Of a DNA stretch of 64,000 bases, positions 1 to 64,000 are shown piece after piece. Location of the stretch: assembly GCF_000429925.1 (NCBI RefSeq), contig NZ_AUCU01000009.1, positions 124,001 through 188,000 on the forward strand. Reading direction: 5' to 3'. Origin of the DNA: Desulfatirhabdium butyrativorans DSM 18734 (lineage in GTDB: Bacteria; Desulfobacterota; Desulfobacteria; Desulfobacterales; Desulfatirhabdiaceae). A model generated the notes under the pieces. The model had not been told where the DNA came from. It ran no database searches and saw only the letters and a program-made list of their open reading frames with translations. The position numbers and the translations under genes are program-made. Position 1 is the first letter of the stretch; every line of letters begins with the position of its first letter.

Positions 1-63
1 CGGGAGGGTGGCCCCCTTCGCCAGGAACATTGATGGAACGGAAGACGGATAGAGGATTGATTT

Positions 64-497
64 TCAGACGACATTCATTTGGTTGAATTTTCGGCCGACC
101 AGAGAAGCGGTTACGACAAGGGCTGAGGAAATGAAAATCATGATGATGCCCAGAGCCGAGAGCCTTCCCCAAAGCCCGTCTTCCGCAAAGCGCAGAATTT
201 GAACGGCAAGCACTAGAGAAATTTGAAGGGAATGTTGGTCCGGGTGTTCATGTAGGCCAGGAAAAGCGCCAGTGCCGTCGTCACCAAGGCCGATCCTGTG
301 GTGAATACGAGGGTATTCCACAGGACGGTGAGAAATTCCGGGTCGCTGTAAGCCTCGATGTATTTGATCCAGGTGAAGCGATCGAAGCGGCCGAATCCGG
401 CGGAAAAACTGCCGATCGCCAGCATGACGACGGGACACACCGTCAGAAAGCCGACGATCACCAGAAGGGATGTGGTCAGGAGGGGTTTTCGGTTCAT
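64..497 (-). pseudogene. ABC transporter permease remnant with internal deletion (FbpB-like)
   Basis: The first ~94 codons (497 down to about 213) encode the start of a binding-protein-dependent permease: a first membrane segment (LLVIVGFLTVCPVVMLAIGS) and the usual linker before the second (LWNTLVFTTG). That frame then stops at TAG near 210. In another frame, from about 215 down to 64, the sequence reads as a permease C-terminus with a last hydrophobic helix (IIMIFISSALVVTASLVG) and a basic tail. Full-length iron/polyamine-type permeases of this class have roughly 500 residues, so most of the middle is gone and the frame is shifted at the junction. The gene lies 10 bp downstream of the equally broken ATPase remnant. 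Almost certainly non-functional. Confidence 0.75.
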
Positions 498-507
498 GAG
501 GCGACCA

Positions 508-1068
508 TCAGGGGGAGGAGGTGGGATTGGCGGCTGAGGGGATCAGAAAACAGTGGTCGGCTTCGAAGGCAACGGTGATATCGCTTCCGGCTTCGATGGC
601 CACCTCCGGATCGATGGTCGTCATCAACAAGGTCTCTCCAATGCGGACTTCCGCTTCGTAAGCCTCGCCGACGAAAATCCGATGGATCACCTTCCCTTGG
701 AAAACGTTCGGACGGGTGTCGCCTGTCGGGGGCCCGATCCGAATGAATTCCGGACGTGCGCAGAGCATGGCCTGCCCGCCGACGGGGATGCGGCGGGAGT
801 TGCATGCCTGGATCGGTCCGATGGCCGTATCGACCGTGGCATGGGTTTCGGTGTTGTGACGGACGGTGGCCGGGATCAGGTTGGCCCGGCCGATGAAATC
901 GGCCACGAAGGAATCGTCCGTGTCGAAATAGATCTTCTTCGGATCGCCCACCTCGACGATCCGTCCCTTCTTCATGACGGCGATCCGATCGGAAAGCGCC
1001 AGGGCTTCGACCCGGTCATGGGTCACATAGACGGCCGTGATTTCGAGTTCGGTCAAAAAGCAGTTCAT
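508..1068 (-). pseudogene. 5'-truncated ABC transporter ATPase (FbpC/PotA-like) with TOBE domain
   Basis: The readable frame begins inside the nucleotide-binding domain at the Walker B-to-H-loop stretch (ITAVYVTHDRVEALALSDRI) and continues through the C-terminal TOBE region, ending at 508. Walker A, the Q-loop and the ABC signature are absent: the upstream DNA belongs to a different gene in a different frame. It is therefore the distal half of an ATPase of roughly 350 residues whose 5' half was deleted. The remnant permease follows directly, so an Fbp/Pot-type uptake operon once lay here. The apparent ATG at 1068 is fortuitous and belongs to the neighbouring truncated ATPase gene. Confidence 0.8.
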
Positions 1069-1591
1069 TCAACTGCGGGAAATACTGACCACAGGAGAAA
1101 ACACCGATCTGAGATTCCGAATGTTCGAACGCATTGACATAGAGCTCCAGCACCCGCTCGACAATGGCGTTCTTCAGCGTCTCGCTGACATGGGTATGCA
1201 CCCATCCTTTACCGAGCCAGTTATCCGACAGGTAGTCGGCGGCTTCATCGGGATGGAACTCCCGATCTTCCCGGTACCGGATCGAGGTTCCGTCCCACGG
1301 CGCGGAGGCATCCCCGAAGGCGCAAGCGAAGCCGTTTTGCCGAATGGTGGTTCTTACCCAGGAATCACGTAAGGTGGTCCAGTCGAAAGTGACCGTTCCC
1401 ATGCGTGACTCAATCAGCCGCGCCAAGCCGCCGAGAAAGGCGACGGCATTGGGCCGGAGAAACCAGCAGGTCGAAAAATCAAAGCGCACATCCTCGAAAT
1501 AGTCATTCGTCTGACTCCAGATCGAAAAGAGCGTGGCAAAGTCAGCCCTCCCATCGTTGACCCGGGGAATCTGGATCACCTTCTGCGCCAT
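1016..1591 (-). pseudogene. 3'-truncated GHKL-type (histidine-kinase-like) ATPase of a type I R-M locus
   Basis: The product starts MAQKVIQIPRVNDGRADF three bases after the hsdS stop. An N-terminal STAS-like region (residues ~1-90) is followed by the N-box of a GHKL ATPase (ELYVNAFEHSES, residues ~148-159). The frame is intact to about position 1062 and then runs for ~14 residues through the ABC-transporter remnant before a stop at 1016. The G1/G2 ATP-lid motifs (DxGxGI) expected next are missing, so ATP binding is unlikely. From family knowledge, ATPases of this sort, often with a DUF4325 partner, recur beside type I R-M genes; here the partner is lost. The gene appears translationally linked to hsdS. 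Confidence 0.7.
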
Positions 1592-1593
1592 AC

Positions 1594-2754
1594 CTACAAT
1601 TCCCCCCGAAAGGCCTTGGCGAGCAGGGCGGCATGAAAGGCCTTGAGTTCCTCCTCGATGCCAGCGGATTCAAGCTGGATGAGCTGCCGACGCTTGGCAA
1701 TTTCAGCGAAGCGTTTCTGTTCGTCGTATTCCGGAACGGGTACGAGAATCTTTTCCAGCTTTTTGAGTCCAAGTGTCCGGTTTCTTCCTGCCGAGCCAGG
1801 GGACGCGGCACGGATGTCTTCGATACCGCGTTCTCCCAGAAAGTGGTGACAGAGGAATTCTGACGTGGCCTGCCCTTCGTGGGGTACATAGGTGATGAAC
1901 CGGTGTGAACCGACCCGGCCATGGTCTTCGGCCTTGGCGACGGCTATCGCCTTTTCCCAGGCAAAGACGTTATTGAAGACGAGATCGCCTTCGTGGATTG
2001 TGTAAATCCGTTTGTTGCCGATCTGCTTACTGGTCAGTACCGGCTTCTGGAAGGTGCCCTTGCCAAAGCTGCGGATGCCCATTTCTTCATAACGGCCGTC
2101 GGGCTTGGTCTTGACCGCCCGGCGGACAAGTGATGCGACTTCCTTGAGCGGTTTCCACTCAACCCCTTCGATCATTCGGCTGTAGAGTGCCTGGAGCAGA
2201 GCATCAAGCTTGGCCTCACGTTCGGCGGCAAGCTTCCGGGCCTCTTTGGCGCGGCGGGTCAGCTCCTCGATCCGCGCCACGATCCGGCGTTGTTCGTCGA
2301 TGGGGGGGAGCGGGATTTCGTATGACTTCAGATCAGGGGTCCGTAGACGAGGCATCTTAGCCCCATCCATCTTGATTCTGGAGTATTCAATAAATTGAGG
2401 GCTTCGGAAGCATAATGCCAACCATTCTCTTGATAGGCTATTTCTTTTCGGCTTTAGAGGAAGAATATCAGTTGAGCAAATACCTTCCCTGTCAGGCAAA
2501 ACAACTTTGTTTAGATAAGGCCTAAGTTTCCCGAATAAGACATGTGAAGAATCAAAGCGAAACTTGCCGCTCAGAATGCTTGCACCTTGAACAGGCTTAA
2601 CATTAATTAACCTACCCGTCCCCGTTTCAATATTCTCAAGCGCAATGTAATTGAACTGTTTTGCGGGAGATTCGCTTGGTATCACTTGGTTCGTATCAAT
2701 ATCGACAATACGAACCAAAGGAACGCTCTCCCATTTGGAATGCAAGCCATTCAT
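1594..2754 (-). CDS. hsdS: Type I restriction-modification specificity subunit HsdS
   Basis: 386 residues. HsdS carries the DNA target recognition for a type I methyltransferase (M2S) or restriction complex (R2M2S). Two target-recognition domains are visible (residues ~1-150 and ~200-335). Each ends in a conserved helical segment beginning with a proline-rich P-x-DEQ motif (PLPPIDEQRRIVARIEEL near 150; PVPEYDEQKRFAEIAKRR near 335). The spacer helix between them is rich in Arg, Lys and Glu. The start overlaps the hsdM stop (ATGA at 2751-2754), indicating translational coupling. Length is typical and no frameshift is seen. The recognition sequence cannot be deduced from sequence alone. Confidence 0.93.
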   Translation of the reverse strand: MNGLHSKWESVPLVRIVDIDTNQVIPSESPAKQFNYIALENIETGTGRLINVKPVQGASILSGKFRFDSSHVLFGKLRPYLNKVVLPDREGICSTDILPLKPKRNSLSREWLALCFRSPQFIEYSRIKMDGAKMPRLRTPDLKSYEIPLPPIDEQRRIVARIEELTRRAKEARKLAAEREAKLDALLQALYSRMIEGVEWKPLKEVASLVRRAVKTKPDGRYEEMGIRSFGKGTFQKPVLTSKQIGNKRIYTIHEGDLVFNNVFAWEKAIAVAKAEDHGRVGSHRFITYVPHEGQATSEFLCHHFLGERGIEDIRAASPGSAGRNRTLGLKKLEKILVPVPEYDEQKRFAEIAKRRQLIQLESAGIEEELKAFHAALLAKAFRGEL

Positions 2755-4394
2755 TCCCCATTCCCTCCAGCCAGCAATTCCTGCATCTCGGCGATCAGCC
2801 CCAGAATCCGCTCCTCCTTGGCGGCGACCGAGGCCAGAATCTCCTCAGGCTCGGCGTGTTCGACCGTCTCCGCCTCGATCAGGCCCAGACCGGAAAGGGT
2901 CATGTTGTAGCCGTTATCAATAACCCGTTGCGCCGGGACCAGCCAGGCGCGGCCCTCCTCGGTCTTGCGTTCCGGCCACATGGCCAGCAGGTCGGGGAAG
3001 TCGTTGCGGTACTGGCTGCCGAACTTGCGGGCCTTGGAAAGGGACGAGCCGTCACCGTCCACCTTGAAGAACCAGACGTTTTCCGTGGGCCTGCCGCTGT
3101 TGCGGAAGATGAAGAAGCAGGTGGGGTTGGGGGTGTAGGGCTCGAACATCCCTTTGGGCAGGATCACCACCGCCTGCAGATCGAACTCGCGCAGAAGCCG
3201 CTCCTTGACGGTGATGTGACTTCCAGTGTCGCCGAACAGGATGCCGTTGGGGAAGATGATCCCGGCGGTGCCGCCCGGCCGCAGGCTGCGCAGGGCATGG
3301 GCCAGAAAGAGGACGTACTTGTCGCCCTTTTCGACGCGCAGGGAGCGTTTGGCGTCGCCCCGCGATCCGGAGAAGGGCGGATTTTCGAGGATGTAATCGA
3401 ACTGGATCTCGTCCCACTTGTCCTCGCCGCCGCAGATGGAGTCGCGCTGGACCATGGGGCAGCGATCGAAGCCGTGGAGCATGGCGTTCATGGCGGCCAT
3501 GCGCAGGATGTCCTGATCGCCGTCGAAGCCATAAAAGGCCCCGGTCTGCAGGAAATCCCACTGGGCGCGGCTGAGTTTGTCGCCGATGCCGATTCGGCGC
3601 ACCGTTCCGTCGGGAGAGACCTTTTCGTGGATGAACTCCGGGCTGGTGTTGGCCAGCAGGATATGTTCGTAGGCGGCGATCAGAAAGCCGCCGGAGCCGC
3701 AGGCCGGGTCGCAGACGGCGCCGCCGATTTGGGGATCGACCATCTGGGTAATCACCCGGATCAAATGGCGCGGGGTGCGGAACTGTGCCGCCTTCTTCTG
3801 CCCGCCCAGCTCGCTGGCCAGGTATTCGAAGAGGTCGCCCTTGACGTCGGCATCCATGCCGAGAAAGGAGATGGGCGCGATGATGTCCACCGCCCGCCGC
3901 AGGGTCGCCCCGTTGGGGATGACGATGGCGGCGTTGCGGAAAATGGCCCGCGCTCCCTGGGAGAGCTCCGGGTGCCGGGAAAGCTGCGGCAGGGGTTGCA
4001 GCAGGAGGCTCTGCCGAATGTCTCCCTTGCGGTGGACCTTGATATTGGCCCTCCGTTCGAGATCGGCCTGGCTGAGGAAACCCATCACCGGCCGGGCATC
4101 GCCATCTGTATAATCCCAAAAATAGTGTTCCTGGCCATTGCTCAGGATGACAAAAGGCGCTTTCAACGACAGGGCATACGCCTTGGCCTGTTCCTTGGCA
4201 GCGTATGGATCGACGGCAAAACGCTTGGCCTCGAGGACTGCAAGCGGACGGCTCCGGGTATCCTTCAAGAGGTAATCGGCGCGGCCGTCAGCGGCAGCTT
4301 CCTCCGTGGAGACCTGGGCCTTGTTGGTGATGCACCAACCTGCCTGCTCAAGCAGCCTGTCAATCAATATGCGGGCATCAGCTTCTGTGCTCAT
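2751..4394 (-). CDS. hsdM: Type I restriction-modification methyltransferase subunit HsdM
   Basis: 547 residues from the chosen ATG (MSTEADARILID), a typical HsdM N-terminus. Adenine-N6 methyltransferase that uses S-adenosylmethionine and needs HsdS for specificity. Visible parts: an N-terminal HsdM/R-like region (E-x-K, VLEAKRF near residue 55), SAM-binding motif I (DPACGSGGFL), the catalytic NPPF motif (ENPPFSG), and a C-terminal region contacting HsdS. The frame is open a further 58 codons upstream and runs into the HTH gene. The ATG at 4394 overlaps the present HTH stop as ATGA, which favours this start. No hsdR is present between 4655 and 5342 or downstream, so the locus may act as methylation only. 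Confidence 0.93.
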   Translation of the reverse strand: MSTEADARILIDRLLEQAGWCITNKAQVSTEEAAADGRADYLLKDTRSRPLAVLEAKRFAVDPYAAKEQAKAYALSLKAPFVILSNGQEHYFWDYTDGDARPVMGFLSQADLERRANIKVHRKGDIRQSLLLQPLPQLSRHPELSQGARAIFRNAAIVIPNGATLRRAVDIIAPISFLGMDADVKGDLFEYLASELGGQKKAAQFRTPRHLIRVITQMVDPQIGGAVCDPACGSGGFLIAAYEHILLANTSPEFIHEKVSPDGTVRRIGIGDKLSRAQWDFLQTGAFYGFDGDQDILRMAAMNAMLHGFDRCPMVQRDSICGGEDKWDEIQFDYILENPPFSGSRGDAKRSLRVEKGDKYVLFLAHALRSLRPGGTAGIIFPNGILFGDTGSHITVKERLLREFDLQAVVILPKGMFEPYTPNPTCFFIFRNSGRPTENVWFFKVDGDGSSLSKARKFGSQYRNDFPDLLAMWPERKTEEGRAWLVPAQRVIDNGYNMTLSGLGLIEAETVEHAEPEEILASVAAKEERILGLIAEMQELLAGGNGE

Positions 4395-4648
4395 AGACTG
4401 CATCCCTGCTTGTTCACTAAAATACAGTTCATCTTGGCCACCACGATTCTTGACAGACTCCGCACTCTCCGCCGCGCCGCCGGATTCGACCCACGCATCC
4501 ACCTGGCTTTCTTGAACTTCCAGAGGCGGCCCATGCGGTGCGCGGGCATGCCATGCCGGTCGATCCACTTGTACACGGTGTCATTGCTGACGCCGAGGTA
4601 TTTGCAGATCTCGGTTATCGACAACCAGCGCTCTTCCGTCTCGTTCAT
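4391..4648 (-). CDS. Excisionase-type helix-turn-helix protein, probably frameshifted
   Basis: The first ~45 residues are a clear MerR/excisionase-type winged HTH (WLSITEICKYLGVSNDTVYK, then MPAHRMGRLWKFKK). Proteins like this often precede type I hsdM genes and may control the locus. After KFKK the expected helix (xxVDAWVxSGGA) is found only in the -1 frame. The present frame reads an Arg-rich, family-unlike tail ending at 4391. Adding one A to the AAA run at about 4510-4512 would restore KKSQVDAWVESGGA, and that restored frame then continues without a stop into hsdM. The start at ATG 4648 has a GGAG nine bases upstream. The DNA-binding half may still be made. Confidence 0.7.
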   Translation of the reverse strand: MNETEERWLSITEICKYLGVSNDTVYKWIDRHGMPAHRMGRLWKFKKARWMRGSNPAARRRVRSLSRIVVAKMNCILVNKQGCSL

Positions 4649-4742
4649 GCTCAAAACTCCATCGGCGTTTGATTTGCGGCTACGTCCGCCAGAGGAGAAA
4701 CGATGTCGTTATGCGTACCTCCCCCAGTTTAAAAACTCCTTC

Positions 4743-4772
4743 AACATACAAAGGGGATTCGTGCGAAGTCAA
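4743..4772 (-). promoter_or_regulatory. Candidate sigma70 promoter for the HTH-hsdM-hsdS genes
   Basis: On the minus strand TTGACT (4767-4772) is followed by an 18-base spacer and TATGTT (4743-4748), about 95 bases upstream of the HTH start. It matches consensus at 5/6 and 4/6 positions. It is the best candidate seen in the gap, but is unproven. Confidence 0.4.
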
Positions 4773-4919
4773 ACGATCTTTGCAGATTTCAGTCGAATTT
4801 ATGATGATTCAATTGATGTCACAAGTCGAGTCGAGTGTCAGCTTGGCCGGATAATCGGCAAGGAATGGCCAAGATTTTTTCGGCTGTGCCGATACATCCT
4901 CCACCCACACGGCAAGTAC

Positions 4920-5044
4920 TGCCTGAACGGAAACCCAGTTTTGGTTACAACCTGAGCCGGAGGGCAGACTGTTTCACGCTATATCGCAAAATTGCCTGCC
5001 CGCAGGCGGTGTGCTGCTCCAAATAGGGGTTTTTCGTTCAGGCA
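4920..5044. repeat. TGCCTGAACG terminal-inverted-repeat element, copy 1
   Basis: 125-bp element that starts TGCCTGAACGGAAACCC and ends GGGGTTTTTCGTTCAGGCA, giving ~17-bp imperfect terminal inverted repeats. An inner palindromic stretch (TGCCTGCCCGCAGGC) lies in the middle. The right half is closely matched by the partial copy at 14200-14281, and both ends match the copy at 49402-49494. It has no coding capacity; it resembles a MITE or REP-type element. Confidence 0.75.
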
Positions 5045-5342
5045 CGAAACGACGGGCTCTATCGGCTTGGTCTCGCATCTCATGGCTTTGCGGCCTTGCT
5101 GACGCTTGTCCCACATCGGCAGGCGCATGGGCTTGGCGTTATCCAAGAGAAGGTACGATATAAACCGCATCCATGAATTTCAGAGGACGTCGTGCAGTGC
5201 TTGTTGTGCGGGGCAACGCATGGGCTGTCACCAGCCGCTGCGTTGCGCTCGAAAAGATGAGAGTGCCATCCGCCGGATGAGCGGATGGGAGAAAGTGCTC
5301 CGTGGGGGTGCAATGGATTGATTCATCTCCCGGGCAGGGCAA

Positions 5343-6260
5343 TCACAACCCGGCCCAGTCCTTTTTCCACTGGTCGATTTTCCAGCCGGGCACGGTGAAG
5401 GCATCCTGCTGGCCAGTGGCCGTTGCGGGATAGGTGGCATCGGATGGCTGAGCGCGATCGAAGACCTGCAGCGTTTCGGGCGCTTTTCCCTCGATGGCGA
5501 CCTCGAGAATCGGCTTCCCCGGAGGCAGCGTATGGCCGGGCTCGAAAAACTTCTCGCAGCGCAGCGTGGCAAGGGAAGTCAGTATCTGATCGATTTTCTG
5601 ATGATCGGCGCTCTTCTCGCCGGATTTCCAGACGACCTGGGCGGGCTTGTCCTTTTCCGCAGCAGGCACGGTCTCTCTGGTGAATACCTGTGTCTTGCCG
5701 TCCATGGTCAGGCTGATCCGGGTCACATCGGCCTGCTGGAAAGCGAAAACGGCCTTGTTCCGGAAATCGTCCGCCTTGCCTTCGAACTGGCTTCGCAAAT
5801 TCGTCCGGGCATGATACACGCGCGGGGAGTCGGGCAGCTTCACGAACGTATGCTGATACGTCGGCGCGGTTTTTCCCAGATCCACATCCCGCTTGAGCTC
5901 GGTTTTTGCCCATGCCCGAACCCGGATCCGCTTTTCGGGTGTCAGATCGTAGCGCTCCAGATTCCCCGATTCCGAAACCAGCGCGGTCAGCTCCAGTTTG
6001 GCCAGGGCCTGGGTGAGCGTCCCGACTTTGGCCGCATCCGCAGGCCGATCGATCGGCATCAGGCGCCAGGCGTTTTCCCGTTTTTCCAGAACGATCGTCC
6101 CGTTGGGCCCGTCCATTTCGATTTTCGTGATGTCGTCTGCGGCAAGCGGTGCAATCGCCGGTAACGTGTATTCGGTGCGATCCGTTTTCCGCAGGGACAG
6201 GTATGCAATCAAAACGACAGCCAGTATGGCAATGATGACAAATTCCTTTTTCGTCTTCAT
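5343..6260 (-). CDS. DUF4340 domain-containing protein (Gld-type exporter accessory)
   Basis: 305 residues with an N-terminal signal anchor (FVIIAILAVVLIAYLSL, residues ~7-23), so it is membrane-tethered with a periplasmic domain. The rest resembles DUF4340: repeated beta-rich units with IxxI, W-R and F/YxL patterns (ENAWRLMPIDRPAD near 60) and a C-terminal FTVPGWKIDQWKK. From family knowledge DUF4340 genes follow GldG-like genes in bacterial ABC-2 operons, and the molecular role is unknown. It starts three bases after the GldG-like stop, as the last gene of a four-gene operon. The start ATG is the first in frame and just precedes the signal anchor. Confidence 0.85.
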   Translation of the reverse strand: MKTKKEFVIIAILAVVLIAYLSLRKTDRTEYTLPAIAPLAADDITKIEMDGPNGTIVLEKRENAWRLMPIDRPADAAKVGTLTQALAKLELTALVSESGNLERYDLTPEKRIRVRAWAKTELKRDVDLGKTAPTYQHTFVKLPDSPRVYHARTNLRSQFEGKADDFRNKAVFAFQQADVTRISLTMDGKTQVFTRETVPAAEKDKPAQVVWKSGEKSADHQKIDQILTSLATLRCEKFFEPGHTLPPGKPILEVAIEGKAPETLQVFDRAQPSDATYPATATGQQDAFTVPGWKIDQWKKDWAGL

Positions 6261-6263
6261 CGG

Positions 6264-8459
6264 TCAACCTCTTTGAAACCGTTGTTGGATGCTGCGCTTT
6301 CTGGCGGATCGGCTGGCGTAGACCCCAAGCCCGGCCAGAATGACCAGTACCGGAAGTCCAGCGATGTTGAAGGTTTTCAGCACCGTTTTGAGCGTGGGTG
6401 AAATATCGGCCAGGGGATTGAATCGCTGCTCCTTGCCGCGCATCATGGCCACCGCCTCCCGGTTGTTCAGATAATCGATGGTGTTCATGAGCCAGATGGC
6501 ATTCGGGCTTCTCCCGGCTTCATCCAGAATGACATCGGTCAACAGGGCGGAGGATGTCGTCAGAAATATCTTGCCCGGCTTGCCTTTTTCGATGGTGGCG
6601 CCTTCCTGCTTCATGCCGGAGAGATCGACCGCAGGGGCGGCGGGTTTGCTGTTCTCTGTTTTGCCATCCTGCGCTTTTGCGCCCTGGCCCTTATCGGATG
6701 CGTCGGCCTCCGGCTTGGGCTTTTCCGGAACGGGTTTCCCGGCAAAATAGCTGGGAAAATCCCCTTCGACCAGGCAGGCCAGCCATTTTCTGGAGCGTTC
6801 GGCCTGGCCGGGAGGGGCGATCATCATGGGGTTGAGCCGGATGGGCGGCTTCATTTCCCAGGATTTGTCGGAGCTCGAGAACAAATAGCCGCCTTTGAGC
6901 CCCATCTGCTTGAGCTTCTGCTCATCCATGGTCAGCGGCGACATGCGATAGGCGATCAGCCCCCGGATCGGCTTCATGAACGCATGGTCCTTGACGATGT
7001 TCTCGTTCTTGATGAGGGGGGCAAAATACAGAGGCCGCTCCCCGCCGCCGTATTGCTGCGGCACCTGCTGCTTGTAGCAGGACTCATCCAGGACGATGGC
7101 AGGCTCGATGTGCATGCCGTAATGTTCGAGCAGTTTTTCCAGGCCGGTATTCACCTGCTCGTGCGTTCCGCCCTGCATCATACCCTGCTGCCCCTGAATT
7201 TCCTTGAATGCGTCGGCAAAGATGGCCAGGCTTTTTCCCTTCATCAGGAATTGGTCGATCTGGTAGAGATCATTGTCCGAAAATGGTTCGGTGGGGCCTG
7301 CAATGATGAGGGTGTTGAACTCGTCGGGTATGGGACCGTCTTTGAGCCGGACCTCCTTCAGGCTGTAGGTTTCGTCTGCAAGGTTCCGGAAAATATCGAC
7401 GGATTCGGAGTTTCTCTGCGGCGCGCCCATGGAGGCGCCATAGAGGCTCGGGGTGCCGTGATCCGCCAGATATCCGAGCGTTTCGTTGATATTGATCAGG
7501 GACTCGACCTGGGCATTGATCTGGTTTTCGATCTGCTGCATCTCCGGCATCTGATACTGGGTCCCGATGATCGGAACCTTGAACACCTGAAGCAGCGGAA
7601 TGGCGAGGGATTTTTTCCCATGCTCGACCACCAGGCCGACGGATCCGTGCCCTTCGGGCAATTTGCCGTTATCGAGCGCAGGCCACTTCAGGGTCATAAT
7701 GTGCAAATCGCTCAGTTCGGTTTCCGGGATTTCGGTTTTGGATGGGTCGATGTGGGTGAAGACCAGCTTGTTGTACATTCGGGCGTTGAGCCGATCCACC
7801 ATGCGCTTGATTTCCGAGGGCAGGCTGGAAAGATCCTTGAGGCCGATGTAAGGGGCAAGGCTATCCATGCTTGTCGAATAGTAGAGCTTTACCTGAATGG
7901 GATCGGTGATGCGCAGCAGGGCGCTGATCTTGTTGTTGAGCTTCTGGATGGCTGTGGTCAGGCGGTATTCGAGACCGTCGGTGTTGGTGATCGCCGGAAT
8001 CCGTTCCACCAGATCGCCGTGGATGAGCACCAGGCCCATATAGGCTTTCTGGAAGGAGATTTCGTCATTTTCCACGACCTGAATCTGCACCGGTGTGATG
8101 CCGTAGCTTTCGGCCAGTTTCTGGTTCTTTTCGGATTCGGCAGATGCCTGCTTCGCGTCGACATCGTGGAACGCATAGCTGAAGCGGTCGTTGGCGTAGG
8201 CGCCGTAAGCCTCCAGCAGGTCGTGGAGATAGCGCTCCGTGTTGTTGTGGGGCGCCGGGAGATTCTTGGAGAAGAATACCTGGATGGTCAGCGGTTCACT
8301 CAAGGTATGCACGACCGATTTGCTCACTTCGGAAAGCGAATACATCCGGTTGGCCGTCAGATCGAACCGGGCGAACAGGGTGATTCCTGCCGCATTCACC
8401 AGGATGACCAGGACGAGATAGCTGACGAATCGAAGATAGGGATGGAATGTTTTCATCAT
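6264..8459 (-). CDS. GldG-family ABC transporter auxiliary protein
   Basis: 731 residues. An N-terminal membrane helix (FVSYLVLVILVNAAGITLF) is followed by the GldG-like opening (FDLTANRMYSLSEVSKSVV) with the N-R-x-Y-S-L-S motif. A large periplasmic region contains a GATase-like/DUF4350 fold (TLIIAGPTEPFSDNDLYQID), then a low-complexity Lys/Pro/Ala linker (~590-625). A C-terminal helix (FNIAGLPVLVILAGLGVYAS) and a basic tail close the protein. It most likely pairs with the ABC-2 permease and ATPase upstream. GldG proteins are needed for gliding in Bacteroidetes, but homologues occur widely in non-gliders, so the substrate is not known here. It lies 17 bp after the permease and 3 bp before the DUF4340 gene. 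Confidence 0.88.
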   Translation of the reverse strand: MMKTFHPYLRFVSYLVLVILVNAAGITLFARFDLTANRMYSLSEVSKSVVHTLSEPLTIQVFFSKNLPAPHNNTERYLHDLLEAYGAYANDRFSYAFHDVDAKQASAESEKNQKLAESYGITPVQIQVVENDEISFQKAYMGLVLIHGDLVERIPAITNTDGLEYRLTTAIQKLNNKISALLRITDPIQVKLYYSTSMDSLAPYIGLKDLSSLPSEIKRMVDRLNARMYNKLVFTHIDPSKTEIPETELSDLHIMTLKWPALDNGKLPEGHGSVGLVVEHGKKSLAIPLLQVFKVPIIGTQYQMPEMQQIENQINAQVESLININETLGYLADHGTPSLYGASMGAPQRNSESVDIFRNLADETYSLKEVRLKDGPIPDEFNTLIIAGPTEPFSDNDLYQIDQFLMKGKSLAIFADAFKEIQGQQGMMQGGTHEQVNTGLEKLLEHYGMHIEPAIVLDESCYKQQVPQQYGGGERPLYFAPLIKNENIVKDHAFMKPIRGLIAYRMSPLTMDEQKLKQMGLKGGYLFSSSDKSWEMKPPIRLNPMMIAPPGQAERSRKWLACLVEGDFPSYFAGKPVPEKPKPEADASDKGQGAKAQDGKTENSKPAAPAVDLSGMKQEGATIEKGKPGKIFLTTSSALLTDVILDEAGRSPNAIWLMNTIDYLNNREAVAMMRGKEQRFNPLADISPTLKTVLKTFNIAGLPVLVILAGLGVYASRSARKRSIQQRFQRG

Positions 8460-8476
8460 GTTCCGCCTTTACCTTT

Positions 8477-9181
8477 CTATGCCCTGTTTTCCAGAACGAG
8501 CCGGGTTGCGCTCAGGCCGATGAAACCAACGCTCAGAAAGTAGATGACATCCCGGGTGTCGATGACGCCTTTGGCGATGTTCTGAAAATGGGCATCCGCC
8601 CCCAGCATTTGGAAAACCTGCAGCAGAACGGCGGGCATGAAAAAAAGCATCTTGTCGATCAGGGTGAGCGTGAAGCAGATGGCAACACCCACGATGAAGG
8701 CGACAATCTGGTTGCGCGTGAGCGAGGAGGCGAAAATGCCGATGGCGCTGTAAGCTGCGGCCAGCAGCAGGGCACCCAGGTAGCCGCCGATGACGGGACC
8801 CCAGTCGAGCGAGCCGATCAGCGCTACGGTGATCGGGTAGAACAGGGTCGGGCTGAGCATCACGGCCACCAGGGCCAAAGCCGCCAGAAACTTGCCCACG
8901 ATGGCGTCGGAGAGGGTGATGGGCAGGGTCATCAGGGTTTCATAGGAGCCGGTATTCATCTCTTCTGCAAAAAGCCGCATCGTGATGGCCGGCACCATCA
9001 GGGAGAAGGTGATCGGCAGCAGGGAGAAGAAGTTTCGCAGGCTGGCCTGGTTGTAAATGAAAAATGTCGAGAAAAAGAACCAGCCGACAACGACGAGAAA
9101 CACCGAAATCACGATGTAGGCGATCGGGGAAACCACAAAAGAGAGAAATTCGCGTTTGAAAATGGTATATGTCGGTCGCAT
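8477..9181 (-). CDS. ABC-2 type permease (GldF-like)
   Basis: 234 residues with six hydrophobic segments (e.g. YIVISVFLVVVGWFFFSTFF, LAALALVAVMLSPTLFYPI, IVAFIVGVAICFTLTLID). The opening (YTIFKREFLSFVVSPIAYI) is the usual ABC-2 permease N-terminus, and the motif RLFAEEMNTGSYETLMTLPI is typical of the family. It forms the membrane channel of an exporter with the ATPase encoded immediately upstream (one base between the ATPase stop and this start). Together with the GldG-like and DUF4340 proteins this gives a complete Gld-type module. The substrate is unknown. Confidence 0.9.
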   Translation of the reverse strand: MRPTYTIFKREFLSFVVSPIAYIVISVFLVVVGWFFFSTFFIYNQASLRNFFSLLPITFSLMVPAITMRLFAEEMNTGSYETLMTLPITLSDAIVGKFLAALALVAVMLSPTLFYPITVALIGSLDWGPVIGGYLGALLLAAAYSAIGIFASSLTRNQIVAFIVGVAICFTLTLIDKMLFFMPAVLLQVFQMLGADAHFQNIAKGVIDTRDVIYFLSVGFIGLSATRLVLENRA

Positions 9182-9182
9182 G

Positions 9183-10115
9183 TCAGTTCTCCTGGGTCAG
9201 GTCTCGGAAAATGGCTTCGAGGCTTCGGGATTCCGGCCGCATTTCCAGCAGCATCCAGTCCTGAGAACGGATGGCGCCATATACGGCTTTTCGGGCGGCA
9301 TCGTTTTCGATGGTCAGCCGGACGTGCAGGGGATGATCCCCGATCTGCCGGATTTCGGAAACACCCGGCACCTGCTCGAGCGCCGGCCGCACGGTATCGA
9401 AGGGGACTTCGTCGAACACGAGATGCAGCAGGTTCAGGCCGCCTGCGCTTTGCTTGATGGATTCGGTCGTACCGTCCGCAACCAGTTTCCCCTGATGGAT
9501 GATCATGATCCGGTCGCAGGTGGCTTCCGCCTCGCTCAGAATGTGTGTCGAGAGGATGATGGTCTTTTTGGTTCCGATCCGGCGGATGATTTCCCGGATT
9601 TCGACGATCTGGTTCGGATCGAGCCCCGATGTGGGCTCATCGAGCACGAGAATGTCCGGATCGCTCATCAGCGCGTGGGCCAGGCCTACCCGCTGCTTGT
9701 ATCCCTTGGAAAGCTCCGAAACGGGCTTGTGCATGACTGCCGCCAGATCACAGAGCTCGACCAGTTCGAGGATGCGAACCCCCTTGTCGATTTTGGGCAA
9801 TTGCCGGATATCGGCCACGTAATCGAGGTAGTCTGCAACGAGCATGTCCGGATACAGCGGGGCGGATTCGGGAAGATACCCCATGCATTTCTTGACGCCG
9901 AGAGGGTCCTGCTCGATGGGGATATCCTGGATCCGGATCGTTCCCGAGCTCGGGGCCAGAAATCCGGTCAGCATGCGCAGGGTTGTCGTCTTGCCTGCGC
10001 CGTTTGGGCCCAGAAGCCCGACGATCTCCCCTTTCCGGATATGAAAACTGATCCCGTCTACGGCGCATGCATCTCCATAATACCGGGTCAAACGGTCAAC
10101 ATGAATCATGGGCAC
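9183..10115 (-). CDS. ABC transporter ATP-binding protein (GldA-like)
   Basis: 310 residues, first gene of the Gld-type operon. All ATPase motifs are present: Walker A (GLLGPNGAGKTTTLRML), Q-loop (MGYLPESAPLYPD), signature (LSKGYKQRVGLAHALM), Walker B (DILVLDEPTSGLDPNQ) and H-loop (IILSTHILSEAEATCDRI). The C-terminal ~80 residues form the regulatory extension common in ABC-2 exporter ATPases. It hydrolyses ATP to drive the permease encoded next. The start at 10115 sits behind an AAAGGAG ribosome-binding site. The gene is divergent from the Uma2 gene, with ~190 bases between them. Confidence 0.93.
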   Translation of the reverse strand: MPMIHVDRLTRYYGDACAVDGISFHIRKGEIVGLLGPNGAGKTTTLRMLTGFLAPSSGTIRIQDIPIEQDPLGVKKCMGYLPESAPLYPDMLVADYLDYVADIRQLPKIDKGVRILELVELCDLAAVMHKPVSELSKGYKQRVGLAHALMSDPDILVLDEPTSGLDPNQIVEIREIIRRIGTKKTIILSTHILSEAEATCDRIMIIHQGKLVADGTTESIKQSAGGLNLLHLVFDEVPFDTVRPALEQVPGVSEIRQIGDHPLHVRLTIENDAARKAVYGAIRSQDWMLLEMRPESRSLEAIFRDLTQEN

Positions 10116-10306
10116 TCCTTTTACACAAGGGAATCGAAGATGGAATGGCGGCTTGCATATCGGGCGCTGAAACTGTTAAGATGCTTACATGACAGTCAAA
10201 TCAATGCATCTGGACGATCGACTGCCCCATAGCGCCTGTAATGTATACCCGAGTCGGAAAGCTGTCAACCCGGGGGTGTTCAGAATACAACAGAAGGGAG
10301 GCCGGG

Positions 10307-10882
10307 ATGGGAGAGCCGCTTCAAAACACAAAGTACTATGGCATGGAAGAATACCTGGAGATGGAAAAGCGTAGCGATTTTCGGAGCGAATATGTTGAGG
10401 GCGAGGTGTTTGCGATGGCGGGCGGGAGCTGTCGGCACAGTGCGATCTGCTCGAATTTGCATCGCAGCATCGGCAACCGGCTTGAAGGAAAGAATTGCAC
10501 GGTTTTCGACAGCAATTTGAAACTCGCCATTCCGCAAAGCAAAGCCTTTGTTTATCCAGACCTGATGGTTGTCTGCGGTCCCATCGAATTGTTCGAAAAT
10601 CAACCGGACATTCTGCAGAACCCGATATTGATCATTGAAGTCCTGTCGCCTTCGACGGAGCTCTTCGATCGGGGAAAGAAGTTCTCGTATTACCGGAGTA
10701 TTGCGTCTTTGCAGGAATATGCGTTGATTTCTCAGGAGGCACCCTTCGCGGAAGTCTTTTTGAAGCGAAACGACAAAAGCTGGCTCTTTTCCGTAACCAA
10801 AGGAGAGGAAGAATACCTGATCCTCCAATCGCTGGCGTGTCAAATACCATTAAAGGAAATCTATCTCAAGGTGATGGGATGA
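10307..10882 (+). CDS. Uma2 family protein (DUF820, PD-(D/E)xK nuclease fold)
   Basis: 191 residues. The family signature is visible: the N-terminal MEEYLEMEKRSDFRSEYVEGE, then AFVYPDLMVV and ILIIEVLSPSTELFDRGKK, which supply the Asp, Glu and Lys of a PD-(D/E)xK-type active site. Uma2/DUF820 proteins are abundant in cyanobacteria and scattered in other bacteria; the biological role is unclear and nuclease activity is predicted only. The start at ATG 10307 has AAGGGAGG six bases upstream; the open frame extends 22 codons further but without such a site. It precedes moaC by 24 bases, possibly by read-through only. Confidence 0.88.
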   Translation: MGEPLQNTKYYGMEEYLEMEKRSDFRSEYVEGEVFAMAGGSCRHSAICSNLHRSIGNRLEGKNCTVFDSNLKLAIPQSKAFVYPDLMVVCGPIELFENQPDILQNPILIIEVLSPSTELFDRGKKFSYYRSIASLQEYALISQEAPFAEVFLKRNDKSWLFSVTKGEEEYLILQSLACQIPLKEIYLKVMG

Positions 10883-10906
10883 TGGGAAAGGAAGGAAAGC
10901 GAATTG

Positions 10907-11422
10907 ATGATCGCAGCAGGAAATGATGTCCTTATGGACGGTTTTACCCACATCGATCCATCGGGAAACGTCCGGATGGTGGATGTTTCCGATAAGCCGA
11001 CAACCGATCGGGTGGCGGTTGCCAGCGGCCGCATTTTCATGAAAGCCGAAACCCTGGCGATGATCCGGGACAAGGCCATGAAAAAAGGCAATGTCATCGA
11101 GACCGCCCGCATCGCAGGGGTCATGGCTGCCAAGAAGACATCGGAGCTGATTCCCATGTGTCACCCGCTGGCCATCCGGCATGTCCAGGTGGATTTCGAG
11201 ATGGAGGATGCCGCCATCCGTATCCAGGCCATGGTCAAAGTGACGGACAAAACCGGTGTGGAGATGGAGGCACTGACGGCGGTGGCCGTTGCGGCCCTGA
11301 CCATTTACGATATGTGCAAGGCCGTCGATCGGGGGATGGTCATCGGCCACATCGGCCTGATCGAAAAGGATGGGGGGGCCTCGGGCAGTTATCAGCGGCC
11401 GATTGGCGAACTTGCCCGATGA
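10907..11422 (+). CDS. moaC: Cyclic pyranopterin monophosphate synthase MoaC
   Basis: 171 residues from the ATG (TTG at 10904 is an alternative). MoaC converts 3',8-cyclo-7,8-dihydro-GTP to cyclic pyranopterin monophosphate in molybdenum/tungsten cofactor synthesis. Family hallmarks are intact: MVDVSDKPTTDRVAVA near the N-terminus, GVMAAKKTSELIPMCHPL, KTGVEMEALTAVAVAALT and IYDMCKAVDRGM. The GAAAGGAAAG upstream can serve as ribosome-binding site. The stop overlaps the rmuC start (ATGA at 11419-11422), so the two are probably coupled. A sulfate reducer needs this cofactor for formate dehydrogenases and aldehyde oxidoreductases. Confidence 0.96.
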   Translation: MIAAGNDVLMDGFTHIDPSGNVRMVDVSDKPTTDRVAVASGRIFMKAETLAMIRDKAMKKGNVIETARIAGVMAAKKTSELIPMCHPLAIRHVQVDFEMEDAAIRIQAMVKVTDKTGVEMEALTAVAVAALTIYDMCKAVDRGMVIGHIGLIEKDGGASGSYQRPIGELAR

Positions 11423-12816
11423 GTCTTGCACTGCATATCGATGCGGCAAGCCTGTGGATCGGCATTGCCCTGGGGATTGTTGCCGGCATGGCGCTCGTTC
11501 ATGGGTTTGTCGTGCGCAACCGCAACCGGCAGCTTCTGGAAAACCGGCTGATGATGCAGCGCCAGGCGGATCTGCTGGTGGATCGTCAGGCGGATATTCG
11601 GGCTGTAACGGCGAGATTGGAGGAGACGGAATCGAATCGGAGCGCCCTGCAGATCGCCCTGACCCAGTGCGAGGAGCGGCTCGAAACGACCCGGAGCGAA
11701 ATCGCGCTTCTGAAGGATTTTCGCACCACGCTCACCGACACCTACAAAAGTCTTGCAACGGATATCCTCCGGGAAAACCACCGGGATTTCGAGCATACGG
11801 CGGCGAACCTGCTGGCCCAGTATATCGAGACCATCGGAAAGGAATCCACTGTTCGGGAGCAGCAGGTGCTCGAAATTGTCCGGCCTGTTCAGCAATCCCT
11901 GCAGCGCTACGAAATCCAGATGCGGGAGCTGGAAAGGCTGAGGCAGGATGCCTACGCCGGTCTTCGGGAACAGTTGCGCTCGCTTGCCGATCTCCAGCGC
12001 CTGCTGCAGAAGGAAACCGGAAAACTGGCCAACGCCCTGCGCCTCCCCCATGTGCGGGGACGCTGGGGAGAGCTGACGCTGCGGCGGGTTGTGGAAATGG
12101 CCGGCATGGTGGATCGGTGCGATTTTGTGGAACAGGAAAGCTTTTCGGCGGAAGCCGGTCTGCTGCGGCCCGACATGATCGTCCGGCTTCCGGGCGAGCG
12201 GCGCATTGCAGTCGATGCCAAGGCGCCGCTGTCCGCTTACCTGGAGGCGCTGGATGCGGAATCGGATGCGGAGCGCTCCGAAAAAATGGCCTTGCATGCC
12301 AGACAGCTTGCCGGCCACATTCAGAAGCTGGCGCAAAAAGCGTACTGGGAGCAGATCCAGCCGGCGCCGGAGCTTGTGGTGCTGTTCATTCCGGGAGAGA
12401 ATTTTTTCAGCGCAGCCCTGATGCAGGATGGCGATCTGATCGAGCTGGCTGCGCGAAAAGGGGTGATGCTGGCAACTCCCATCACGCTCATCACCCTGCT
12501 CAAGACGGCGGCCTACGCCTGGAATCAGGAAACGACCGCCCGGAACATTCAGGCCATCCGGGAGCTGGGCTGTGAACTGCACGATCGGCTCTGCGGGATT
12601 GCCCAGCATCTGAACCGTTTGGGAAAGGATCTCGAAAAATCGGTGCTCAGCTTCAACCAGCTCAGCGGCGCCTTCGAGCGGCGGGTGCTGGTGAGCTCAC
12701 GGAAATTCGCAGAGCTGGGCATCGGCAAGGATGGCAGGAAATCGCTCGGTTCCGTGATTTCCATAGAGGAGCGGCCCAAAATTGCGGACAGGAACGGGGA
12801 AAATGGCGAGGATTGA
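11419..12816 (+). CDS. rmuC: DNA recombination protein RmuC homologue
   Basis: 465 residues from the ATG that overlaps the moaC stop. An N-terminal transmembrane segment (WIGIALGIVAGMALVHGFVV) and a long coiled coil (residues ~40-190) precede the RmuC catalytic-like domain, with the diagnostic VRGRWGELTLRRVVEMAGM, RPDMIVRLPGERRIAVDAKA and VVLFIPGENFFSAALMQD. RmuC limits inversions at short inverted repeats in E. coli and has a predicted PD-(D/E)xK nuclease-like fold. The C-terminus overlaps the mltA start by 14 bases. Length is normal. Confidence 0.95.
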   Translation: MSLALHIDAASLWIGIALGIVAGMALVHGFVVRNRNRQLLENRLMMQRQADLLVDRQADIRAVTARLEETESNRSALQIALTQCEERLETTRSEIALLKDFRTTLTDTYKSLATDILRENHRDFEHTAANLLAQYIETIGKESTVREQQVLEIVRPVQQSLQRYEIQMRELERLRQDAYAGLREQLRSLADLQRLLQKETGKLANALRLPHVRGRWGELTLRRVVEMAGMVDRCDFVEQESFSAEAGLLRPDMIVRLPGERRIAVDAKAPLSAYLEALDAESDAERSEKMALHARQLAGHIQKLAQKAYWEQIQPAPELVVLFIPGENFFSAALMQDGDLIELAARKGVMLATPITLITLLKTAAYAWNQETTARNIQAIRELGCELHDRLCGIAQHLNRLGKDLEKSVLSFNQLSGAFERRVLVSSRKFAELGIGKDGRKSLGSVISIEERPKIADRNGENGED

Positions 12817-14122
12817 GGGGCCTGCCCACAGGCGACGCGTCGTCCATATGGGCTTCTGGATCATTGCGGCCCTGCTGGCCTTGTCGATGGGCTTTGCCGG
12901 GTGCTTCCGTTGGAAAACCCCTGTGGCCGAAGCGCCGATGGCGTTGCTCGATGAAAGCCAATACCCAACTTTTTCAGATGATGAAAGCCGCTCCGGTTTG
13001 CTTGAGGCCATCGATGCGAGCCTCGGTGTCTTGTCCAAAATGCCGGATCAGGCCACCCAGAGCTTCGGGAAAGACACGTACACCGTTTCATGGATCCGCA
13101 ACTCGCTTGCCGTATTCCGGAAATTTCTGGAAAGCGCGCCAACCGCTGAAGCCATCGATCGATTCGTACAGGCGCATTACCGGGTGTATCGCTCTGCCGG
13201 GAGTGACGGGGAAGGCCGGGTTTTGTTCACCGGCTATTACGAGCCGGAAATCGACGGCTGCCTGTTGCCGCAACCCGGATGCGAGACCCCGGTTTACGGT
13301 GTTCCGGCAGATCTGGTGCGCATCGATCTGGGGGCGTTTTCCACCCGGTTCTCAGGCGAGAAGATCGTCGGCCGGGTGATCGGCCACACCGTCGTTCCCT
13401 ACTGGGAGCGCAGGGATATCGAAAACCCGGCGGTCTTTCGCAGCGAAGTCGATGTACTGGCCTGGGTCAGGGACCCGGTGGCGTTCTTCTTTCTTCAGGT
13501 GCAGGGATCGGGGAAGATCCGGCTGCCTTCCGGGGAGCGGATTTCGATCCATTATGCCGCCTCCAACGGCAGGCCCTATCGCAGCATCGGGAAGCTGATG
13601 CTCGATGAGGGGATATTTGCGGCCGGTGAGGTTTCGATGCAGGGCATCAGGCGCTATCTGCAGGATCATCCGGAGCGGGTGCCGGAAATCCTGCAGGCCA
13701 ATCCGAGCTATGTCTTTTTCGAGAAGGTTCCCGCAGGCCCACTCGGAAGTCTTGGTGTCCCCCTGACAGCCTGCCGGAGCATTGCACTCGATCACCGCAT
13801 CTTTCCCAAAGGGGGACTCGCCTATATCCGGACCCGGAAACCGGCTCGAAATCCGGCGGCGGACCATCCCGCATCCGATGGTAAAATGTCCCCGGATTGG
13901 ATTCCTTTTGGCCGCTTCGTCTTGGTGCAGGATACGGGAGGCGCCATCACCGGCCCGGGCCGGGCGGATCTGTTCTGCGGCAGCGGTCCCGAAGCCGAGT
14001 GGGTGGCCGGGCATTTGCAGCATCCGGGTGAGCTCTTTTTTCTGGTACTCAAGCCGTCTGGTTCAGAGGCTGCTGCACCCGGGCCCGCAAATCCGTCGCC
14101 ATTGCCGGGGAAGAAAGTCTGA
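12803..14122 (+). CDS. mltA: Membrane-bound lytic murein transglycosylase A (MltA)
   Basis: 439 residues. An N-terminal signal (FWIIAALLALSMGFAGC) ends in a plausible lipobox (FAGC), so it is an outer-membrane lipoprotein. MltA cleaves the glycan strand to give 1,6-anhydromuropeptides. The MltA domain opens with VLFTGYYEPEIDGC, continues with FFFLQVQGSGKIRLP and SIHYAASNGRPYRSIGKLML, and the 3D domain (RFVLVQDTGGAITGPGRADL, then FCGSG) carries the catalytic Asp region. The start at ATG 12803 is inside rmuC and has a GGGGA just upstream. A Pro/Ser/Gly-rich tail after ~430 is not conserved in the family. Confidence 0.94.
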   Translation: MARIEGPAHRRRVVHMGFWIIAALLALSMGFAGCFRWKTPVAEAPMALLDESQYPTFSDDESRSGLLEAIDASLGVLSKMPDQATQSFGKDTYTVSWIRNSLAVFRKFLESAPTAEAIDRFVQAHYRVYRSAGSDGEGRVLFTGYYEPEIDGCLLPQPGCETPVYGVPADLVRIDLGAFSTRFSGEKIVGRVIGHTVVPYWERRDIENPAVFRSEVDVLAWVRDPVAFFFLQVQGSGKIRLPSGERISIHYAASNGRPYRSIGKLMLDEGIFAAGEVSMQGIRRYLQDHPERVPEILQANPSYVFFEKVPAGPLGSLGVPLTACRSIALDHRIFPKGGLAYIRTRKPARNPAADHPASDGKMSPDWIPFGRFVLVQDTGGAITGPGRADLFCGSGPEAEWVAGHLQHPGELFFLVLKPSGSEAAAPGPANPSPLPGKKV

Positions 14123-14199
14123 TCCTTCATGCCATCCGCACACCCGTGGAACGGCACTCGGGCCTGGGGCCTGTCTGGCGAGTTGGCGTTGCAAAACCC

Positions 14200-14281
14200 C
14201 GGCTGAGTTTTCACGCTGCATCGCAAAACAGTCTGCCCGCAGGCAGCGCGCTGTTCCAAATAGGGGCTTTTCGTTCAGGCA
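14200..14281. repeat. TGCCTGAACG inverted-repeat element, partial copy 2
   Basis: The segment matches the right half of the 4920-5044 element: TTTCACGCTGCATCGCAAAA, then CTGCCCGCAGGC and finally GGGGCTTTTCGTTCAGGCA. The left terminal repeat is not seen, so this copy is truncated. It lies between the convergent mltA and radical SAM genes and is followed at about 14290 by a CCGGCTTTCACCGG repeat fragment. Confidence 0.65.
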
Positions 14282-14301
14282 CAATGTATGGAGTCCGGCT
14301 T

Positions 14302-15276
14302 TCACCGGGGTGACGGACCACACTGCCCACTGTTTTTCCGATAAAAGGCCTGTCCATCGTAGCTTGTTTTCACAAGAGCCCCTTGGGCTACCAGCCGCTC
14401 AACCACATCCCATGAGGCTCCTGCCCGCGACAGCATCATCCGGATCGCCTCTTCCCGCATCGGGTGAACGGCGGTAATGCTCAGAATGTCCTTTCCGATG
14501 TCGCTTATACAGGCAAAGGAGTTGCCTTCATCGCCGATCAGGTATTCCACGGGCGCGCCGCTTGCTGCCAGGACTTGGTATGCCCGGCTCAGAGGGGCTG
14601 CATCCGGAGCGCGGATGTGCGCCACAGCCGGAGGACGGGTGGGAACGCTCAAATATGCCCTGGATGGCTGCAGGGTATGGAGGAAATCGGCGACCGCCTT
14701 CATGCAGTCATCCTGATCGTTCAGCCCGTGGATCAGCATGGTTTCCGTGACCAGCTTGCCGGTGAATGCCTTGGCAAATAAGCGGATTCCATCCAGAATT
14801 TGGGAAAGCCCGATGGCTGGATGCGGTCGGTTGATCTTCCGCCAGATCGTTTCCTGAACCGCATCGATTTTCAGCGATACCCAATCGGCTCTGCCGAGCT
14901 CCTCCCTGACGTCTTCGCGCCACAGAAGCGAGCTGTTCGTGATCACGCCGACAGGCGCATCCAAAGTCTTCAACAGCGCAATCGCTTTGCCCAGATTCAC
15001 ATCCAGGGTAGGTTCTCCGTCTGGCACAACGGTCAGGTAATCGACGCGCTCCGAAGCTTCCCGGGCTTTGGCCAGGCGTCTTTGCACATCCCGGAAAATG
15101 TCTTCGGGCGGATAGAAGGGCCTGCGGTCCGCGAGCATTTCCGTGGTTTGACCCACCTGGCAGTACACGCATGCGTATGTGCATATTTTGGCCGGAATGT
15201 TGTTGATCCCGAGGCTTTTCCCCAGACGCCTCGAGGGAACAGGCCCAAATGAATAGCGAAAGCCGCTCGATGTCAT
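14302..15276 (-). CDS. Radical SAM protein of the COG0731 (TYW1-like) group
   Basis: 324 residues from MTSSGFRYSFGPVPSRRLG. The opening FGPVPSRRLGKSLGINNIP is the hallmark of this group, and the radical SAM cluster motif follows as CTYACVYC (CxxxCxxC) near residue 35. It binds a [4Fe-4S] cluster and S-adenosylmethionine. The last ~60 residues (HPMREEAIRMMLSRAGASWD onward) look like a winged helix, an extension common in anaerobes. The substrate is unknown: TYW1 itself acts on tRNA wybutosine precursors in archaea and eukaryotes, but bacterial members need not. An ATG six codons upstream (15294) is a possible alternative start. Confidence 0.85.
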   Translation of the reverse strand: MTSSGFRYSFGPVPSRRLGKSLGINNIPAKICTYACVYCQVGQTTEMLADRRPFYPPEDIFRDVQRRLAKAREASERVDYLTVVPDGEPTLDVNLGKAIALLKTLDAPVGVITNSSLLWREDVREELGRADWVSLKIDAVQETIWRKINRPHPAIGLSQILDGIRLFAKAFTGKLVTETMLIHGLNDQDDCMKAVADFLHTLQPSRAYLSVPTRPPAVAHIRAPDAAPLSRAYQVLAASGAPVEYLIGDEGNSFACISDIGKDILSITAVHPMREEAIRMMLSRAGASWDVVERLVAQGALVKTSYDGQAFYRKNSGQCGPSPR

Positions 15277-15327
15277 GGCACGCTCCTCTTTCAATCCGTA
15301 TTGCCGGCATGGGCGCGCATTGGCGCT

Positions 15328-16164
15328 TCAGAAGCGGTATGGCCTGCCCGCCATCCCGGGAGAAACCCGATTTCCAAGGGCATTACGGAGCATCTCAACG
15401 GCGGGTTTGCCCGTACAATGGCAGGGGACGATCATCTCCGGTTCCAGAAGGCGCAAAGCGGTGATTGTCTGCTCCAGGCGGTCGCGGCTCGCGTTGAGCA
15501 AATGAAATCCGCCGATAACCGCCCGGACCCTCAAGCCGTCGTTCAGCCGCCGGACATGGTTCAAGGTATTCACCAAACCCGCATGGCAGCAACCGACACA
15601 AACGATCAGCCCGTGATCTTGGCGAATCCAGAGGGCGAGATCGTCATCAATCGGATCGGAGCGGTCTCCTTCCGGATCGAGGTAGAACGGTCCACCGGTA
15701 TCCTCGTAGGTGGTCTCGCGCGGGATGGGGCCGGTGATGCCGATGGTTTCTAACAGCCGCATGGGATGTTGCGCCCAGTGAAGTGTTTGCTCAGGCAAAC
15801 GGTCCATGGCAGCCATGGATTTTTGCGGCATCTGGATCGATGTCGCCGTTCCATTCCGGATGGCATATCGCGGCAGGACCGCCCCGGAATGGCAATAAAC
15901 GCCTGCCGGATGGGCCTGCCGAAGGATGCGGTCAATCCCGCCGGTATGATCGTAGTGGCCGTGGCTCAACACGAGGATATTGGTCTTGCTCAGGTCAATG
16001 CCAAGAACCGCTGCGTTGGTTTCCAGCGCATTCCCCTGGCCGGTATCGAAAAGGATGTGCCTGCCTTCGGTCTCGATCCATAGAGACAGGCCATGCTCGG
16101 GGATGAGAGGGGTTTCAGCCTGATTGTCAACCAGTATGGTTATCTGAATGTCTGTGGAAGACAT
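15328..16164 (-). CDS. MBL-fold metallohydrolase (dihydropterin RFA-P synthase-like family)
   Basis: 278 residues. The metallo-beta-lactamase metal site is clear: LSHGHYDHTGG (HxHxDH, residues ~66-75), a further His at VCVGCCHAGLVN and the C-terminal PCHCTG. The overall pattern (ILVDNQAETPL, then HGLSLWIETEGRHILFDTGQ) matches the group annotated as 7,8-dihydropterin-6-yl-methyl-4-(beta-D-ribofuranosyl)aminobenzene 5'-phosphate synthase. In bacteria that reaction is not established, so only a metal-dependent hydrolase is asserted. The gene lies 51 bases upstream of the radical SAM gene on the same strand. Confidence 0.88.
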   Translation of the reverse strand: MSSTDIQITILVDNQAETPLIPEHGLSLWIETEGRHILFDTGQGNALETNAAVLGIDLSKTNILVLSHGHYDHTGGIDRILRQAHPAGVYCHSGAVLPRYAIRNGTATSIQMPQKSMAAMDRLPEQTLHWAQHPMRLLETIGITGPIPRETTYEDTGGPFYLDPEGDRSDPIDDDLALWIRQDHGLIVCVGCCHAGLVNTLNHVRRLNDGLRVRAVIGGFHLLNASRDRLEQTITALRLLEPEMIVPCHCTGKPAVEMLRNALGNRVSPGMAGRPYRF

Positions 16165-16237
16165 GGGTACACCTGTAGGGAGATGGAGTTGTTTTCAACC
16201 CAGCTGATGGAGCCATTTGCAAAATCCCCATTTTTTC

Positions 16238-16436
16238 GTCACCCCGGCGAGCCGGGGTCCATAGCGCTTTGAAATGAATGGATTCCGGCTTTCGCCGGAA
16301 TCGCCCATGCAGCCGGGGCTGCACCCCGGTTAATGAAAGTCGCAGGAGCAAGCTACAAAAAATGGGAGCCATCCGCTTTCTTCTGACTTCTGACTTCTGA
16401 CTTCTGACTCCTGATATTCGACTTTCGCCGGAATGA
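16238..16436. repeat. Palindromic CCGGCTTTCGCCGG repeats and a 7-bp tandem repeat
   Basis: The ~350-base gap between the MBL and CGGC genes contains CACCCCGGCGAGCCGGGGT (16240-16258), ATTCCGGCTTTCGCCGGAAT (about 16281-16300), a GC-rich partial palindrome, and five head-to-tail 7-bp units at 16381-16415 (four exact TTCTGAC, one variant). It ends in TTTCGCCGGAATGACG. Fragments of the CCGGCTTTCGCCGG motif recur near 14290, 17713 and 61200. No gene is seen. Confidence 0.7.
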
Positions 16437-16512
16437 CGCAGAAGGACTTCTGCAATTGGCTCTATGGAAACGGATGCAGGCGTGTATCTTCGAAAATGTC
16501 CTGTTTCCCTGT

Positions 16513-16956
16513 TCAATTGTAAGCCTTCATGATCTCGGGCGCATCATGGAAGAGCGGGCCTGCGAGTTCCGCCATGTCACTGTCTTTCCAGAAAGGCAAT
16601 GCTCCATGCATATCCATATATTTCTGGGGGATGGGATGGGTGCCGACGACGACGGGCAAACCATGGGCGGTTTCGATGAATGTCCTGAATTGCCGAATGC
16701 TGGGGCATGGCGGGTAGCCGACCACCAGTCCGGTGGCCAGGTGAACGACTTCGGCCCCGTTTTTCTTGAATTCGGCAGGCACATACTCGATGTTGCCTCC
16801 GGGGCAACCGCCGCAGCTCGAGTACCCGACAATTTCGACGGTCTCGTCGGCGGGGTAGATGGAAAATGCGCCGCATCGCTCCCGCAGCGCCCGGAAACAC
16901 TTGCCGCCGCCGCAATCCTTGTAGCGGGCGCAGATGATGATGGCGATCTTCTTCAT
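16513..16956 (-). CDS. CGGC domain-containing protein
   Basis: 147 residues. The name-giving cysteine motif CGGCPGGN lies near residue 49, with more conserved Cys at CARYKDCGGGKCFRAL (8-24) and YPPCPSIRQF. From family knowledge CGGC proteins are small, probably metal-binding proteins of anaerobes without a proven reaction. AAAGGAG lies seven bases before the ATG, inside the end of the decayed mrp frame upstream, so translation of this gene does not depend on that frame. No signal peptide is seen, so it is cytoplasmic. Confidence 0.9.
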   Translation of the reverse strand: MKKIAIIICARYKDCGGGKCFRALRERCGAFSIYPADETVEIVGYSSCGGCPGGNIEYVPAEFKKNGAEVVHLATGLVVGYPPCPSIRQFRTFIETAHGLPVVVGTHPIPQKYMDMHGALPFWKDSDMAELAGPLFHDAPEIMKAYN

Positions 16957-17237
16957 TTCAGTACTCCTTTGAATCGTTGTCGCTCAATTCCATGATGGGT
17001 TGAGCGTTTTGCTGCCGCCATCAGGGCGGCAGCGATATTTACCGAAGCGATACTTTTTCCAACGCGGCCTCTGCCGGAGAACACAACGATTTTGTCCCGG
17101 ATGCGACAGAGCCGCGATTGCAACTTGTGTCGCTCTTCGAGTTCCTCGGGACTCTCGTCCTTCTGACGTTTGAGTGAAGAACAATCCGTTTTGCCACGGG
17201 CGCTGCAGGACGGCTGGGAACCATGTGATTTCTGCAT
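16953..17237 (-). pseudogene. Decayed Mrp/NBP35-family P-loop ATPase remnant
   Basis: The 94-codon frame matches the N-terminus of Mrp-type iron-sulfur carrier ATPases: a Cys-containing leader, SPEELEERHKLQSRLCRIRD, then the P-loop strand. The deviant Walker A expected as GKGGVGKST reads GRGRVGKSI, so two Gly/Lys residues and the Ser/Thr ligand are altered. After NIAAALMAAAKR the sequence departs from the family and stops, giving about one third of the normal ~280-300 residues. The stop overlaps the CGGC start. Truncation plus the ruined P-loop argue for a non-functional relic. Confidence 0.75.
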
Positions 17238-17799
17238 TTCGGTGACAACACCCCCCTTGTGGATGGAAAAATGCGTATCAAGGGTCCCGAAACGAGAGGT
17301 CAGCAGAACAGTCCACTATTAGCAATAATCTTGCCTGGAGTGCTAACTCAAGGGCAAAATCGTTCGAATTCGAAGGAAATGTCGTGGCATTCTCGGCGGA
17401 TATCGCTACAGCGGCAGGAAAGGCGTGCATGCAAACCGAACCGGTGGTATCGCATTATTGCGATGCTGCATTCGGTCGGGTTTCATCAATGCGACGCCTT
17501 TGGCTCATTTGATATGATTTTTCCGACAAGTCGCCTGGGCGGTGAAGTCAGGGGTCAGAGATCAGGGATCAGGGGGCAAGAGCCAAGAGCCAGAAGTCAG
17601 GAGCCAGAAATAAGGCGGAGAAGTAGCCGAATTCTCATCGTCCTTGCTGTGTTGACTTGTTCACGATTGCAATTAGATTTGCTCCAGAATCGATTGTAAA
17701 AGTCCTTGTTCGTCATTCCGGAGAAAGTCGAAAACCAGGAACCAGGAACCACTGACATTGACCCATTTGGGTTTTAACCAACGAGAAAGGAGAATTGTC
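17238..17799. other. Intergenic gap with CIRCE-like site and degenerate repeats
   Basis: About 560 bases with no recognisable gene. It holds a CIRCE-like inverted repeat (17319-17346), a stretch of degenerate GTCAGGG/GTCAGAG-type 7-mers (about 17548-17615) related to the 16381 tandem repeat, a CGTCATTCCGGAGAAAG fragment near 17715 and a short CCAGGAA doublet near 17737. The start of the small lipoprotein gene follows. Confidence 0.65.
17319..17346. promoter_or_regulatory. Imperfect CIRCE-like inverted repeat
   Basis: TTAGCAATA, ten bases, then GAGTGCTAA. The right arm is a perfect half-site of the HrcA operator (TTAGCACTC-N9-GAGTGCTAA). The left arm matches 6 of 9 bases and the spacer is one base long. 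No heat-shock gene follows on either strand, so it may be a relic. Confidence 0.35.
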
Positions 17800-18099
17800 A
17801 TGAAAGCGTTACTTGCCGTTCTTGCACTGCTTGTCCTTGTCGGTTGCAGTACCATGCAGTACGGAAGCTGGGTTTGGAGACACCCGGATGGGACGTACGA
17901 CAAGAGCCAGTTGTGGAAGGATATCAATGAATGTGAGGAATACCGGAAAACCATCGAAGACAAAAGCCCGTATAGCCAGATGGCTGCTGCCCGGGACTTC
18001 GGCGGATGGGGGAATATGAACTTCGATTTGTGCATGAACCAGCGCAACTGGTATCTGAAATATGAGCCTATCGCCCCCAACGGGAATGTCAAACCGTAA
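17800..18099 (+). CDS. Small putative lipoprotein
   Basis: 99 residues. The signal peptide MKALLAVLALLVLVGC ends in a clear lipobox (LVGC), predicting an 84-residue lipid-anchored mature protein with several Trp and Tyr and three further Cys (WKDINECEEYRKT, FDLCMNQRNWYLKYEPI). The second residue after Cys is Thr, so outer-membrane sorting is plausible. A GAAAGGAG site precedes the ATG by eight bases. I do not recognise a named family. It is followed by a hairpin terminator, so it is probably a single-gene transcript. Confidence 0.85.
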   Translation: MKALLAVLALLVLVGCSTMQYGSWVWRHPDGTYDKSQLWKDINECEEYRKTIEDKSPYSQMAAARDFGGWGNMNFDLCMNQRNWYLKYEPIAPNGNVKP

Positions 18100-18106
18100 C
18101 AAGAAC

Positions 18107-18130
18107 TGGCGGAATGCCCGCCATTTCTTC
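18107..18130 (+). terminator. Hairpin terminator after the lipoprotein gene
   Basis: TGGCGG, a short loop and CCGCCA followed by a T-rich run (TTTCTTCTCT), eight bases after the lipoprotein stop. The stem is short, so strength is uncertain. Confidence 0.5.
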
Positions 18131-18150
18131 TCTCCATTTCCTGCAACCAT

Positions 18151-18190
18151 GGCATGGGGCAGATCGTTTTTGAATCATCTGCCCCATGCC
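18151..18190. terminator. Perfect 14-bp inverted repeat between convergent genes
   Basis: GGCATGGGGCAGAT (18151-18164) and ATCTGCCCCATGCC (18177-18190) form a perfect stem around a 12-base loop containing TTTTT. It lies between the plus-strand lipoprotein and the minus-strand C45 hydrolase, ~50 bases past the latter's stop. There is no U-tract after either arm, so it may be an mRNA-stabilising hairpin or a factor-dependent terminator. Confidence 0.5.
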
Positions 18191-18243
18191 CCTTCCCGAT
18201 GCAGTTCGGATGGAATCGCTTGGCTCTTGGCGAGTCTATCATT

Positions 18244-19131
18244 TCATTGATTGCGGTTTTCTCCCTTGGTGAACAGAGATGTGAAGTCCATTCGGTACTC
18301 CCGTTCCGTCTCTCCTGGATTGGCGATTCGAACAAAGAGCCGAATGTCGCCATGCATCGGTTCCTCGACGATCCAGGTGGCGAGCGTCCTCGTTTTTGTC
18401 GGACGTGATCCTGTCCGCCAGATGCTGTTGTCGGGGCCTGCAACCGAATCTTTGCTCATGGAAATGAAATCTTCCATCGTGTAGCCTGCTTTCTTTTGAT
18501 CCAGAAGCGTCCGGATGCGCGCCAGCCTTGCGGCTGAGCTTTCGCCGATTCGCTCGTTGCAGGGTCGCATTTTCGGATCCAGGTAGTGGTTGGTATGAAA
18601 CAGAACGCCTTCGGTCGTTTTGCGAACCGAGAAAACGCCCCGGGGGCCGATTTCGACGATCGCAACGCAGTGTTGATCGGCAAGCATCAGAAATGTCGGA
18701 GCCTTGAACCAATCGGAATGCTGGAGTACCTCATCGACGCTCGCACATTGTTCCATGATGCGCTCGGAAAGACGGTGATGCCCTTCCAGTTGCCGTCTTT
18801 TGGAAGCCGGGATCGATCCTGCGGACGCGCTGGTCACCACCAGGCCCTTTTCATTGATGGCCGCCCTGGTTTTGTTTCCTTTCGGGTGCACCACACGCAG
18901 GGCAAAATACCGGTATCCCGATTCAGGGATAACCATTTCGAGAACCTGCCGCTGGTTTGGCGTCCAATCGCGGTTTTTACAGATCAGGGTGCCACCTCCC
19001 GACACAACGGTTCCCGCAGCGCCCCACAAGGTACAGGCATCTACGCTGCCCGTGCCGATACAGCAAACAACCAGCATCAGCCACCAGATGATGAGCAATC
19101 GATGAGCTGGGGTTTTGTGGCAGGGTCTCAT
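18244..19131 (-). CDS. C45-family autoproteolytic acyltransferase/hydrolase (Ntn fold)
   Basis: 295 residues from MRPCHKTPAHRLLI. A signal segment (LLIIWWLMLVVCCIGTGSV) ends at DACTLWGAAG, where Cys would become the N-terminal nucleophile after cleavage, as in choloylglycine-hydrolase-like and C45 enzymes. Other fold markers: ICKNRDWTP (catalytic Arg and Asp), INEKGLVVTSASAG, and LFHTNHYLD. It probably hydrolyses a linear amide or transfers an acyl group outside the cytoplasm. The natural substrate is unknown. The chosen start has CGGAG eight bases upstream; the frame extends 34 codons further without signal-like features. Confidence 0.82.
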   Translation of the reverse strand: MRPCHKTPAHRLLIIWWLMLVVCCIGTGSVDACTLWGAAGTVVSGGGTLICKNRDWTPNQRQVLEMVIPESGYRYFALRVVHPKGNKTRAAINEKGLVVTSASAGSIPASKRRQLEGHHRLSERIMEQCASVDEVLQHSDWFKAPTFLMLADQHCVAIVEIGPRGVFSVRKTTEGVLFHTNHYLDPKMRPCNERIGESSAARLARIRTLLDQKKAGYTMEDFISMSKDSVAGPDNSIWRTGSRPTKTRTLATWIVEEPMHGDIRLFVRIANPGETEREYRMDFTSLFTKGENRNQ

Positions 19132-19217
19132 AAGGAAAACTCCGTTTGATGCCTGGGCTGAGCCGACAGGCAAGTGATTTGCGGGCGCTGCGGAAGCTTG
19201 CCCGATGATTCCTTCTT

Positions 19218-22200
19218 TCAAAGACTGTTGCATCCGGGTCCGAATAGGCGGCTTCTGCCGCCTGTCAGCGGTATCACCTGAATCCGGGCGGCGATGCGCT
19301 CCTGCAGGGCGGGGACGTGTGAAATGACGCCGATCAGCTTGCCGTCCTGCCGCAGGCCGGCAAGGGTTTCGAGCGCCGTATCGAGCGCCTCGTCATCGAG
19401 TGTTCCGAATCCCTCGTCCAGAAAAAGCGAATCCACCCGGACGTTGCGGCTGGCGATCTGGGCCAGGCCAAGGGCAAGCGCCAGGCTGACGATGAAGCTC
19501 TCCCCGCCCGAGAGGTTCTTGGTGGAGCGGATCTCGCCGGCCTGGTAGTTGTCGATCACGTTGAGCTCGAGGGGCTGAGCCGCATCCCGGATCAGGAGGT
19601 AGCGGTCGGTCATTTTCTGCAATTGCCGGTTTGCGTGGCCGACCATCATCTCGAAGGTCAGGCCCTGGGCGAAATTTCGGTATTTCTTCCCGTCAGCGGA
19701 GCCGATCAGCTCGTGGAGCCGGTCCCAGCGGCCGCATTCCCGCCGTTGCGCCTCGATGGCGCAAAGCCGCTGTTGCTGGGCCTGTTTGCAGTTTTCATTT
19801 TCCTGGATTTTCTGGCGAATCGCACCGATTTCCTGCTGAATCTCCTTCTGATGGGCCAGCAGCGTTTCCAATGCCTGTTTGAGGCTATCCAGCGGCTCTT
19901 CGGTCAGCCGGTTTTCCCGCTCCGCCTCCAGCGCCGCCATCGTTTCCCGTGTCCTGGCGATCAGGGCGGCCTGTTCGTCGGCCAGTTTCTGGGATCGCTC
20001 CAGCAGAGCCTTTCGCTGGATTTCCGGCAGGCATGCAGCCCGGTACGCCGCTTCATCGGGAAAGCCTGCTGCAGCGAGCCGCCTTGCAAAAGACTCCTGC
20101 TGCGACCGCAACTGGTTCTCCCGGATGGCGAGCGATTGGGTGAGCTCGGCGATCCGGGATTTGAGCCGATCCACCTCCTGATGGGTTGCGTTCCAGTGCT
20201 GCCGGGTGCTCTCCAGCCGTTTGCCCGCCGCATCGAGTGCCGAGGCCAATCCCGCTTCTTCCGCATCCGGCTGTTTCTCGCCGAAGAGCGACAACCGCTT
20301 CTGGATCAGGGCATCGTTGTCGTGAAGGAGGCTTGCCAAGGTTTCCCGTTGCTTGCCGATCCCGGCTTCGGCGGATTGAATCTGCTCCGAGAGGTGAGCT
20401 GTCTGCAGTCGCAGGGCCGCGATCCGGCGATCCAGATCGGCCCGTCGCTCCTGCCCGGCGATCCACCGGGAGCGCCGCTCGGCCAGTTCCGCACCGACTT
20501 TCTCCAGATCATCGATGGATACTGCGCCGAGACCGAAGGTCAGCAGATGCGCCTGCAGGATGCCGAGCATCTCCTCCTGCCGGGTTTGCAGCCCGTCGAT
20601 ATCCTGGTTGATCTGCGCCAGCAGTTGCCTTGCCGAATCTTTCCGGTGGTCGGCAGCTTGGGTTTCGCGCTCGATTTCCCCAACCGATGCTGCAACGGAT
20701 TCGGTTTCCCTGCGCAGCGTGTTCCATGCCTTCTCGATCGTGTCTGCCTGCGCCAGTGTCCGGGCGGTCAGCGCCAGTGCCTGGTGATGGGACTGCTGCA
20801 GTCGCTCCAGGGTCGCATCCAGATGCGGATTGGAGGCGCTCAGCCCATATTCGGATGGCAAGCCGGAGCATATCCGGACAATCGTATCATTTGCCTCGCC
20901 GATGGCTGCCTGATGTTTCAGTTGCTCGGAGGCCGCCCGCTCGATGTCTTTTTCCACCTGGGCCAGCTTCACCTTCAGGCCGGAAACCGCCTCGATGATG
21001 ATTTTCAAATCGCGGCGAACCCGGGAGAGCCGTTTGCGGGTTTCATCCGCCACCGGCACGTTGCCCTCCGCGAAGGGATGTTCCCTGGCGCCGCACAGCG
21101 GGCACGGCTCCCCGTCCCGAAGCTGATGGCGGGCATCTTCGAGTGCTTCGATCCGTTTGATCAGGCTCAACTGCGACTCGAGCAGTTCCCGTTCCGTTTC
21201 GAGCGCAGCCTGTTTTTCGCTCTGGCTTCGGAGCTGGTCCATCCGTTCGGATTTTTCCTGCAGGAGCCCGGTTTGGCGATCCGCCAATTCCCCCAGAACC
21301 CGAATGGCATCCTTGCTGCGCCGGGCAGCTTCCCAAGCCTTGTCGATCAGCGCCTGCTGTTCGGTCAGCCGGATGTGTTCGGCGCGCCAATCCGAGAGCT
21401 CCCGCCCCGCCAGTACGTGCTCGAGCTCGGCCCGTTTCCGGGCCGCGTTGTCCTGTAAAGCGGCAAGCGCCTGCTTTGCGGCTTCCAGCTTCGATTGATA
21501 CGTCTGCCATTCCCGGGTGCTTTTCTGGAGCTGTTTTTCCGCCTGTCGGCGTTCCTGCTGCCTGGCAAGCAACTGGGCATGAAGCTGGCGCAGGGCTTCG
21601 ATGCGTTCCCGAATCCCGGCCAATTGTTCCACCAGGGCCTCGTCTGCCCGTGTGGCGGCCAGTTGCTGCAGCACGTGCTGGAGGGCGCCGGTCTGGGTAT
21701 CGAGATCGGCGCAATCCTGTTTGAGTCGGGCGCGAAGGGATTCCCGTGATGTTTCGGCTTCCTCGATGGCCTGCCGCAGCGATTGGATGGGCGCTTTAGC
21801 CGAAGCAATCTGCACATCCAGGTCGCGGACGCTGCGGATGAGCGGCAGAGCTTGTTGCTGAGCGGCCTTGGCCGCATCGCAGGCGGCGGTAGCCGCTTGT
21901 ACGGCCTCCTCCGCCTGCAGCAGCGCCTCCTGCCGCTCCGGAAGGCTTGTCTGGAGCGCTGCACGGGCGCCATTTTCCGCATCCTGTTCCCCGCGGAGCG
22001 CCTTCAATGCGGCAAAGTCGCCTGCCAGTTCGAGGGCGCAGGTTGCTGCATCCAGCCGGTTGCGTTCCGGGATGAATGCTTCCAGGCGGGCCTGCAGGTC
22101 GAGGTGTTGTTCACCGATTTGTTTTCGTGCGTCCTCCAGCCGGGAAATTCGCTCCAGCCAGTTGATTTCCCGATTCTTCCGGTCGATCTTCTGGCGGCAT

Positions 22201-22901
22201 TCGTTTTCCTGCAGGCCTTTTGCTTCGAGAAGGAGGAGCAGCCGCTGTTCTTCCTCGGCAGAAAGAAGCTGCATGCCGGAGATGCCTGCCTGCAGGGCAT
22301 CGAGTTTGGCGCGTTCATCGGAGCGGCGTTCATGCACCTTGATGGATATCCGGCTGTAAATTTCCGTTCCGGTGATCTGCTCCAGAATCGGAGCCCGCTC
22401 GTCTGGGGCCGCCTGGAGGAATGCCGCAAATCCGCCCTGAGCCAGCAGCATGGAGCGGGTGAAGCGGTCGAAATCCATGCCTGTGGCGGACTCGATCTGG
22501 TCGGCCACCCCCCGGAGCTTCGTCTCGAAAATCGCACCCGACTCCGCATCCGCAATCTCGTGCCGGGGCGCCTGCAACTCGCCATCCGGTTTCTTGCGGG
22601 CCCTGTGCTGGCTCCAGTGGCAGCGGTACCGGCCTTGCCCGGTCTCGAAGACCACTTCCGCGAAACATTCACCGCTCTGCCGCGACATGATCTCGTTGGC
22701 GGTTTTGGTGATTTTGGGAAGGCGGGGGGTCCGGCCGTAGAGGGCCAGGCAGATGGCATCGAGAATAGTGGTCTTGCCGGCTCCTGTCGGACCGGTGATG
22801 GCGAAAATCCCATCCGATAGGAAGGCTGGATGGGTCAGATCGATGGCCCATTCACCGACCAGCGAGTTGAGGTTCCGGAACCGTATCTGCAGAATCCGCA
22901 T
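19218..22901 (-). CDS. sbcC: SbcC, ATPase subunit of the SbcCD (Rad50-Mre11-like) nuclease
   Basis: 1227 residues, normal for the family. Walker A (ITGPTGAGKTTILDA) lies near residue 36, followed by two very long coiled coils separated by the zinc hook GEPCPLCGAREHP (near 605, the CxxC that dimerises two molecules). The C-terminal half-ATPase has the signature (TKNLSGGESFIVSLALALGL) and Walker B (DSLFLDEGFGTLDDEALDTA). SbcCD opens hairpins and processes DNA ends at replication forks. It follows sbcD by 13 bases. The Glu/Gln/Ala-rich coiled coils explain the many spurious overlapping frames. Confidence 0.96.
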   Translation of the reverse strand: MRILQIRFRNLNSLVGEWAIDLTHPAFLSDGIFAITGPTGAGKTTILDAICLALYGRTPRLPKITKTANEIMSRQSGECFAEVVFETGQGRYRCHWSQHRARKKPDGELQAPRHEIADAESGAIFETKLRGVADQIESATGMDFDRFTRSMLLAQGGFAAFLQAAPDERAPILEQITGTEIYSRISIKVHERRSDERAKLDALQAGISGMQLLSAEEEQRLLLLLEAKGLQENECRQKIDRKNREINWLERISRLEDARKQIGEQHLDLQARLEAFIPERNRLDAATCALELAGDFAALKALRGEQDAENGARAALQTSLPERQEALLQAEEAVQAATAACDAAKAAQQQALPLIRSVRDLDVQIASAKAPIQSLRQAIEEAETSRESLRARLKQDCADLDTQTGALQHVLQQLAATRADEALVEQLAGIRERIEALRQLHAQLLARQQERRQAEKQLQKSTREWQTYQSKLEAAKQALAALQDNAARKRAELEHVLAGRELSDWRAEHIRLTEQQALIDKAWEAARRSKDAIRVLGELADRQTGLLQEKSERMDQLRSQSEKQAALETERELLESQLSLIKRIEALEDARHQLRDGEPCPLCGAREHPFAEGNVPVADETRKRLSRVRRDLKIIIEAVSGLKVKLAQVEKDIERAASEQLKHQAAIGEANDTIVRICSGLPSEYGLSASNPHLDATLERLQQSHHQALALTARTLAQADTIEKAWNTLRRETESVAASVGEIERETQAADHRKDSARQLLAQINQDIDGLQTRQEEMLGILQAHLLTFGLGAVSIDDLEKVGAELAERRSRWIAGQERRADLDRRIAALRLQTAHLSEQIQSAEAGIGKQRETLASLLHDNDALIQKRLSLFGEKQPDAEEAGLASALDAAGKRLESTRQHWNATHQEVDRLKSRIAELTQSLAIRENQLRSQQESFARRLAAAGFPDEAAYRAACLPEIQRKALLERSQKLADEQAALIARTRETMAALEAERENRLTEEPLDSLKQALETLLAHQKEIQQEIGAIRQKIQENENCKQAQQQRLCAIEAQRRECGRWDRLHELIGSADGKKYRNFAQGLTFEMMVGHANRQLQKMTDRYLLIRDAAQPLELNVIDNYQAGEIRSTKNLSGGESFIVSLALALGLAQIASRNVRVDSLFLDEGFGTLDDEALDTALETLAGLRQDGKLIGVISHVPALQERIAARIQVIPLTGGRSRLFGPGCNSL

Positions 22902-22914
22902 GTGCGAAGCCTCG

Positions 22915-24183
22915 CTATTGCGCCCGGGAATCGTCTTCGTGAAGCGATATCACGATTTCCCGATAGGCGCGAAGCAATTCGGGGCGCTGTTCTTCGGATA
23001 CTTCATGGAAATCGAGACAACGCTCGAAGACGTCATTCTCGCTCAGATCGTCCAGCGTTTCCTCTTTCCAATATTGTCCAAGGACCTGCTCCGCGATCCG
23101 GTTGTTCTTGACGCGCAGAATTTCCAGTTTCGTGCCCTGGATAGCTTTATCTAGCCGCTCCCGCAAATCCCCGACAATCTCCTCGCCGTCATAGACGATT
23201 TCAAGCCATACCGAAGAGCCTGCGGCAGAAAGCCTTAGAATTTGTTCCGAAATGGCATCCCAGTTTCCCCGGATCCGCTCCAGCCGCTGAAATACGGGAA
23301 CATCCAGAAGCCGAACCGATGCCTGAATCCCGTCGAATTCGACGAGGCACAGGCTTTTTTGCCGATCGGCCTCCCCGAAACCCATGGGCAGCGGCGCCCC
23401 ACTGTAGCGCATCACTTCGGAGCCGCTCACTTTCTGGGGGACATGCAGATGGCCGAGCGCCAGATAGTTCAGGTTTTTCGGAAAATTTCCGGCGGCTACA
23501 TGGGCGAGCGAGCCGATATAGAGCTCCCGAACGCCGTCACCGTCCACGGTTTGTCCGCCGGAGGTGAACAGGTGCCCCGTGGCGACGATGGGGATGTCCG
23601 CTCCGATCTCCGTTCGTTTCCGCTCGGCCAGTGCGGCGACATCTTCATAGTGTTTCCGGATGCCTTCGATGAGCTTGCGCTCCTTGCCCTCGATGCTTTC
23701 CCCGGCCTCGGCAATTCGAATGTCCCGATCCCGCAGGTAGGGGACGGCACAGACGATCAGCTCAGGCGTGCCGTTTGGATCCGAGAGAACGAGGACTTCG
23801 TCCTGCGGATTTTCCGTTGCGCCTCCAATGACATGAATATCGAGCGCCCGGAGCAGCTCCTTGGGCGCATCGAGGAAGGAAGGGGAATCGTGGTTGCCCG
23901 CGATGATGACCACATGCCGGCAGGATGAGCCCGCCACCCGGCAGAGAAACCGGTAATAGAGTTCCTGGGCCCGGTTGCCCGGGGCGCTGGTGTCGAAAAC
24001 ATCGCCCGCCACCAGAAGGGCATCGATTTCCTCCAGCAGGATTGCATCCGCCAGCCAGTCCAGAAATGCGCCGAATTCTTCGTAGCGCTTCCGGCCATAC
24101 AGCGTCCTGCCCAGGTGCCAGTCAGAAGTATGAAGAAGTTTCACGACAGGATCATGCCCGAACGGAAATTCCGCTTCTTTCAT
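22915..24183 (-). CDS. sbcD: SbcD, nuclease subunit of the SbcCD complex
   Basis: 422 residues from ATG 24183. The calcineurin-like metallophosphoesterase motifs are intact: LLHTSDWHLGRTLYG, DALLVAGDVFDTS, VIIAGNHDSPSF, and GHLFTSGG with YLALGHLHVPQ later. It is the Mn-dependent 3'-5' exonuclease/endonuclease that works with SbcC on DNA hairpins and blocked ends. The start is uncertain: GTG at about 24143 (VKLLHTSDWH) would give the commonest family N-terminus, and TTG 24198 is also open. No ribosome-binding site decides between them. First gene of the sbcDC pair. Confidence 0.95.
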   Translation of the reverse strand: MKEAEFPFGHDPVVKLLHTSDWHLGRTLYGRKRYEEFGAFLDWLADAILLEEIDALLVAGDVFDTSAPGNRAQELYYRFLCRVAGSSCRHVVIIAGNHDSPSFLDAPKELLRALDIHVIGGATENPQDEVLVLSDPNGTPELIVCAVPYLRDRDIRIAEAGESIEGKERKLIEGIRKHYEDVAALAERKRTEIGADIPIVATGHLFTSGGQTVDGDGVRELYIGSLAHVAAGNFPKNLNYLALGHLHVPQKVSGSEVMRYSGAPLPMGFGEADRQKSLCLVEFDGIQASVRLLDVPVFQRLERIRGNWDAISEQILRLSAAGSSVWLEIVYDGEEIVGDLRERLDKAIQGTKLEILRVKNNRIAEQVLGQYWKEETLDDLSENDVFERCLDFHEVSEEQRPELLRAYREIVISLHEDDSRAQ

Positions 24184-24385
24184 AGCAGGCGTCGGCAATG
24201 AAGGGGAATCCGGGGTTGAGAATCTTTTGCGATATCATCGGGATAGGATGGTACATCGCCGGCAGCGCTTTCTGGAAAACAGTGGTTTATGGAAATGTGG
24301 CGGCTGAAGGGAAAGCCGGTTCAAGCCGAATCGGCGGCACGGAATCCGGAGACTGAGCCGAGCTTTTCCTTCAGGTCATGTTACG

Positions 24386-24844
24386 CTATTTGACTTCGTA
24401 AGAAAAGTCATCCAGCAGCGTTTTGTTCCCGATCATTGCTTTGGTTTTGATCGTGTATACGCCTTTTGTCTTGAAGATGACATCCGCGCCGTAACCGTCA
24501 TTCATGCCCATGGTAAGCGTCTTCTGTTCTTTGCCATCCGGACCGACAATCAAAAAGCCGACCTTTCCGGAAACCGGTTTTCCGGCGGAATCGGTGATCA
24601 TCACCATGAGATGGTTGGTAATGTCCGGGCTTTTGCTCATACCGGGCATTTCCATGCCTTCCATGCCTTTCATGATCTCGTCCCGCTGTGCCTTGTCCAG
24701 AAGATGGTACATCAACCCATATCCATCCACGGTGCTCTGGCGGATCATCTGTCCCATGGCATGGGTATGACCGGAAGGTGCGGCAAATACCGGTCCCACA
24801 CCGAAAAGGACCGAAATGACCAAAATCAACATTGTCTTTCTCAT
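24386..24844 (-). CDS. Periplasmic Met-rich protein of the copper efflux cluster
   Basis: 152 residues from MRKTMLILVIS. A signal peptide (LILVISVLFGVGPVFA) precedes a mature region with a Met/His-rich stretch (HTHAMGQ, then MKGMEGMEMPGMSKS) and a C-terminal beta-sandwich-like domain (HLMVMITDSAGKPVSGKVGF to the end) resembling FixH/YtkA-type heavy-metal-associated domains. The Met clusters suit Cu(I) or Ag(I). It lies ~310 bases downstream of cusA on the same strand, separated by an inverted-repeat element, so co-transcription is uncertain. Start chosen for the AAGGAG site six bases upstream. A periplasmic metal carrier is an inference. Confidence 0.78.
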   Translation of the reverse strand: MRKTMLILVISVLFGVGPVFAAPSGHTHAMGQMIRQSTVDGYGLMYHLLDKAQRDEIMKGMEGMEMPGMSKSPDITNHLMVMITDSAGKPVSGKVGFLIVGPDGKEQKTLTMGMNDGYGADVIFKTKGVYTIKTKAMIGNKTLLDDFSYEVK

Positions 24845-24995
24845 TGTATTCTCCTTTCGCTTATAGATCAGGGTTTGCAGAGCGACCGTTTGCCTCCGCC
24901 ATGAATACCCGCGATTCATGTTCCGGCTTCAGACAAATTCCGCTTCTGCTGCGTACATGCATGAGGATAGGACGGTTTTCGGTTGTTTCAAGTTT

Positions 24996-25131
24996 GACGG
25001 CTTCGCAAAAAGGCCGGATGTCCCGCGTTCCGCGGGATCGTGCTGCATCCCTCGTCGTTGCGGCGTACGTCTAAGTACACCTCACAGACGGGATTTGCAC
25101 TCCTTGCCTGCGGCCTTTTTTCGAAGCCGTC
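24996..25131. repeat. GACGGCTTCGCAAAAAGGCC inverted-repeat element
   Basis: 136-bp element with ~21-bp terminal inverted repeats: left GACGGCTTCGCAAAAAGGCC, right GGCCTTTTTTCGAAGCCGTC, one mismatch. An inner palindrome TCCCGCGTTCCGCGGGA lies near 25020. It is followed by GGACTTTTTGCGAGACCATCA, the core of a related repeat. It occupies the gap between the Met-rich protein and cusA and has no coding capacity. Confidence 0.75.
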
Positions 25132-25157
25132 CATATGATGGACTTTTTGCGAGACCA

Positions 25158-28100
25158 TCATGTTTTCCTCAGTTCCGTCCGTTCCTTCCAGAGTTTGTAA
25201 ATCGCGGGGTAAACCAGAAGCTCCAGCAGAAAAGAGGTGATCAGACCGCCTATCATGGGGGCGGCGATGCGTTTCATGACGTCCGCTCCGGCGGATGTGG
25301 ACCACATGATCGGCAAAAGGCCCATGAAGGCGGCCGCAACCGTCATCATTTTGGGCCGGGCGCGCTTGACGGCACCATGCAGGATCGCTTCGTCCAATTG
25401 ATCGGGAGAATGGAGTCGATCTCGCTTTTTGGCGTCATCAATCGCCAAATCCAGAAACAAGAGCATGAAAACCCCGGTTTCGGCATCCAGGCCCATCAGA
25501 GCGATCATGCCTACCCAAGCGGCAATGGAAACATTGTAATTCAGAAAATGAAACAGCCAGATAGCGCCAATGGACGAGAAGGGAACGGCAAGCATCACGA
25601 TGGTGGTCTTGAAAGCCGATTGGGTATTCATGTACAGCAGCAGAAAGATCAGCAGGATCGTGACCGGAATGACGACCTGGAGCCTCTCTCTGACACGTAT
25701 CATGTTTTCGTATTGACCGCTCCACTGCAAGATATACCCGGGGTTGAGGCGCACCCTTTCATGCACACGCGCTTTGGCTTCCTCCACATAGCCGCCGATG
25801 TCTCTGCCGGCAACATCCACATAGACGTAACCCGCCAGGAATCCATTTTCATCCCGAATCATGGCCGGCCCCTGAACCAGCTCGATTTTCGCCAATTGTG
25901 CGAGCGGAATTTGGGCGCCTGTCGGCGTCGGTACCAGGACCCGTCCCAATCGATCGAGATCGTCACGAAGTTCGCGGGGGTAACGCAGGTTTACCGGGTA
26001 TCGCTCTCTGCCCTCAACGGTTGTGGTGATGTTCTCACCGCCTATGGCGCCGCTGATCATCGTTTGAACCTGCGCAATGGTCAGGCCATAGCGGGCCAAT
26101 TGTTCCCGCCGTGGCTCAAAATCCACGAAATAGCCTCCTACCACCCGCTCGGCAAATACGCTTCGGGTCCCTGGAACATCCCGAATGGCCTGCTCCAGCT
26201 CAAGCCCGATACGCTCGATCTCCTGCAAATCCGATCCGAAAATCTTGACACCCACGGACGTCCGGATGCCTGTTGTGAGCATGTCGATCCGGGCCTTGAT
26301 AGGCATGGTCCATGCATTGGTCACTCCGGGAATCTGAAGCGCTTTGTCCATTTCGGCAACCAGCTCATCCCAGGAAATATGATCCGGCCAGATCGGGCGG
26401 AACAGAAATTTCAGACGGTCGGGAACCCATGTGGAATACCACCTCTCTTTCCCGCGCCAGGCATTTTCCGGCTTCAAAACGACCGTTGTCTCCATCATGG
26501 AGAAAGGGGCCGGGTCCGTAGACGTATCGGCCCTCCCGGCCTTTCCGAAAACCCGCTCCACTTCCGGGAAGCTCCGCAGCACACGGTCCTGCGTTGTCAG
26601 CAGTTCCTGAGCCTGGGATACGGATATTCCCGGAAGGGTTGTCGGCATGTACAGGATGGTCCCTTCATTCAACGGCGGCATGAATTCGGAACCCAGATGC
26701 AGGTAAACCGGAATGCTCAGGGCAACCATTGCTATGGCTGAGAAAATCACCAGCTTGGGCCGGGCCAGAACGAATTTGCAGGCAGGCGTATAGACCCTGA
26801 AGATGGCCCGGCTGATGGGGTGAAGCTCTTCCGAATAATAGGTGCCGACCAGAACTTTGGAGGAAAACCAGGAAAGCCATTTGGGCTTGAAAGCAAACGG
26901 ATCCATCCGCGTGAAAAACATCCGCATGGCCGGATCCAGGGTGATTGCCAGAATGGATGCGATCGCCATGGCGAGGTTCTTGGAATAGGCAAGCGGGCGA
27001 AAGAGCCTTCCTTCCTGATCGACAAGTGCAAAAATGGGCAGAAAGGCCACAGCAATGACCAGAAGCGAGAAGAAGACCGAGGGCCCCACTTCCATGAGGG
27101 CTTCCAGCCGCACCTGGTGAAAATCCCCCTTCCTTCCATCCGCCTGCCAGTGATGGAGTTTGTTGTACGCGTTTTCAACCTCCACGATGGCCCCATCCAC
27201 GAGGACACCGATGGAGATGGCAATGCCGGAGAGCGACATGATGTTGACCGTGACACCCATGAAATACAGGGGAATGAAAGAAAGCAACACCGAAACGGGA
27301 ATGGTGATGATGGGCACGATGGCGGATGGTATGTGCCAGAGAAAGATCAGGATGACGACAGAGACGATGATCATCTCGATTTTCAGCTCGTGTTTGAGCG
27401 TATCCAGAGCGCGGATGATGAGATCGGAACGATCATAGGCTGGGAGGATCTCAACGCCTTTGGGTAGATAGGGGGCCAGCTCCTGCAGTTTGGTTTTCAC
27501 CCGGTTGATGACGTTCAGGGCGTTTTCTCCGTGGCGCATGACCACAATGCCGCCCACGACATCTCCCTTCCCGTCCAGATCGGCCACCCCGCGGCGGATT
27601 TCAGGTCCCAGTTCCACACGGCCGATGTCCTTGAGCAGAACGGGGGTGCCGTCCGGTGTGACCTTGACCACGATGTTTTCAAAATCCGCAACGCTCCGGC
27701 TGTACCCCCTGGCCCGAACCATGTACTCCGTTCCCGAAAACTCGATCAGTCTGCCTCCCACCTCATTGTTGGATTCCTGAATCAGTGAGGAGAGCTTGTT
27801 GAAGGATATTCCGTAAGCCGACAGCCGATTCGGATCAACGGTGATCTGATATTGTTTGACAAAGCCGCCAATGGAGGCCACTTCCGCGACACCCTGGACC
27901 GATTGGATGGCGTAGCGCAGTGTCCAGTCCTGATACGATCGGAGCTGATCCAGGGAAAGCTTTCCGGAGCGGTCCGACAGAACGTATTGATAGACCCAGC
28001 CGACGCCGGTCGCATCCGGGCCCAGTTCGGTTTGAACGCCTGCGGGAAGACGAGGCTGAATCTTGGAGAGATACTCGAGAACACGGGACCTTGCCCAGTA

Positions 28101-28406
28101 AATGTCCGTTCCGTCCTTGAAAATGACATACACATAGGAAAAGCCGAAATCGGACAAACCCCGGATTGCCTTGACCTCCGGCGCACCCAGCAACGTCGAT
28201 ACGATGGGATAGGTGACCTGATCCTCGATGATGTCCGGGGAGCGATCCCACCTGGAATAGATGATGACCTGGGTGTCGGACAGGTCCGGAAGCGCATCCA
28301 GGCGGATGGACTGAAGCGCATAAACAGCCATGATCATGACGGCAAGCGTGATCATGACGATCAGCAACCGGTGGGTTGCGGAAAATGCGATGATTTTTCT
28401 GATCAT
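25158..28406 (-). CDS. cusA: Copper/silver efflux RND permease CusA
   Basis: 1082 residues, heavy-metal RND subclass. It is the inner-membrane proton-driven pump that takes Cu(I)/Ag(I) from periplasm or cytoplasm and passes it through CusB to the outer-membrane channel. Features: N-terminal helix and the opening SIRLDALPDLSDTQVIIYSR; TM4 with the Asp proton relay (GIAISIGVLVDGAIVEVENA); a Met pair in the periplasmic cleft (APFSMMETTVVL); and C-terminal GLDAETGVFMLLFLDLAI with RARPKMMTVAAAFMGLLPIM, which match the Glu and Lys of the CusA relay. The start overlaps the cusB stop (ATGA). No frameshift. Confidence 0.95.
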   Translation of the reverse strand: MIRKIIAFSATHRLLIVMITLAVMIMAVYALQSIRLDALPDLSDTQVIIYSRWDRSPDIIEDQVTYPIVSTLLGAPEVKAIRGLSDFGFSYVYVIFKDGTDIYWARSRVLEYLSKIQPRLPAGVQTELGPDATGVGWVYQYVLSDRSGKLSLDQLRSYQDWTLRYAIQSVQGVAEVASIGGFVKQYQITVDPNRLSAYGISFNKLSSLIQESNNEVGGRLIEFSGTEYMVRARGYSRSVADFENIVVKVTPDGTPVLLKDIGRVELGPEIRRGVADLDGKGDVVGGIVVMRHGENALNVINRVKTKLQELAPYLPKGVEILPAYDRSDLIIRALDTLKHELKIEMIIVSVVILIFLWHIPSAIVPIITIPVSVLLSFIPLYFMGVTVNIMSLSGIAISIGVLVDGAIVEVENAYNKLHHWQADGRKGDFHQVRLEALMEVGPSVFFSLLVIAVAFLPIFALVDQEGRLFRPLAYSKNLAMAIASILAITLDPAMRMFFTRMDPFAFKPKWLSWFSSKVLVGTYYSEELHPISRAIFRVYTPACKFVLARPKLVIFSAIAMVALSIPVYLHLGSEFMPPLNEGTILYMPTTLPGISVSQAQELLTTQDRVLRSFPEVERVFGKAGRADTSTDPAPFSMMETTVVLKPENAWRGKERWYSTWVPDRLKFLFRPIWPDHISWDELVAEMDKALQIPGVTNAWTMPIKARIDMLTTGIRTSVGVKIFGSDLQEIERIGLELEQAIRDVPGTRSVFAERVVGGYFVDFEPRREQLARYGLTIAQVQTMISGAIGGENITTTVEGRERYPVNLRYPRELRDDLDRLGRVLVPTPTGAQIPLAQLAKIELVQGPAMIRDENGFLAGYVYVDVAGRDIGGYVEEAKARVHERVRLNPGYILQWSGQYENMIRVRERLQVVIPVTILLIFLLLYMNTQSAFKTTIVMLAVPFSSIGAIWLFHFLNYNVSIAAWVGMIALMGLDAETGVFMLLFLDLAIDDAKKRDRLHSPDQLDEAILHGAVKRARPKMMTVAAAFMGLLPIMWSTSAGADVMKRIAAPMIGGLITSFLLELLVYPAIYKLWKERTELRKT

Positions 28407-29728
28407 GGTTGGCCCTGTTTTTTGGAAGTCATCGCCGCATCGATCAAGGCGCGGAGACGGGACTCGGAGTCCAGAAGGAAATTGGCTTTGATCACCACCC
28501 GCTCCTGGGGTTTCACCCCGGAGAGTACCTGAATTTTCCCTTCGCTTCTTGCCCCGACCTTGATCTGACGGGGTTCGAACCGACCTTCACCGGTATCCAC
28601 GAAAACCACCTGGCGCGTCCCTGTATCGATCACAGCGGAATCGGGAATGACGATACCTTTCCCGTAATCGATCATGAGATTGATATCCACAAACATGCCC
28701 GGCTTCAGCCGGAGTTCCTTGTTGTCGAAATTGAACCGGAGTTTCAGTGTCCGGGTTTCCCGATTCAAATAGGGATAGATATAGGCGATTTTTCCGGAAA
28801 GCCGCAACGACGGATCGTATGGTGTCGTGAGGACTCCTTCCTGGCCGATATGAACATCGCGGGTTTCCGCCTCATATACTTCGGCATCCACCCAGACCAC
28901 CGAGAGGTCCGTAACCGTATAGAGCGCCATGGCCGGCTTGACTTCCTGGCCCGTAAAGATATCCTTTGCCGTCACGAATCCGTCGGCTGGAGAAAGCAGG
29001 GTGATTGTCCGCTGCGGTTTTCCGGTTCGTTCCAGTTCCTTGATGAAGTTTTCCGGAACATCGAAGAGTTCAAGCCGCCGCTTTGCAGCATGGTGCAATC
29101 TCTGGACGGCCGAACGCTCCATCGCATCATCTGCAGATCGCGCCTCCGAAGGGCGGGTTTTGATGAACTCTTCCTGGCTGCTCAGAAGTTCCGGGGAATA
29201 GATGGTGAGGATGGGACTTCCCTTTTTGACAAACTGGCCCGTGTAATTGATCAGAAGGGTTTCAATCCACCCTGCGATTTTGGTTTGCACGGCATGGATG
29301 CGTGTTTCGTCAGCGACGACCAGGCCCACGGTCCGAATGTTGCGTTGCATGTTTTCCGTCGTTGCCGCTGCAACCTGAACGCCCGATAGCTGGATGCCCT
29401 GATCAGTCATGGTGACTGTGCCGAGGCCGGGAACACCCGTTTCGTCCTTGAAGAAGTCATCGGCCTGCTGTTCCAGAGATTTGGCCGGTTTTTGGGCATC
29501 GTCCGCGTATACCGGGATGTAATCCATGCCCATCTCATCCTTTGCGGGAACGGGCGAGGTGATGGCCGGATTCATGGGATTGCGATAAAAAAGAGGCTTT
29601 TTATCGCCTGAGGGGGCCGATATCGATTGGCTTGCTCCCTGATGATAGCCCAGGCGCCAGGCACCGATGAGTAGAAGCGATGCCACGAGTACGGCCAGGA
29701 TGACATAAACGGAGATTTTCTTTGCCAT
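28403..29728 (-). CDS. cusB: Efflux RND periplasmic adaptor CusB with heavy-metal-binding domain
   Basis: 441 residues. An N-terminal anchor (VYVILAVLVASLLLIGAW) is followed by a heavy-metal-binding YHS-like segment (YRNPMNPAITSPVPAKDEMG, then MDYIPVY, near residue 50-75) typical of CusB-type adaptors. The barrel-sandwich and alpha-hairpin regions follow (IAGWIETLLINYTGQFVKKG, LLSPADGFVTAKDIFTGQEV). It links CusA to the outer-membrane factor and can hand metal to it. Upstream on this strand, 353 bases separate it from the outer-membrane factor genes, in which an inverted-repeat element sits; downstream it overlaps cusA by four bases. Confidence 0.94.
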   Translation of the reverse strand: MAKKISVYVILAVLVASLLLIGAWRLGYHQGASQSISAPSGDKKPLFYRNPMNPAITSPVPAKDEMGMDYIPVYADDAQKPAKSLEQQADDFFKDETGVPGLGTVTMTDQGIQLSGVQVAAATTENMQRNIRTVGLVVADETRIHAVQTKIAGWIETLLINYTGQFVKKGSPILTIYSPELLSSQEEFIKTRPSEARSADDAMERSAVQRLHHAAKRRLELFDVPENFIKELERTGKPQRTITLLSPADGFVTAKDIFTGQEVKPAMALYTVTDLSVVWVDAEVYEAETRDVHIGQEGVLTTPYDPSLRLSGKIAYIYPYLNRETRTLKLRFNFDNKELRLKPGMFVDINLMIDYGKGIVIPDSAVIDTGTRQVVFVDTGEGRFEPRQIKVGARSEGKIQVLSGVKPQERVVIKANFLLDSESRLRALIDAAMTSKKQGQP

Positions 29729-29776
29729 GAAAGAACGTCCTCTTCTCGTTGTGGGGCGGTCTCCGGCGAGCCGCGT

Positions 29777-30005
29777 GGGGGCGGATACGCCTTTTTTGCT
29801 GCATCGGAAAAACGCTGCCGCCCGAGCTCATAAGGGCCGGGCATGCGGTCAGACTTAAACGATGGGTCATCTGGAATACAACGGCTTGTTATTGTGACAG
29901 ATACGGACTGGATGCGCATGCCCGGCCCAATCACGCCTTTGGCGTGATCTCCGGCGGCTTCAAACAAGTATTCGATGCAACATCAAAAGGCGTATCTCCT
30001 CCCAT
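29777..30005. repeat. Long imperfect inverted repeat between cusB and the OMF genes
   Basis: The two ends of this ~230-base segment are imperfect reverse complements. The outer arm GGATACGCC...GCTGCATCG (about 29783-29806) pairs with CGATGCAAC...GGCGTAT (about 29973-29996). The inner arm GGGCCGGGCATGCG (29834-29847) pairs exactly with CGCATGCCCGGCCC (29915-29928). It has no coding capacity and fills most of the 353-base gap. It could be a non-autonomous element or a very long hairpin in the cus mRNA. Confidence 0.6.
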
Positions 30006-30081
30006 GCTCAGGCCCGGGAAATACCCCAACATCGGGGGTACAGCAACTTTTTGCGAGTCCATCTTCCCTGATTAGGCATTT

Positions 30082-31725
30082 TCACGGTAAAGATATGCCT
30101 ACGATGGATTCCAGGTTGGCCCGCGCAATTTCAATTTCACTCTTTTTCCGTTCGCTTGTCAGTCGGGCATCCAGGGCGATCAGGTAAGAATCGATGACAT
30201 CCCCCATCCGGGCGACGCCGGACTCATAACGCATGCCCAAAACTTCCGAGGAAAGTCTGGATAATTCCCGGATGGTATACGTATACAACCGCTCTTCTCG
30301 GATGGCCCGATCCAATTTGAACCACCCCTCCCTGACGTTGAAGCGGGTGATGTTTTCGCTATTCTTCAATTCGCTTTTGAGCGCCTCGAGTTTTTTCCGG
30401 GTTTCCCGCAGGTAGGCGTCTCCCAGGCCAAACCACGCGTTTTTGGGAAGCCCCTCTCCCGTGGAAGCGCTGATGCTATCGGCAAAGGATGGTTTTGTCC
30501 GGATGGAGCCCACCTGATTGAAGGCGTTGTTTTCAAACAAGGACAGATTTTGCGTGAAACCCGGATAGATTTCCGTTTCTGCCAATTCGATCATTCGCTC
30601 CATCCTGGCGATCGTCGCCCGGATGGTTCTCAGGTTCTGATTGTGCTTCAGAGCCATATCATAGAGACTTTCCATTGCAGGCAGTTGCCTGCGGGGCTCC
30701 TGGAAGGCCGGAAATCCGATGTCCGATCCGGTGGCCAGATCGGCCATTTTCCGGATTTCCACCTGAAGCGTATTCTGCTCTTCCTGAAGGGTCTTTTGTT
30801 CTTCGCGGAGTTTTTCCAGTTGAATTTGGACCCGGATTACCTCCTGCATCGATTCCTTCCCGACCTCGTACCGTTTGCGTGCGGAAAGTTCGAATTGATC
30901 GAGGGCGGTCAGCGTGGCGGCGGTAATTTGTTGCGCGTGACGGTTGAAAGTCAGGTTCCAGAAAATCTTTCGTGCTTCTGTTATGGCGGATTTTCGAGCC
31001 ATTTCGAGTGATTCACGTGCAATTTTAACCTCTTGCCGGACGATCTCTCCTTTCAAGGCCATGACGCCGGGGAAGGGGAATTTCATGGCCGGTGATTGTG
31101 TGTCTGTCATGGCTCCAATACCGGTCATCACCGCCTGGGTAAATGCTGAATACTGCCTCAGGATTTCATCCAGATTCGAAACCTGGGAATAGGCTTCGAG
31201 ACTGCCCCGAAAAGCCTCTTCCGCGGAACGTATTCCCGGATTGCGTATAAGGGTGAGAATTTCAAGCGTTTCAAGGCTGAAGGCGGAGGACAATGCCCGG
31301 GCGGCGGCATTGCCGTCGTGTCTGGCTGGCTCCAGTTTGTCCAATTCCTCCCTTTTCGGAGAGAAAAAACGCGTATCCGGTTCCGGTGTGACCAGTGCTT
31401 CCTCCCACGACCGGCGCATCTTTTCGAGCTGGGATTTTTGATTCCTGAAATCGATATCCGCCTGTGAGTCCGTCATTGCCGGGGGAACCGGAACGTTCGC
31501 AACGGATGCGACGGCCGGCGGATTGTACGCGTTCCATTCGGCGGAAAGTTGCTGATAATGGGAACAGGAAGGGAAGAGTGCGGCAGTCATCAGCCATACG
31601 GCGAAAGCCAAAGCGTTTGCGCCAATACTGCGTGACATACGGTGCGCTCGATTTGTGGCGATTTCCTTCGTAAAGGCGCCCAGCCTTCGCGTTGCCCATG
31701 TTCCGACTTGGAAGGGCGTTTTCAT
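30082..31725 (-). CDS. TolC-family outer-membrane factor, second copy
   Basis: 547 residues from ATG 31725, which overlaps the stop of the upstream OMF gene (ATGA). Its length includes an N-terminal hydrophobic stretch ending in FPSC near residue 54, so it may be a lipoprotein; a start at MSRSIGANALA (31638) would give a more normal signal peptide. The body shows the paired long helices and repeats of TolC-type channels (EALKSELKNSENITRFNVRE, and ARANLESIVGISLP at the end). The C-terminal ESIVGISL matches the EGIVGISL end of the neighbouring OMF, suggesting tandem duplication. It presumably forms the exit duct for CusAB. Confidence 0.88.
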   Translation of the reverse strand: MKTPFQVGTWATRRLGAFTKEIATNRAHRMSRSIGANALAFAVWLMTAALFPSCSHYQQLSAEWNAYNPPAVASVANVPVPPAMTDSQADIDFRNQKSQLEKMRRSWEEALVTPEPDTRFFSPKREELDKLEPARHDGNAAARALSSAFSLETLEILTLIRNPGIRSAEEAFRGSLEAYSQVSNLDEILRQYSAFTQAVMTGIGAMTDTQSPAMKFPFPGVMALKGEIVRQEVKIARESLEMARKSAITEARKIFWNLTFNRHAQQITAATLTALDQFELSARKRYEVGKESMQEVIRVQIQLEKLREEQKTLQEEQNTLQVEIRKMADLATGSDIGFPAFQEPRRQLPAMESLYDMALKHNQNLRTIRATIARMERMIELAETEIYPGFTQNLSLFENNAFNQVGSIRTKPSFADSISASTGEGLPKNAWFGLGDAYLRETRKKLEALKSELKNSENITRFNVREGWFKLDRAIREERLYTYTIRELSRLSSEVLGMRYESGVARMGDVIDSYLIALDARLTSERKKSEIEIARANLESIVGISLP

Positions 31726-33083
31726 GGTGTTGCCTCCGGTTGCTGCAGGGGCTGAGCGATTTCAGACTTTTGGGTCAGACTGATTCCGACGATTCCCTCC
31801 AGTTTCGCCAGATATTTGCCGTAATCGGCTCTGGATCGTGCCAGCGCAAGTTGAAAATTGTACCAGACGGCTTCCGTTTCCAGAAAATCGCTCAAGCTCC
31901 CCTGGCCTTCCCGGTTCCAGATTTCCGCTGTTTCCATGGCTTTTTGTGCTTGTGGAAGGAGCTGATCCCGATAGAGCGCAACGAGCCTTTCAGCATTCTT
32001 CAGGCGGAAAAACGTTTCGCGGATCAAAGCGCGTGCTTCGTTGATCCGAGTGCGGACTAACGCCGTGGCTCTTTCCGTCCCGGCGCGGGCGGCTTCCTGT
32101 CTTCCGGCGTTCTTATCCCACCAGATCGGCAGACTGACGCCGAACTGCACACCATACATGTCGGTACCGGAGGTGTTGGGGGGTTGAGGCGCATTGTATT
32201 CATACTTGAATCCCACCATGAACTCGGGCAGGTTTTGAAAGTGGGCCACATCCGCCTCTGCGCGGGTTTTGTCCACGGCAACCGCTGCAGATCGAATTTC
32301 CTCGCGCTGAGCCTCTGCAAGGGCGTATATGTCGGTAAGGTCATACACCAGAGGGCGCATCTGTTCTTCCATCAGCGAAGCGATTGGGGCATCGGGCGGC
32401 CGATTCAATAGCGCATTCAATCGGGTAATCTCGGTTCTTTCGAGTTCCTGCAGAAGCAGTATGTCATATTGAACCTGGCCCGATTGTGACTGCGCCTTGA
32501 GAACATCGAACAGAGTCGTCCGGTCTTGGGCGTGGGACGTTTCTCCGATCTGGCGGAGATGTTCGACAGCCTCTCGGTTGTGAGCGGCGATTCGAATGGC
32601 TTCGCGGATGTATTGCAATTCATGAAAAGACTCCCGGACGTTGATCGACACATCCCGGATGGTGCGGTCAAGTTCGAGTTTGGCGATCTGCGATTCGCTT
32701 TCGACCACTCTTCCAGCAGCCGCCAGTTTTCCCGGAAACGGAATGGTCTGTGAAAACATGATTTCAAATCGCTTTTCACTCCAATTGCGGGCGGGATCAT
32801 CCGGCCAATAGGTCGTTGTAAGAACCGGATCCGGATATCCGGTTTCTACGCGGTATTTTTCGATGGCAACCCTCCAGGAGCTTTTTGCAGCCTGGATTTC
32901 CGGATTGGATTGATAGGCATAAGACAATAAATCGGCCAGCGAGGGAGAGCCGCCCGTAATGCGGGCTTCGATTGTCTGCTTCTCGTTTTCCGCCGCTCCA
33001 GTCCGTGAGTGAACGATTCCGAAAAGAACCAGGGCCAGAGTGAGGATGGTCATTACACGCCTTGGATCATCAGGCCATTTCAT
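31722..33083 (-). CDS. TolC-family outer-membrane factor (CusC-like)
   Basis: 453 residues from MKWPDDPRRVMTIL. A signal segment (VMTILTLALVLFGIVHS) precedes the OMF body: SLADLLSYAYQSNPEIQAAK at the start of repeat one, GIHS-like turn residues and a second repeat before GKYLAKLEGIVGISL near the end. It is an outer-membrane channel for RND efflux. The chosen start has AAAGGTG 12 bases upstream; the frame is open for another 143 codons without signal-like features. An ATG at 33116 (MRGSTKV) is an alternative. It is the first gene of the cus cluster on this strand. Confidence 0.88.
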   Translation of the reverse strand: MKWPDDPRRVMTILTLALVLFGIVHSRTGAAENEKQTIEARITGGSPSLADLLSYAYQSNPEIQAAKSSWRVAIEKYRVETGYPDPVLTTTYWPDDPARNWSEKRFEIMFSQTIPFPGKLAAAGRVVESESQIAKLELDRTIRDVSINVRESFHELQYIREAIRIAAHNREAVEHLRQIGETSHAQDRTTLFDVLKAQSQSGQVQYDILLLQELERTEITRLNALLNRPPDAPIASLMEEQMRPLVYDLTDIYALAEAQREEIRSAAVAVDKTRAEADVAHFQNLPEFMVGFKYEYNAPQPPNTSGTDMYGVQFGVSLPIWWDKNAGRQEAARAGTERATALVRTRINEARALIRETFFRLKNAERLVALYRDQLLPQAQKAMETAEIWNREGQGSLSDFLETEAVWYNFQLALARSRADYGKYLAKLEGIVGISLTQKSEIAQPLQQPEATP

Positions 33084-33747
33084 GTGGTAATTGTTCACCT
33101 TTGTTGAACCCCTCATGTCTTGTCCACGGCATTGATCCGTACGAGCGAGCCAGCGTCCCGGATCATGTATGTATCGTTCGGAAATATTCCCTGCTTTGTT
33201 GAGATGCGTCGCCAAGCGTCGGGAAATTGGATGGGCTGCCAAAAAGATGACTGGTTTCCAATGGGCCGTATTGGATCGGAAGCCATTTTCTCCGCAGGTG
33301 GAAAACGCCGGTTCGCCAGTATGCAGGTAGATTTCCGAGTGGCGAATTTCTGTTGCCTTGACCGTATCAGATAATAAAACGGATGACAAGTTATGAATAG
33401 CGTTCAGTAGAGAATGATACGGGGAAAAGATGGGAAACACGGGCGTTCCTGATCGGAAAGCCTTTGCTTCATTTGACCTCGGCCGGCGGGCTGTTTCCCT
33501 CTTCGAAGCCAAATGACCGGACTGTCGCTAAGGAATCGCACCGAAGTATAGATTGGCGTTCAGAAACGCAAAGAACAGCAATGCGTAAAGATCGAAATGT
33601 CGTCCTGCAAAAATATGTTACAGATAGAGGGAAGAGGAAGGGGCTTTCAAGATATTTCATGTTCGCGGGGGCAGGTTGATCATCATGCCGATGATTTCAC
33701 CATAAATGACCATGGCGGTGTCGCTGCCCCCGGCAATGCAAATGTAG

Positions 33748-33837
33748 CCCGGGTTTCCAAACCCGGGACAAGATACAATCCGCTATTTCTATTTTGGAAG
33801 CGGAATCTGGTCGAGCCCGGGATTAGAATCCCGGGCT
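33748..33837. repeat. REP/BIME-like cluster of three hairpins
   Basis: CCCGGGTTT-CC-AAACCCGGG (33748-33767) and AGCCCGGGATT-AG-AATCCCGGGCT (33814-33837) are perfect palindromes. Between them TCCGCT and AGCGGA form a third, looser hairpin. The shared AGCCCGGG core suggests a bacterial interspersed mosaic element. Confidence 0.65.
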
Positions 33838-33850
33838 GTATTTTCACGAT

Positions 33851-33892
33851 TAAAAAAGGGAAAGACCCCATTGAGGAGTTTTTCCCTTTTTT
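33851..33892. terminator. Bidirectional intrinsic terminator after qmoC
   Basis: AAAAAAGGGAAA (from 33852) and TTTCCCTTTTTT form a stem with a shorter inner pairing (CCCC with GGAG region). Both strands give a hairpin followed by a U-run. It lies ~90 bases past the qmoC stop on the minus strand. Confidence 0.75.
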
Positions 33893-33980
33893 ACGGATGT
33901 CATGTGTCTGAAGACAAAGCGATCAGCCCGACCGGATCTGCGATTTAGATAGAGTATCCGGTATTTGAGGAATGATTTCG

Positions 33981-35114
33981 CTATTTCCTGCCTGCATATT
34001 CCGCATAGGTCATGGCGACCGTTCGATAGACCAGGTGCGCCAGCTTGGAGAACGGTACATAGGCAAACAGGGAGAACACGAACATCAGATGAATGAAATA
34101 CAGCAGATACGACAGCCAGGCAATGCCGCCCAGGCGGGTCATTTCGGTCAGAAGACCCGTTGCGCCGAGCAGGAAGGCCAGGCCGATCAACTGCCAATCC
34201 TTGTATGTGCTGACCTGGTCTTTTTTGGCCAGCCGGGTCTTGAACATGAGGGCGCTGCCGATGACCAGGGCGATACCGCTCAAATTGGCAAGCCACTTCA
34301 CCGGATTCAACTGGCTGTAAGGCCCGTGAATCTGGAAAACGTAGAGAACGACAAAAAAGATCGATGTAACGATGAAAAGTCCGATGAACCCGAAGAACAC
34401 CATCATGTGGGCCGTTGCGCGATCCTTGTTTTCACCGCATTCGTTGAATTTGTCATGCCGCAGGATTTTGGGGATTACCCGGATCAGGGCTTCGACGAAT
34501 CCTTTGGGATCGATTTTCTGCTGGTTCGTTTTGCCTTCCAGAAGGGCATTCTGATGGATGTCTTCCAGAAAGCGTTTGAGCCCCAGACCAAAGACCGCGA
34601 GCGCCCACAGGAAAGTCGGGATCATGATCATGTCCACCAGCCAACTGGAGAAGAAATGGGCATGAACGATTTCATCTCCCTTGGGATTGAAATGCAGCAG
34701 CCCCGTGATCAGACCCAGAACGAGAAAAATGACAACCGGCACAGCCAGAAGAATGGGCAATTTCTTGGGATCGGCCACCGCCTTGGCGACGGCTTTCGGG
34801 ACGGCGTATTCCGAAACGGCATAGGCCCGAAGGGCGGCCAGCACATCGCCTGGTTTGGCCCCTCTCGGGCATTTGGTGGAGCAGTCGCCGCAATTGTGGC
34901 ACAGCCAGATATCGGCATTTCCGACGACCTTGTCCTTCAGGCCCCAGGAAGTGGCAATCATTTCCTTCCGGGGAAAGGGGCGGGTGTCCGGAGAAATGGG
35001 GCAGACAACGGCGCAGGTGGCGCACTGATAGCATTTCTTGACATCGCCGCCTCCCAGCCGTGTCACTTCCTGGATAAACTCCAGATCGGGTTTGACTTGA
35101 TACGCTTGCGTCAT
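33981..35114 (-). CDS. qmoC: QmoC, membrane subunit of the Qmo complex
   Basis: 377 residues. The N-terminal third is HdrC-like with two cubane motifs, CYQCATCAVVCP (near 39) and CHNCGDCSTKCP (near 88). The rest is a HdrE/NarI-like cytochrome b domain with about six membrane segments (VPVVIFLVLGLITGLLHF, MMVFFGFIGLFIVTSIFFVV, GIALVIGSALMFKT). The complex takes electrons from menaquinol at this subunit and passes them via QmoAB to AprBA. It is the last gene of qmoABC, 62 bases after qmoB, and is followed by a strong terminator. An intact C-terminus (HLVYRTVAMTYAEYAGRK) is seen. Confidence 0.96.
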   Translation of the reverse strand: MTQAYQVKPDLEFIQEVTRLGGGDVKKCYQCATCAVVCPISPDTRPFPRKEMIATSWGLKDKVVGNADIWLCHNCGDCSTKCPRGAKPGDVLAALRAYAVSEYAVPKAVAKAVADPKKLPILLAVPVVIFLVLGLITGLLHFNPKGDEIVHAHFFSSWLVDMIMIPTFLWALAVFGLGLKRFLEDIHQNALLEGKTNQQKIDPKGFVEALIRVIPKILRHDKFNECGENKDRATAHMMVFFGFIGLFIVTSIFFVVLYVFQIHGPYSQLNPVKWLANLSGIALVIGSALMFKTRLAKKDQVSTYKDWQLIGLAFLLGATGLLTEMTRLGGIAWLSYLLYFIHLMFVFSLFAYVPFSKLAHLVYRTVAMTYAEYAGRK

Positions 35115-35176
35115 GGATCATCCTCCTCGAAACCACACGTGATGGCCGGCGTCGGGGGGCGCCGGCCGATATCGGA

Positions 35177-37477
35177 TTAGAATCCCTTGAATGGATTCGG
35201 GCCCAGTTCCTCGATTTTGGCGGCAAACTCATCGATCATCTGCGGCACCTTGTCGAATTCGTCGATGGCCAGTTCGAATTGCGCCACACGCTCTTCCTCA
35301 AGGGCAAGCGATACGAGGGCTTCTCCGATTTTCCGCATCCGGATGCTGGCAAGCTCGCTGCCCTTGACGAAATGGCACTGGTAGTCGTCTCCGTGCTTGC
35401 AGCCCAGCAGGAATGCACCATCCATCCCCTTGGAGAGCGCCTCCTTGATCCATGCCACATTGACGGATCCGAGACAACGAACCGGAATAATCCGGACGTT
35501 GGGCGAATACGTGCACCGATGAAGGCCCGCCATATCGAGCGCCGGATAGGCATCGTTTTCGCAGACCAGCGCCAGAATGCGCAGCGGCGGCTCGTCGTAA
35601 TCGTCTGTCGTCGGTACGCCGATGGCCTTGATCATGGAGCCGATGGTGTCGATGTTGTAGTCGGCAAAACCGATGATCCGCTCGGGGCAGGCGCCCATAC
35701 AGGTTCCGCAGCGCCGGCATCGGGTGGGATTCGGTTTGGGTGTGCCTTTTTCATCGTCGTCCAGAGCGCCGAAAGGACATTCTTCCGTACATCGTTTGCA
35801 CTGGGTGCATCGTGCGAAGAAGAAATCCGGGAAGGTCATGTCGCCATAGCGCGGATGAACCGATACACCCCGATTGGCACTTTCGATGCATTGAATGGCC
35901 TTGAGTGCGGCGCCTGCGGCGTCCTCGATGGATTCCTCCATCGTCAATCCCCTTCGGATGGCGCCAGCCGCATAAATGCCGGTCCGCTGCGTTTCATAGG
36001 GGAAGCAGATGTAATTGGAATCGGCATATTGATCGAAGATGCCGTTGTCGCGGAATGCGGGACCCTGCCGGTAAGCCAGGTTGATGACCGGATCGTCTGC
36101 CGTCACCGGCACCATGCCGGTGGCCAGCACCACCATGTCGGCGTCAATCTGAATCTTGTCGCCCAGAAGTGTATTGTCCGCTTCAACGATCAAGCCGTTG
36201 CCGTTTTTCGTAACCGAAACCACCTCGCCCTTGGTCAGGAAAATGCCATTATCCTGCTGCATGCTCTTGTAAAAATATTCCTGAAGCCCCGGCGTCCGCA
36301 TGTTCTGATAGATGATATAGGCCTTGGCGTCGGGATCGTCTTCCCGGACATACTTGGCCTGTTTGAGCGCGACAAGGCTTGTCACCGATCCCGTATACGG
36401 AAAGTCGGCATCGTCTCCCTTGCCGGGGCTCTGAACGAAAACGACGGATTTGACCGGCTTGCCATCGGAAGGACGAATGACCTTGCCTTTGGCAGCCAGT
36501 TGTTCGAACTGGTGGTTGGTGACGACATCGGGTGAAGCGCCCCATCCCAGGTGATCGAACTCCCCTTCCTTGGGCTCGTATGGTCTCCAGCCAGCGGCCA
36601 GGACCACGGCGCCGAATTTCAGGCCGTTGGGATCGAAGGTCAGGATGTCGTTCTTGCCCTTGTTGTATTCCTTGTAGCGTTCGATGAGCTGGTCTTTGTC
36701 GAGCTCTTTTCCGTTCTCGTCGACCTTCATCTCGGGCGGAAGCGGAAAGGGAACGTCGAATTCAATGGCCTCGCCGGGCTTTTTCAGGGTTACTGTAAAA
36801 TCACCAGGCTGACCGGCGATTCGGGCGACAACCGTTTCGGTCTTGACCGTGATGTTCGGCATGGCCTTGAGCTCGGCCAGTTTCTGGGCCAGAATGGGCT
36901 GGGCCAGATCGGTGTAGGGCGCGCTGAGCGGAAGCTGTTTTCGGACTTTTGCGGCATATCCACCCAACTGGGCTTCTTTTTCCACGATGGTGACATCATA
37001 GCCGGCCTTGGCTGCATCGAGGGCAGCCGAAATGCCGGTGATGCCGCCGCCGATGACCAGGATGTTGCGCGTGAAGTTCTCGAGTTTGTAGGCTTCGGGC
37101 GTTTTGACCTTCTTGAGCTTTTCCATGCTCATCTTCAGGTAGTCTTCCGCCATCATCTGCAGATGATCGATTTCTTCCCCCTGGGTCTTGGTGTGGGACC
37201 AGACCACCTGTTCGCGCAGGTTTACCCGGTCTACGTAACAGTCGTCGAACCGGAAGACATCGAAATTCACCCGCCTGGAGCAGGCGGCTATAGCCATGTG
37301 GGTGACTCCGCCGGCAATTTCCTTCTTGAGAAATTCCACTCCTTCTTTTCCGCACAGAAATGGATGCGATTTGGCCTGAAAACCTTCTTCCTCCGCCACT
37401 TCACAAATCTGATCGATGTTCAGGGCGTCTCCGATACCGCAGCCCGTGCAGATATATGCGCCATATTTCTTGCTCAT
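35177..37477 (-). CDS. qmoB: QmoB, HdrA/MvhD-like flavin and iron-sulfur subunit
   Basis: 766 residues. An HdrA-like FAD domain begins at ILVIGGGITGISAALDAA (near 134). Two cubane-binding motifs follow (CTQCKRCTEECP and CRRCGTCMGACP, near 580 and 610), and the C-terminus is MvhD-like (VRIIPVRCLGSVN, LLGCKHGDDYQC). An N-terminal segment with Cys (YICTGCGIGDALN) resembles other QmoB proteins. It transfers electrons between QmoC and QmoA/AprBA on the cytoplasmic side. The start has GAGGTCATTC upstream. It is 14 bases downstream of qmoA. Confidence 0.96.
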   Translation of the reverse strand: MSKKYGAYICTGCGIGDALNIDQICEVAEEEGFQAKSHPFLCGKEGVEFLKKEIAGGVTHMAIAACSRRVNFDVFRFDDCYVDRVNLREQVVWSHTKTQGEEIDHLQMMAEDYLKMSMEKLKKVKTPEAYKLENFTRNILVIGGGITGISAALDAAKAGYDVTIVEKEAQLGGYAAKVRKQLPLSAPYTDLAQPILAQKLAELKAMPNITVKTETVVARIAGQPGDFTVTLKKPGEAIEFDVPFPLPPEMKVDENGKELDKDQLIERYKEYNKGKNDILTFDPNGLKFGAVVLAAGWRPYEPKEGEFDHLGWGASPDVVTNHQFEQLAAKGKVIRPSDGKPVKSVVFVQSPGKGDDADFPYTGSVTSLVALKQAKYVREDDPDAKAYIIYQNMRTPGLQEYFYKSMQQDNGIFLTKGEVVSVTKNGNGLIVEADNTLLGDKIQIDADMVVLATGMVPVTADDPVINLAYRQGPAFRDNGIFDQYADSNYICFPYETQRTGIYAAGAIRRGLTMEESIEDAAGAALKAIQCIESANRGVSVHPRYGDMTFPDFFFARCTQCKRCTEECPFGALDDDEKGTPKPNPTRCRRCGTCMGACPERIIGFADYNIDTIGSMIKAIGVPTTDDYDEPPLRILALVCENDAYPALDMAGLHRCTYSPNVRIIPVRCLGSVNVAWIKEALSKGMDGAFLLGCKHGDDYQCHFVKGSELASIRMRKIGEALVSLALEEERVAQFELAIDEFDKVPQMIDEFAAKIEELGPNPFKGF

Positions 37478-37490
37478 GAATGACCTCCTC

Positions 37491-38768
37491 TTACCGTTTC
37501 TTCAGGGTTTGAATGGCTTTGAGGGCCATGCCCGTCGCATTCTGGTTGCACGATACCACGTCCGCAGGCTTGTTGGCACATCCGGTGGCGAACATGCCGC
37601 CTTTGGCAAAATCGTTCACGATGAAACCATCGTTCGTCAGATTGAGTTCGACAGGCAGCTTCGAAACGGCAGCAGTGGGCTGCATGCCGGTGGCCAGAAC
37701 GACCATTTCCGAAGTGTGGTGGATTTTCTCTCCGGTGACCGCATTTTCCGCTACAACGGTGATGTTGCCCGTTGCGGCATCTTCGGAGACCTCGGCAACC
37801 TTGCCCTTGATGAAGGTGACGTTGGCGTCTTCCTTGATTTTCTTGTAGAACCGCTCGTATTTGTAGCCGGGGGCCCGAAGATCGATATAGAAGATGGCGA
37901 TCTTGGCGTCCGGATACTGCTCCCGGATATAGGTGACATGCTTGAGGGAGGCCATGCAGCAGATATAGGAGCAGTAGGGGAGATGGTTTTCGTCCCGGGA
38001 GCCGGCGCATTGCACGAATGCGATGGTTGCGGGCGCTTTCTGATCGGATGGACGAAGGATTTTACCGCCGGTCGGCCCGGTGGTGGATGCCATTCTTTCG
38101 AGCATCATGTTGGTGATGATGTTCTTGTGGCGGCCGAATCCCAGGTTGTCGATCTTGTGGGCGTCGTAGGGAACCCATCCGGTTGCCCAGACGACCGCCC
38201 CGACCTTGAGGCTGACGGTTTTTGCGGCCATGTCCAGATCGATGGCGTCGTATTTGCATGCTTCCTTGCAGCGCTTGGCGTCTTCCGTGCCGATGATGCG
38301 GGAGGAGAGCACATAGCGGGCCGGAAAAGCCATGTCGTTGGGCAGATAAGCCCCCTTGATCTTGTTCATGCCGAAATTGAATTCGTTGGGGATTTCCGTC
38401 TGGCAGGCTTCCGCGCAGGCCCCGCAGCAGGTACAGGCTTCGGTGACATAACGGGGGCTGATCTGAATATTGGCGGTATAATCGCCAGGCTTGCCGTCGA
38501 TGGACTGGACCTCCGCCAGGGTCAACACCTTGATACGCGGGTTGTCCTTGATCCTTCGAAAATTGATCTCGAGGCCGCAGGTTGGCGGACAAAGTTTCGG
38601 GAAATACTGGTTCAACTGTGCCACGCGGCCACCGAGATAGGGATTTTTTTCGATCAAATAGACTTCATATCCCACTTCCGCGGCTTCGAGGGCGGTGGTG
38701 ATTCCGCTGATGCCTCCACCCACCACCAAAATGCTTCCGCTAGCAGGTGCTGCTGTCTCTGCTGTCAT
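37491..38768 (-). CDS. qmoA: QmoA, HdrA-like flavoprotein subunit
   Basis: 425 residues from MTAETAAPASGS. FAD-binding motif ILVVGGGISGITTALEAA begins near residue 13, and the Fe-S motif CTCCGACAEACQ lies near residue 112. QmoA belongs to the soluble arm of the quinone-interacting membrane-bound oxidoreductase. The start was chosen because GGAGGG lies seven bases upstream and it fits QmoA proteins; the frame extends 24 codons further without support. First gene of qmoABC, with its own candidate promoter ~80 bases upstream and separated from aprA by a terminator. Confidence 0.95.
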   Translation of the reverse strand: MTAETAAPASGSILVVGGGISGITTALEAAEVGYEVYLIEKNPYLGGRVAQLNQYFPKLCPPTCGLEINFRRIKDNPRIKVLTLAEVQSIDGKPGDYTANIQISPRYVTEACTCCGACAEACQTEIPNEFNFGMNKIKGAYLPNDMAFPARYVLSSRIIGTEDAKRCKEACKYDAIDLDMAAKTVSLKVGAVVWATGWVPYDAHKIDNLGFGRHKNIITNMMLERMASTTGPTGGKILRPSDQKAPATIAFVQCAGSRDENHLPYCSYICCMASLKHVTYIREQYPDAKIAIFYIDLRAPGYKYERFYKKIKEDANVTFIKGKVAEVSEDAATGNITVVAENAVTGEKIHHTSEMVVLATGMQPTAAVSKLPVELNLTNDGFIVNDFAKGGMFATGCANKPADVVSCNQNATGMALKAIQTLKKR

Positions 38769-38831
38769 GCTGTCCCTCCGTGCTGATAAGGTTTTCTGTT
38801 GGGCGATCGATCGGCCGAAACGATGATCTTT

Positions 38832-38870
38832 AAGCGGCAAACGCTGAAGGTCAAATCTTTTCTTTTGACC
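38832..38870 (-). promoter_or_regulatory. Candidate qmo promoter with overlapping inverted-repeat operator
   Basis: On the minus strand TTGACC is followed by 16 bases and TAAAGA, ~65 bases before qmoA. The perfect inverted repeat GGTCAAA (38849-38855) and TTTGACC (38864-38870), eight bases apart, overlaps the -35 element. Such a site could bind a dimeric regulator. Both calls are by eye. Confidence 0.4.
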
Positions 38871-38946
38871 GCCTGCGGTTGCCGCCCCATATTTCCCCTA
38901 TGAAATCCATGCAGGATTCGATTCCGGGGCGGATGGCCGATCAGAT

Positions 38947-38983
38947 GAAAAAAACCTCCAGACACCAAACGGTGTCTGGAGGT
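38947..38983 (-). terminator. Strong intrinsic terminator after aprA
   Basis: CCTCCAGACACC and GGTGTCTGGAGG form a perfect 12-bp stem with a four-base loop, followed on the minus strand by a run of seven T. It is ~50 bases past the aprA stop, so most aprBA transcripts should end before qmoA. Confidence 0.9.
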
Positions 38984-39031
38984 AATGTTCCATGAGCTTA
39001 GAAAGCTACATCACGATGGTTCTCCGCTGGA

Positions 39032-41008
39032 TCATGCATCCGGGAACAGTTTGATGTAATCTTTCTTGAAAACCGACCATTGACCGGTCTTCGGATCGTA
39101 CTTGGAGTTGACGAAGCAGAACCAGTTGGCGTCATCCTGGCCCGGGTAGTCGGCCTGATAATAGAAGCCGGGGTACCGGGTTTCTTTCCGGAACTGGATA
39201 TGGCGCAGGTGGGCTTCCACGGTCCAGATTCGGTGGTAGATTTCCCATGCACGCATCAGTTCATGCAGATCGCCTGCGGCCAGCTTTTCGCAGTCTTCCC
39301 GCATCGTCGCCAACAGATCCATCACGATTTCGAGGTTCTTGCTGCTGGTCATGTAGTACGTGGCCGTTCCGGCGCCGTATTCATGGGTGGCTTTCATCAG
39401 TCGAAGCGCCATGCCTGCGGGTTTCACGTAATTGGGGTTGATGTCGATTGCCGTGGTGAGGTTGCAGTTGTCCAGGAAAGTACGAACCGGCTTGTAGACC
39501 AGGTCCACGAGTTCCTTGGCGCTCTGCTTCAGGGTGGGTTTGAAATCGGCATGGTCACGGGCGAACCGTACCAGTTGCTTGGCAGCCATTCTGCCTTCGG
39601 CATGGGAGCCGGAGGAGAATTTGTGGCCGGAGCAGCCGACGCCGTCACCGGCGGTGAAGAGACCAAGGACTGTGGTCATGCGGTTGTAGATTTTGCCCTT
39701 GTCGCCCCACTTATAGGCAGCCGGTACCCAGTCATAGTCCGGGCCGGATACCCACATGCCGCAGCAGCCGGAGTGGGAACCCAGCAGGTAGGGTTCGGTC
39801 GGCATGACTTCGGAGTTCTTCTTTTCGGGCTCGGTGTTGGTGGCGCACCACAGGTTGGCCTGACCGCAGGTCATATCCAGGAAGTCTTCCCAAGCTTCGG
39901 ATTCGAGGTGTTTGAGATCCTTCTTGTCCATGGTTTGGGCGAGAGCGGCCAGAGCGGTGACCGTATCCATGATGATGGGGCCGCGGCCTGCCTTCATTTC
40001 AAAGAGCATCAGGTGGTTTCGCAGGCAGGTGGGGGTCACTGCAGCGGTTCCGTATGGAGCGTATTTCTGAAGCTCGGCCTTTGCGGCTTCGCTGGCTGCA
40101 AAATTTTCACCCAATCCATTCAGGGTTTTGGCCTTGAACAGCAGGAACCATGCGCCGACCGGGCCGTAACCGTCTTTGAACCGGGCCGGGGTGAAACGGT
40201 TTTCCATCATCGAGAGTTCTGCACCGACCTTCATGGCCATCGTGTAGGTGGAACCGGCGTTCCATACCGGGTACCATGCGCGGCCTTTGCCTTCGCCGAC
40301 GGATCTGGGCATGTAGATGTTGACCGCGCCGCCGCAGGCAACCATGATGGTCTTGGCCTTGATGATATAGACCTTGTTTTCACGGACAGAGAAACCGACG
40401 GCGCCAGCGATCTGGTTCTCGTTGTTGGCATCGAGCAGCAGCTCGACGATGAACACTCTTTCCAGAATGTTGTCGACGCCGAGGGCCTTCTTGGCGGCTT
40501 CCGCGACGATCCGCTTGTAGGATTCGCCGTTGATCATGATCTGCCATTTGCCGGTACGGACGGGCTTGGCGCCGGACTTCAGGGTTCCCATCTTGAGACC
40601 CTTCTTTCCGTCGAGGGTCTTGTTGTTTTCGTCTTTTTTCCAGACAGGAAGGCCCCATTCTTCGAACAGATGAACGGAGTCATCGACGTGGCAGCCCAGG
40701 TCATAAATCAGGTCTTCGCGAACCAGGCCCATCAGGTCGTTGCGGACCATTCGGACGTAATCTTCCGGCTTGTTCTCGCCGATATAGGTATTGATGGCGG
40801 AAAGACCCTGTGCGACGGCGCCGCTTCGTTCCATGGCGGCCTTGTCACAGAGCAGGACTTTCATGTCGCCGGACCATTTTTTGATTTCGAATGCCGCACC
40901 GCAGGCTGCCATACCGCCGCCAACGATGAGAATATCGACTTCGCGTTCATCAACTGCAGGATCCCTGACGGCCTTCGTTTCACCCAAAGGTTTGTTCGGT
41001 AATGCCAT
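39032..41008 (-). CDS. aprA: Adenylylsulfate reductase subunit alpha AprA
   Basis: 658 residues, full length. AprA is the FAD catalytic subunit that reduces adenosine 5'-phosphosulfate to sulfite and AMP in dissimilatory sulfate reduction. The FAD-binding motif VDILIVGGGMAACGAAFEIK begins at residue 24. Conserved blocks typical of AprA include VNIYMPRSVGEGKGRAWYPV, RFTPARFKDGYGPVGAWFLL, HSGCCGMWVSGPDYDW and FTAGDGVGCSGHKFSSGSHA. AGGAGGA lies eight bases before the ATG. It follows aprB by 64 bases. The strong terminator downstream separates it from qmoABC. No sign of truncation or reverse-type divergence was judged. Confidence 0.98.
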   Translation of the reverse strand: MALPNKPLGETKAVRDPAVDEREVDILIVGGGMAACGAAFEIKKWSGDMKVLLCDKAAMERSGAVAQGLSAINTYIGENKPEDYVRMVRNDLMGLVREDLIYDLGCHVDDSVHLFEEWGLPVWKKDENNKTLDGKKGLKMGTLKSGAKPVRTGKWQIMINGESYKRIVAEAAKKALGVDNILERVFIVELLLDANNENQIAGAVGFSVRENKVYIIKAKTIMVACGGAVNIYMPRSVGEGKGRAWYPVWNAGSTYTMAMKVGAELSMMENRFTPARFKDGYGPVGAWFLLFKAKTLNGLGENFAASEAAKAELQKYAPYGTAAVTPTCLRNHLMLFEMKAGRGPIIMDTVTALAALAQTMDKKDLKHLESEAWEDFLDMTCGQANLWCATNTEPEKKNSEVMPTEPYLLGSHSGCCGMWVSGPDYDWVPAAYKWGDKGKIYNRMTTVLGLFTAGDGVGCSGHKFSSGSHAEGRMAAKQLVRFARDHADFKPTLKQSAKELVDLVYKPVRTFLDNCNLTTAIDINPNYVKPAGMALRLMKATHEYGAGTATYYMTSSKNLEIVMDLLATMREDCEKLAAGDLHELMRAWEIYHRIWTVEAHLRHIQFRKETRYPGFYYQADYPGQDDANWFCFVNSKYDPKTGQWSVFKKDYIKLFPDA

Positions 41009-41072
41009 ATGTCTTCCTCCTATGCGATTGTATCGTCTTGAAATTTACAGAATACGATTCGTGTCGGTCAAA

Positions 41073-41507
41073 TTAGAGCAGGGCTGGCTTCGGAATCTGT
41101 TTGCCGTCCGCTTCTTCGGTAGCCAGCAGGGGGCTGTCCAGGTCCTTGCCTTTCAGACCTTCATAGGCATTGGCTTCGCCTTCGGGGGTAGTGCGGATGG
41201 GGAACTTGAAGCGTTTGATGACGCCGTTCCGGAATTTGCAGGTCCACATGACATCTTCGGAGCTCATCATGGGCATGACGCTGCTGCCGAGCGGTACGAA
41301 ATCGGAGTAACCGCGGACTTCGATGGCCTGGCTGGGGCAGATTTTGACGCAGGAAAAGCATTCCCAGCACTGATCCGGTTCCTGATTGTAGGCCTTCATG
41401 GCCGTGGTGTCGAGAACCATGAGATCGTTCGGGCAAATGTACATACATGCGGTTTTGTCTCCACCCTTGCAACCATCGCACTTTTCAGCAATTACGTAAC
41501 TTGGCAT
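41073..41507 (-). CDS. aprB: Adenylylsulfate reductase subunit beta AprB
   Basis: 144 residues, normal for AprB. It carries two [4Fe-4S] clusters that take electrons from QmoABC to the FAD of AprA. The ligands are seen in CDGCKGGDKTACMYICP (with the AprB-specific insertion) and CWECFSCVKICP, and the C-terminal half wraps around AprA. An AGGAGGT site lies nine bases upstream. A TTGACA promoter about 190 bases before the start is a candidate for driving aprBA. In many sulfate reducers sat sits near apr; here the gene upstream is pgsA-like and no sat was seen in the window. Confidence 0.98.
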   Translation of the reverse strand: MPSYVIAEKCDGCKGGDKTACMYICPNDLMVLDTTAMKAYNQEPDQCWECFSCVKICPSQAIEVRGYSDFVPLGSSVMPMMSSEDVMWTCKFRNGVIKRFKFPIRTTPEGEANAYEGLKGKDLDSPLLATEEADGKQIPKPALL

Positions 41508-41694
41508 TTATGATACCTCCTGTTGTCTTGACTGTGATTGATACATCCCTGAACTGTCGGAAAAGACTTGAATGGGATCGACCGGTTTGCGCCACACCTC
41601 CCTTCCAATTGAGATTGAATGGTTCAATGGGCCATGGTATGCGGAAATACCGTGGGAAATGCTGAGAATACGCCAAAAAATCTATAAGGTTCGA

Positions 41695-41723
41695 TGAATA
41701 CCATCCCATGCCGGGGTTGTCAA
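41695..41723 (-). promoter_or_regulatory. Candidate sigma70 promoter of aprBA
   Basis: Minus-strand TTGACA (41718-41723, perfect), 17-base spacer, then TATTCA (41695-41700). It lies ~190 bases upstream of aprB, which would leave a long leader. The -10 matches only three bases, so the call rests on the perfect -35, the spacing and the position after pgsA. Confidence 0.5.
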
Positions 41724-41785
41724 GAATCAATTTCCGATTCCGATGGATTGGCATGTACGACTCGTCTGTGGTCACAGCGCTTTCT

Positions 41786-42355
41786 TCATTTCTTCTTTGT
41801 TTCCATTCCCTGCTGCAGAAGGCTGATGCCCACATACATGTAGTGAAGTCCGGAAATCACGGTCAGAAGACCTGTCCCCCAATACAGGGCCGCCCGTATC
41901 ATCGGGGCATGAAGGAACCATTCGGCAAGTATGACGAATACCGTAACCAGTTGTATCACGGTCGTGGCTTTGCTGATCATGCTTGGCTGGATGGCCACAC
42001 CGATCCCCTGCAGGGACAGCAAGGCGATGCCCAGAACGATGACGACATCCCGGCTGATGACGATGACGGTAAGCCATGTCGGAATAGCCTTCAGTGCGCC
42101 AAGGCAAATGTAGGCAGCCATCAGGAGCAGTTTGTCCGCAAGCGGATCGAGGTGGGCGCCCAACTCGGTGCGCTGATTGGTGGTTCTGGCGATAAAACCG
42201 TCGAGTCCGTCGCTGATGCCGGCCGCTGCAAAAGTCATCAGCGCCGGCCGATACATGTCCTTGAGCAGGAGAATGATGAACAGCGGGGTCAGCAGTATGC
42301 GCAGGATGGTGATGGAATTGGGAACATTGAGCGGAAATTTTTGAAGGTTCAACAT
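41786..42355 (-). CDS. pgsA: CDP-alcohol phosphatidyltransferase family protein (PgsA-like)
   Basis: 189 residues with several membrane segments (ILLTPLFIILLLKDM, VVIVLGIALLSLQGI, VIQLVTVFVILAEWF). The catalytic motif D-G-x2-A-R-x8-G-x3-D-x3-D is seen as DGLDGFIARTTNQRTELGAH followed by LDPLADKLLL. The enzyme transfers a phosphatidyl group from CDP-diacylglycerol to an alcohol, here most likely glycerol 3-phosphate, starting cardiolipin and phosphatidylglycerol synthesis. It is the last gene of the long minus-strand operon that begins with hypD. The 277 bases that follow contain the aprBA promoter. Confidence 0.88.
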   Translation of the reverse strand: MLNLQKFPLNVPNSITILRILLTPLFIILLLKDMYRPALMTFAAAGISDGLDGFIARTTNQRTELGAHLDPLADKLLLMAAYICLGALKAIPTWLTVIVISRDVVIVLGIALLSLQGIGVAIQPSMISKATTVIQLVTVFVILAEWFLHAPMIRAALYWGTGLLTVISGLHYMYVGISLLQQGMETKKK

Positions 42356-42370
42356 CCATCATCCTTTTCG

Positions 42371-43540
42371 TCAGGACCTGGGGACCAGTGCCAGTCGAAT
42401 CCGTCCACCTGCAACATCCTGAATATCCACAGAGAATGCATCAAAGGGTCGCGCAATCATTGCATCCGCCAATTGCTGCGCGCTTCCCTGATAATCTACC
42501 ACGACAATGGCCGTGTCCGCCTGCATTTCCTTGACGATCAGGTTCCGGACGCCTGGCAGCGCGGACAATGCCTGCTTGAATTTTGCATAATAGCGGATTT
42601 TGGATGTGCCTTGAATGGTCAGTTCCAGAAGGCTGGATTTTGTTGCCGGGCTTTCTTTGACAGCAGACAGGGTTTTGGCTGTTTCTTCGGCAACCTGTGA
42701 GCCCAGCATCCGCAGAACCGCATCGATGGCTGCTCCCATGTCGGATTGCGCCACCATGGCCGTCTGCACGATGGAGCCGATTTCCTCCGAGCCCTTTACC
42801 CGAAGCAGTCGCAGTTTGAGTAATCCTTTGACTGTCGGAACACCATTCTGCGGTTCGCCCTCCATCAGGGTTGCCATGCCGAGCAGCACAAAATCAGCTC
42901 CTGCCGAGGCGCCCATCTGGATGGTTTTTGCAGCCTCGGGTTCAGCAACGCCCCCAAGCAATGCCGCAGCATCGTCTGAAACCCCCTGATTCGACACGGT
43001 ACGGAAACCATGTGTTTTCAGCCCGGCGGCAAGCGCATCCGAGCAGAGAAAGCCTGCGGCGGAAGGATTCCCCCACCAGAAAAACGGTTTTGGATACCCG
43101 GGGAATTTTTCGGCGATCATCAGCAGAACCGATGGGCCGGTTGCGGTCGAAATGCCGGATTCGGCAAGCGCTGCCTTCAGCGGTTCGGTCAGGATGGTTG
43201 CCTGGAGCATGACTCGATAAAAATCGCCAAAGCGGCCTTCGGCAGTGATCCTGTACCCCTGCACGAGAGATGGGATCCGGTTGGAAGCGGCCAGTGCCCC
43301 GGCACCCTGAAATGCAGCCGATGTCTGGTCTTTGGGCAGGATCTCAAAAATGACCTGCTCGACGGCCCCGATCAAGGCGCCCTGAAGCGCCGCATCTTTG
43401 GCTTCCGCAACGTTGTTGGCATGGATTCTTGCAGTGCCGCTGGCTTGGACATTTCGTGTCGGATTCTCGGCAATAGCCGCTCCAATAAAAGTCAACCACA
43501 GCATCAGTACAACAAACCCCACTTGAAATCGCCGTTTCAC
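42371..43540 (-). CDS. Exported protein with FlgT-like N-terminal domain
   Basis: 389 residues from GTG 43540. A signal peptide (VGFVVLMLWLTFIGAAIA) precedes a domain with the FlgT/curli-assembly-like pattern RNVQASGTARIHANNVAEAK and DAALQGALIGAVEQVI. A middle domain (GPSVLLMIAEKFPG; GASAGADFVLLGMATLM) fits the FlgT middle fold. The C-terminal part (LPGVRNLIVKEMQADTAIVV) is similar to other periplasmic alpha-beta domains. No flagellar genes are in the window, so the function is unknown; an envelope role is an inference. GTG chosen because GGGAG precedes it and it lies just after the polyprenyl synthase stop. The frame upstream is the shadow of that gene. Confidence 0.72.
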   Translation of the reverse strand: MKRRFQVGFVVLMLWLTFIGAAIAENPTRNVQASGTARIHANNVAEAKDAALQGALIGAVEQVIFEILPKDQTSAAFQGAGALAASNRIPSLVQGYRITAEGRFGDFYRVMLQATILTEPLKAALAESGISTATGPSVLLMIAEKFPGYPKPFFWWGNPSAAGFLCSDALAAGLKTHGFRTVSNQGVSDDAAALLGGVAEPEAAKTIQMGASAGADFVLLGMATLMEGEPQNGVPTVKGLLKLRLLRVKGSEEIGSIVQTAMVAQSDMGAAIDAVLRMLGSQVAEETAKTLSAVKESPATKSSLLELTIQGTSKIRYYAKFKQALSALPGVRNLIVKEMQADTAIVVVDYQGSAQQLADAMIARPFDAFSVDIQDVAGGRIRLALVPRS

Positions 43541-43544
43541 CGAA

Positions 43545-44525
43545 CTAGTTCTCCCGTTGCAGGCAATAGTCAGAAACCATTTCCAGAATCGAGCGCAACT
43601 CCGATGGCTCGAAAAGTTCCAGGCGCCGTTTGGCCTCCTGCACATGTGCCACGGCACGGTTTCGAGTATAGGTAAAGGCATCGTGTTTTTCAAGCAATCC
43701 CAGCAAACGCTGCAGCATTTCATCGCTGAAGGCCGGATTTTTCACAAGCGCCTCGATCCATTGCCTTTCGTCTGCGGAGGCGACGGAAAGTGCGTAAATG
43801 AGTGGAAGCGTCATTTTCCCTTCCCGGATGTCGGCGCCGGCCTGCTTCCCGCTTTTCGGAAAATCCTGGGTATAGTCGATCAGGTCATCGATCATCTGAA
43901 AGGCCATGCCCAGATGAAAACCATAGGCGGAGAGCGCCACAACATATTCTTCCGGGGCATCGGCCAAAAGCGCACTGATCCGGCAGGCCCCCTGAAAGAG
44001 AACGGCCGTTTTTCTACGGATGACTTCTTCGTATTCGGTTTCACTCAGGGATGTGTCCCGCTTTCGTTGAATCTGGTGAATTTCTCCCTGGGCCATGTTT
44101 TCGGTGATGTGGCCGATGGCCCGGATGATGCGGATATCACCGGCTTCGGCTGCGATCGAAAGCGCCCGGGCCAGCAGATAATCACCCGTCAGAACTGCGG
44201 CTTCCGGGCTCCACAGAGTATGCGCCGCCGGTTTACCCCGGCGCAGGAGCGCGCCATCCACCAGATCGTCATGCAGGAGGGTAGCCACGTGCAGGTATTC
44301 GAAAATGGTTGAAAACGAAACGGCAAACGGTCGATCGTAACCGCAAAGTCTTGCGCAGAGCACCATCAACAGGGGCCGCAACCGTTTTCCGCCTGAAAAC
44401 AGGATGTGACCGGCCACTTGCGACACGAAGTCCACCTCCGGATGCAAATGTTGCCGGATGGCTTCCTCGATGGCCGACAGGTCCGATGCCACCAGTTCCA
44501 GAATCTGTTTCCTGAGCTGAGTCAT
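43545..44525 (-). CDS. Polyprenyl diphosphate synthase (IspB-type)
   Basis: 326 residues. The two aspartate-rich motifs for Mg-bound allylic diphosphate are present: LLHDDLVDGALLRRG (first, DDxxD region) and QMIDDLIDYTQDFPKSGKQ (second). GGKRLRPLL near residue 45 binds isopentenyl diphosphate. The family makes the long isoprenoid tail of menaquinone or other lipids; chain length cannot be read from the sequence with certainty. Menaquinone is the electron donor that QmoC uses, so a link is plausible. Start overlaps the rimO stop (ATGA at 44522-44525). Confidence 0.92.
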   Translation of the reverse strand: MTQLRKQILELVASDLSAIEEAIRQHLHPEVDFVSQVAGHILFSGGKRLRPLLMVLCARLCGYDRPFAVSFSTIFEYLHVATLLHDDLVDGALLRRGKPAAHTLWSPEAAVLTGDYLLARALSIAAEAGDIRIIRAIGHITENMAQGEIHQIQRKRDTSLSETEYEEVIRRKTAVLFQGACRISALLADAPEEYVVALSAYGFHLGMAFQMIDDLIDYTQDFPKSGKQAGADIREGKMTLPLIYALSVASADERQWIEALVKNPAFSDEMLQRLLGLLEKHDAFTYTRNRAVAHVQEAKRRLELFEPSELRSILEMVSDYCLQREN

Positions 44526-45841
44526 GCAGGTACTTCTCCCATGAGATCGTATTCCAGAGAATCACTCACCTGAATCGATACACGTTTTCCGACAGTGAGA
44601 TCCCCTGCCGTGACGATGACCGATCCATCGACTTCAGGAGCTTGAAACCAGGCCCTTCCTTCCCAGAGCCCTGCTTCGATCTGGCTTTCAATGAGCACCT
44701 CGATCCGTTTACCGATGTATGTCTCGAGCCGATTGCGCGAAATATCCGTCTGAAGCGTCATGATCCGATCCTTCCTGGCCAGGGCCGTTCGCCTGGATAC
44801 CGGATCGGTAAGCGCATGCGCCGGGATGTCCTCCGCATCGGAATACGCGAATACGCCCAGATGGTCGAAACGCACCTGCTGGACCAGTGCTTTCAGGGTG
44901 GCGAAATCGGCCCGACTTTCACCAGGGAACCCCGTAATGATCGTCGTGCGGATTACGGCATCTGCAATTCGCTGACGAATTCGCTCGACCAGGCGCAAAA
45001 TATCGTCCTTCCCGTAGCATCTGCCCATTCGACGAAGAATTCGATCGCTTGCGTGTTGGATCGGTATGTCGAAATAGGGCAGGAGATTGGGTACTTCACG
45101 GATCGTTTCGATGAGCCGTTCGTCGATACTGGACGGATGCCCGTACAGCAACCGGATCCAGACTTTTCCGGATATTCCGGCAAGTGCCCTGCACAGATCG
45201 GCGATATGGGTTCCGTCAGCCAGGTCTTTTCCGTAGGCTGTTGTTTCCTGCGCAACCAGCACAAGCTCCATTGCGCCCGCATCGATGAGATGGCGCGCCT
45301 CGGCCACGATGGTTTGGACCGTCCTGCTCTTCTGCCTGCCCCGAAGCCTGGGGATGATGCAATAGGTGCAATGGCGGTCACAGCCTTCCGCTATCTTGAT
45401 ATAGGCCATTCCGGGATTCGACAGGGTTCTGCGCGGCGCCGGGGCGCATCCATCGATCTGTTCCAGGGATGGAAGATAGCATCCCCGGAAATCTCCTGCA
45501 AATTCAATCAGAAAAACGATCCGATCGAAACCGGCCGTCCCGACGAACAGATCGACTTCGGGAAGGGACGCCTGCAGCTTTTCCCGATAACGCTCCACCA
45601 GACATCCGATGACGATCAGGGATCGGCAAGGCCCCGTTTTTCGCCATTTTGCAAGTTCCAGAACAGTATCGATGGACTCGTTGACCGCAGCCTCGATAAA
45701 ACCGCAGGTATTCACGACAATGACATCGGCATCTTCGGGACTATCGGTGATATGCCACCCTTTCCGGAGACATTCGGCCACCATCCATTCGCTGTCCACC
45801 TGATTCTTGGCGCATCCGAGGCTGACCCAGTAAATGTTCAT
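44522..45841 (-). CDS. rimO: Ribosomal protein S12 methylthiotransferase RimO
   Basis: 439 residues from MNIYWVSLGCAKNQVDSE, the standard RimO start. The N-terminal UPF0004 domain holds three Cys (GCAK, NTCGFI and a later VIGCLVERY) for the second [4Fe-4S] cluster. The radical SAM motif is CDRHCTYC, in IAEGCDRHCTYCIIPRLRG. A TRAM domain closes the protein (RIEVLIESQIEAGLWEGRAW). RimO adds a methylthio group to an aspartate of ribosomal protein S12. Start overlaps the apbE stop (ATGA); the frame upstream is apbE antiframe and is not coding. Confidence 0.96.
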   Translation of the reverse strand: MNIYWVSLGCAKNQVDSEWMVAECLRKGWHITDSPEDADVIVVNTCGFIEAAVNESIDTVLELAKWRKTGPCRSLIVIGCLVERYREKLQASLPEVDLFVGTAGFDRIVFLIEFAGDFRGCYLPSLEQIDGCAPAPRRTLSNPGMAYIKIAEGCDRHCTYCIIPRLRGRQKSRTVQTIVAEARHLIDAGAMELVLVAQETTAYGKDLADGTHIADLCRALAGISGKVWIRLLYGHPSSIDERLIETIREVPNLLPYFDIPIQHASDRILRRMGRCYGKDDILRLVERIRQRIADAVIRTTIITGFPGESRADFATLKALVQQVRFDHLGVFAYSDAEDIPAHALTDPVSRRTALARKDRIMTLQTDISRNRLETYIGKRIEVLIESQIEAGLWEGRAWFQAPEVDGSVIVTAGDLTVGKRVSIQVSDSLEYDLMGEVPA

Positions 45842-46905
45842 GGGGTCTTCCCGAAACCGGAAGAGGCGAACTCCTGCAGCGCGCCTTCGGCGTTTTTGAC
45901 GAGATAGAGGCACTCGGTACCCGGCAGCCCTTCGACCAGCGCGATGCCCTTCTCGTGACCCATCACCATGAGCCCGGTGGCCAGGCCGTCTGCCAGCGCG
46001 CACGTGTCCGCAATCACGGAGACGCTCACTACACCATTGTCGATGGGGCTTCCCGTGCGGGGGTCGATGATATGGGCATAACGCTTTCCGCCGATTTGGC
46101 GAAAGTTGCGGTAGTCCCCGCTTGTGGCAATGGCCTTATTCTGAAGGGTGAGGGATTTGTAGACGAGATCGAGCGGTGCGGCAGGATCCGGGTAATTGAT
46201 CCCGATTCTCCAGGGCTGATCGCTCGCTTTCCTGCCGGACGCAACCACCTCTCCACCGATTTCCACCAGAAAGTCCGTATATCCGGCCTTCCGGATGACA
46301 GCGGCGATCTGGTCCACGCCATAGCCTTTGGCGATTGCTCCCAGGTCCAGCGATATTTCCGGGATGCATTTGCCGATGTGGTTGCGATCATCGAAGCGCA
46401 CATAGCCAAACCCGACTTGGTGGTGGATGGCTTCAAGCGTCTTTTCATCCGGCAGACCGTTTTCGTTGCCGGTGTAAAACCCCCAAATCCGGACCAATGG
46501 GAAAACGGTCGGATCGAAGGCCCCTTCGGTCAGGTCCCATACCTGTTTCGAAAGGGAGAGGACTTCGGCAAATCGCTCCGAGATTTCCATCGATTGACGG
46601 GTATCTTCGATGGCGTTGAACCGGGAGATCTCGCTTTCCTTGTCGTAGACGGACATGCTCTTGTTGACTGCCGCCAGCTCTTCGCGGATGGAGCGATCGA
46701 GGCTTGTCATCGAGTTCCAGAAGGGCGCCTTGATGGTGATATGGTAAGTCGTTCCCATCGTGGGGCCCGAGAATTGGAATTCCTTCCGGTAGTCACACCC
46801 GCTGCCTGTCATCAGACACAGGAAGCCGATCATCGCGAGGGCAGTCCGATGTTTCCGGGATAATGCGATCAAGATGAACCTCAAATCAAAATGCCGCATC
46901 AGCAT
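45838..46905 (-). CDS. apbE: FAD:protein FMN transferase ApbE
   Basis: 355 residues. A signal segment ends in GSGC (lipobox near 37), so it is a periplasmic lipoprotein. The family motifs are seen: FSGPTMGTTYHITI, WDLTEGAFDPTVFPLVRIWG, DLGAIAKGYGVDQIA, ATSGDYRNF and YAHIIDPRTGSPID. ApbE attaches FMN covalently to Thr in RnfG/NqrC-type subunits. No rnf or nqr gene is in the window; the target lies elsewhere. Overlaps the hypE stop (ATGCTGA) and the rimO start, so it is embedded in the same operon. Confidence 0.95.
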   Translation of the reverse strand: MLMRHFDLRFILIALSRKHRTALAMIGFLCLMTGSGCDYRKEFQFSGPTMGTTYHITIKAPFWNSMTSLDRSIREELAAVNKSMSVYDKESEISRFNAIEDTRQSMEISERFAEVLSLSKQVWDLTEGAFDPTVFPLVRIWGFYTGNENGLPDEKTLEAIHHQVGFGYVRFDDRNHIGKCIPEISLDLGAIAKGYGVDQIAAVIRKAGYTDFLVEIGGEVVASGRKASDQPWRIGINYPDPAAPLDLVYKSLTLQNKAIATSGDYRNFRQIGGKRYAHIIDPRTGSPIDNGVVSVSVIADTCALADGLATGLMVMGHEKGIALVEGLPGTECLYLVKNAEGALQEFASSGFGKTP

Positions 46906-47918
46906 ATCCGCGGCAACTGTTCACCGGAGAGCATATCGACGATGCGCTTGCCCCCGATTCGGGTCTTGAGCACCACCTTGGCCGGATGGGGATCGACCAC
47001 TTCGCCGATGCATGCGGCCTGTTGGCCAAGAGGATGCCGTTTCATGGCATCGAGCACCCGATCGGCCGTATCCGGAGAAACGAAGGCGATCAGCTTGCCT
47101 TCGTTGGCCAGATACAGCGGATCGTAGCCCAGGAGTTCACAAAGCCCTGCGACAGCCGGCTGAAGCGGGATGGCGTCTTCCGAGATCCGGATGCCGACGC
47201 CCGATTGGCCGGCGATTTCGTTCAACGCCGTTCCCAGTCCCCCGCGGGTCGGGTCGCGCAGGACATGGATGTTCGGATCGACATCGAGCATGACCTGAAC
47301 GAGCCCGTTCAATGCCGCCGTATCGCTTCGGACCGGTACATCGAAGCCCATGCCCTGACGGTTGGCGAGCACGCACACCCCGTGATCGGCAATGGTGCCG
47401 CTCAAGAGGATCCGGTCTCCCGGCATGGCCCGATCAGGACCGATATGGACGTTTTCGGCAATGACGCCAATCCCGGAGGTGTTGATGAAGATGCGATCCG
47501 CAGCTCCGCGGGGCACGACCTTGGTGTCTCCGGTCACGATCGTAACGCCTGCTTCCTGGGCTGCCCGGGCCATGTCCGACAAAATGCGCTCCAGATCGCT
47601 TACCGGCAATCCCTCTTCGAGAATGAGCCCCATGGACAGCCATTTGGGGCAGGCCCCGCACATCGCCAGATCGTTGACCGTTCCGTTTACGGCCAAATCC
47701 CCGATGGAGCCTCCGGGGAAAAACACCGGATCGACGGTATAGCTGTCCGTCGTAAAGGCGATGCGCTCCTTTCCGATGGATAGAAACGCCCCGTCGTGCA
47801 GCGTTTCGAGGACGGCGTTCTGGAAAAGCGGAACGATCAGGCGGGTGGTCAGTTCGTGGGAAATTCGACCGCCGCTTCCATGATCGAGCGTGATGGATTC
47901 GGAATGGGATGGGGGCAT
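46899..47918 (-). CDS. hypE: Hydrogenase maturation protein HypE
   Basis: 339 residues. HypE carries the carbamoyl from HypF on its C-terminal Cys, dehydrates it to thiocyanate and donates CN to the HypCD iron. The sequence has the family opening DHGSGGRISHELTTRLI, the ATP-binding region (NDLAMCGACPKWLSM, VTGDTKVV), DPTRGGLGTALNEIA and the diagnostic C-terminus LPRIC. It follows hypD by two bases and overlaps apbE. No NiFe hydrogenase structural gene lies in the window. Confidence 0.97.
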   Translation of the reverse strand: MPPSHSESITLDHGSGGRISHELTTRLIVPLFQNAVLETLHDGAFLSIGKERIAFTTDSYTVDPVFFPGGSIGDLAVNGTVNDLAMCGACPKWLSMGLILEEGLPVSDLERILSDMARAAQEAGVTIVTGDTKVVPRGAADRIFINTSGIGVIAENVHIGPDRAMPGDRILLSGTIADHGVCVLANRQGMGFDVPVRSDTAALNGLVQVMLDVDPNIHVLRDPTRGGLGTALNEIAGQSGVGIRISEDAIPLQPAVAGLCELLGYDPLYLANEGKLIAFVSPDTADRVLDAMKRHPLGQQAACIGEVVDPHPAKVVLKTRIGGKRIVDMLSGEQLPRIC

Positions 47919-47920
47919 GA

Positions 47921-49015
47921 TCAGGTTCTCGGATGATAGCGAAAATAGGCGGCACAGGTGCCTTCACTGGAAACCATGCACGGACCGACGGGATGCATGG
48001 GCGTGCAGGCGGTGCCGAACAATGGGCAGTCCAGCGGGGTTTTGATTCCTTTCAGAACATCTCCGCAGGCGCAGGCCGCAGGTTCCTGGACGTTTCCCGG
48101 ATCGGGCCTAAGGGCTTCTGCAGCATCGTGATTCCGATACGGGCCGCGAAACCCGAGACCACTGGCCGGGATTTGGCCAAGCCCGCGCCAGATGGCGTCC
48201 ACGGGTTCGAAGACTTGCTGCATCAGGGCCTTGGCCTTGGCATTGCCTGCTTCGGTGACTGCCCTCGGGTATGCGTTTTCAAGCGCTGCACGGCCGTCTT
48301 CCATCTGGTCGATCAGCATGGCGATGGCCAGCAGGATATCGGCAGGTTCGAAGCCCGCCACCACACAGGGGATGGCGTGCCGGGAAACGAAGGGCCGGTA
48401 TGCGGCCAGACCCGTGATGACGGATACATGGCCTGGCAGCAGGAACCCGTCAATGCGGGTTTCCGGATCGTTCACCAGCGCTTCGAGGGCTTGCGGTACG
48501 GTCTTGTGAACAGAATACACCAGAAAATTTCGGATATTCCGTTGGTTGGCCACTGCGATCGCCGCCGCTACCGTCGGCGCCGTCGTCTCGAATCCGATGC
48601 CGATGAAAACGACATTGCGATCCGGATTTTCTGCCGCCAGTTCGAGGGCATCCATTGCGGAATAGACGATGCGGATGTCGTGACCTGCCGCCTTTTCCTG
48701 GCGAAGGGAGCCATGACTGCCGGGAACCCGCATCAGATCGCCAAAAGTGGTCAGCATCACGCCCGGCATGGCGGCCAGCGCGATACACGCATCGATGTCT
48801 CGCTGTGCCGTTACACAGACCGGGCATCCGGGGCCGGAAAGCAGCGTGATCGTCTCGGGGAGAAGGGAGCGGATGCCGCTTCGGAAAATCGATACCGTAT
48901 GCGTGCCGCAAACTTCCATGAGACGAACCGGTTTCCGGCTCCTGCGCCGGATTCGCTCGATCAGGGGGGCGACCAGTTGTGGTTCCCGGTATTCTTCTGC
49001 GTGGGTGATGGTCAT
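47921..49015 (-). CDS. hypD: Hydrogenase maturation protein HypD
   Basis: 364 residues. HypD is the [4Fe-4S] scaffold on which Fe(CN)2CO is assembled with HypC. Conserved blocks: MEVCGTHTVSIFRSGIRSLL, LSGPGCPVCVTAQRDID, AMPGVMLTTFGDLMRVPGS, GFETTAPTVAAAIAVA, LLPGHVSVITGL and the C-terminal Cys cluster (ACACGDVLKGIKTPLDCPLF). First gene of the hypDE-apbE-rimO operon; 476 bases, mostly repeats, separate it from hypF. Confidence 0.97.
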   Translation of the reverse strand: MTITHAEEYREPQLVAPLIERIRRRSRKPVRLMEVCGTHTVSIFRSGIRSLLPETITLLSGPGCPVCVTAQRDIDACIALAAMPGVMLTTFGDLMRVPGSHGSLRQEKAAGHDIRIVYSAMDALELAAENPDRNVVFIGIGFETTAPTVAAAIAVANQRNIRNFLVYSVHKTVPQALEALVNDPETRIDGFLLPGHVSVITGLAAYRPFVSRHAIPCVVAGFEPADILLAIAMLIDQMEDGRAALENAYPRAVTEAGNAKAKALMQQVFEPVDAIWRGLGQIPASGLGFRGPYRNHDAAEALRPDPGNVQEPAACACGDVLKGIKTPLDCPLFGTACTPMHPVGPCMVSSEGTCAAYFRYHPRT

Positions 49016-49491
49016 TGGCTCGTGTTTTCTGTCATCAAGAAGGATGATCCTGCGAAAAGAGGTTGTGGGCTATAGTTGATAGGCTATAGGCACTGGGTGA
49101 TGGGTTTCCGGCTGACTTTTATCTTCGGTTTCAGGAAATAGGGAATCGAACAAAGCGAAAAGGCAATAGGGAAGAGGGAAAAGAGGTGGATGGGAACGTT
49201 TTGATTTTGCGGGAGCATGGTTTGCCTTGACATTTTCGCTATCGCTATCGCCATCGTTGTCGTTGTCGCTATCGTTGTCGCTATCGTTGTCGCTATCGTT
49301 GTCGTAGTCGTAATCGTAATCGAAATTCCCTTGGCCTGTCACCCCGACGAAATCCTTCCCCTGACAGGAAAGGGAGCGAATCGGTCATAGCCCCGCTATG
49401 GTAGTGCCTGAACGAAAAACCCCTGTTTGGAGCAGTGCGCCGCCTGCCCTCCGGCTCAGGTTGTACCCATAACGGGTTTTCCGTTCAGGCA
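49016..49491. other. Repeat-filled gap between hypD and hypF
   Basis: About 475 bases with no real gene. It holds the triplet/12-bp tandem repeat (49235-49325), a GTCACCCCGACGAAATCC fragment near 49340 and the TGCCTGAACG inverted-repeat element (49402-49494). A short Asp-rich open frame (DNDSDND) is only the translation of the tandem repeat. Confidence 0.75.
49235..49325. repeat. Triplet-based tandem repeat, copy 1
   Basis: A 90-base tract of CGN-type triplets (CGCTAT, CGTTGT, CGTAAT). The core is three exact 12-bp units CGTTGTCGCTAT at 49261-49296. On the minus strand it reads AATTTCGATTACGATTACGA, then units of CGACAACGATAG, and is related to the tract at 58772-58829. Confidence 0.8.
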
Positions 49492-49494
49492 CTA
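49402..49494. repeat. TGCCTGAACG terminal-inverted-repeat element, copy 3
   Basis: 93-bp element with perfect 13-bp outer inverted repeats (TAGTGCCTGAACG and CGTTCAGGCACTA), extending with some mismatch to AAAAACCCC. The interior differs from copy 1, but shares CCTGCCCTCCGGC-like sequence. The right end overlaps the hypF stop codon TAG (49492-49494, minus strand). Confidence 0.8.
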
Positions 49495-51822
49495 TGGCAG
49501 AACTGGATTCCGGTCACCTTCCAGAAAACGGTAGCCCGCAATGACTGCCTGGCCGAGGGCGATGCCCCCGTCGTTGCAGGGCGCCTCGTGGTGAGTGAAT
49601 ACCTGAAATCCGCTCTCCGACAGACGTTTGGCAAGCTGTACCGAGAGGATCACGTTCTGGAATGCGCCGCCGCTCAGCACCACCCGATCGAGACCCGTTC
49701 GGAGGCGAACCCGCTGGGTGGTTTCGGTGAGCCCCTCCACCAGGGTTCGATGAAATTTCGAAGCGATAGTCTTGATCGGAATTTCCGCCACTATATCCCC
49801 AACGATGGCTTCGATCAAGGGGCGAAACGAAATGAACAGGCAATCGGTTTGCGGGTTTTCCCGGATCGGCATCGGGTAGGGAGGCTCGTCGCAGGCCGGA
49901 TCGGCCGCCATTTCGAGCGCCATGGCCGCCTGACCTTCAAAACGAACCCGGTGGTACAAGCCGAGCAGGGCCGCGACCCCGTCGAAGAGGCGACCCAGAC
50001 TCGAGGTTTTGGGGCAGTTGATGCTCCGCTCGATCATCGTGCGCAGCATGGCTGACCGTTCATCTTTCAGAAACGAAAAGGGCAGCCGCATCACATCCTG
50101 GCCGTAGACGGCATACAGATAGCTTTCGGCCATTCGCCAGGGTTCCCGGACGGCTGCGGCCCCGCCGGGCATGGCGATCGCTTCCAGGGATGCCATCCGC
50201 CGGAATCCGGTATAATCGGCTTCGAGTATTTCACATCCCCAGATCGTACCATCCGGACCCCAGCCCGTCCCGTCACAGGCAATGCCGATGACGCGGCCTT
50301 CGAGCCCGTTTTCGGCCATGCATGCGGCGATGTGGGCATGGTGATGCTGGACGCCGATTTTCTTCAGTGAACCCGGAAGCTCGAGCGCATAGCGGGTGCT
50401 CAGATAATCCGGGTGCAGATCATGCGCCACGACAAGGGGCGCGACATCGAGGATGCGCTGGAGATGATCGATCGAGAACCGGAAGGATTCGTATGTGGCC
50501 AGGTTTTCGAGGTCCCCGATGTGCTGGCTCAGGAATGCCTCGTTTTCCCGCACCAGACAAACGGTGTTCTTGAGCTCTGCGCCGCAGGCCAGCACGGTGG
50601 GCAGGGATCTGGGAATGAAAACCGGTGCCGGGACGTAGCCCCGGGATCTGCGAATGGGCATGCAGGTTGTGCCTGCCCGGAGCAGGACCGAATCGTCCGC
50701 GCGGATGTAAATGGGCCGGTCGTGAACCAGAAAGGCATCGACGATGCCCGCCAGTCGCGCGAATGCCTCTTCGTTTTCATATACGATGGGCTCTTCGCTC
50801 ATGTTGGCGCTTGTCATGACCAGAGCCGCAAATCCTCCGCTCAGGATCAGATAATGCAGGGGTGTATACGGCAGCATGACGCCGATGCGGCGGTTGGCGG
50901 GCGAAACGCTTTCCGCCAGAAAATAGCCTGCCGCTTTTTCGCAGAGCACGATCGGCCGCTGTCTGGAGCGGAGCAGGGCTTCATCTTCCGTTTCGATTCG
51001 GGCAAAACCTCTTGCGGCAGCGATATCGGGGGTCATGACGGCCAGCGGCTTTTCTTCCCGGCGCTTGCGTTTCCGGAGCCGATGTACGGATGCTTCGTTT
51101 GTGGCGTCGCATGCCAGATGAAAGCCCCCAAGACCCTTGATGGCGACGATGGCCCCTGTCTGCAACAGGGCGATGGCTTCGCGAAGCGGATCGGCGCAGG
51201 GAAAAACCGGTTGCCCGTTGGCATCGTGCAGGCAAAGCCTTGGGCCGCATTCCGGGCAGGCGTTCGGCTGGGCATGAAACCGCCGATCCATCGGATCGTC
51301 GTATTCGGCCTGGCAGCGGCCGCACATCTGAAATCCCTTCATCGATGTATGGGGCCGGTCGTATGGAATATCGTCGATGATGGTGTAGCGCGGGCCGCAA
51401 TGGGTGCAGTTGATGAAGGGATAGCGATAGCGCCGGTTTCGGGGATCGAAGAGCTCTTTCAGGCAGGCATCGCAGATGCAGACGTCGGGCGAGATGAGGG
51501 TGTTGCGGCGGAGGCCTTCCCGGCTGGGAACGATCCGGAAGGTTTGGTGACCGGCGCTGGCGGCGGGGGTCTCGGTCAACCGGGTAATGCGGGCAAGCGG
51601 GGGGAGATGGCTGCCGGAAAGCCGGTCGATGAAGGAGCGGATGGCGGCTATGCTTCCTTCGATGTGGATGTGCACCCCGTCCGATGTATTGGAAACCGTG
51701 CCCCTCAGCCCATGAAGCAGCGCCGATTGGTATACGAAAGGCCTGAAGCCGACGCCTTGAACGATACCCTGGATGTCGATATCGGCGGCCTGGTGGGCTT
51801 CGGAGGCATCATCGGGTCTCAT
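49492..51822 (-). CDS. hypF: Carbamoyltransferase HypF
   Basis: 776 residues. HypF turns carbamoyl phosphate into the cyanide source for NiFe hydrogenase. In order: acylphosphatase domain (IQGIVQGVGFRPFVYQSALL), two zinc-finger pairs (CDACLKELF...CTHCGP and CGRCQ...CPECGP), a YrdC-like domain (AIVAIKGLGGFHLACDATNE) and the Kae1-like carbamoyltransferase (VQHHHAHIAACMAENGL, GIACDGTGWGPDG, LSGGAFQN). The C-terminus after YRFLEGD is atypical and its TAG lies in the terminal repeat of the inverted-repeat element, so the last few residues may be repeat-derived. 38 bases downstream of hypC. Confidence 0.96.
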   Translation of the reverse strand: MRPDDASEAHQAADIDIQGIVQGVGFRPFVYQSALLHGLRGTVSNTSDGVHIHIEGSIAAIRSFIDRLSGSHLPPLARITRLTETPAASAGHQTFRIVPSREGLRRNTLISPDVCICDACLKELFDPRNRRYRYPFINCTHCGPRYTIIDDIPYDRPHTSMKGFQMCGRCQAEYDDPMDRRFHAQPNACPECGPRLCLHDANGQPVFPCADPLREAIALLQTGAIVAIKGLGGFHLACDATNEASVHRLRKRKRREEKPLAVMTPDIAAARGFARIETEDEALLRSRQRPIVLCEKAAGYFLAESVSPANRRIGVMLPYTPLHYLILSGGFAALVMTSANMSEEPIVYENEEAFARLAGIVDAFLVHDRPIYIRADDSVLLRAGTTCMPIRRSRGYVPAPVFIPRSLPTVLACGAELKNTVCLVRENEAFLSQHIGDLENLATYESFRFSIDHLQRILDVAPLVVAHDLHPDYLSTRYALELPGSLKKIGVQHHHAHIAACMAENGLEGRVIGIACDGTGWGPDGTIWGCEILEADYTGFRRMASLEAIAMPGGAAAVREPWRMAESYLYAVYGQDVMRLPFSFLKDERSAMLRTMIERSINCPKTSSLGRLFDGVAALLGLYHRVRFEGQAAMALEMAADPACDEPPYPMPIRENPQTDCLFISFRPLIEAIVGDIVAEIPIKTIASKFHRTLVEGLTETTQRVRLRTGLDRVVLSGGAFQNVILSVQLAKRLSESGFQVFTHHEAPCNDGGIALGQAVIAGYRFLEGDRNPVLP

Positions 51823-51859
51823 GGGTGCAGGGCGGGAGTGTTTGCATCGGAAGAAGGTT

Positions 51860-52147
51860 TCAGGACGGCTGCCGATCGGCCATGCGCTGGTTCAGCGTCA
51901 GGCCTGTCTGCTCTTCCGGGTCGGTTTGATCAAGAAGTGAGACGGATTCCCGCAGCACGGCAAGCGATTCCTGAGCGATCTGGGGGTCGATCTTGTGGAT
52001 GGCAAAGCCAGCGTGAACGATGACATAATCGCCGACTGCGGCATCTTCGAGCAGCAGAAGGCTCGCGCTTCGCCGCACACCTTCGACATCGATGGTTGCC
52101 ATCTGATCCTGAATTTCGACGATTTTGGACGGAATGGCCAGACACAT
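51860..52147 (-). CDS. hypC: Hydrogenase assembly chaperone HypC
   Basis: 95 residues. The N-terminus MCLAIPSKIVEI has the essential Cys2, which holds the iron with HypD and also binds the hydrogenase large-subunit precursor. The rest (AVGDYVIVHAGFAIHKIDP) fits the HypC beta-barrel. The final ~20 residues (LTLNQRMADRQPS) are longer than in many HypC. Located 18 bases after the protease gene and 37 before hypF. Start well supported by the conserved MCLA. Confidence 0.97.
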   Translation of the reverse strand: MCLAIPSKIVEIQDQMATIDVEGVRRSASLLLLEDAAVGDYVIVHAGFAIHKIDPQIAQESLAVLRESVSLLDQTDPEEQTGLTLNQRMADRQPS

Positions 52148-52165
52148 GATCGGGTACCTCGCTCC

Positions 52166-52720
52166 TTAATCGGTAATCGTATCATTTTGATCCATACAGC
52201 CAATACAGGATGCATCGGCCCGGATTTCAGCTTCCGACTTGGGCGAGGCCGGGTAGCCCAGCCGTTCGATCTCCGACAGCACAAGTCCCATGACGGGTTC
52301 GATCCGGGCTTCGATTGTGGGCGTGAGCTCTGTACAGAGCGTTTCGATGTCTTCCGGTTCGACGCCGATGACAACGGTTTGCGGGACTTTTTCGATGGCG
52401 GTGCACAAAGTCAGCGCTTCGAGAAAATCCACCTGATGCAGAGAATTTTTGGCCAGGATCCGCTCGGGCAGTTCGTGTTGTTCCAGCCGGTGGATGTCTC
52501 CTGGCTTTCCCTGGTTCCGGATGCAATCGACAACGATCAGCCGATCCGCATTCGCCATGTAGCCCAACAGGTTGACACCCAGGACGCCGCCATCGATCAG
52601 GGACACATTGTCGGGAAATCGGTATTCCCGGCCCAGCCGCTCGACGACGCGAACCCCGAATCCCTCATCCCGATACAGGATGCATCCGATGCCAAGGATC
52701 ATGATGTGCGGAGGGCTCAT
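52166..52720 (-). CDS. NiFe hydrogenase maturation protease
   Basis: 184 residues from MSPPHIMILGIGCILYRDEG. Family motifs: G-x-G-N/C-x2-x-x-DEG (GIGCILYRDEGFGVRV), where Glu/Asp binds nickel, then SLIDGGVLGVNLLGYM and the LIVVDCIRNQ strand with Asp. It removes the C-terminal peptide from a hydrogenase large subunit after nickel insertion. The usual Asn in GxGN is replaced by Cys, a tolerable change. An AGGGAAA site supports the start. The protease is usually dedicated to a hydrogenase encoded nearby, but none is in the window. Confidence 0.92.
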   Translation of the reverse strand: MSPPHIMILGIGCILYRDEGFGVRVVERLGREYRFPDNVSLIDGGVLGVNLLGYMANADRLIVVDCIRNQGKPGDIHRLEQHELPERILAKNSLHQVDFLEALTLCTAIEKVPQTVVIGVEPEDIETLCTELTPTIEARIEPVMGLVLSEIERLGYPASPKSEAEIRADASCIGCMDQNDTITD

Positions 52721-52765
52721 GTGCGAATTTCCCTGCACGTTGAAAGCGGTTTCGGGTTAAGAAAT

Positions 52766-52798
52766 ACAAAAACCCGATCCGAGAGCGGAATCGGGTTC
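52766..52798 (-). terminator. Intrinsic terminator after the tRNA genes
   Basis: AACCCGATTCCG and CGGATCGGGTT pair around a CTCT loop, followed on the minus strand by TTTTTG. It lies ~25 bases past the 3' end of tRNA-Ser(GCU) and just before the hydrogenase protease start. Confidence 0.75.
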
Positions 52799-52822
52799 GT
52801 GTAGTGCCGCCTGACGGAAAAG

Positions 52823-52915
52823 TGGCGGAGAGAGAGGGATTCGAACCCTCGGTAGAGGTTTCCCCCTACACACGCTTAGCAGGCGCGCGCCTTCAGCCTA
52901 CTCGGCCATCTCTCC
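52823..52915 (-). tRNA. tRNA-Ser (GCU anticodon)
   Basis: On the minus strand the gene starts GGAGAGATGGCCGAG and ends TCTCTCCGCCA. The acceptor stem GGAGAGA/TCTCTCC pairs perfectly, G is the discriminator and CCA is encoded. The anticodon loop reads CTGCTAA, giving anticodon GCT for AGC/AGU. A long variable arm (GTGTAGGGGGAAACCTCTAC region) and GGTTCGAATCC confirm a class II serine tRNA. Confidence 0.97.
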
Positions 52916-52929
52916 AGAATCGTGTCGGC

Positions 52930-53017
52930 TGGCGGAGGGAGTAGGATTCGAACCCACGGAGCTGTTACACTCAACGGTTTTCAAGACCGCCGCTTTCGAC
53001 CGCTCAGCCATCCCTCC
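52930..53017 (-). tRNA. tRNA-Ser (UGA anticodon)
   Basis: Minus strand, starting GGAGGGATGGCTGAGCGG and ending TCCCTCCGCCA with encoded CCA. The acceptor stem GGAGGGA/TCCCTCC pairs. The anticodon loop CTTGAAA gives TGA, reading UCA and neighbouring codons. A long variable arm and GGGTTCGAATCC follow. It is 14 bases upstream of tRNA-Ser(GCU) and probably shares its transcript. Confidence 0.97.
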
Positions 53018-53161
53018 GAATCGAAGTTGCCTTTTTAGCATCGCTCGTTGGAAGAATCAAGGAATACTTGTTCTCCAGGCGCAGACCCGTTAAAACCCCT
53101 TGAAACCGGCTGGCCAGGGCTCCGGGGCTTTGACGGAATAGCGCCTTGCCGCCGACATCGA

Positions 53162-53189
53162 TTGACTTCTGAAAACAGCGTGGTATAGA
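53162..53189 (+). promoter_or_regulatory. Candidate sigma70 promoter of the cobalamin/GGDEF module
   Basis: TTGACT (53162-53167), 16-base spacer, TATAGA (53184-53189), ~60 bases upstream of the first gene at 53250. Matches consensus at 5/6 and 4/6. No operator-like repeat stands out around it. Confidence 0.55.
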
Positions 53190-53249
53190 AGAAGGAACGA
53201 CTGATTCAGTTTATCCTCGGACTTTTTCACTTCACAGAAGGATGCCACC

Positions 53250-53711
53250 ATGACACGGGAAGAACTCATTGTTTCTGCAGGCAGCCTCAAGCAACCCTCC
53301 ATTCATGCCGCATCGGACTATGCCCGCCACCGGGAGACCATGGCCTCGGAAATCAGTCGCATCATGGAGGCAAGAGCCGACGTCGGCTACATGGTCGGCG
53401 GCAACATCGCCATGATGGAAGACAATCATCGCAACCATGCCAGGTTCATGGAATCGCTGTTCTCCCTGTACAGTCCGGAGGTTCTGGTCGATACGATTCT
53501 GTGGGTGTTCCGGGCATACCGCGCCCACGGGTTTCAACTGACATACTGGCCAGCGCAGCTCGATACCTGGGTGGAAGTGCTCAAGACCCATCTTGAAGCC
53601 GAATCGTACGCCGAAATTTATCCGTTTTACCACTGGATGCTCATTCATCAGGCTGCATTTGCGACACTTTCGGAACCGACAAATGCAGGGGGATTGCATT
53701 CGGCAATATAA
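53250..53711 (+). CDS. Small helical protein, first gene of the cobalamin/GGDEF module
   Basis: 153 residues, no signal peptide, predicted all-helical. Notable: a His/Asn-rich helix MEDNHRNHARFMESLFSLYS (near 56), an aromatic stretch LVDTILWVFRAYRAHGFQLT (80-99), and WPAQLDTWVEVLKTHLE. The pattern (helix with paired His, acidic turn, W-x-F-R helix) resembles the N-terminal helical segment that precedes B12-binding domains in some multi-domain sensors, but I do not recognise a named family. AGAAGG precedes the ATG. Eight bases separate it from the GGDEF gene, so it is almost surely co-expressed. A partner or sensor fragment for the two downstream proteins is an inference. Confidence 0.8.
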   Translation: MTREELIVSAGSLKQPSIHAASDYARHRETMASEISRIMEARADVGYMVGGNIAMMEDNHRNHARFMESLFSLYSPEVLVDTILWVFRAYRAHGFQLTYWPAQLDTWVEVLKTHLEAESYAEIYPFYHWMLIHQAAFATLSEPTNAGGLHSAI

Positions 53712-53719
53712 GGCCATCC

Positions 53720-54724
53720 ATGAAGCCTTTCACAACCCGGTTCTCCGATGAGACACTGGAGGGACTGCACCGGTATTGGTCGGCATCCCGTGTGGTCCAC
53801 GTCCTTCTGGTGGATTCCAAGGGGACGATCCTTTCCGCCAATTCCTGTTTTTGCGCCACACTGAAACGGGATCCAGGGGAGTTGATCGGAAGCGCCATCT
53901 GGCGATGGCTGACCGAGCCGGACTGTGCCATGTTTCAGGAGCGGTTGCGCAAGCATGAACCTTTCGACGAAAACGGGTTCTGGCTGAACATTGTGGATGC
54001 CGATCAGGCGCCGCATACCCTCAAGTGCTGGTATCTGCGGCTTGGAGACGATGTCCTGCTGATCGGTGAAATTCCACAGGAGCGTTTGCATGTCCTGCAG
54101 GCAGAACTGATGGCGCTCAACAATCAGCTTGCCGTTGTTTCCCGGGAAAACGTCCGAAAAGGAAAGGAACTGGCCAAAGCGCTCGAAGAACTCAAAAAGG
54201 CTTATCAGAAAATCGCGAATCTGGCATTTCTCGATCCCCTGACGGAAGTGGCCAACCGCCGGAAACTCGAGGAAAGCTTTCAGCTCGAGGTGGAACGGGC
54301 CAGTCGTCTTGGTCTGCCGTTGACTGCCGTTCTCCTGGATATCGACCATTTCAAATCCGTGAATGACGCTCATGGTCATGCGATGGGAGACAGGGTTTTG
54401 CAACGATTGGCCAGGGCTATCGTTTCCGGTGCCAGGCCTTACGATCTTGTGGCACGATATGGTGGGGAAGAGTTTCTCATCTTGATGCCCGGAACGAGCC
54501 TGGAGCAGGGCAGATTGGCGGCGGAGCGGTTTCGTTCGAGTATCGCCTCGATGCGGATCGAAGGATTGCCCCATCTGATTACGGCAAGCTTCGGGGTGGC
54601 AACACTCAAGCCGGGAGAGCCGCCGCATACCCTTTTCGATCGAGCGGACAAGGCTTTGTATTGTGCCAAGGAAGGCGGCCGGAATCGCGTCTGTGTAGAG
54701 CGTATTCCCCAAGGAGACCGGTGA
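53720..54724 (+). CDS. PAS-GGDEF diguanylate cyclase
   Basis: 334 residues, cytoplasmic. An N-terminal PAS domain (residues ~22-118, e.g. VVHVLLVDSKGTILSANSCF) is followed by a coiled coil (~122-166) and a GGDEF domain opening FLDPLTEVANRRKLEESF. The active-site loop is GGEEF (248-252), a functional form. RPYD (239-242), five residues upstream, is the inhibitory I-site RxxD, so product feedback is expected. It converts two GTP to c-di-GMP. Lying between a small helical protein and a cobalamin-binding protein, it may be controlled by them. No membrane helices are seen. Confidence 0.92.
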   Translation: MKPFTTRFSDETLEGLHRYWSASRVVHVLLVDSKGTILSANSCFCATLKRDPGELIGSAIWRWLTEPDCAMFQERLRKHEPFDENGFWLNIVDADQAPHTLKCWYLRLGDDVLLIGEIPQERLHVLQAELMALNNQLAVVSRENVRKGKELAKALEELKKAYQKIANLAFLDPLTEVANRRKLEESFQLEVERASRLGLPLTAVLLDIDHFKSVNDAHGHAMGDRVLQRLARAIVSGARPYDLVARYGGEEFLILMPGTSLEQGRLAAERFRSSIASMRIEGLPHLITASFGVATLKPGEPPHTLFDRADKALYCAKEGGRNRVCVERIPQGDR

Positions 54725-54796
54725 AGGAACCGATGGATGCCGGAGCCAGCGGCCCGTAAAGAACGCCAAAGGATTTTGATCACAACAGGAGGGAGC

Positions 54797-55528
54797 ATGG
54801 ATGCCATTGCCGGGGAAATACCGGACGGGGCGATTCCCGAATTGGCACGACGCGTCAACGATGCACGAAATGCCTATTTGCAGGCACTCCTCGCCGGATC
54901 GCGCAAGCAGGCTTTCCTTGTGATTCAGGAAGCACGGAAAGACGGTCTTTCCATCATGGACATCTATGTTGACGTGTTTCAGGCTGCCATGTACGAAATC
55001 GGCCGTCTCTGGGAAACCAATATCATCACCGTGGCGGATGAACACATGGCAACGGCCATCACCCAATACATCATGTCGCTTCTCTACCAGGAAATGGATA
55101 TTCCGCAGGAGACATCCGGCAGGGCTGTCATTACGGGTGTTCAAGGGGAACTGCACCAGATTGGCCCGAACATGGTGGCCGATGTGCTGGAGGCCGAAGG
55201 CTGGAATGTGCGGTTTCTGGGAACCAACGTTCCGCCAGACGGCATTCTGGAAGCCATTGATGAGCACCATGCCGGGCTCTTCGGCCTGTCGATGACCATG
55301 TTTTTTCACCTGCCCAATGTCATCGAACTGGTTCGGCGGATACGGACGGAACTCCACCATGTTCCTGCCTGCATCCTGCTGGGCGGAGCGGCCTTCCGGA
55401 TGCTTTCCGCCTTGCCCGGGGAACTCGATGGGTGTCATGTCGCCATGGACTTGCGGGATGCGCTTCGGAAAACCCGGTTGACGGATTTCACCCGGGCAGC
55501 CATGTCATCGGGTCAGACATTTTCTTGA
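54797..55528 (+). CDS. Stand-alone cobalamin-binding protein with W-x9-EH photoreceptor signature
   Basis: 243 residues from MDAIAGEIPDG; GGAGGGAG lies just upstream, which decides the start over one 20 codons earlier. The four-helix cap domain (~12-104) contains W72-x9-E82-H83 (LWETNIITVADEH), the signature of light-sensing CarH/LitR-type B12 domains. The Rossmann domain carries the base-off histidine in GELHQIG (H120; E replaces the usual D of DxHxxG) and ILLGGAAFR. There is no DNA-binding domain, unlike CarH, and no methyltransferase partner. It follows the diguanylate cyclase, so it may sense adenosylcobalamin, light or redox state and control that enzyme. Binding and light response are predicted. 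Confidence 0.88.
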   Translation: MDAIAGEIPDGAIPELARRVNDARNAYLQALLAGSRKQAFLVIQEARKDGLSIMDIYVDVFQAAMYEIGRLWETNIITVADEHMATAITQYIMSLLYQEMDIPQETSGRAVITGVQGELHQIGPNMVADVLEAEGWNVRFLGTNVPPDGILEAIDEHHAGLFGLSMTMFFHLPNVIELVRRIRTELHHVPACILLGGAAFRMLSALPGELDGCHVAMDLRDALRKTRLTDFTRAAMSSGQTFS

Positions 55529-55661
55529 TTGCCTGCTGGAATGAAATCCCCTTTTTCGTTGTTGACTTCCGCTGCCAGAATCGGCATGAACACATCGATT
55601 TGTGGTGCATTTGGACGTTTCCCCCGCTTTTCCCATTCTTTCCATCGAAAGGAGATGCTGC

Positions 55662-56813
55662 ATGGATTTTTCACTCTCGGTCGATCATGAAATTCTCAGA
55701 GATTCCGTCCGGAAGTTTGCCGAAAAAGAGATCAAGCCGGTGGCCCGGGAACTCGACAAAAGAGAGGAATTTTCCTATGAAACGATGCAGAAGATGGCCG
55801 AGCTCGGGCTGTTCGGTGTGTTCGTGTCGGAAGAATACGGCGGCCAGGGGATGGATTATCTCTCCTACATCATCTGCACCGAAGAAATTGCCCGTGTGGA
55901 TGGCTCCCATGCCGCCACGGTGGCAGCCGAGAATTCCCTCGGCATCGGCCCGCTCTATTATTTCGGTAACGAGGCGCAAAAGCGGAAGTATCTTCCGAAG
56001 TTGTGCAGCGGCGAAGCCCTGTGGGGATTCGGCCTGACCGAGGCCAATGCCGGATCGGATGCCGCAAACTCCAGGACGACGGCTGTCCTGGATGGAAACG
56101 AGTGGGTTATCAACGGCAGCAAGATTTTCATTACCAATGCATCTACAAAGATCAGCGCCGGCGTGACGGTTCTTTGCAAAACCGGAACACGGCCGGATGG
56201 AAAGCCGGAGCTTTCCTGCATCCTGGTGGAATCGGGCACGCCCGGATACGAATCCAGGCCCATGCACGACAAGATGATGTGGCGTGCCTCCAACACCAGC
56301 TCCCTCTCTTTCGAAGATTGCCGGGTGCCCAGGGAAAATCTGCTGGGCGAACGCGGGCATGGCTTCCATCAGATGATGATGACGCTCGATGGGGGCAGGC
56401 TCTCGATTGGGGCGATGGGGCTGGGCGGCGCTCAGGGATGCTATGAAATGGCGCTGCGCTATGCCAAGGAGCGGGAACAGTTCGGCAAACCCATCTCCAC
56501 GTTCCAGGTCAATGCATTCAAGCTTGCCGACATGGCGCTCGAAATTGAGTGCGCCAGGCTTTTGCTGTATAAGGCATGCTGGCTTCGGGACAACGACATG
56601 CCGTTTTCCAAGGAGGCGGCCATGGCGAAACTGCATTGTTCCGAGGTGATGCACAACTGCGCCAACCATGCCGTCCAATTGCACGGCGGGTATGGGCTGA
56701 TGCAGGAATTCGATATCGAGCGTTTCTACAGGGACCAGAAGCTGCTTGAAATCGGAGAAGGAACATCCGAGGTGCAGCGGATCGTCATTGCGCGGCATAT
56801 TGGCGCACTGTGA
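55662..56813 (+). CDS. Acyl-CoA dehydrogenase
   Basis: 383 residues from MDFSLSVDHEILRDSVRKFA. It oxidises an acyl-CoA to the enoyl-CoA with FAD and passes electrons to electron-transfer flavoprotein. Conserved blocks: GFGLTEANAGSDAA (FAD/substrate binding), EREQFGKPISTFQ, QLHGGYGLMQEFDIERFYRD and the end EIGEGTSEVQRIVIARHI, where the E of GEGT occupies the usual catalytic-base position. Substrate chain length cannot be set by sight; short-chain or butyryl-type enzymes look similar. AAAGGAG precedes the ATG by about ten bases. It probably serves fatty-acid or butyrate oxidation. Confidence 0.94.
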   Translation: MDFSLSVDHEILRDSVRKFAEKEIKPVARELDKREEFSYETMQKMAELGLFGVFVSEEYGGQGMDYLSYIICTEEIARVDGSHAATVAAENSLGIGPLYYFGNEAQKRKYLPKLCSGEALWGFGLTEANAGSDAANSRTTAVLDGNEWVINGSKIFITNASTKISAGVTVLCKTGTRPDGKPELSCILVESGTPGYESRPMHDKMMWRASNTSSLSFEDCRVPRENLLGERGHGFHQMMMTLDGGRLSIGAMGLGGAQGCYEMALRYAKEREQFGKPISTFQVNAFKLADMALEIECARLLLYKACWLRDNDMPFSKEAAMAKLHCSEVMHNCANHAVQLHGGYGLMQEFDIERFYRDQKLLEIGEGTSEVQRIVIARHIGAL

Positions 56814-56913
56814 AGATGCCGGCGACCGTTGTCGCGGCAGAACCAATGAAGAAAACGAGAGCGTACAACGATTCCCATGAAACATTGGTCGAAAGGACCT
56901 GAAGGAGACGAAC

Positions 56914-57552
56914 ATGGACAACACGGCACAGAAACCGCATATCCACATCGATTATTTCGAGGACTTGACCGGAGAAATTTCAGCACCACAATCCCTGAGC
57001 GTTGAAGATATTGGATCAAGGATTCAGGCCATTCGTCAGGAAAAAGGCATTTCTCTCGAAGAAGTATCCCATCTCACCGGTTTTGACGTGAAAATGCTGG
57101 CCGAAATCGAAGCGGGCAAAATTCAACCGCAATTGGGCACCATCATTCGTTTGTCCAAGGCTCTCGACAGCGCCTTCGGCAGAATCATCGCCGGGGTGGG
57201 CAACAGCCTTTTTTCGATTACCAGAAGGCATGAACGAAAACCCATCGCCCGATCCACTTCCGGAAAGGGACAGAAAGCCGCCTACATTTACAAGAGCCTG
57301 GCGCCTGAGGTCAAAGGCCGACACATGGAGGCGCTCATTGTCCAGCTTGAGGAAAACCCGGATGCTGAAAACTCCGTTCACGAAGGGGAGGAATTCATCT
57401 TCGTGCTGGATGGTACGGTGTCGCTTCAAATCGGTTCCGATCGCTTCGATCTCGAACCTGGAGACAGCGTGTATTATCTGTCGACAACGCCCCATCTGAT
57501 TGCCGCCAAGACCGGCAAGGCCACCATCCTGGCCGTCATTTACGGCGGCTGA
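56914..57552 (+). CDS. XRE-family regulator with C-terminal cupin domain
   Basis: 212 residues. An HTH (IGSRIQAIRQEKGISLEEVS, then HLTGFDVKMLAEIEAGK) occupies residues ~30-90, and a cupin_2 beta-barrel occupies ~140-212 (VHEGEEFIFVLDGTVSLQIG, DRFDLEPGDSVYYLS). The cupin His/Glu residues (HEGEEF) could hold a metal or ligand. Such proteins are transcriptional regulators; in sulfate reducers they often sit beside fatty-acid genes, here the acyl-CoA dehydrogenase 100 bases upstream. GAAGGAG precedes the ATG. Target and effector are unknown. Confidence 0.9.
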   Translation: MDNTAQKPHIHIDYFEDLTGEISAPQSLSVEDIGSRIQAIRQEKGISLEEVSHLTGFDVKMLAEIEAGKIQPQLGTIIRLSKALDSAFGRIIAGVGNSLFSITRRHERKPIARSTSGKGQKAAYIYKSLAPEVKGRHMEALIVQLEENPDAENSVHEGEEFIFVLDGTVSLQIGSDRFDLEPGDSVYYLSTTPHLIAAKTGKATILAVIYGG

Positions 57553-57713
57553 GGATCGCGCCAGCCTGAACGGAGGCCCTGCTTTTCGCATTGCCGAACC
57601 CATCAGGTTTGGTGATTACGACGAGATTCGCAATGCGCAACTACCCAAGAACAGCGATATACTTTGAAATTTTTAGAGGCAACACAGAAACCGATGACCA
57701 AGCGGGCGCTGTC

Positions 57714-57908
57714 ATGAACATAAAAGAGGAACTTATGAGCGAGATTGAAGAAAGCCCTGAGCTGCTTCTTTCTGAGGTGCTTGATTTTGTGCATTTCCTG
57801 AAAGCGAGGACCCTTCGCAAAAAGATGGATACCGCGACAATGAGTGAGTCCTCATTGGGGAAGGACTGGCTGAATTCTGAGGAAAACGAAGCGTGGCAAG
57901 GTTTGTAA
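57714..57908 (+). CDS. DUF2281-type antitoxin-like protein
   Basis: 64 residues from MNIKEELMSEIEESPELLLS. The pattern (SEVLDFVHFLKAR, then a short polar tail ending WQGL) matches the small DUF2281 proteins found as putative antitoxins. It overlaps the mazF remnant start (GTG at 57893) by 16 bases, the arrangement of an antitoxin-toxin pair. As the toxin is truncated, this gene may be a leftover. Start chosen at the ATG preceding NIKEEL; the frame extends further upstream without support. Confidence 0.75.
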   Translation: MNIKEELMSEIEESPELLLSEVLDFVHFLKARTLRKKMDTATMSESSLGKDWLNSEENEAWQGL

Positions 57909-58030
57909 AAGGCGAAGTTGTTGTCATTCCCTTTCCTTTTTCTGATCTGCGTCAATCGAAAAGGCGCCCGGCTCTTGTTCTCGCTCCGCTTGAAGGTGAC
58001 GATATCATCCTGTGTCAGATCACAAGATGA
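57893..58030 (+). pseudogene. Truncated MazF/PemK-family toxin
   Basis: 45 codons from GTG reading VARFVKGEVVVIPFPFSDLR, then QSKRRPALVLAPLEGDDIIL and CQITR before TGA. This is the typical N-terminal third of a MazF-type endoribonuclease (about 110 residues), with the conserved GEVVVIPFPFSD and RPALVL. The rest of the toxin, including the C-terminal half of the active site, is absent. At about 58018-58030 the sequence changes to a SHOCT-domain end in another frame, so the truncation is a rearrangement junction rather than a point stop. Confidence 0.82.
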
Positions 58031-58115
58031 ACTTGCAAAACTCGCCACTCTTAAGGAGCAGGGTCTTCTAAGTGATGAAGAATTCTCAAAACAGAAAAGC
58101 AAGTTGCTTTCCTAA
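58020..58115 (+). pseudogene. SHOCT-domain C-terminal fragment
   Basis: 32 codons encoding SQDELAKLATLKEQGLLSDE, then EFSKQKSKLLS and TAA. This is a recognisable SHOCT motif (LxxLxxLxxxGLIxxEEFxxxKxxLL), which normally ends larger proteins. Nothing upstream in that frame continues into a protein; it abuts the mazF remnant. No start codon with a ribosome-binding site is seen, so it is unlikely to be expressed. Confidence 0.7.
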
Positions 58116-58247
58116 CTCGGTTCTCAACCTGATTCGTTATGTTGGCGCTTCGTGCCTCGTAGCTCGAAGGTTAGCTCTGCGTTCGGTGTGATTGTGATGA
58201 AGTCTGGTCGATATGCTTGTAACGTATGGAGTTAATAGGATACCGCC

Positions 58248-58451
58248 TTGAAATTCAGTGAATTGGTGAGACTGCTTGAAGCCCATGGATTCGAGGTGGT
58301 GAAGGAGAAGGGGTCCATCCGATATTATGGCAAGCCCGGGTGGCTTGCTCTGGTTCGAGTCGACTACCATGGTGTCAAGGAAGTGCCTATCGGCACCTGC
58401 CATCATATTTTAAAGTCTGCCGGAATAAATAAGGGAGGAAGTCATGATTGA
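58248..58451 (+). CDS. hicA: HicA-type mRNA interferase toxin
   Basis: 67 residues from TTG 58248 (KFSELVRLLEAHGFEVVKEK). The HicA double-stranded RNA-binding-like fold is seen with the catalytic-type histidine in PIGTCHHILKSAGI. Canonical HicA has GSHxxY; here the corresponding stretch reads GSIRYYGKPG, so the usual catalytic His is Ile, and activity is doubtful. The stop overlaps the hicB start by eight bases, the normal order for hicAB. AGGA lies eight bases upstream of TTG. Confidence 0.85.
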   Translation: MKFSELVRLLEAHGFEVVKEKGSIRYYGKPGWLALVRVDYHGVKEVPIGTCHHILKSAGINKGGSHD

Positions 58452-58686
58452 TCTGCCCTATTCCTTGATTATCGAGGCAACGGAAGAACCTGATTACTTT
58501 GGCTTTTATTCTCCCGATCTGGAAGGGTTTACAGGCATCGGCCACTCCATAGAGGACTGCGTGTATAAAGCCAAATGGGGGATGAAGGAACACGTGGCGC
58601 TCCTCAAGGAGAGAAGTCTGCCCGTGCCTCGGAAGGTGAAAAATCCGAAAATCATCATACAAAACGAGGCAAAGTTGGCAGCGTAG
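58444..58686 (+). CDS. hicB: HicB-type antitoxin
   Basis: 80 residues. The degraded RNase H-like fold of HicB is seen: YSLIIEATEEPDYFGFYSPD, LEGFTGIGHSIEDCVYKAKW and MKEHVALLKERSLPVP. No C-terminal HTH or RHH is obvious beyond KNPKIIIQNEAKLAA, so autoregulation by direct DNA binding is uncertain. It overlaps hicA and should neutralise it. GGGAGG lies six bases before the ATG, inside hicA. Confidence 0.88.
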   Translation: MIDLPYSLIIEATEEPDYFGFYSPDLEGFTGIGHSIEDCVYKAKWGMKEHVALLKERSLPVPRKVKNPKIIIQNEAKLAA

Positions 58687-58771
58687 GTCATTCACCGAAC
58701 CCGTCGCCCAAATTGACCGAAAAAGGTACCGGCAAGTTGGTTCTGCGATGTAGCTTACTTGAACGAAATTT

Positions 58772-58829
58772 TTCGATTACGATTGCGATTACGACAACGA
58801 CAACGACAACGAAAACGAAAACGAAGCAA
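58772..58829. repeat. Triplet-based tandem repeat, copy 2
   Basis: TTTCGATTACGATTGCGATT, then ACGACAACGACAACGAC, ending with GAAAACGAAAACGAAGC. It matches the minus strand of 49235-49325 in the order ATTTCGATTACGATT, then CGACAACGA units, then a flank GCAAACC. It lies in the gap between hicB and the CYTH gene. Confidence 0.75.
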
Positions 58830-58903
58830 ACCGTTCATCGGCTCCAATTCGAGGTGAAACAGGTTTTTCCTTCAAGAATCGCTCAACCAACACAACGGTT
58901 GTG

Positions 58904-59518
58904 ATGATGCAACACACAAGCGATGCCGAGCATCTGGAAATCGAAGTGAAGTTCCGGGTGGAGAACCGATCCGATATGGCGGATCGGATTCTTCGATCCG
59001 GAGGCGTGCTGGTTTCGGACGGATTCGAGATGAACATCCGGTGGGATGACGCATCGGGATTGCTGGCCGCCCAAAAATGCCTGCTGCGGTTGCGAACCGA
59101 ATCGGGTGGCAGGTCCCTGCTTACCTTCAAGTCCCCGCCACCGGTGGATGAGGTTCAGTTCAAGGTGTTTGTCGAGCGGGAGCTTGTGGTGAGCGATGCC
59201 AAGGAAATGGCCGCCATTCTCGAAGCGCTTGGGTTTCATCCGGTGCAGATTTACGAAAAGGAGCGAACGGTCTTTCGCTTCGATGGCGTCACGTTGTGTC
59301 TGGACAGGCTTCCGTTCGGGGATTTTCTGGAAATCGAGGGGGAAAAAGAGGCGATCCGCCATGCCGCAGAGCGCCTCGGCCTGAATTGGGAGCGGCGGAT
59401 TCTCGACAATTATCTGGGCTTGTTCGAGAAGGTGCGCCATTCGATGGGGCTGCCTTTTTCGGATGTGACCTTTGCGAATTTCAAGGGTATCCGGGTTGAA
59501 AGCGCCCTGTTGCCGTAA
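58904..59518 (+). CDS. CYTH-domain protein (class IV adenylate cyclase/thiamine triphosphatase-like)
   Basis: 204 residues. The CYTH signature ExExK is seen in HLEIEVKFRVENRSD (near residue 11), followed by paired charged beta strands (LLRLRTESGGRSLLTFKSPP, VFVERELVV, RFDGVTLCLDRLPFGDFLEI) that line the tunnel for a triphosphate and metal ions. These enzymes hydrolyse inorganic or organic triphosphates or, in few cases, cyclise ATP; the exact substrate is not predictable by eye. Starts GTG 58901, ATG 58904 and ATG 58907 are all possible; no clear ribosome-binding site decides. Convergent with queD. Confidence 0.9.
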   Translation: MMQHTSDAEHLEIEVKFRVENRSDMADRILRSGGVLVSDGFEMNIRWDDASGLLAAQKCLLRLRTESGGRSLLTFKSPPPVDEVQFKVFVERELVVSDAKEMAAILEALGFHPVQIYEKERTVFRFDGVTLCLDRLPFGDFLEIEGEKEAIRHAAERLGLNWERRILDNYLGLFEKVRHSMGLPFSDVTFANFKGIRVESALLP

Positions 59519-59552
59519 CGCTGGCTCCGGCCCACCATCACGCTGAAGGCGT

Positions 59553-59924
59553 TCAGGGAATATATGTGGCGCTTGCCGAGTCGGATTCCCAGGTGCGGAC
59601 CCTGGATACCCGAACACCTGTTCCCTCGAGCTTCGAATCGATTTCTGTCGCGATAAACCGGGCGATGTTTTCGGAAGAGGGTGGAAAATCATCTGAAAAT
59701 ACGCCGAGTTCATTCAGGAAGCGATGGTCGAGTCGATCGATCACATCATTGACATGTCGCTTGAGTTCGACAAAATCGATCAGTACTCCGGCCTCATTCA
59801 AATGTTGCCCACACACCGAAACCTCCACCTTCCAGTTGTGGCCGTGGAGGTTTTCGCATTTCTTGGCCACCATCTTCAGTTGATGGGCTGCTGCAAATTG
59901 AGTGATCACCGTCAGTTCGTACAT
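59553..59924 (-). CDS. queD: 6-carboxy-5,6,7,8-tetrahydropterin synthase QueD
   Basis: 123 residues, normal length. The zinc-binding histidines are seen in FAAAHQL and HGHNWKV; the catalytic Cys lies in KKCENLHGHNWK. Asp/His residues later (DRLDHRFLNEL) and ENIARFIATEI complete the family pattern. It converts dihydroneopterin triphosphate to 6-carboxytetrahydropterin in queuosine/deazapurine synthesis. The initial MYELTVITQFAAAHQL is a standard start. A hairpin terminator of dnaJ lies just upstream, so queD probably has its own promoter or depends on read-through. Confidence 0.95.
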   Translation of the reverse strand: MYELTVITQFAAAHQLKMVAKKCENLHGHNWKVEVSVCGQHLNEAGVLIDFVELKRHVNDVIDRLDHRFLNELGVFSDDFPPSSENIARFIATEIDSKLEGTGVRVSRVRTWESDSASATYIP

Positions 59925-59954
59925 GCGTGCCTTTCTTGAATGAGAATGAGCCTG

Positions 59955-59992
59955 AAAAAAGCCTTATGCCAGCCTGATCATCATCGGCTGGC
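59955..59992 (-). terminator. Candidate intrinsic terminator after dnaJ
   Basis: On the minus strand GCCAGCC and GGCTGGC pair around an 11-base loop, followed after seven bases by a TTTTTT run. It sits between dnaJ and queD. The gap between stem and U-run weakens the call. Confidence 0.55.
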
Positions 59993-60010
59993 AAGAAACG
60001 CCCCGCCTTT

Positions 60011-61126
60011 TCAGGCGTGGGTTGAGGATGTATTCTTTTTCAGGATATTCTTCAGTTTGGTCGTGAGCTTTCCGGATTCGAGCTTCTTAAATTCCTTCAG
60101 CAGTTCTTCCTGCTTTTTGGATAAATTCGTCGGGGTGCGGATATCGAACTGCACGATCAGGTCACCGCGCTTTCCGTTTCGGAGCGAAGGTATCCCTTCT
60201 CCCTGAATACGGACATATTCTCCCGGTTGCGCTCCTCTGGTGATTTGAATCGATCTCTCTCCGTTCAGGGTCGGGACGATGATTTCCTCGCCCAGGGCTG
60301 CCTGAACGAAGGATATCTTGGCCCGGTACAGGATATCCGTGTTGTTTCTTTCGAAAAGCTCATGGGGCTCGACGGAAATGAAAATATACAGATCTCCGGG
60401 CGGTCCGTTGTGTGTACCGGGCTCTCCTTCTCCGTTCAGACGCAGACGCGATCCGCTATCGACACCGGCCGGAATCTTCACGGATACTTTCTTCCGGATG
60501 ACAACCCTGCCGTTTGCATGGCATTCGGGGCAGGGAGAGGAGATGACCTGCCCCGTTCCCCGGCAAACCGGGCAGGGGGTCCGTACCGTGAAAAAGCCCT
60601 GGCTTCGGGTCACCTGACCCGTCCCCTGGCATTGTCTGCAGGTATCCGGGTAAGTGCCCGGTTTGCAACCGCTTCCTTCGCATGTCGGACAAATCGCTGT
60701 CTTTTCGACGTCGATTTCGGTTTCCGTTCCGAATGCCGCCTGAAGAAAGCTCAATTTCAGGTCATAGCGCAGATCCGAACCCCGTTGGGATCGGCTCCGG
60801 TTTCTGCCCGAACCGCCAAATCCGAACAAATCCTCGAAAATGCCGCCGAAACTCGAAAAAATGTCTTCAAATCCCCTGAACCCTGAAAAACCGGCGCCTT
60901 CCAGCCCCTGATGGCCGAACTGATCGTAAATCTGCCGTTTCTGGGGGTCTCGCAGCACTTCATAGGCCTCTGCTGCTTCCTTGAATCTTTCTTCGGCCTC
61001 CTTGTTTCCGGGATTCTTGTCCGGATGACAGGCGATCGCAAGCTTGCGATAAGCGGCTTTAAGCTCTGCTTCGGACGCATTGCGAGATACGCCGAGAATT
61101 TCGTAGTAATCCTTCTTGTTGGCCAT
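60011..61126 (-). CDS. dnaJ: Chaperone protein DnaJ
   Basis: 371 residues. J-domain with HPD ([14 protein letters not shown]), a Gly/Phe-rich region ([20 protein letters not shown]), and the zinc domain with four CxxCxGxG-type repeats ([33 protein letters not shown]), then the C-terminal substrate domains. It stimulates DnaK ATP hydrolysis and holds unfolded clients. The fourth repeat ends in ANG rather than GxG. No dnaK or grpE is next to it in the window. Start supported by [20 protein letters not shown]. Confidence 0.97.
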
Positions 61127-61499
61127 GTACCGATCCGAATTTCGATAAATTTCTCTAAAAGATGATGGAATCGCAAAAAAACCGAGGCATATGCCTTTCC
61201 GTCATTCCGAGGAAAGCCGAACTCTGGAAAAAATTCAACGCTTCTGCTTCAATGGATTCCGCTGTTCGACGGAAAGACGAAAATGCGATTTTCCGATTTG
61301 TTACGAGACCATCGGAGATGAGAGACCGGGAAAGGCCTGCCGATGATCTCGCGCTTGGGCGCCTTGATGAGGGTGCATTCGGCATCATTCCGCCCGTTTG
61401 ATGACCATGGACGGAATCGTGCAGGTGCCCGACAGGAACACTAATGCAAAAAGCTCCTTTGTCAACGGAATCGTCTTTTCGATCTCTTGCAAGGTTCTC
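61127..61499. other. Intergenic gap between nadB and dnaJ
   Basis: About 370 bases without a recognisable gene. A CGTCATTCCGAGGAAAGCC fragment (about 61200-61220), related to the CCGGCTTTCGCCGG repeats, is present. No CIRCE element or convincing promoter for dnaJ was found by eye. Confidence 0.55.
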
Positions 61500-63137
61500 T
61501 TATCCGACAAATTGCCTTCGGATGATGGTGTCTTTTTTCCAGCGAAGATCGTCTTTCTCGGGATATTCGATGTTGTAGTGCAAGCCACGGCTTTCTTTGC
61601 GGTGCATGGCGCATCGGATGATGAGCTCGGCCACCACGGCAATGTTGCGCAGTTCGATCAGGTCGGCAGACACCTTGAAATCCCAGTAAAATTCCCGGAT
61701 TTCATTCTGAATCATCTGAATCCTGTGCCATGCCCTTGAAAGCCGCTTGTCGGAGCGGACGATACCGACATAATTCCACATGAAGCGCCGGATTTCGTCC
61801 CAGTTCTGCGACACCATGATGAGCTCGTCCGCAGGACTCGTGCCGACATCGTCCCAGGGCGGGGCTTGCGGAATTTGAAAATCTCTTTCTTCCAACTCCC
61901 GGCATGCCTGCCTGGCCGCTGAATCGGCGTAGACCAGGGCTTCGATCAGGGAATTGCTGGCCAGGCGATTGGCGCCGTGCAGTCCCGTGCAGGCCGTTTC
62001 TCCGACGGCATACAACCGTGCAATGTCGGTTCTGCCGTTCATGTCGGTGACCACCCCGCCGCACATGTAATGGGCTGCAGGTACGACGGGAATGGGCTCC
62101 CGGGTCATGTCGTAACCGAACGAGAGACATTTTTCATACAAATTGGGGAAACGTGTCCGGATGAAATCCGCATTCTTATCGGAAATGTCGAGATAGACAT
62201 GATCATCTCCGCTCTTTTTCATTTCGGCATCGATGGCCCTGGCAACCACATCCCGGCAGGCCAGATCCTTTCTCGGATCGTATTTCTGCATGAAGGCATG
62301 ACCTGATTTATCGAGCAGCACGGCACCTTCTCCGCGGAGGGCTTCGGAGAGCAGGAAGTTTTTCGCATTGGGATGGTAGAGGCAGGTCGGATGGAACTGC
62401 ACGAATTCCATATTGGCGATCGTGGCCCCTGCCCGGTATCCCATGGCGATGCCGTCTCCTGTGGCGATATCCGGATTGCTCGTGTACAAATAGACCTTCC
62501 CGCAGCCACCTGTGGAAAGCAGGGTGATTTTGGACTCAAATGTCAGCACGATATTGGATCTGCGGTCCAGCACATAGGCTCCGATACAGAAATCTTCGTG
62601 CGTGGTGGTGATCAGACCGCGTTTCATGCGGGTGGAAACCGTGATCAGATCGATGGCGAGATGGTCCTCGTAGACCGTGATGTTGGGATGATCCAGCACG
62701 TGGCGGGTCATCACCTTCTGCAGTTCCATTCCGGTCATGTCCTGGGCATGGACGATCCGGTTGTGGGAATGACCGCCTTCACGAGTCAGATGAAGCCCCT
62801 TTTCGCCCTTTTCCGCAGGATTGCCCGTTTTCAGGTTGAAAGAAACCCCCATATCGATGAGTTCCCGAATCCGGTCCGGCCCGTTTTTCACCACTTTTTC
62901 GACGACCTCCACGTTGCAAAGCCCATCTCCTGCATCGAGGGTGTCCTGAATATGCAGATCGAAGGAGTCGAGTGCATCGAATACCGATGCGATCCCGCCC
63001 TGGGCCTGGCTGGTATTGGTGTCCATGATATTTCTTTTGGTGATGAGGCTTACCGTGCCGCGATCTGCAACTTTTAGGGCGAAAAAAAGCCCTGCGACAC
63101 CGCTGCCAATAACCAGAAAATCGCTTTGAATCTTCAT
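61500..63137 (-). CDS. nadB: L-aspartate oxidase NadB
   Basis: 545 residues from MKIQSDFLVIGSGVAGLFFA. FAD motif GSGVAGLFFALKVAD lies at the N-terminus. Family blocks include TNTSQAQGGIASVF, LTREGGHSHNRIVHAQDMTG, MEFVQFHPTCLYHP, PAAHYMCGGVVTDMNGRTDI and GLHGANRLASNSLIEALVYA. It oxidises L-aspartate to iminoaspartate for quinolinate and NAD synthesis; under anoxia fumarate is the likely acceptor. The HxxTxxxH/succinate-dehydrogenase-like fold raises the alternative of a fumarate reductase, but the NadB-specific arginines near the C-terminus favour NadB. ATG 63152 is an alternative start. Confidence 0.93.
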   Translation of the reverse strand: MKIQSDFLVIGSGVAGLFFALKVADRGTVSLITKRNIMDTNTSQAQGGIASVFDALDSFDLHIQDTLDAGDGLCNVEVVEKVVKNGPDRIRELIDMGVSFNLKTGNPAEKGEKGLHLTREGGHSHNRIVHAQDMTGMELQKVMTRHVLDHPNITVYEDHLAIDLITVSTRMKRGLITTTHEDFCIGAYVLDRRSNIVLTFESKITLLSTGGCGKVYLYTSNPDIATGDGIAMGYRAGATIANMEFVQFHPTCLYHPNAKNFLLSEALRGEGAVLLDKSGHAFMQKYDPRKDLACRDVVARAIDAEMKKSGDDHVYLDISDKNADFIRTRFPNLYEKCLSFGYDMTREPIPVVPAAHYMCGGVVTDMNGRTDIARLYAVGETACTGLHGANRLASNSLIEALVYADSAARQACRELEERDFQIPQAPPWDDVGTSPADELIMVSQNWDEIRRFMWNYVGIVRSDKRLSRAWHRIQMIQNEIREFYWDFKVSADLIELRNIAVVAELIIRCAMHRKESRGLHYNIEYPEKDDLRWKKDTIIRRQFVG

Positions 63138-63156
63138 CTGTTCCAATTCCATTCGT

Positions 63157-63819
63157 TTACCGCAGTAAAGATGCATGTGATTTCTTCGATCTCGCCGATC
63201 GGCCGAGAACAAATCCGATCAACAGGACCAAGGCTCCAGCCAAAAAAAAGATCAGTCGCTCATCCAGAAACAGGAATGCTTTGCTTTCCCGAGCGGTCTT
63301 GTCTTCAGTCTCCCGGTCGGCAAGCTGCTTTTTTGCAGCTTCGAGATCGGACCGCAATTTTTCGACATTCCTGCTGTCCTGCTTGAGGGCTTCGTATTGT
63401 TGTTGCAGTTCATCGTATTGTTTCTGAAGCGAGTTTCTTTCGGAAAGCATCTGGCGGGTATCCGGCGTCAGCCCGACGGCATCCTCCGATGTCCCGCCTG
63501 TCTGGGCCATGAGATCGGCGTATTTCTTTTCGAGAAGTTTCAGCGCCAGAACACTTGGAATCTGTGTCGTCAGAAAGCGTGTCGGCGCCCAACCTTCCCG
63601 TCCGTCTTCCAGCCGGATTTTGGACCAGTCTTTTCCGGATTCGACAACGTCGACGCTATCCCCGGACATCAATGTCTGGATGATCTTGTATTCATTCCCC
63701 GGGCCTTCCCGGACCACCATCCGGATGTTTTCGGAAATGTACATTTGTTCGGCAAAGGTCGGAGAAGCCATCCAGCATAAAATCGATACCGTCAACAAAA
63801 ACAGAGCAGCACGTTTCAT
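63157..63819 (-). CDS. SH3-domain protein with coiled coil and C-terminal membrane anchor
   Basis: 220 residues from MKRAALFLLTVSILC. Signal peptide (LFLLTVSILCWMASPTFA), an SH3b domain (NIRMVVREGPGNEYKIIQTL to WAPTRFLTTQIP, ~30-90), a long coiled coil (~95-185) and a C-terminal helix (LIFFLAGALVLLIGFVLGRS) with a basic tail. This architecture matches the TIGR04211 group of SH3 domain proteins found in Proteobacteria. Its role is not established; a peptidoglycan or envelope scaffold role is an inference. AAAGAGG precedes the start. It is 19 bases upstream of nadB, so they may be co-transcribed. Confidence 0.87.
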   Translation of the reverse strand: MKRAALFLLTVSILCWMASPTFAEQMYISENIRMVVREGPGNEYKIIQTLMSGDSVDVVESGKDWSKIRLEDGREGWAPTRFLTTQIPSVLALKLLEKKYADLMAQTGGTSEDAVGLTPDTRQMLSERNSLQKQYDELQQQYEALKQDSRNVEKLRSDLEAAKKQLADRETEDKTARESKAFLFLDERLIFFLAGALVLLIGFVLGRSARSKKSHASLLR

Positions 63820-64000
63820 ACAATACCTCTTTAGAATTGGAGTGGTTGCCATTGGGGTATGGAATTTCCACATATATGCGCCGCATATCATACATCGGTT
63901 TTGAGGCCATTTCCATCAATTTGCTTGAATTGGCGCAACTGCGGCCAATTCAAGCCATGCCGGTTTCGAAAATTTCAGATTCAACTCGATCCGCATTTCA

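Follow-up and report, generated by a model that had tools for sequence, protein, structure and literature searches.

Three consecutive genes of Desulfatirhabdium butyrativorans DSM 18734, here called A, B and C, probably encode a split photocobilin, in which a globin (A) and a B12-binding protein (C) control a diguanylate cyclase (B) via the PAS domain of the latter. The domains of the three products, the full light signature of C, the globin fold of A, natural A–C fusions beside homologues of B, and the conserved linkage of these genes are the observations behind this reading. The trio occupies positions 53250-55528 of the window, by which we mean the whole 64,000-nucleotide stretch of DNA analysed, and all of its features lie on the + strand. 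Gene A (53250..53711, 153 aa) encodes a stand-alone globin of the photoglobin/phycobiliprotein type, as judged from its fold model, structure matches and fused homologues; gene B (53720..54724, 334 aa) a PAS-GGDEF diguanylate cyclase, recognized by Pfam, AlphaFold and Foldseek; and gene C (54797..55528, 243 aa) a B12-binding protein comprising a helical cap and a Rossmann domain, without a DNA-binding domain, as seen by Pfam and from its PDB relatives. The intergenic gaps measure 8 bases between A and B and 72 bases between B and C, and C is preceded by a strong ribosome-binding site, AGGAGG (54787..54792), just as a preliminary description of this DNA had laid out. That description also placed the first two genes under one promoter, for which a consensus scan lends no support: no + strand promoter rises above chance, and a TTGACT-N16-TATAGA stretch 5' of A fails the rule of the scan. 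Two tRNA-Ser genes lie upstream of the trio on the opposite strand, and the ORF that begins downstream at 55602 reads, by eye from its translation, as an acyl-CoA dehydrogenase.

The photochemical part of this reading centres on gene C, in which Pfam finds only B12 domains (B12-binding_2, 2.5e-17; B12-binding, 1.1e-16), in agreement with the earlier remark that the protein carries no DNA-binding domain. Its closest PDB relatives are the photocobilins 8J2X/8J2W (6.9e-18), CtMerR 8JBS (5e-16) and AbDPcob 8J2Y (4.4e-15), with methionine synthase ranking behind the photocobilins and CtMerR, both of which have been demonstrated to be light-responsive (PMC10979010, PMC11796333). Light-responsive cobalamin domains, the SignatureFinder group, share a signature of four elements, GxxW, EH, GxxH and GxxxP, which has been confirmed on selected proteins (PMC11796333), and all four are present in C as GRLW (residues 69-72), EH (82-83), GELH (117-120) and GTNVP (142-146). 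The stretch G69-R-L-W72-x9-E82-H83 (55001..55045) corresponds to the adenosyl-binding part of the published signature; from sequence and conservation, GELH (55145..55156) would supply His120 as the expected lower cobalt ligand, and GTNVP (55220..55234) represents the GxxxP element. The preliminary description had picked out W72-x9-E82-H83 together with GELHQIG (117-123) and taken W-x9-EH as the mark of a light sensor. Both motifs are indeed there, and W-x9-EH occurs in none of eight decoys, which are corrinoid-methyltransferase-like proteins from related genomes. Across 73 aligned sequences, namely the window's C and 72 homologues adjoining an A gene, there is no variation at G69, W72, E82, H83, E118, H120 or G142, and the first Gly of GxxH is often not conserved. 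The residue after W72 is Glu (E73 in C) in 71 of the 73, so we do not expect CarH's bis-His light state. On these sequence comparisons, we regard W-x9-EH in C as more than a chance occurrence.

The presumptive output of the trio is gene B, which has both attributes of a diguanylate cyclase, a GGDEF domain (54224..54688; Pfam E = 2.5e-44) and a GG[D/E]EF site, here GGEEF (residues 248-252; 54461-54475), along with an I-site, RPYD (residues 239-242; 54434-54445). Its PAS domain (residues 27-117; 53798..54070), followed by one long helix (residues 120-169), is only weakly matched in Pfam, where PF13426 scores 22.8 bits and the cut-off is 27, but stands out clearly in structure prediction: AlphaFold models the N-terminal 170 residues as a PAS with a long exit helix at a pLDDT of 90.7, and Foldseek returns PAS matches at E 6e-8. 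The earlier assignment of a PAS-GGDEF neighbour with intact GGEEF and I-site is thereby borne out. A PAS of the B type, marked by an invariant Asn and a helix resembling LNxExNNLQREL, also begins many histidine kinases that adjoin A and C; at six loci it makes up a whole protein of some 200 aa next to A and C, with neither a kinase nor a GGDEF domain.

Gene A, which the preliminary description left uninterpreted, thereby missing the globin half of a photocobilin-type sensor, belongs to a family recognized by no Pfam or NCBIfam model, its relatives giving only scattered weak matches. The sequence of A has no match in the PDB, and its own profile has no significant sequence match to phycobiliproteins. 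Its AlphaFold model, built from 67 sequences, is an all-helical globin with a mean pLDDT of 94.8, the type of fold that phycobiliproteins and photoglobins share and that photocobilins contain. Foldseek searches with this model ranked allophycocyanin chains first, with a probability of 1.00 but an E of 0.06, while VIA-align placed the globin domain of DosC on top (Z 14.2, rmsd 2.5, 133 aligned), then smURFP (Z 13.6), several allophycocyanins (about 12-13) and the SasPcob globin (8j2x; 11.5). As heme globins score about as high as phycobiliproteins and SasPcob in this helical fold, these Z values alone do not settle the globin subfamily, which rests on context. The A profile aligns with that of phycobilisome-type globins fused to B12 domains (hhalign 90%, E 1.5e-6), and a mixed profile, A4, reaches allophycocyanin at 3.5e-4, a partly circular result given that A4 contains four phycobilisome-type relatives. 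A is linked to the phycobiliproteins by its fold, by where it is fused, and by a profile into which fused relatives had been built. No relative of A was confirmed in viral contigs, and neither A nor C has a PHROG match.

What A might hold can be considered residue by residue. In SasPcob, Asp270 holds the bilin pyrroles and Trp296 touches the corrin ring as well as ring D of the bilin (PMC10979010). By profile alignment to allophycocyanin, M56-E57-D58-N59 of A (53415..53426) takes the place of the bilin-holding CxRD/CxQD motif, and W85 (53502..53504) falls, by alignment and conservation, at the position of Trp296. The 26 residues between N59 and W85 equal the Asp270–Trp296 spacing in the printed PDB alignment, and both residues are invariant in 67/67 A homologues. 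The bilin-holding Asp is thus replaced by Asn59, as read from an alignment rather than from superposed coordinates; in AbPcob the same position is already His (PMC10979010). No His is invariant among the 67 homologues (H60 in 55/67, H63 in 54/67, H93 in 44/67), which leaves A with no conserved proximal ligand and speaks against heme. Neither a canonical heme oxygenase nor a bilin reductase was found in this genome, whose completeness of 97.3% means that absences could be missed genes. HugZ gave nothing above cut-off here or in 14 control genomes, a search that thus had no positive control, and the best match to HutW/ChuW, of anaerobic heme breakdown, scored 186.5 bits where 400 is the cut-off, with a model that also matches all 14 controls and so decides nothing. 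Heme oxygenase was detected in 2 of 37 module-bearing genomes versus 1 of 52 relatives without A, so heme oxygenase does not accompany the module; the enzyme is rare in genomes with and without the module, and we claim no depletion. Given that Asn replaces the bilin-holding Asp and that heme oxygenase, bilin reductase and HugZ were not found, a second chromophore may be missing from A.

A CobA/BtuR adenosyltransferase, which makes adenosylcobalamin (AdoCbl), is encoded in the genome, where no PduO-type adenosyltransferase was found, and the organism presumably makes its own AdoCbl, to judge from its gene content. The genome also carries dsrA, well above cut-off, as expected of the sulfate reducer that the preliminary description had taken the host to be. 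A second trio resides on a separate contig of the same genome (contig C56, locus L051, 1-4207). Its C2 (237 aa) is 69% identical to C and keeps the light signature, its B2 (340 aa) is 61% identical to B and has GGEEF, and its A2 has a reading frame broken near residue 54, which, on a 4.2-kb contig, may be decay or a contig error.

Conserved linkage in other Desulfobacterota, proposed earlier as a check, was found, and it includes A–C fusions. At seven loci, in six genomes of other Desulfobacterota, homologues of A and C are fused in one protein that is followed directly by a PAS-GGDEF homologue of B. An A match is present in 13 of 395 genomes sampled from the phylum, the window's genome included. 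On a wider scale, an alignment-based search of 84,980 species genomes with A returned 152 relatives. We analysed the best 80; as all 80 loci were chosen for having A, the linkage figures that follow are conditional on A. Among these best 80 of 152, Bacteroidota are the commonest lineage, followed by delta-proteobacterial genomes, Planctomycetes, SAR324, Spirochaetes, Riflebacteria and others. A C-type gene lies within 2.5 kb of A at 76 of the 80 loci, with all three pieces tested present in 71 of those 76, and at two of the four loci without C, A or its neighbour sits at a contig end. A B-type PAS is detectable at 59/80; it is in frame with a histidine kinase at 53 loci and with GGDEF at two, one in Competibacteraceae and the other in Desulfobulbus alkaliphilus DSM 24258. 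The distances and trees of A and C agree (r 0.615, against a maximum of 0.139 in shuffles), an agreement to which shared genome ancestry also contributes. The conserved partner of A–C is thus a PAS domain with an exchangeable output, mostly a histidine kinase, which makes c-di-GMP one output among several. The earlier idea of a split cobalamin sensor controlling c-di-GMP accordingly survives in part: a light-type cobalamin protein does lie beside a PAS-GGDEF protein in a genome with an AdoCbl-making enzyme, while the globin was overlooked and c-di-GMP is too narrow an output.

Fusions to globins that Pfam does recognize also occur. At L062, L064 and L065, the domain joined to the C homologue matches Pfam Phycobilisome above cut-off. 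Together with L067, these loci encode an N-terminal globin followed by a fused B12 domain with the light signature, three of the four globins passing Pfam Phycobilisome. The L064 and L065 globins retain SxRD including its Asp, and a histidine kinase gene adjoins L062 and L064.

How might the three proteins work together? We infer AdoCbl binding by C, its light response, contact among A, C and B, and the direction in which cyclase activity changes, and the steps could run as follows. In the dark, C would bind adenosylcobalamin with His120 below the cobalt and W72, E82 and H83 around the adenosyl group, and globin A would sit on C above the corrin edge, like the fused globin domain in solved photocobilins, where it would either hold a linear tetrapyrrole or only relay the change. 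Green light, or less specifically the loss of the adenosyl group, would break the Co–C bond, and this in turn would loosen a C dimer or the A–C contact. The A–C complex, contacting the PAS and long signalling helix of B, would then alter the geometry of the GGDEF dimer, such that c-di-GMP synthesis tracks light. The PAS of B might, on the other hand, have a stimulus of its own.

That photocobilins can control a cyclase, also in trans, is known already, and the trio's kind is known with it: in AbDPcob (Acidimicrobiaceae, PDB 8J2Y), which joins a B12 photoreceptor and a diguanylate cyclase in a single chain, illumination raises cyclase turnover more than 10-fold, and photocobilins act on this cyclase in trans (PMC10979010). 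The word "undescribed" in the preliminary description was therefore too strong. AbDPcob shares with the trio a light-signature B12 photosensory domain, a globin and a GGDEF output; it is, however, one fused protein as opposed to three with a PAS-bearing cyclase, and it has His at the bilin-holding Asp position where A has Asn. SasPcob (Saccharothrix syringae, 8J2W/8J2X, PMC10979010) is the closest solved relative of C (7e-18), with a globin that matches A (Z 11.5) and the conserved Trp (W296/W85), but it is fused with the B12 part first and the globin second, and its biliverdin is held by Asp270, which corresponds to Asn59 in A. A and C are separate genes in the window and fused in relatives, and we liken the probable workings of the trio to those of the photocobilins (PMC10979010) without classing it as a member. 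Photoglobin-B12 proteins and BBAG-2 globins, a non-heme bilin-binding lineage (PMC10151467), similarly have a globin gene adjoining a B12-binding protein gene. For BBAG-2, an RGMC motif and an association with genes for heme oxygenase and bilin reductase have been reported (PMC10151467), whereas the A family has MxDN and genomes mostly without detectable heme oxygenase. CarH, finally, shares with C the W-x9-EH and lower His of an AdoCbl light sensor, yet it possesses an N-terminal DNA-binding domain of its own, which C lacks, and a His after the Trp for its bis-His light state, where C has E73.

Light is not the only conceivable stimulus. The module could sense AdoCbl supply or redox state, with B activity differing according to whether C carries AdoCbl or is empty or loaded with hydroxocobalamin, and any light response a side effect. 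For a sulfate reducer with dsrA, light is no obvious cue, AdoCbl is presumably made by the host, AdoCbl binding alone lowers the cyclase activity of AbDPcob relative to the apo protein (PMC10979010), and the CarH response includes redox chemistry (PMC10442372). Against this, W72, E82, H83 and H120, all invariant in the 73 C sequences, are the residues of demonstrated light-responsive proteins, and the module is spread over organisms of many lineages; we consider a supply or redox sensor unlikely.

There are two further explanations, both of which we find hard to credit. Were A a heme globin, the operon would be a DosC-like oxygen or NO sensor with C as a second input, a proposal encouraged by the DosC cyclase globin domain as A's top VIA-align match and by one A relative that matches Pfam Globin at 1e-4. 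Heme globins conserve a proximal histidine, and no His is invariant among the 67 A homologues; moreover, A almost always has a B12 protein as its module partner, and elsewhere the two are fused. On the missing invariant His, we disfavour a heme globin identity and hold it to be very improbable. Least credible is that C serves as the corrinoid protein of a methyltransferase system with B adjacent by chance. NCBIfam TIGR02370 (methyltransferase cognate corrinoid protein) does match C at 2e-19, but at 69.7 bits, far under its cut-off of 215.3. C carries the light signature, of which W-x9-EH is missing from the decoy corrinoid proteins, it is linked to A and PAS effectors, and no methyltransferase gene is seen among the trio's neighbours in the window's ORF list, a linkage that had been named earlier as one that would speak against the split sensor. 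We rejected this identity on the sub-cut-off TIGR02370 score and the decoys.

What distinguishes the split photocobilin proposed here is that its parts are separate proteins and its receiver a PAS, that the globin carries Asn, and that heme oxygenase goes undetected. No description of the PAS trio was found in the literature searched, a search that lay outside most subscription journals. A bolder and rather doubtful idea is that the A–C pair forms a separate photoreceptor class in mostly heme-oxygenase-less bacteria, its Asn-globin either binding a tetrapyrrole that does not come from heme oxygenase or acting as a pigment-free relay, such that B12 photochemistry would be passed via a dedicated PAS partner to histidine kinases or cyclases. 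Should the main reading be true, a bacterium with sulfate-reduction genes couples B12 photochemistry to c-di-GMP via separate proteins, and sensor, globin and output could be separately studied and exchanged. With no Pfam or NCBIfam model for the A family and A–C linkage across several phyla, many unnamed genes could gain a testable role, and the question arises of what a phycobiliprotein-like globin does where heme oxygenase is not found.

Elsewhere in the window, translations on the - strand at 47921-52738 read by eye as HypD, HypF, HypC and a maturation protease, pointing to hydrogenase maturation, and short tandem repeats whose related units are 6 bases long occur at 49236-49322 (TCGCTA/TCGTTG) and 58791-58824 (ACGACA).
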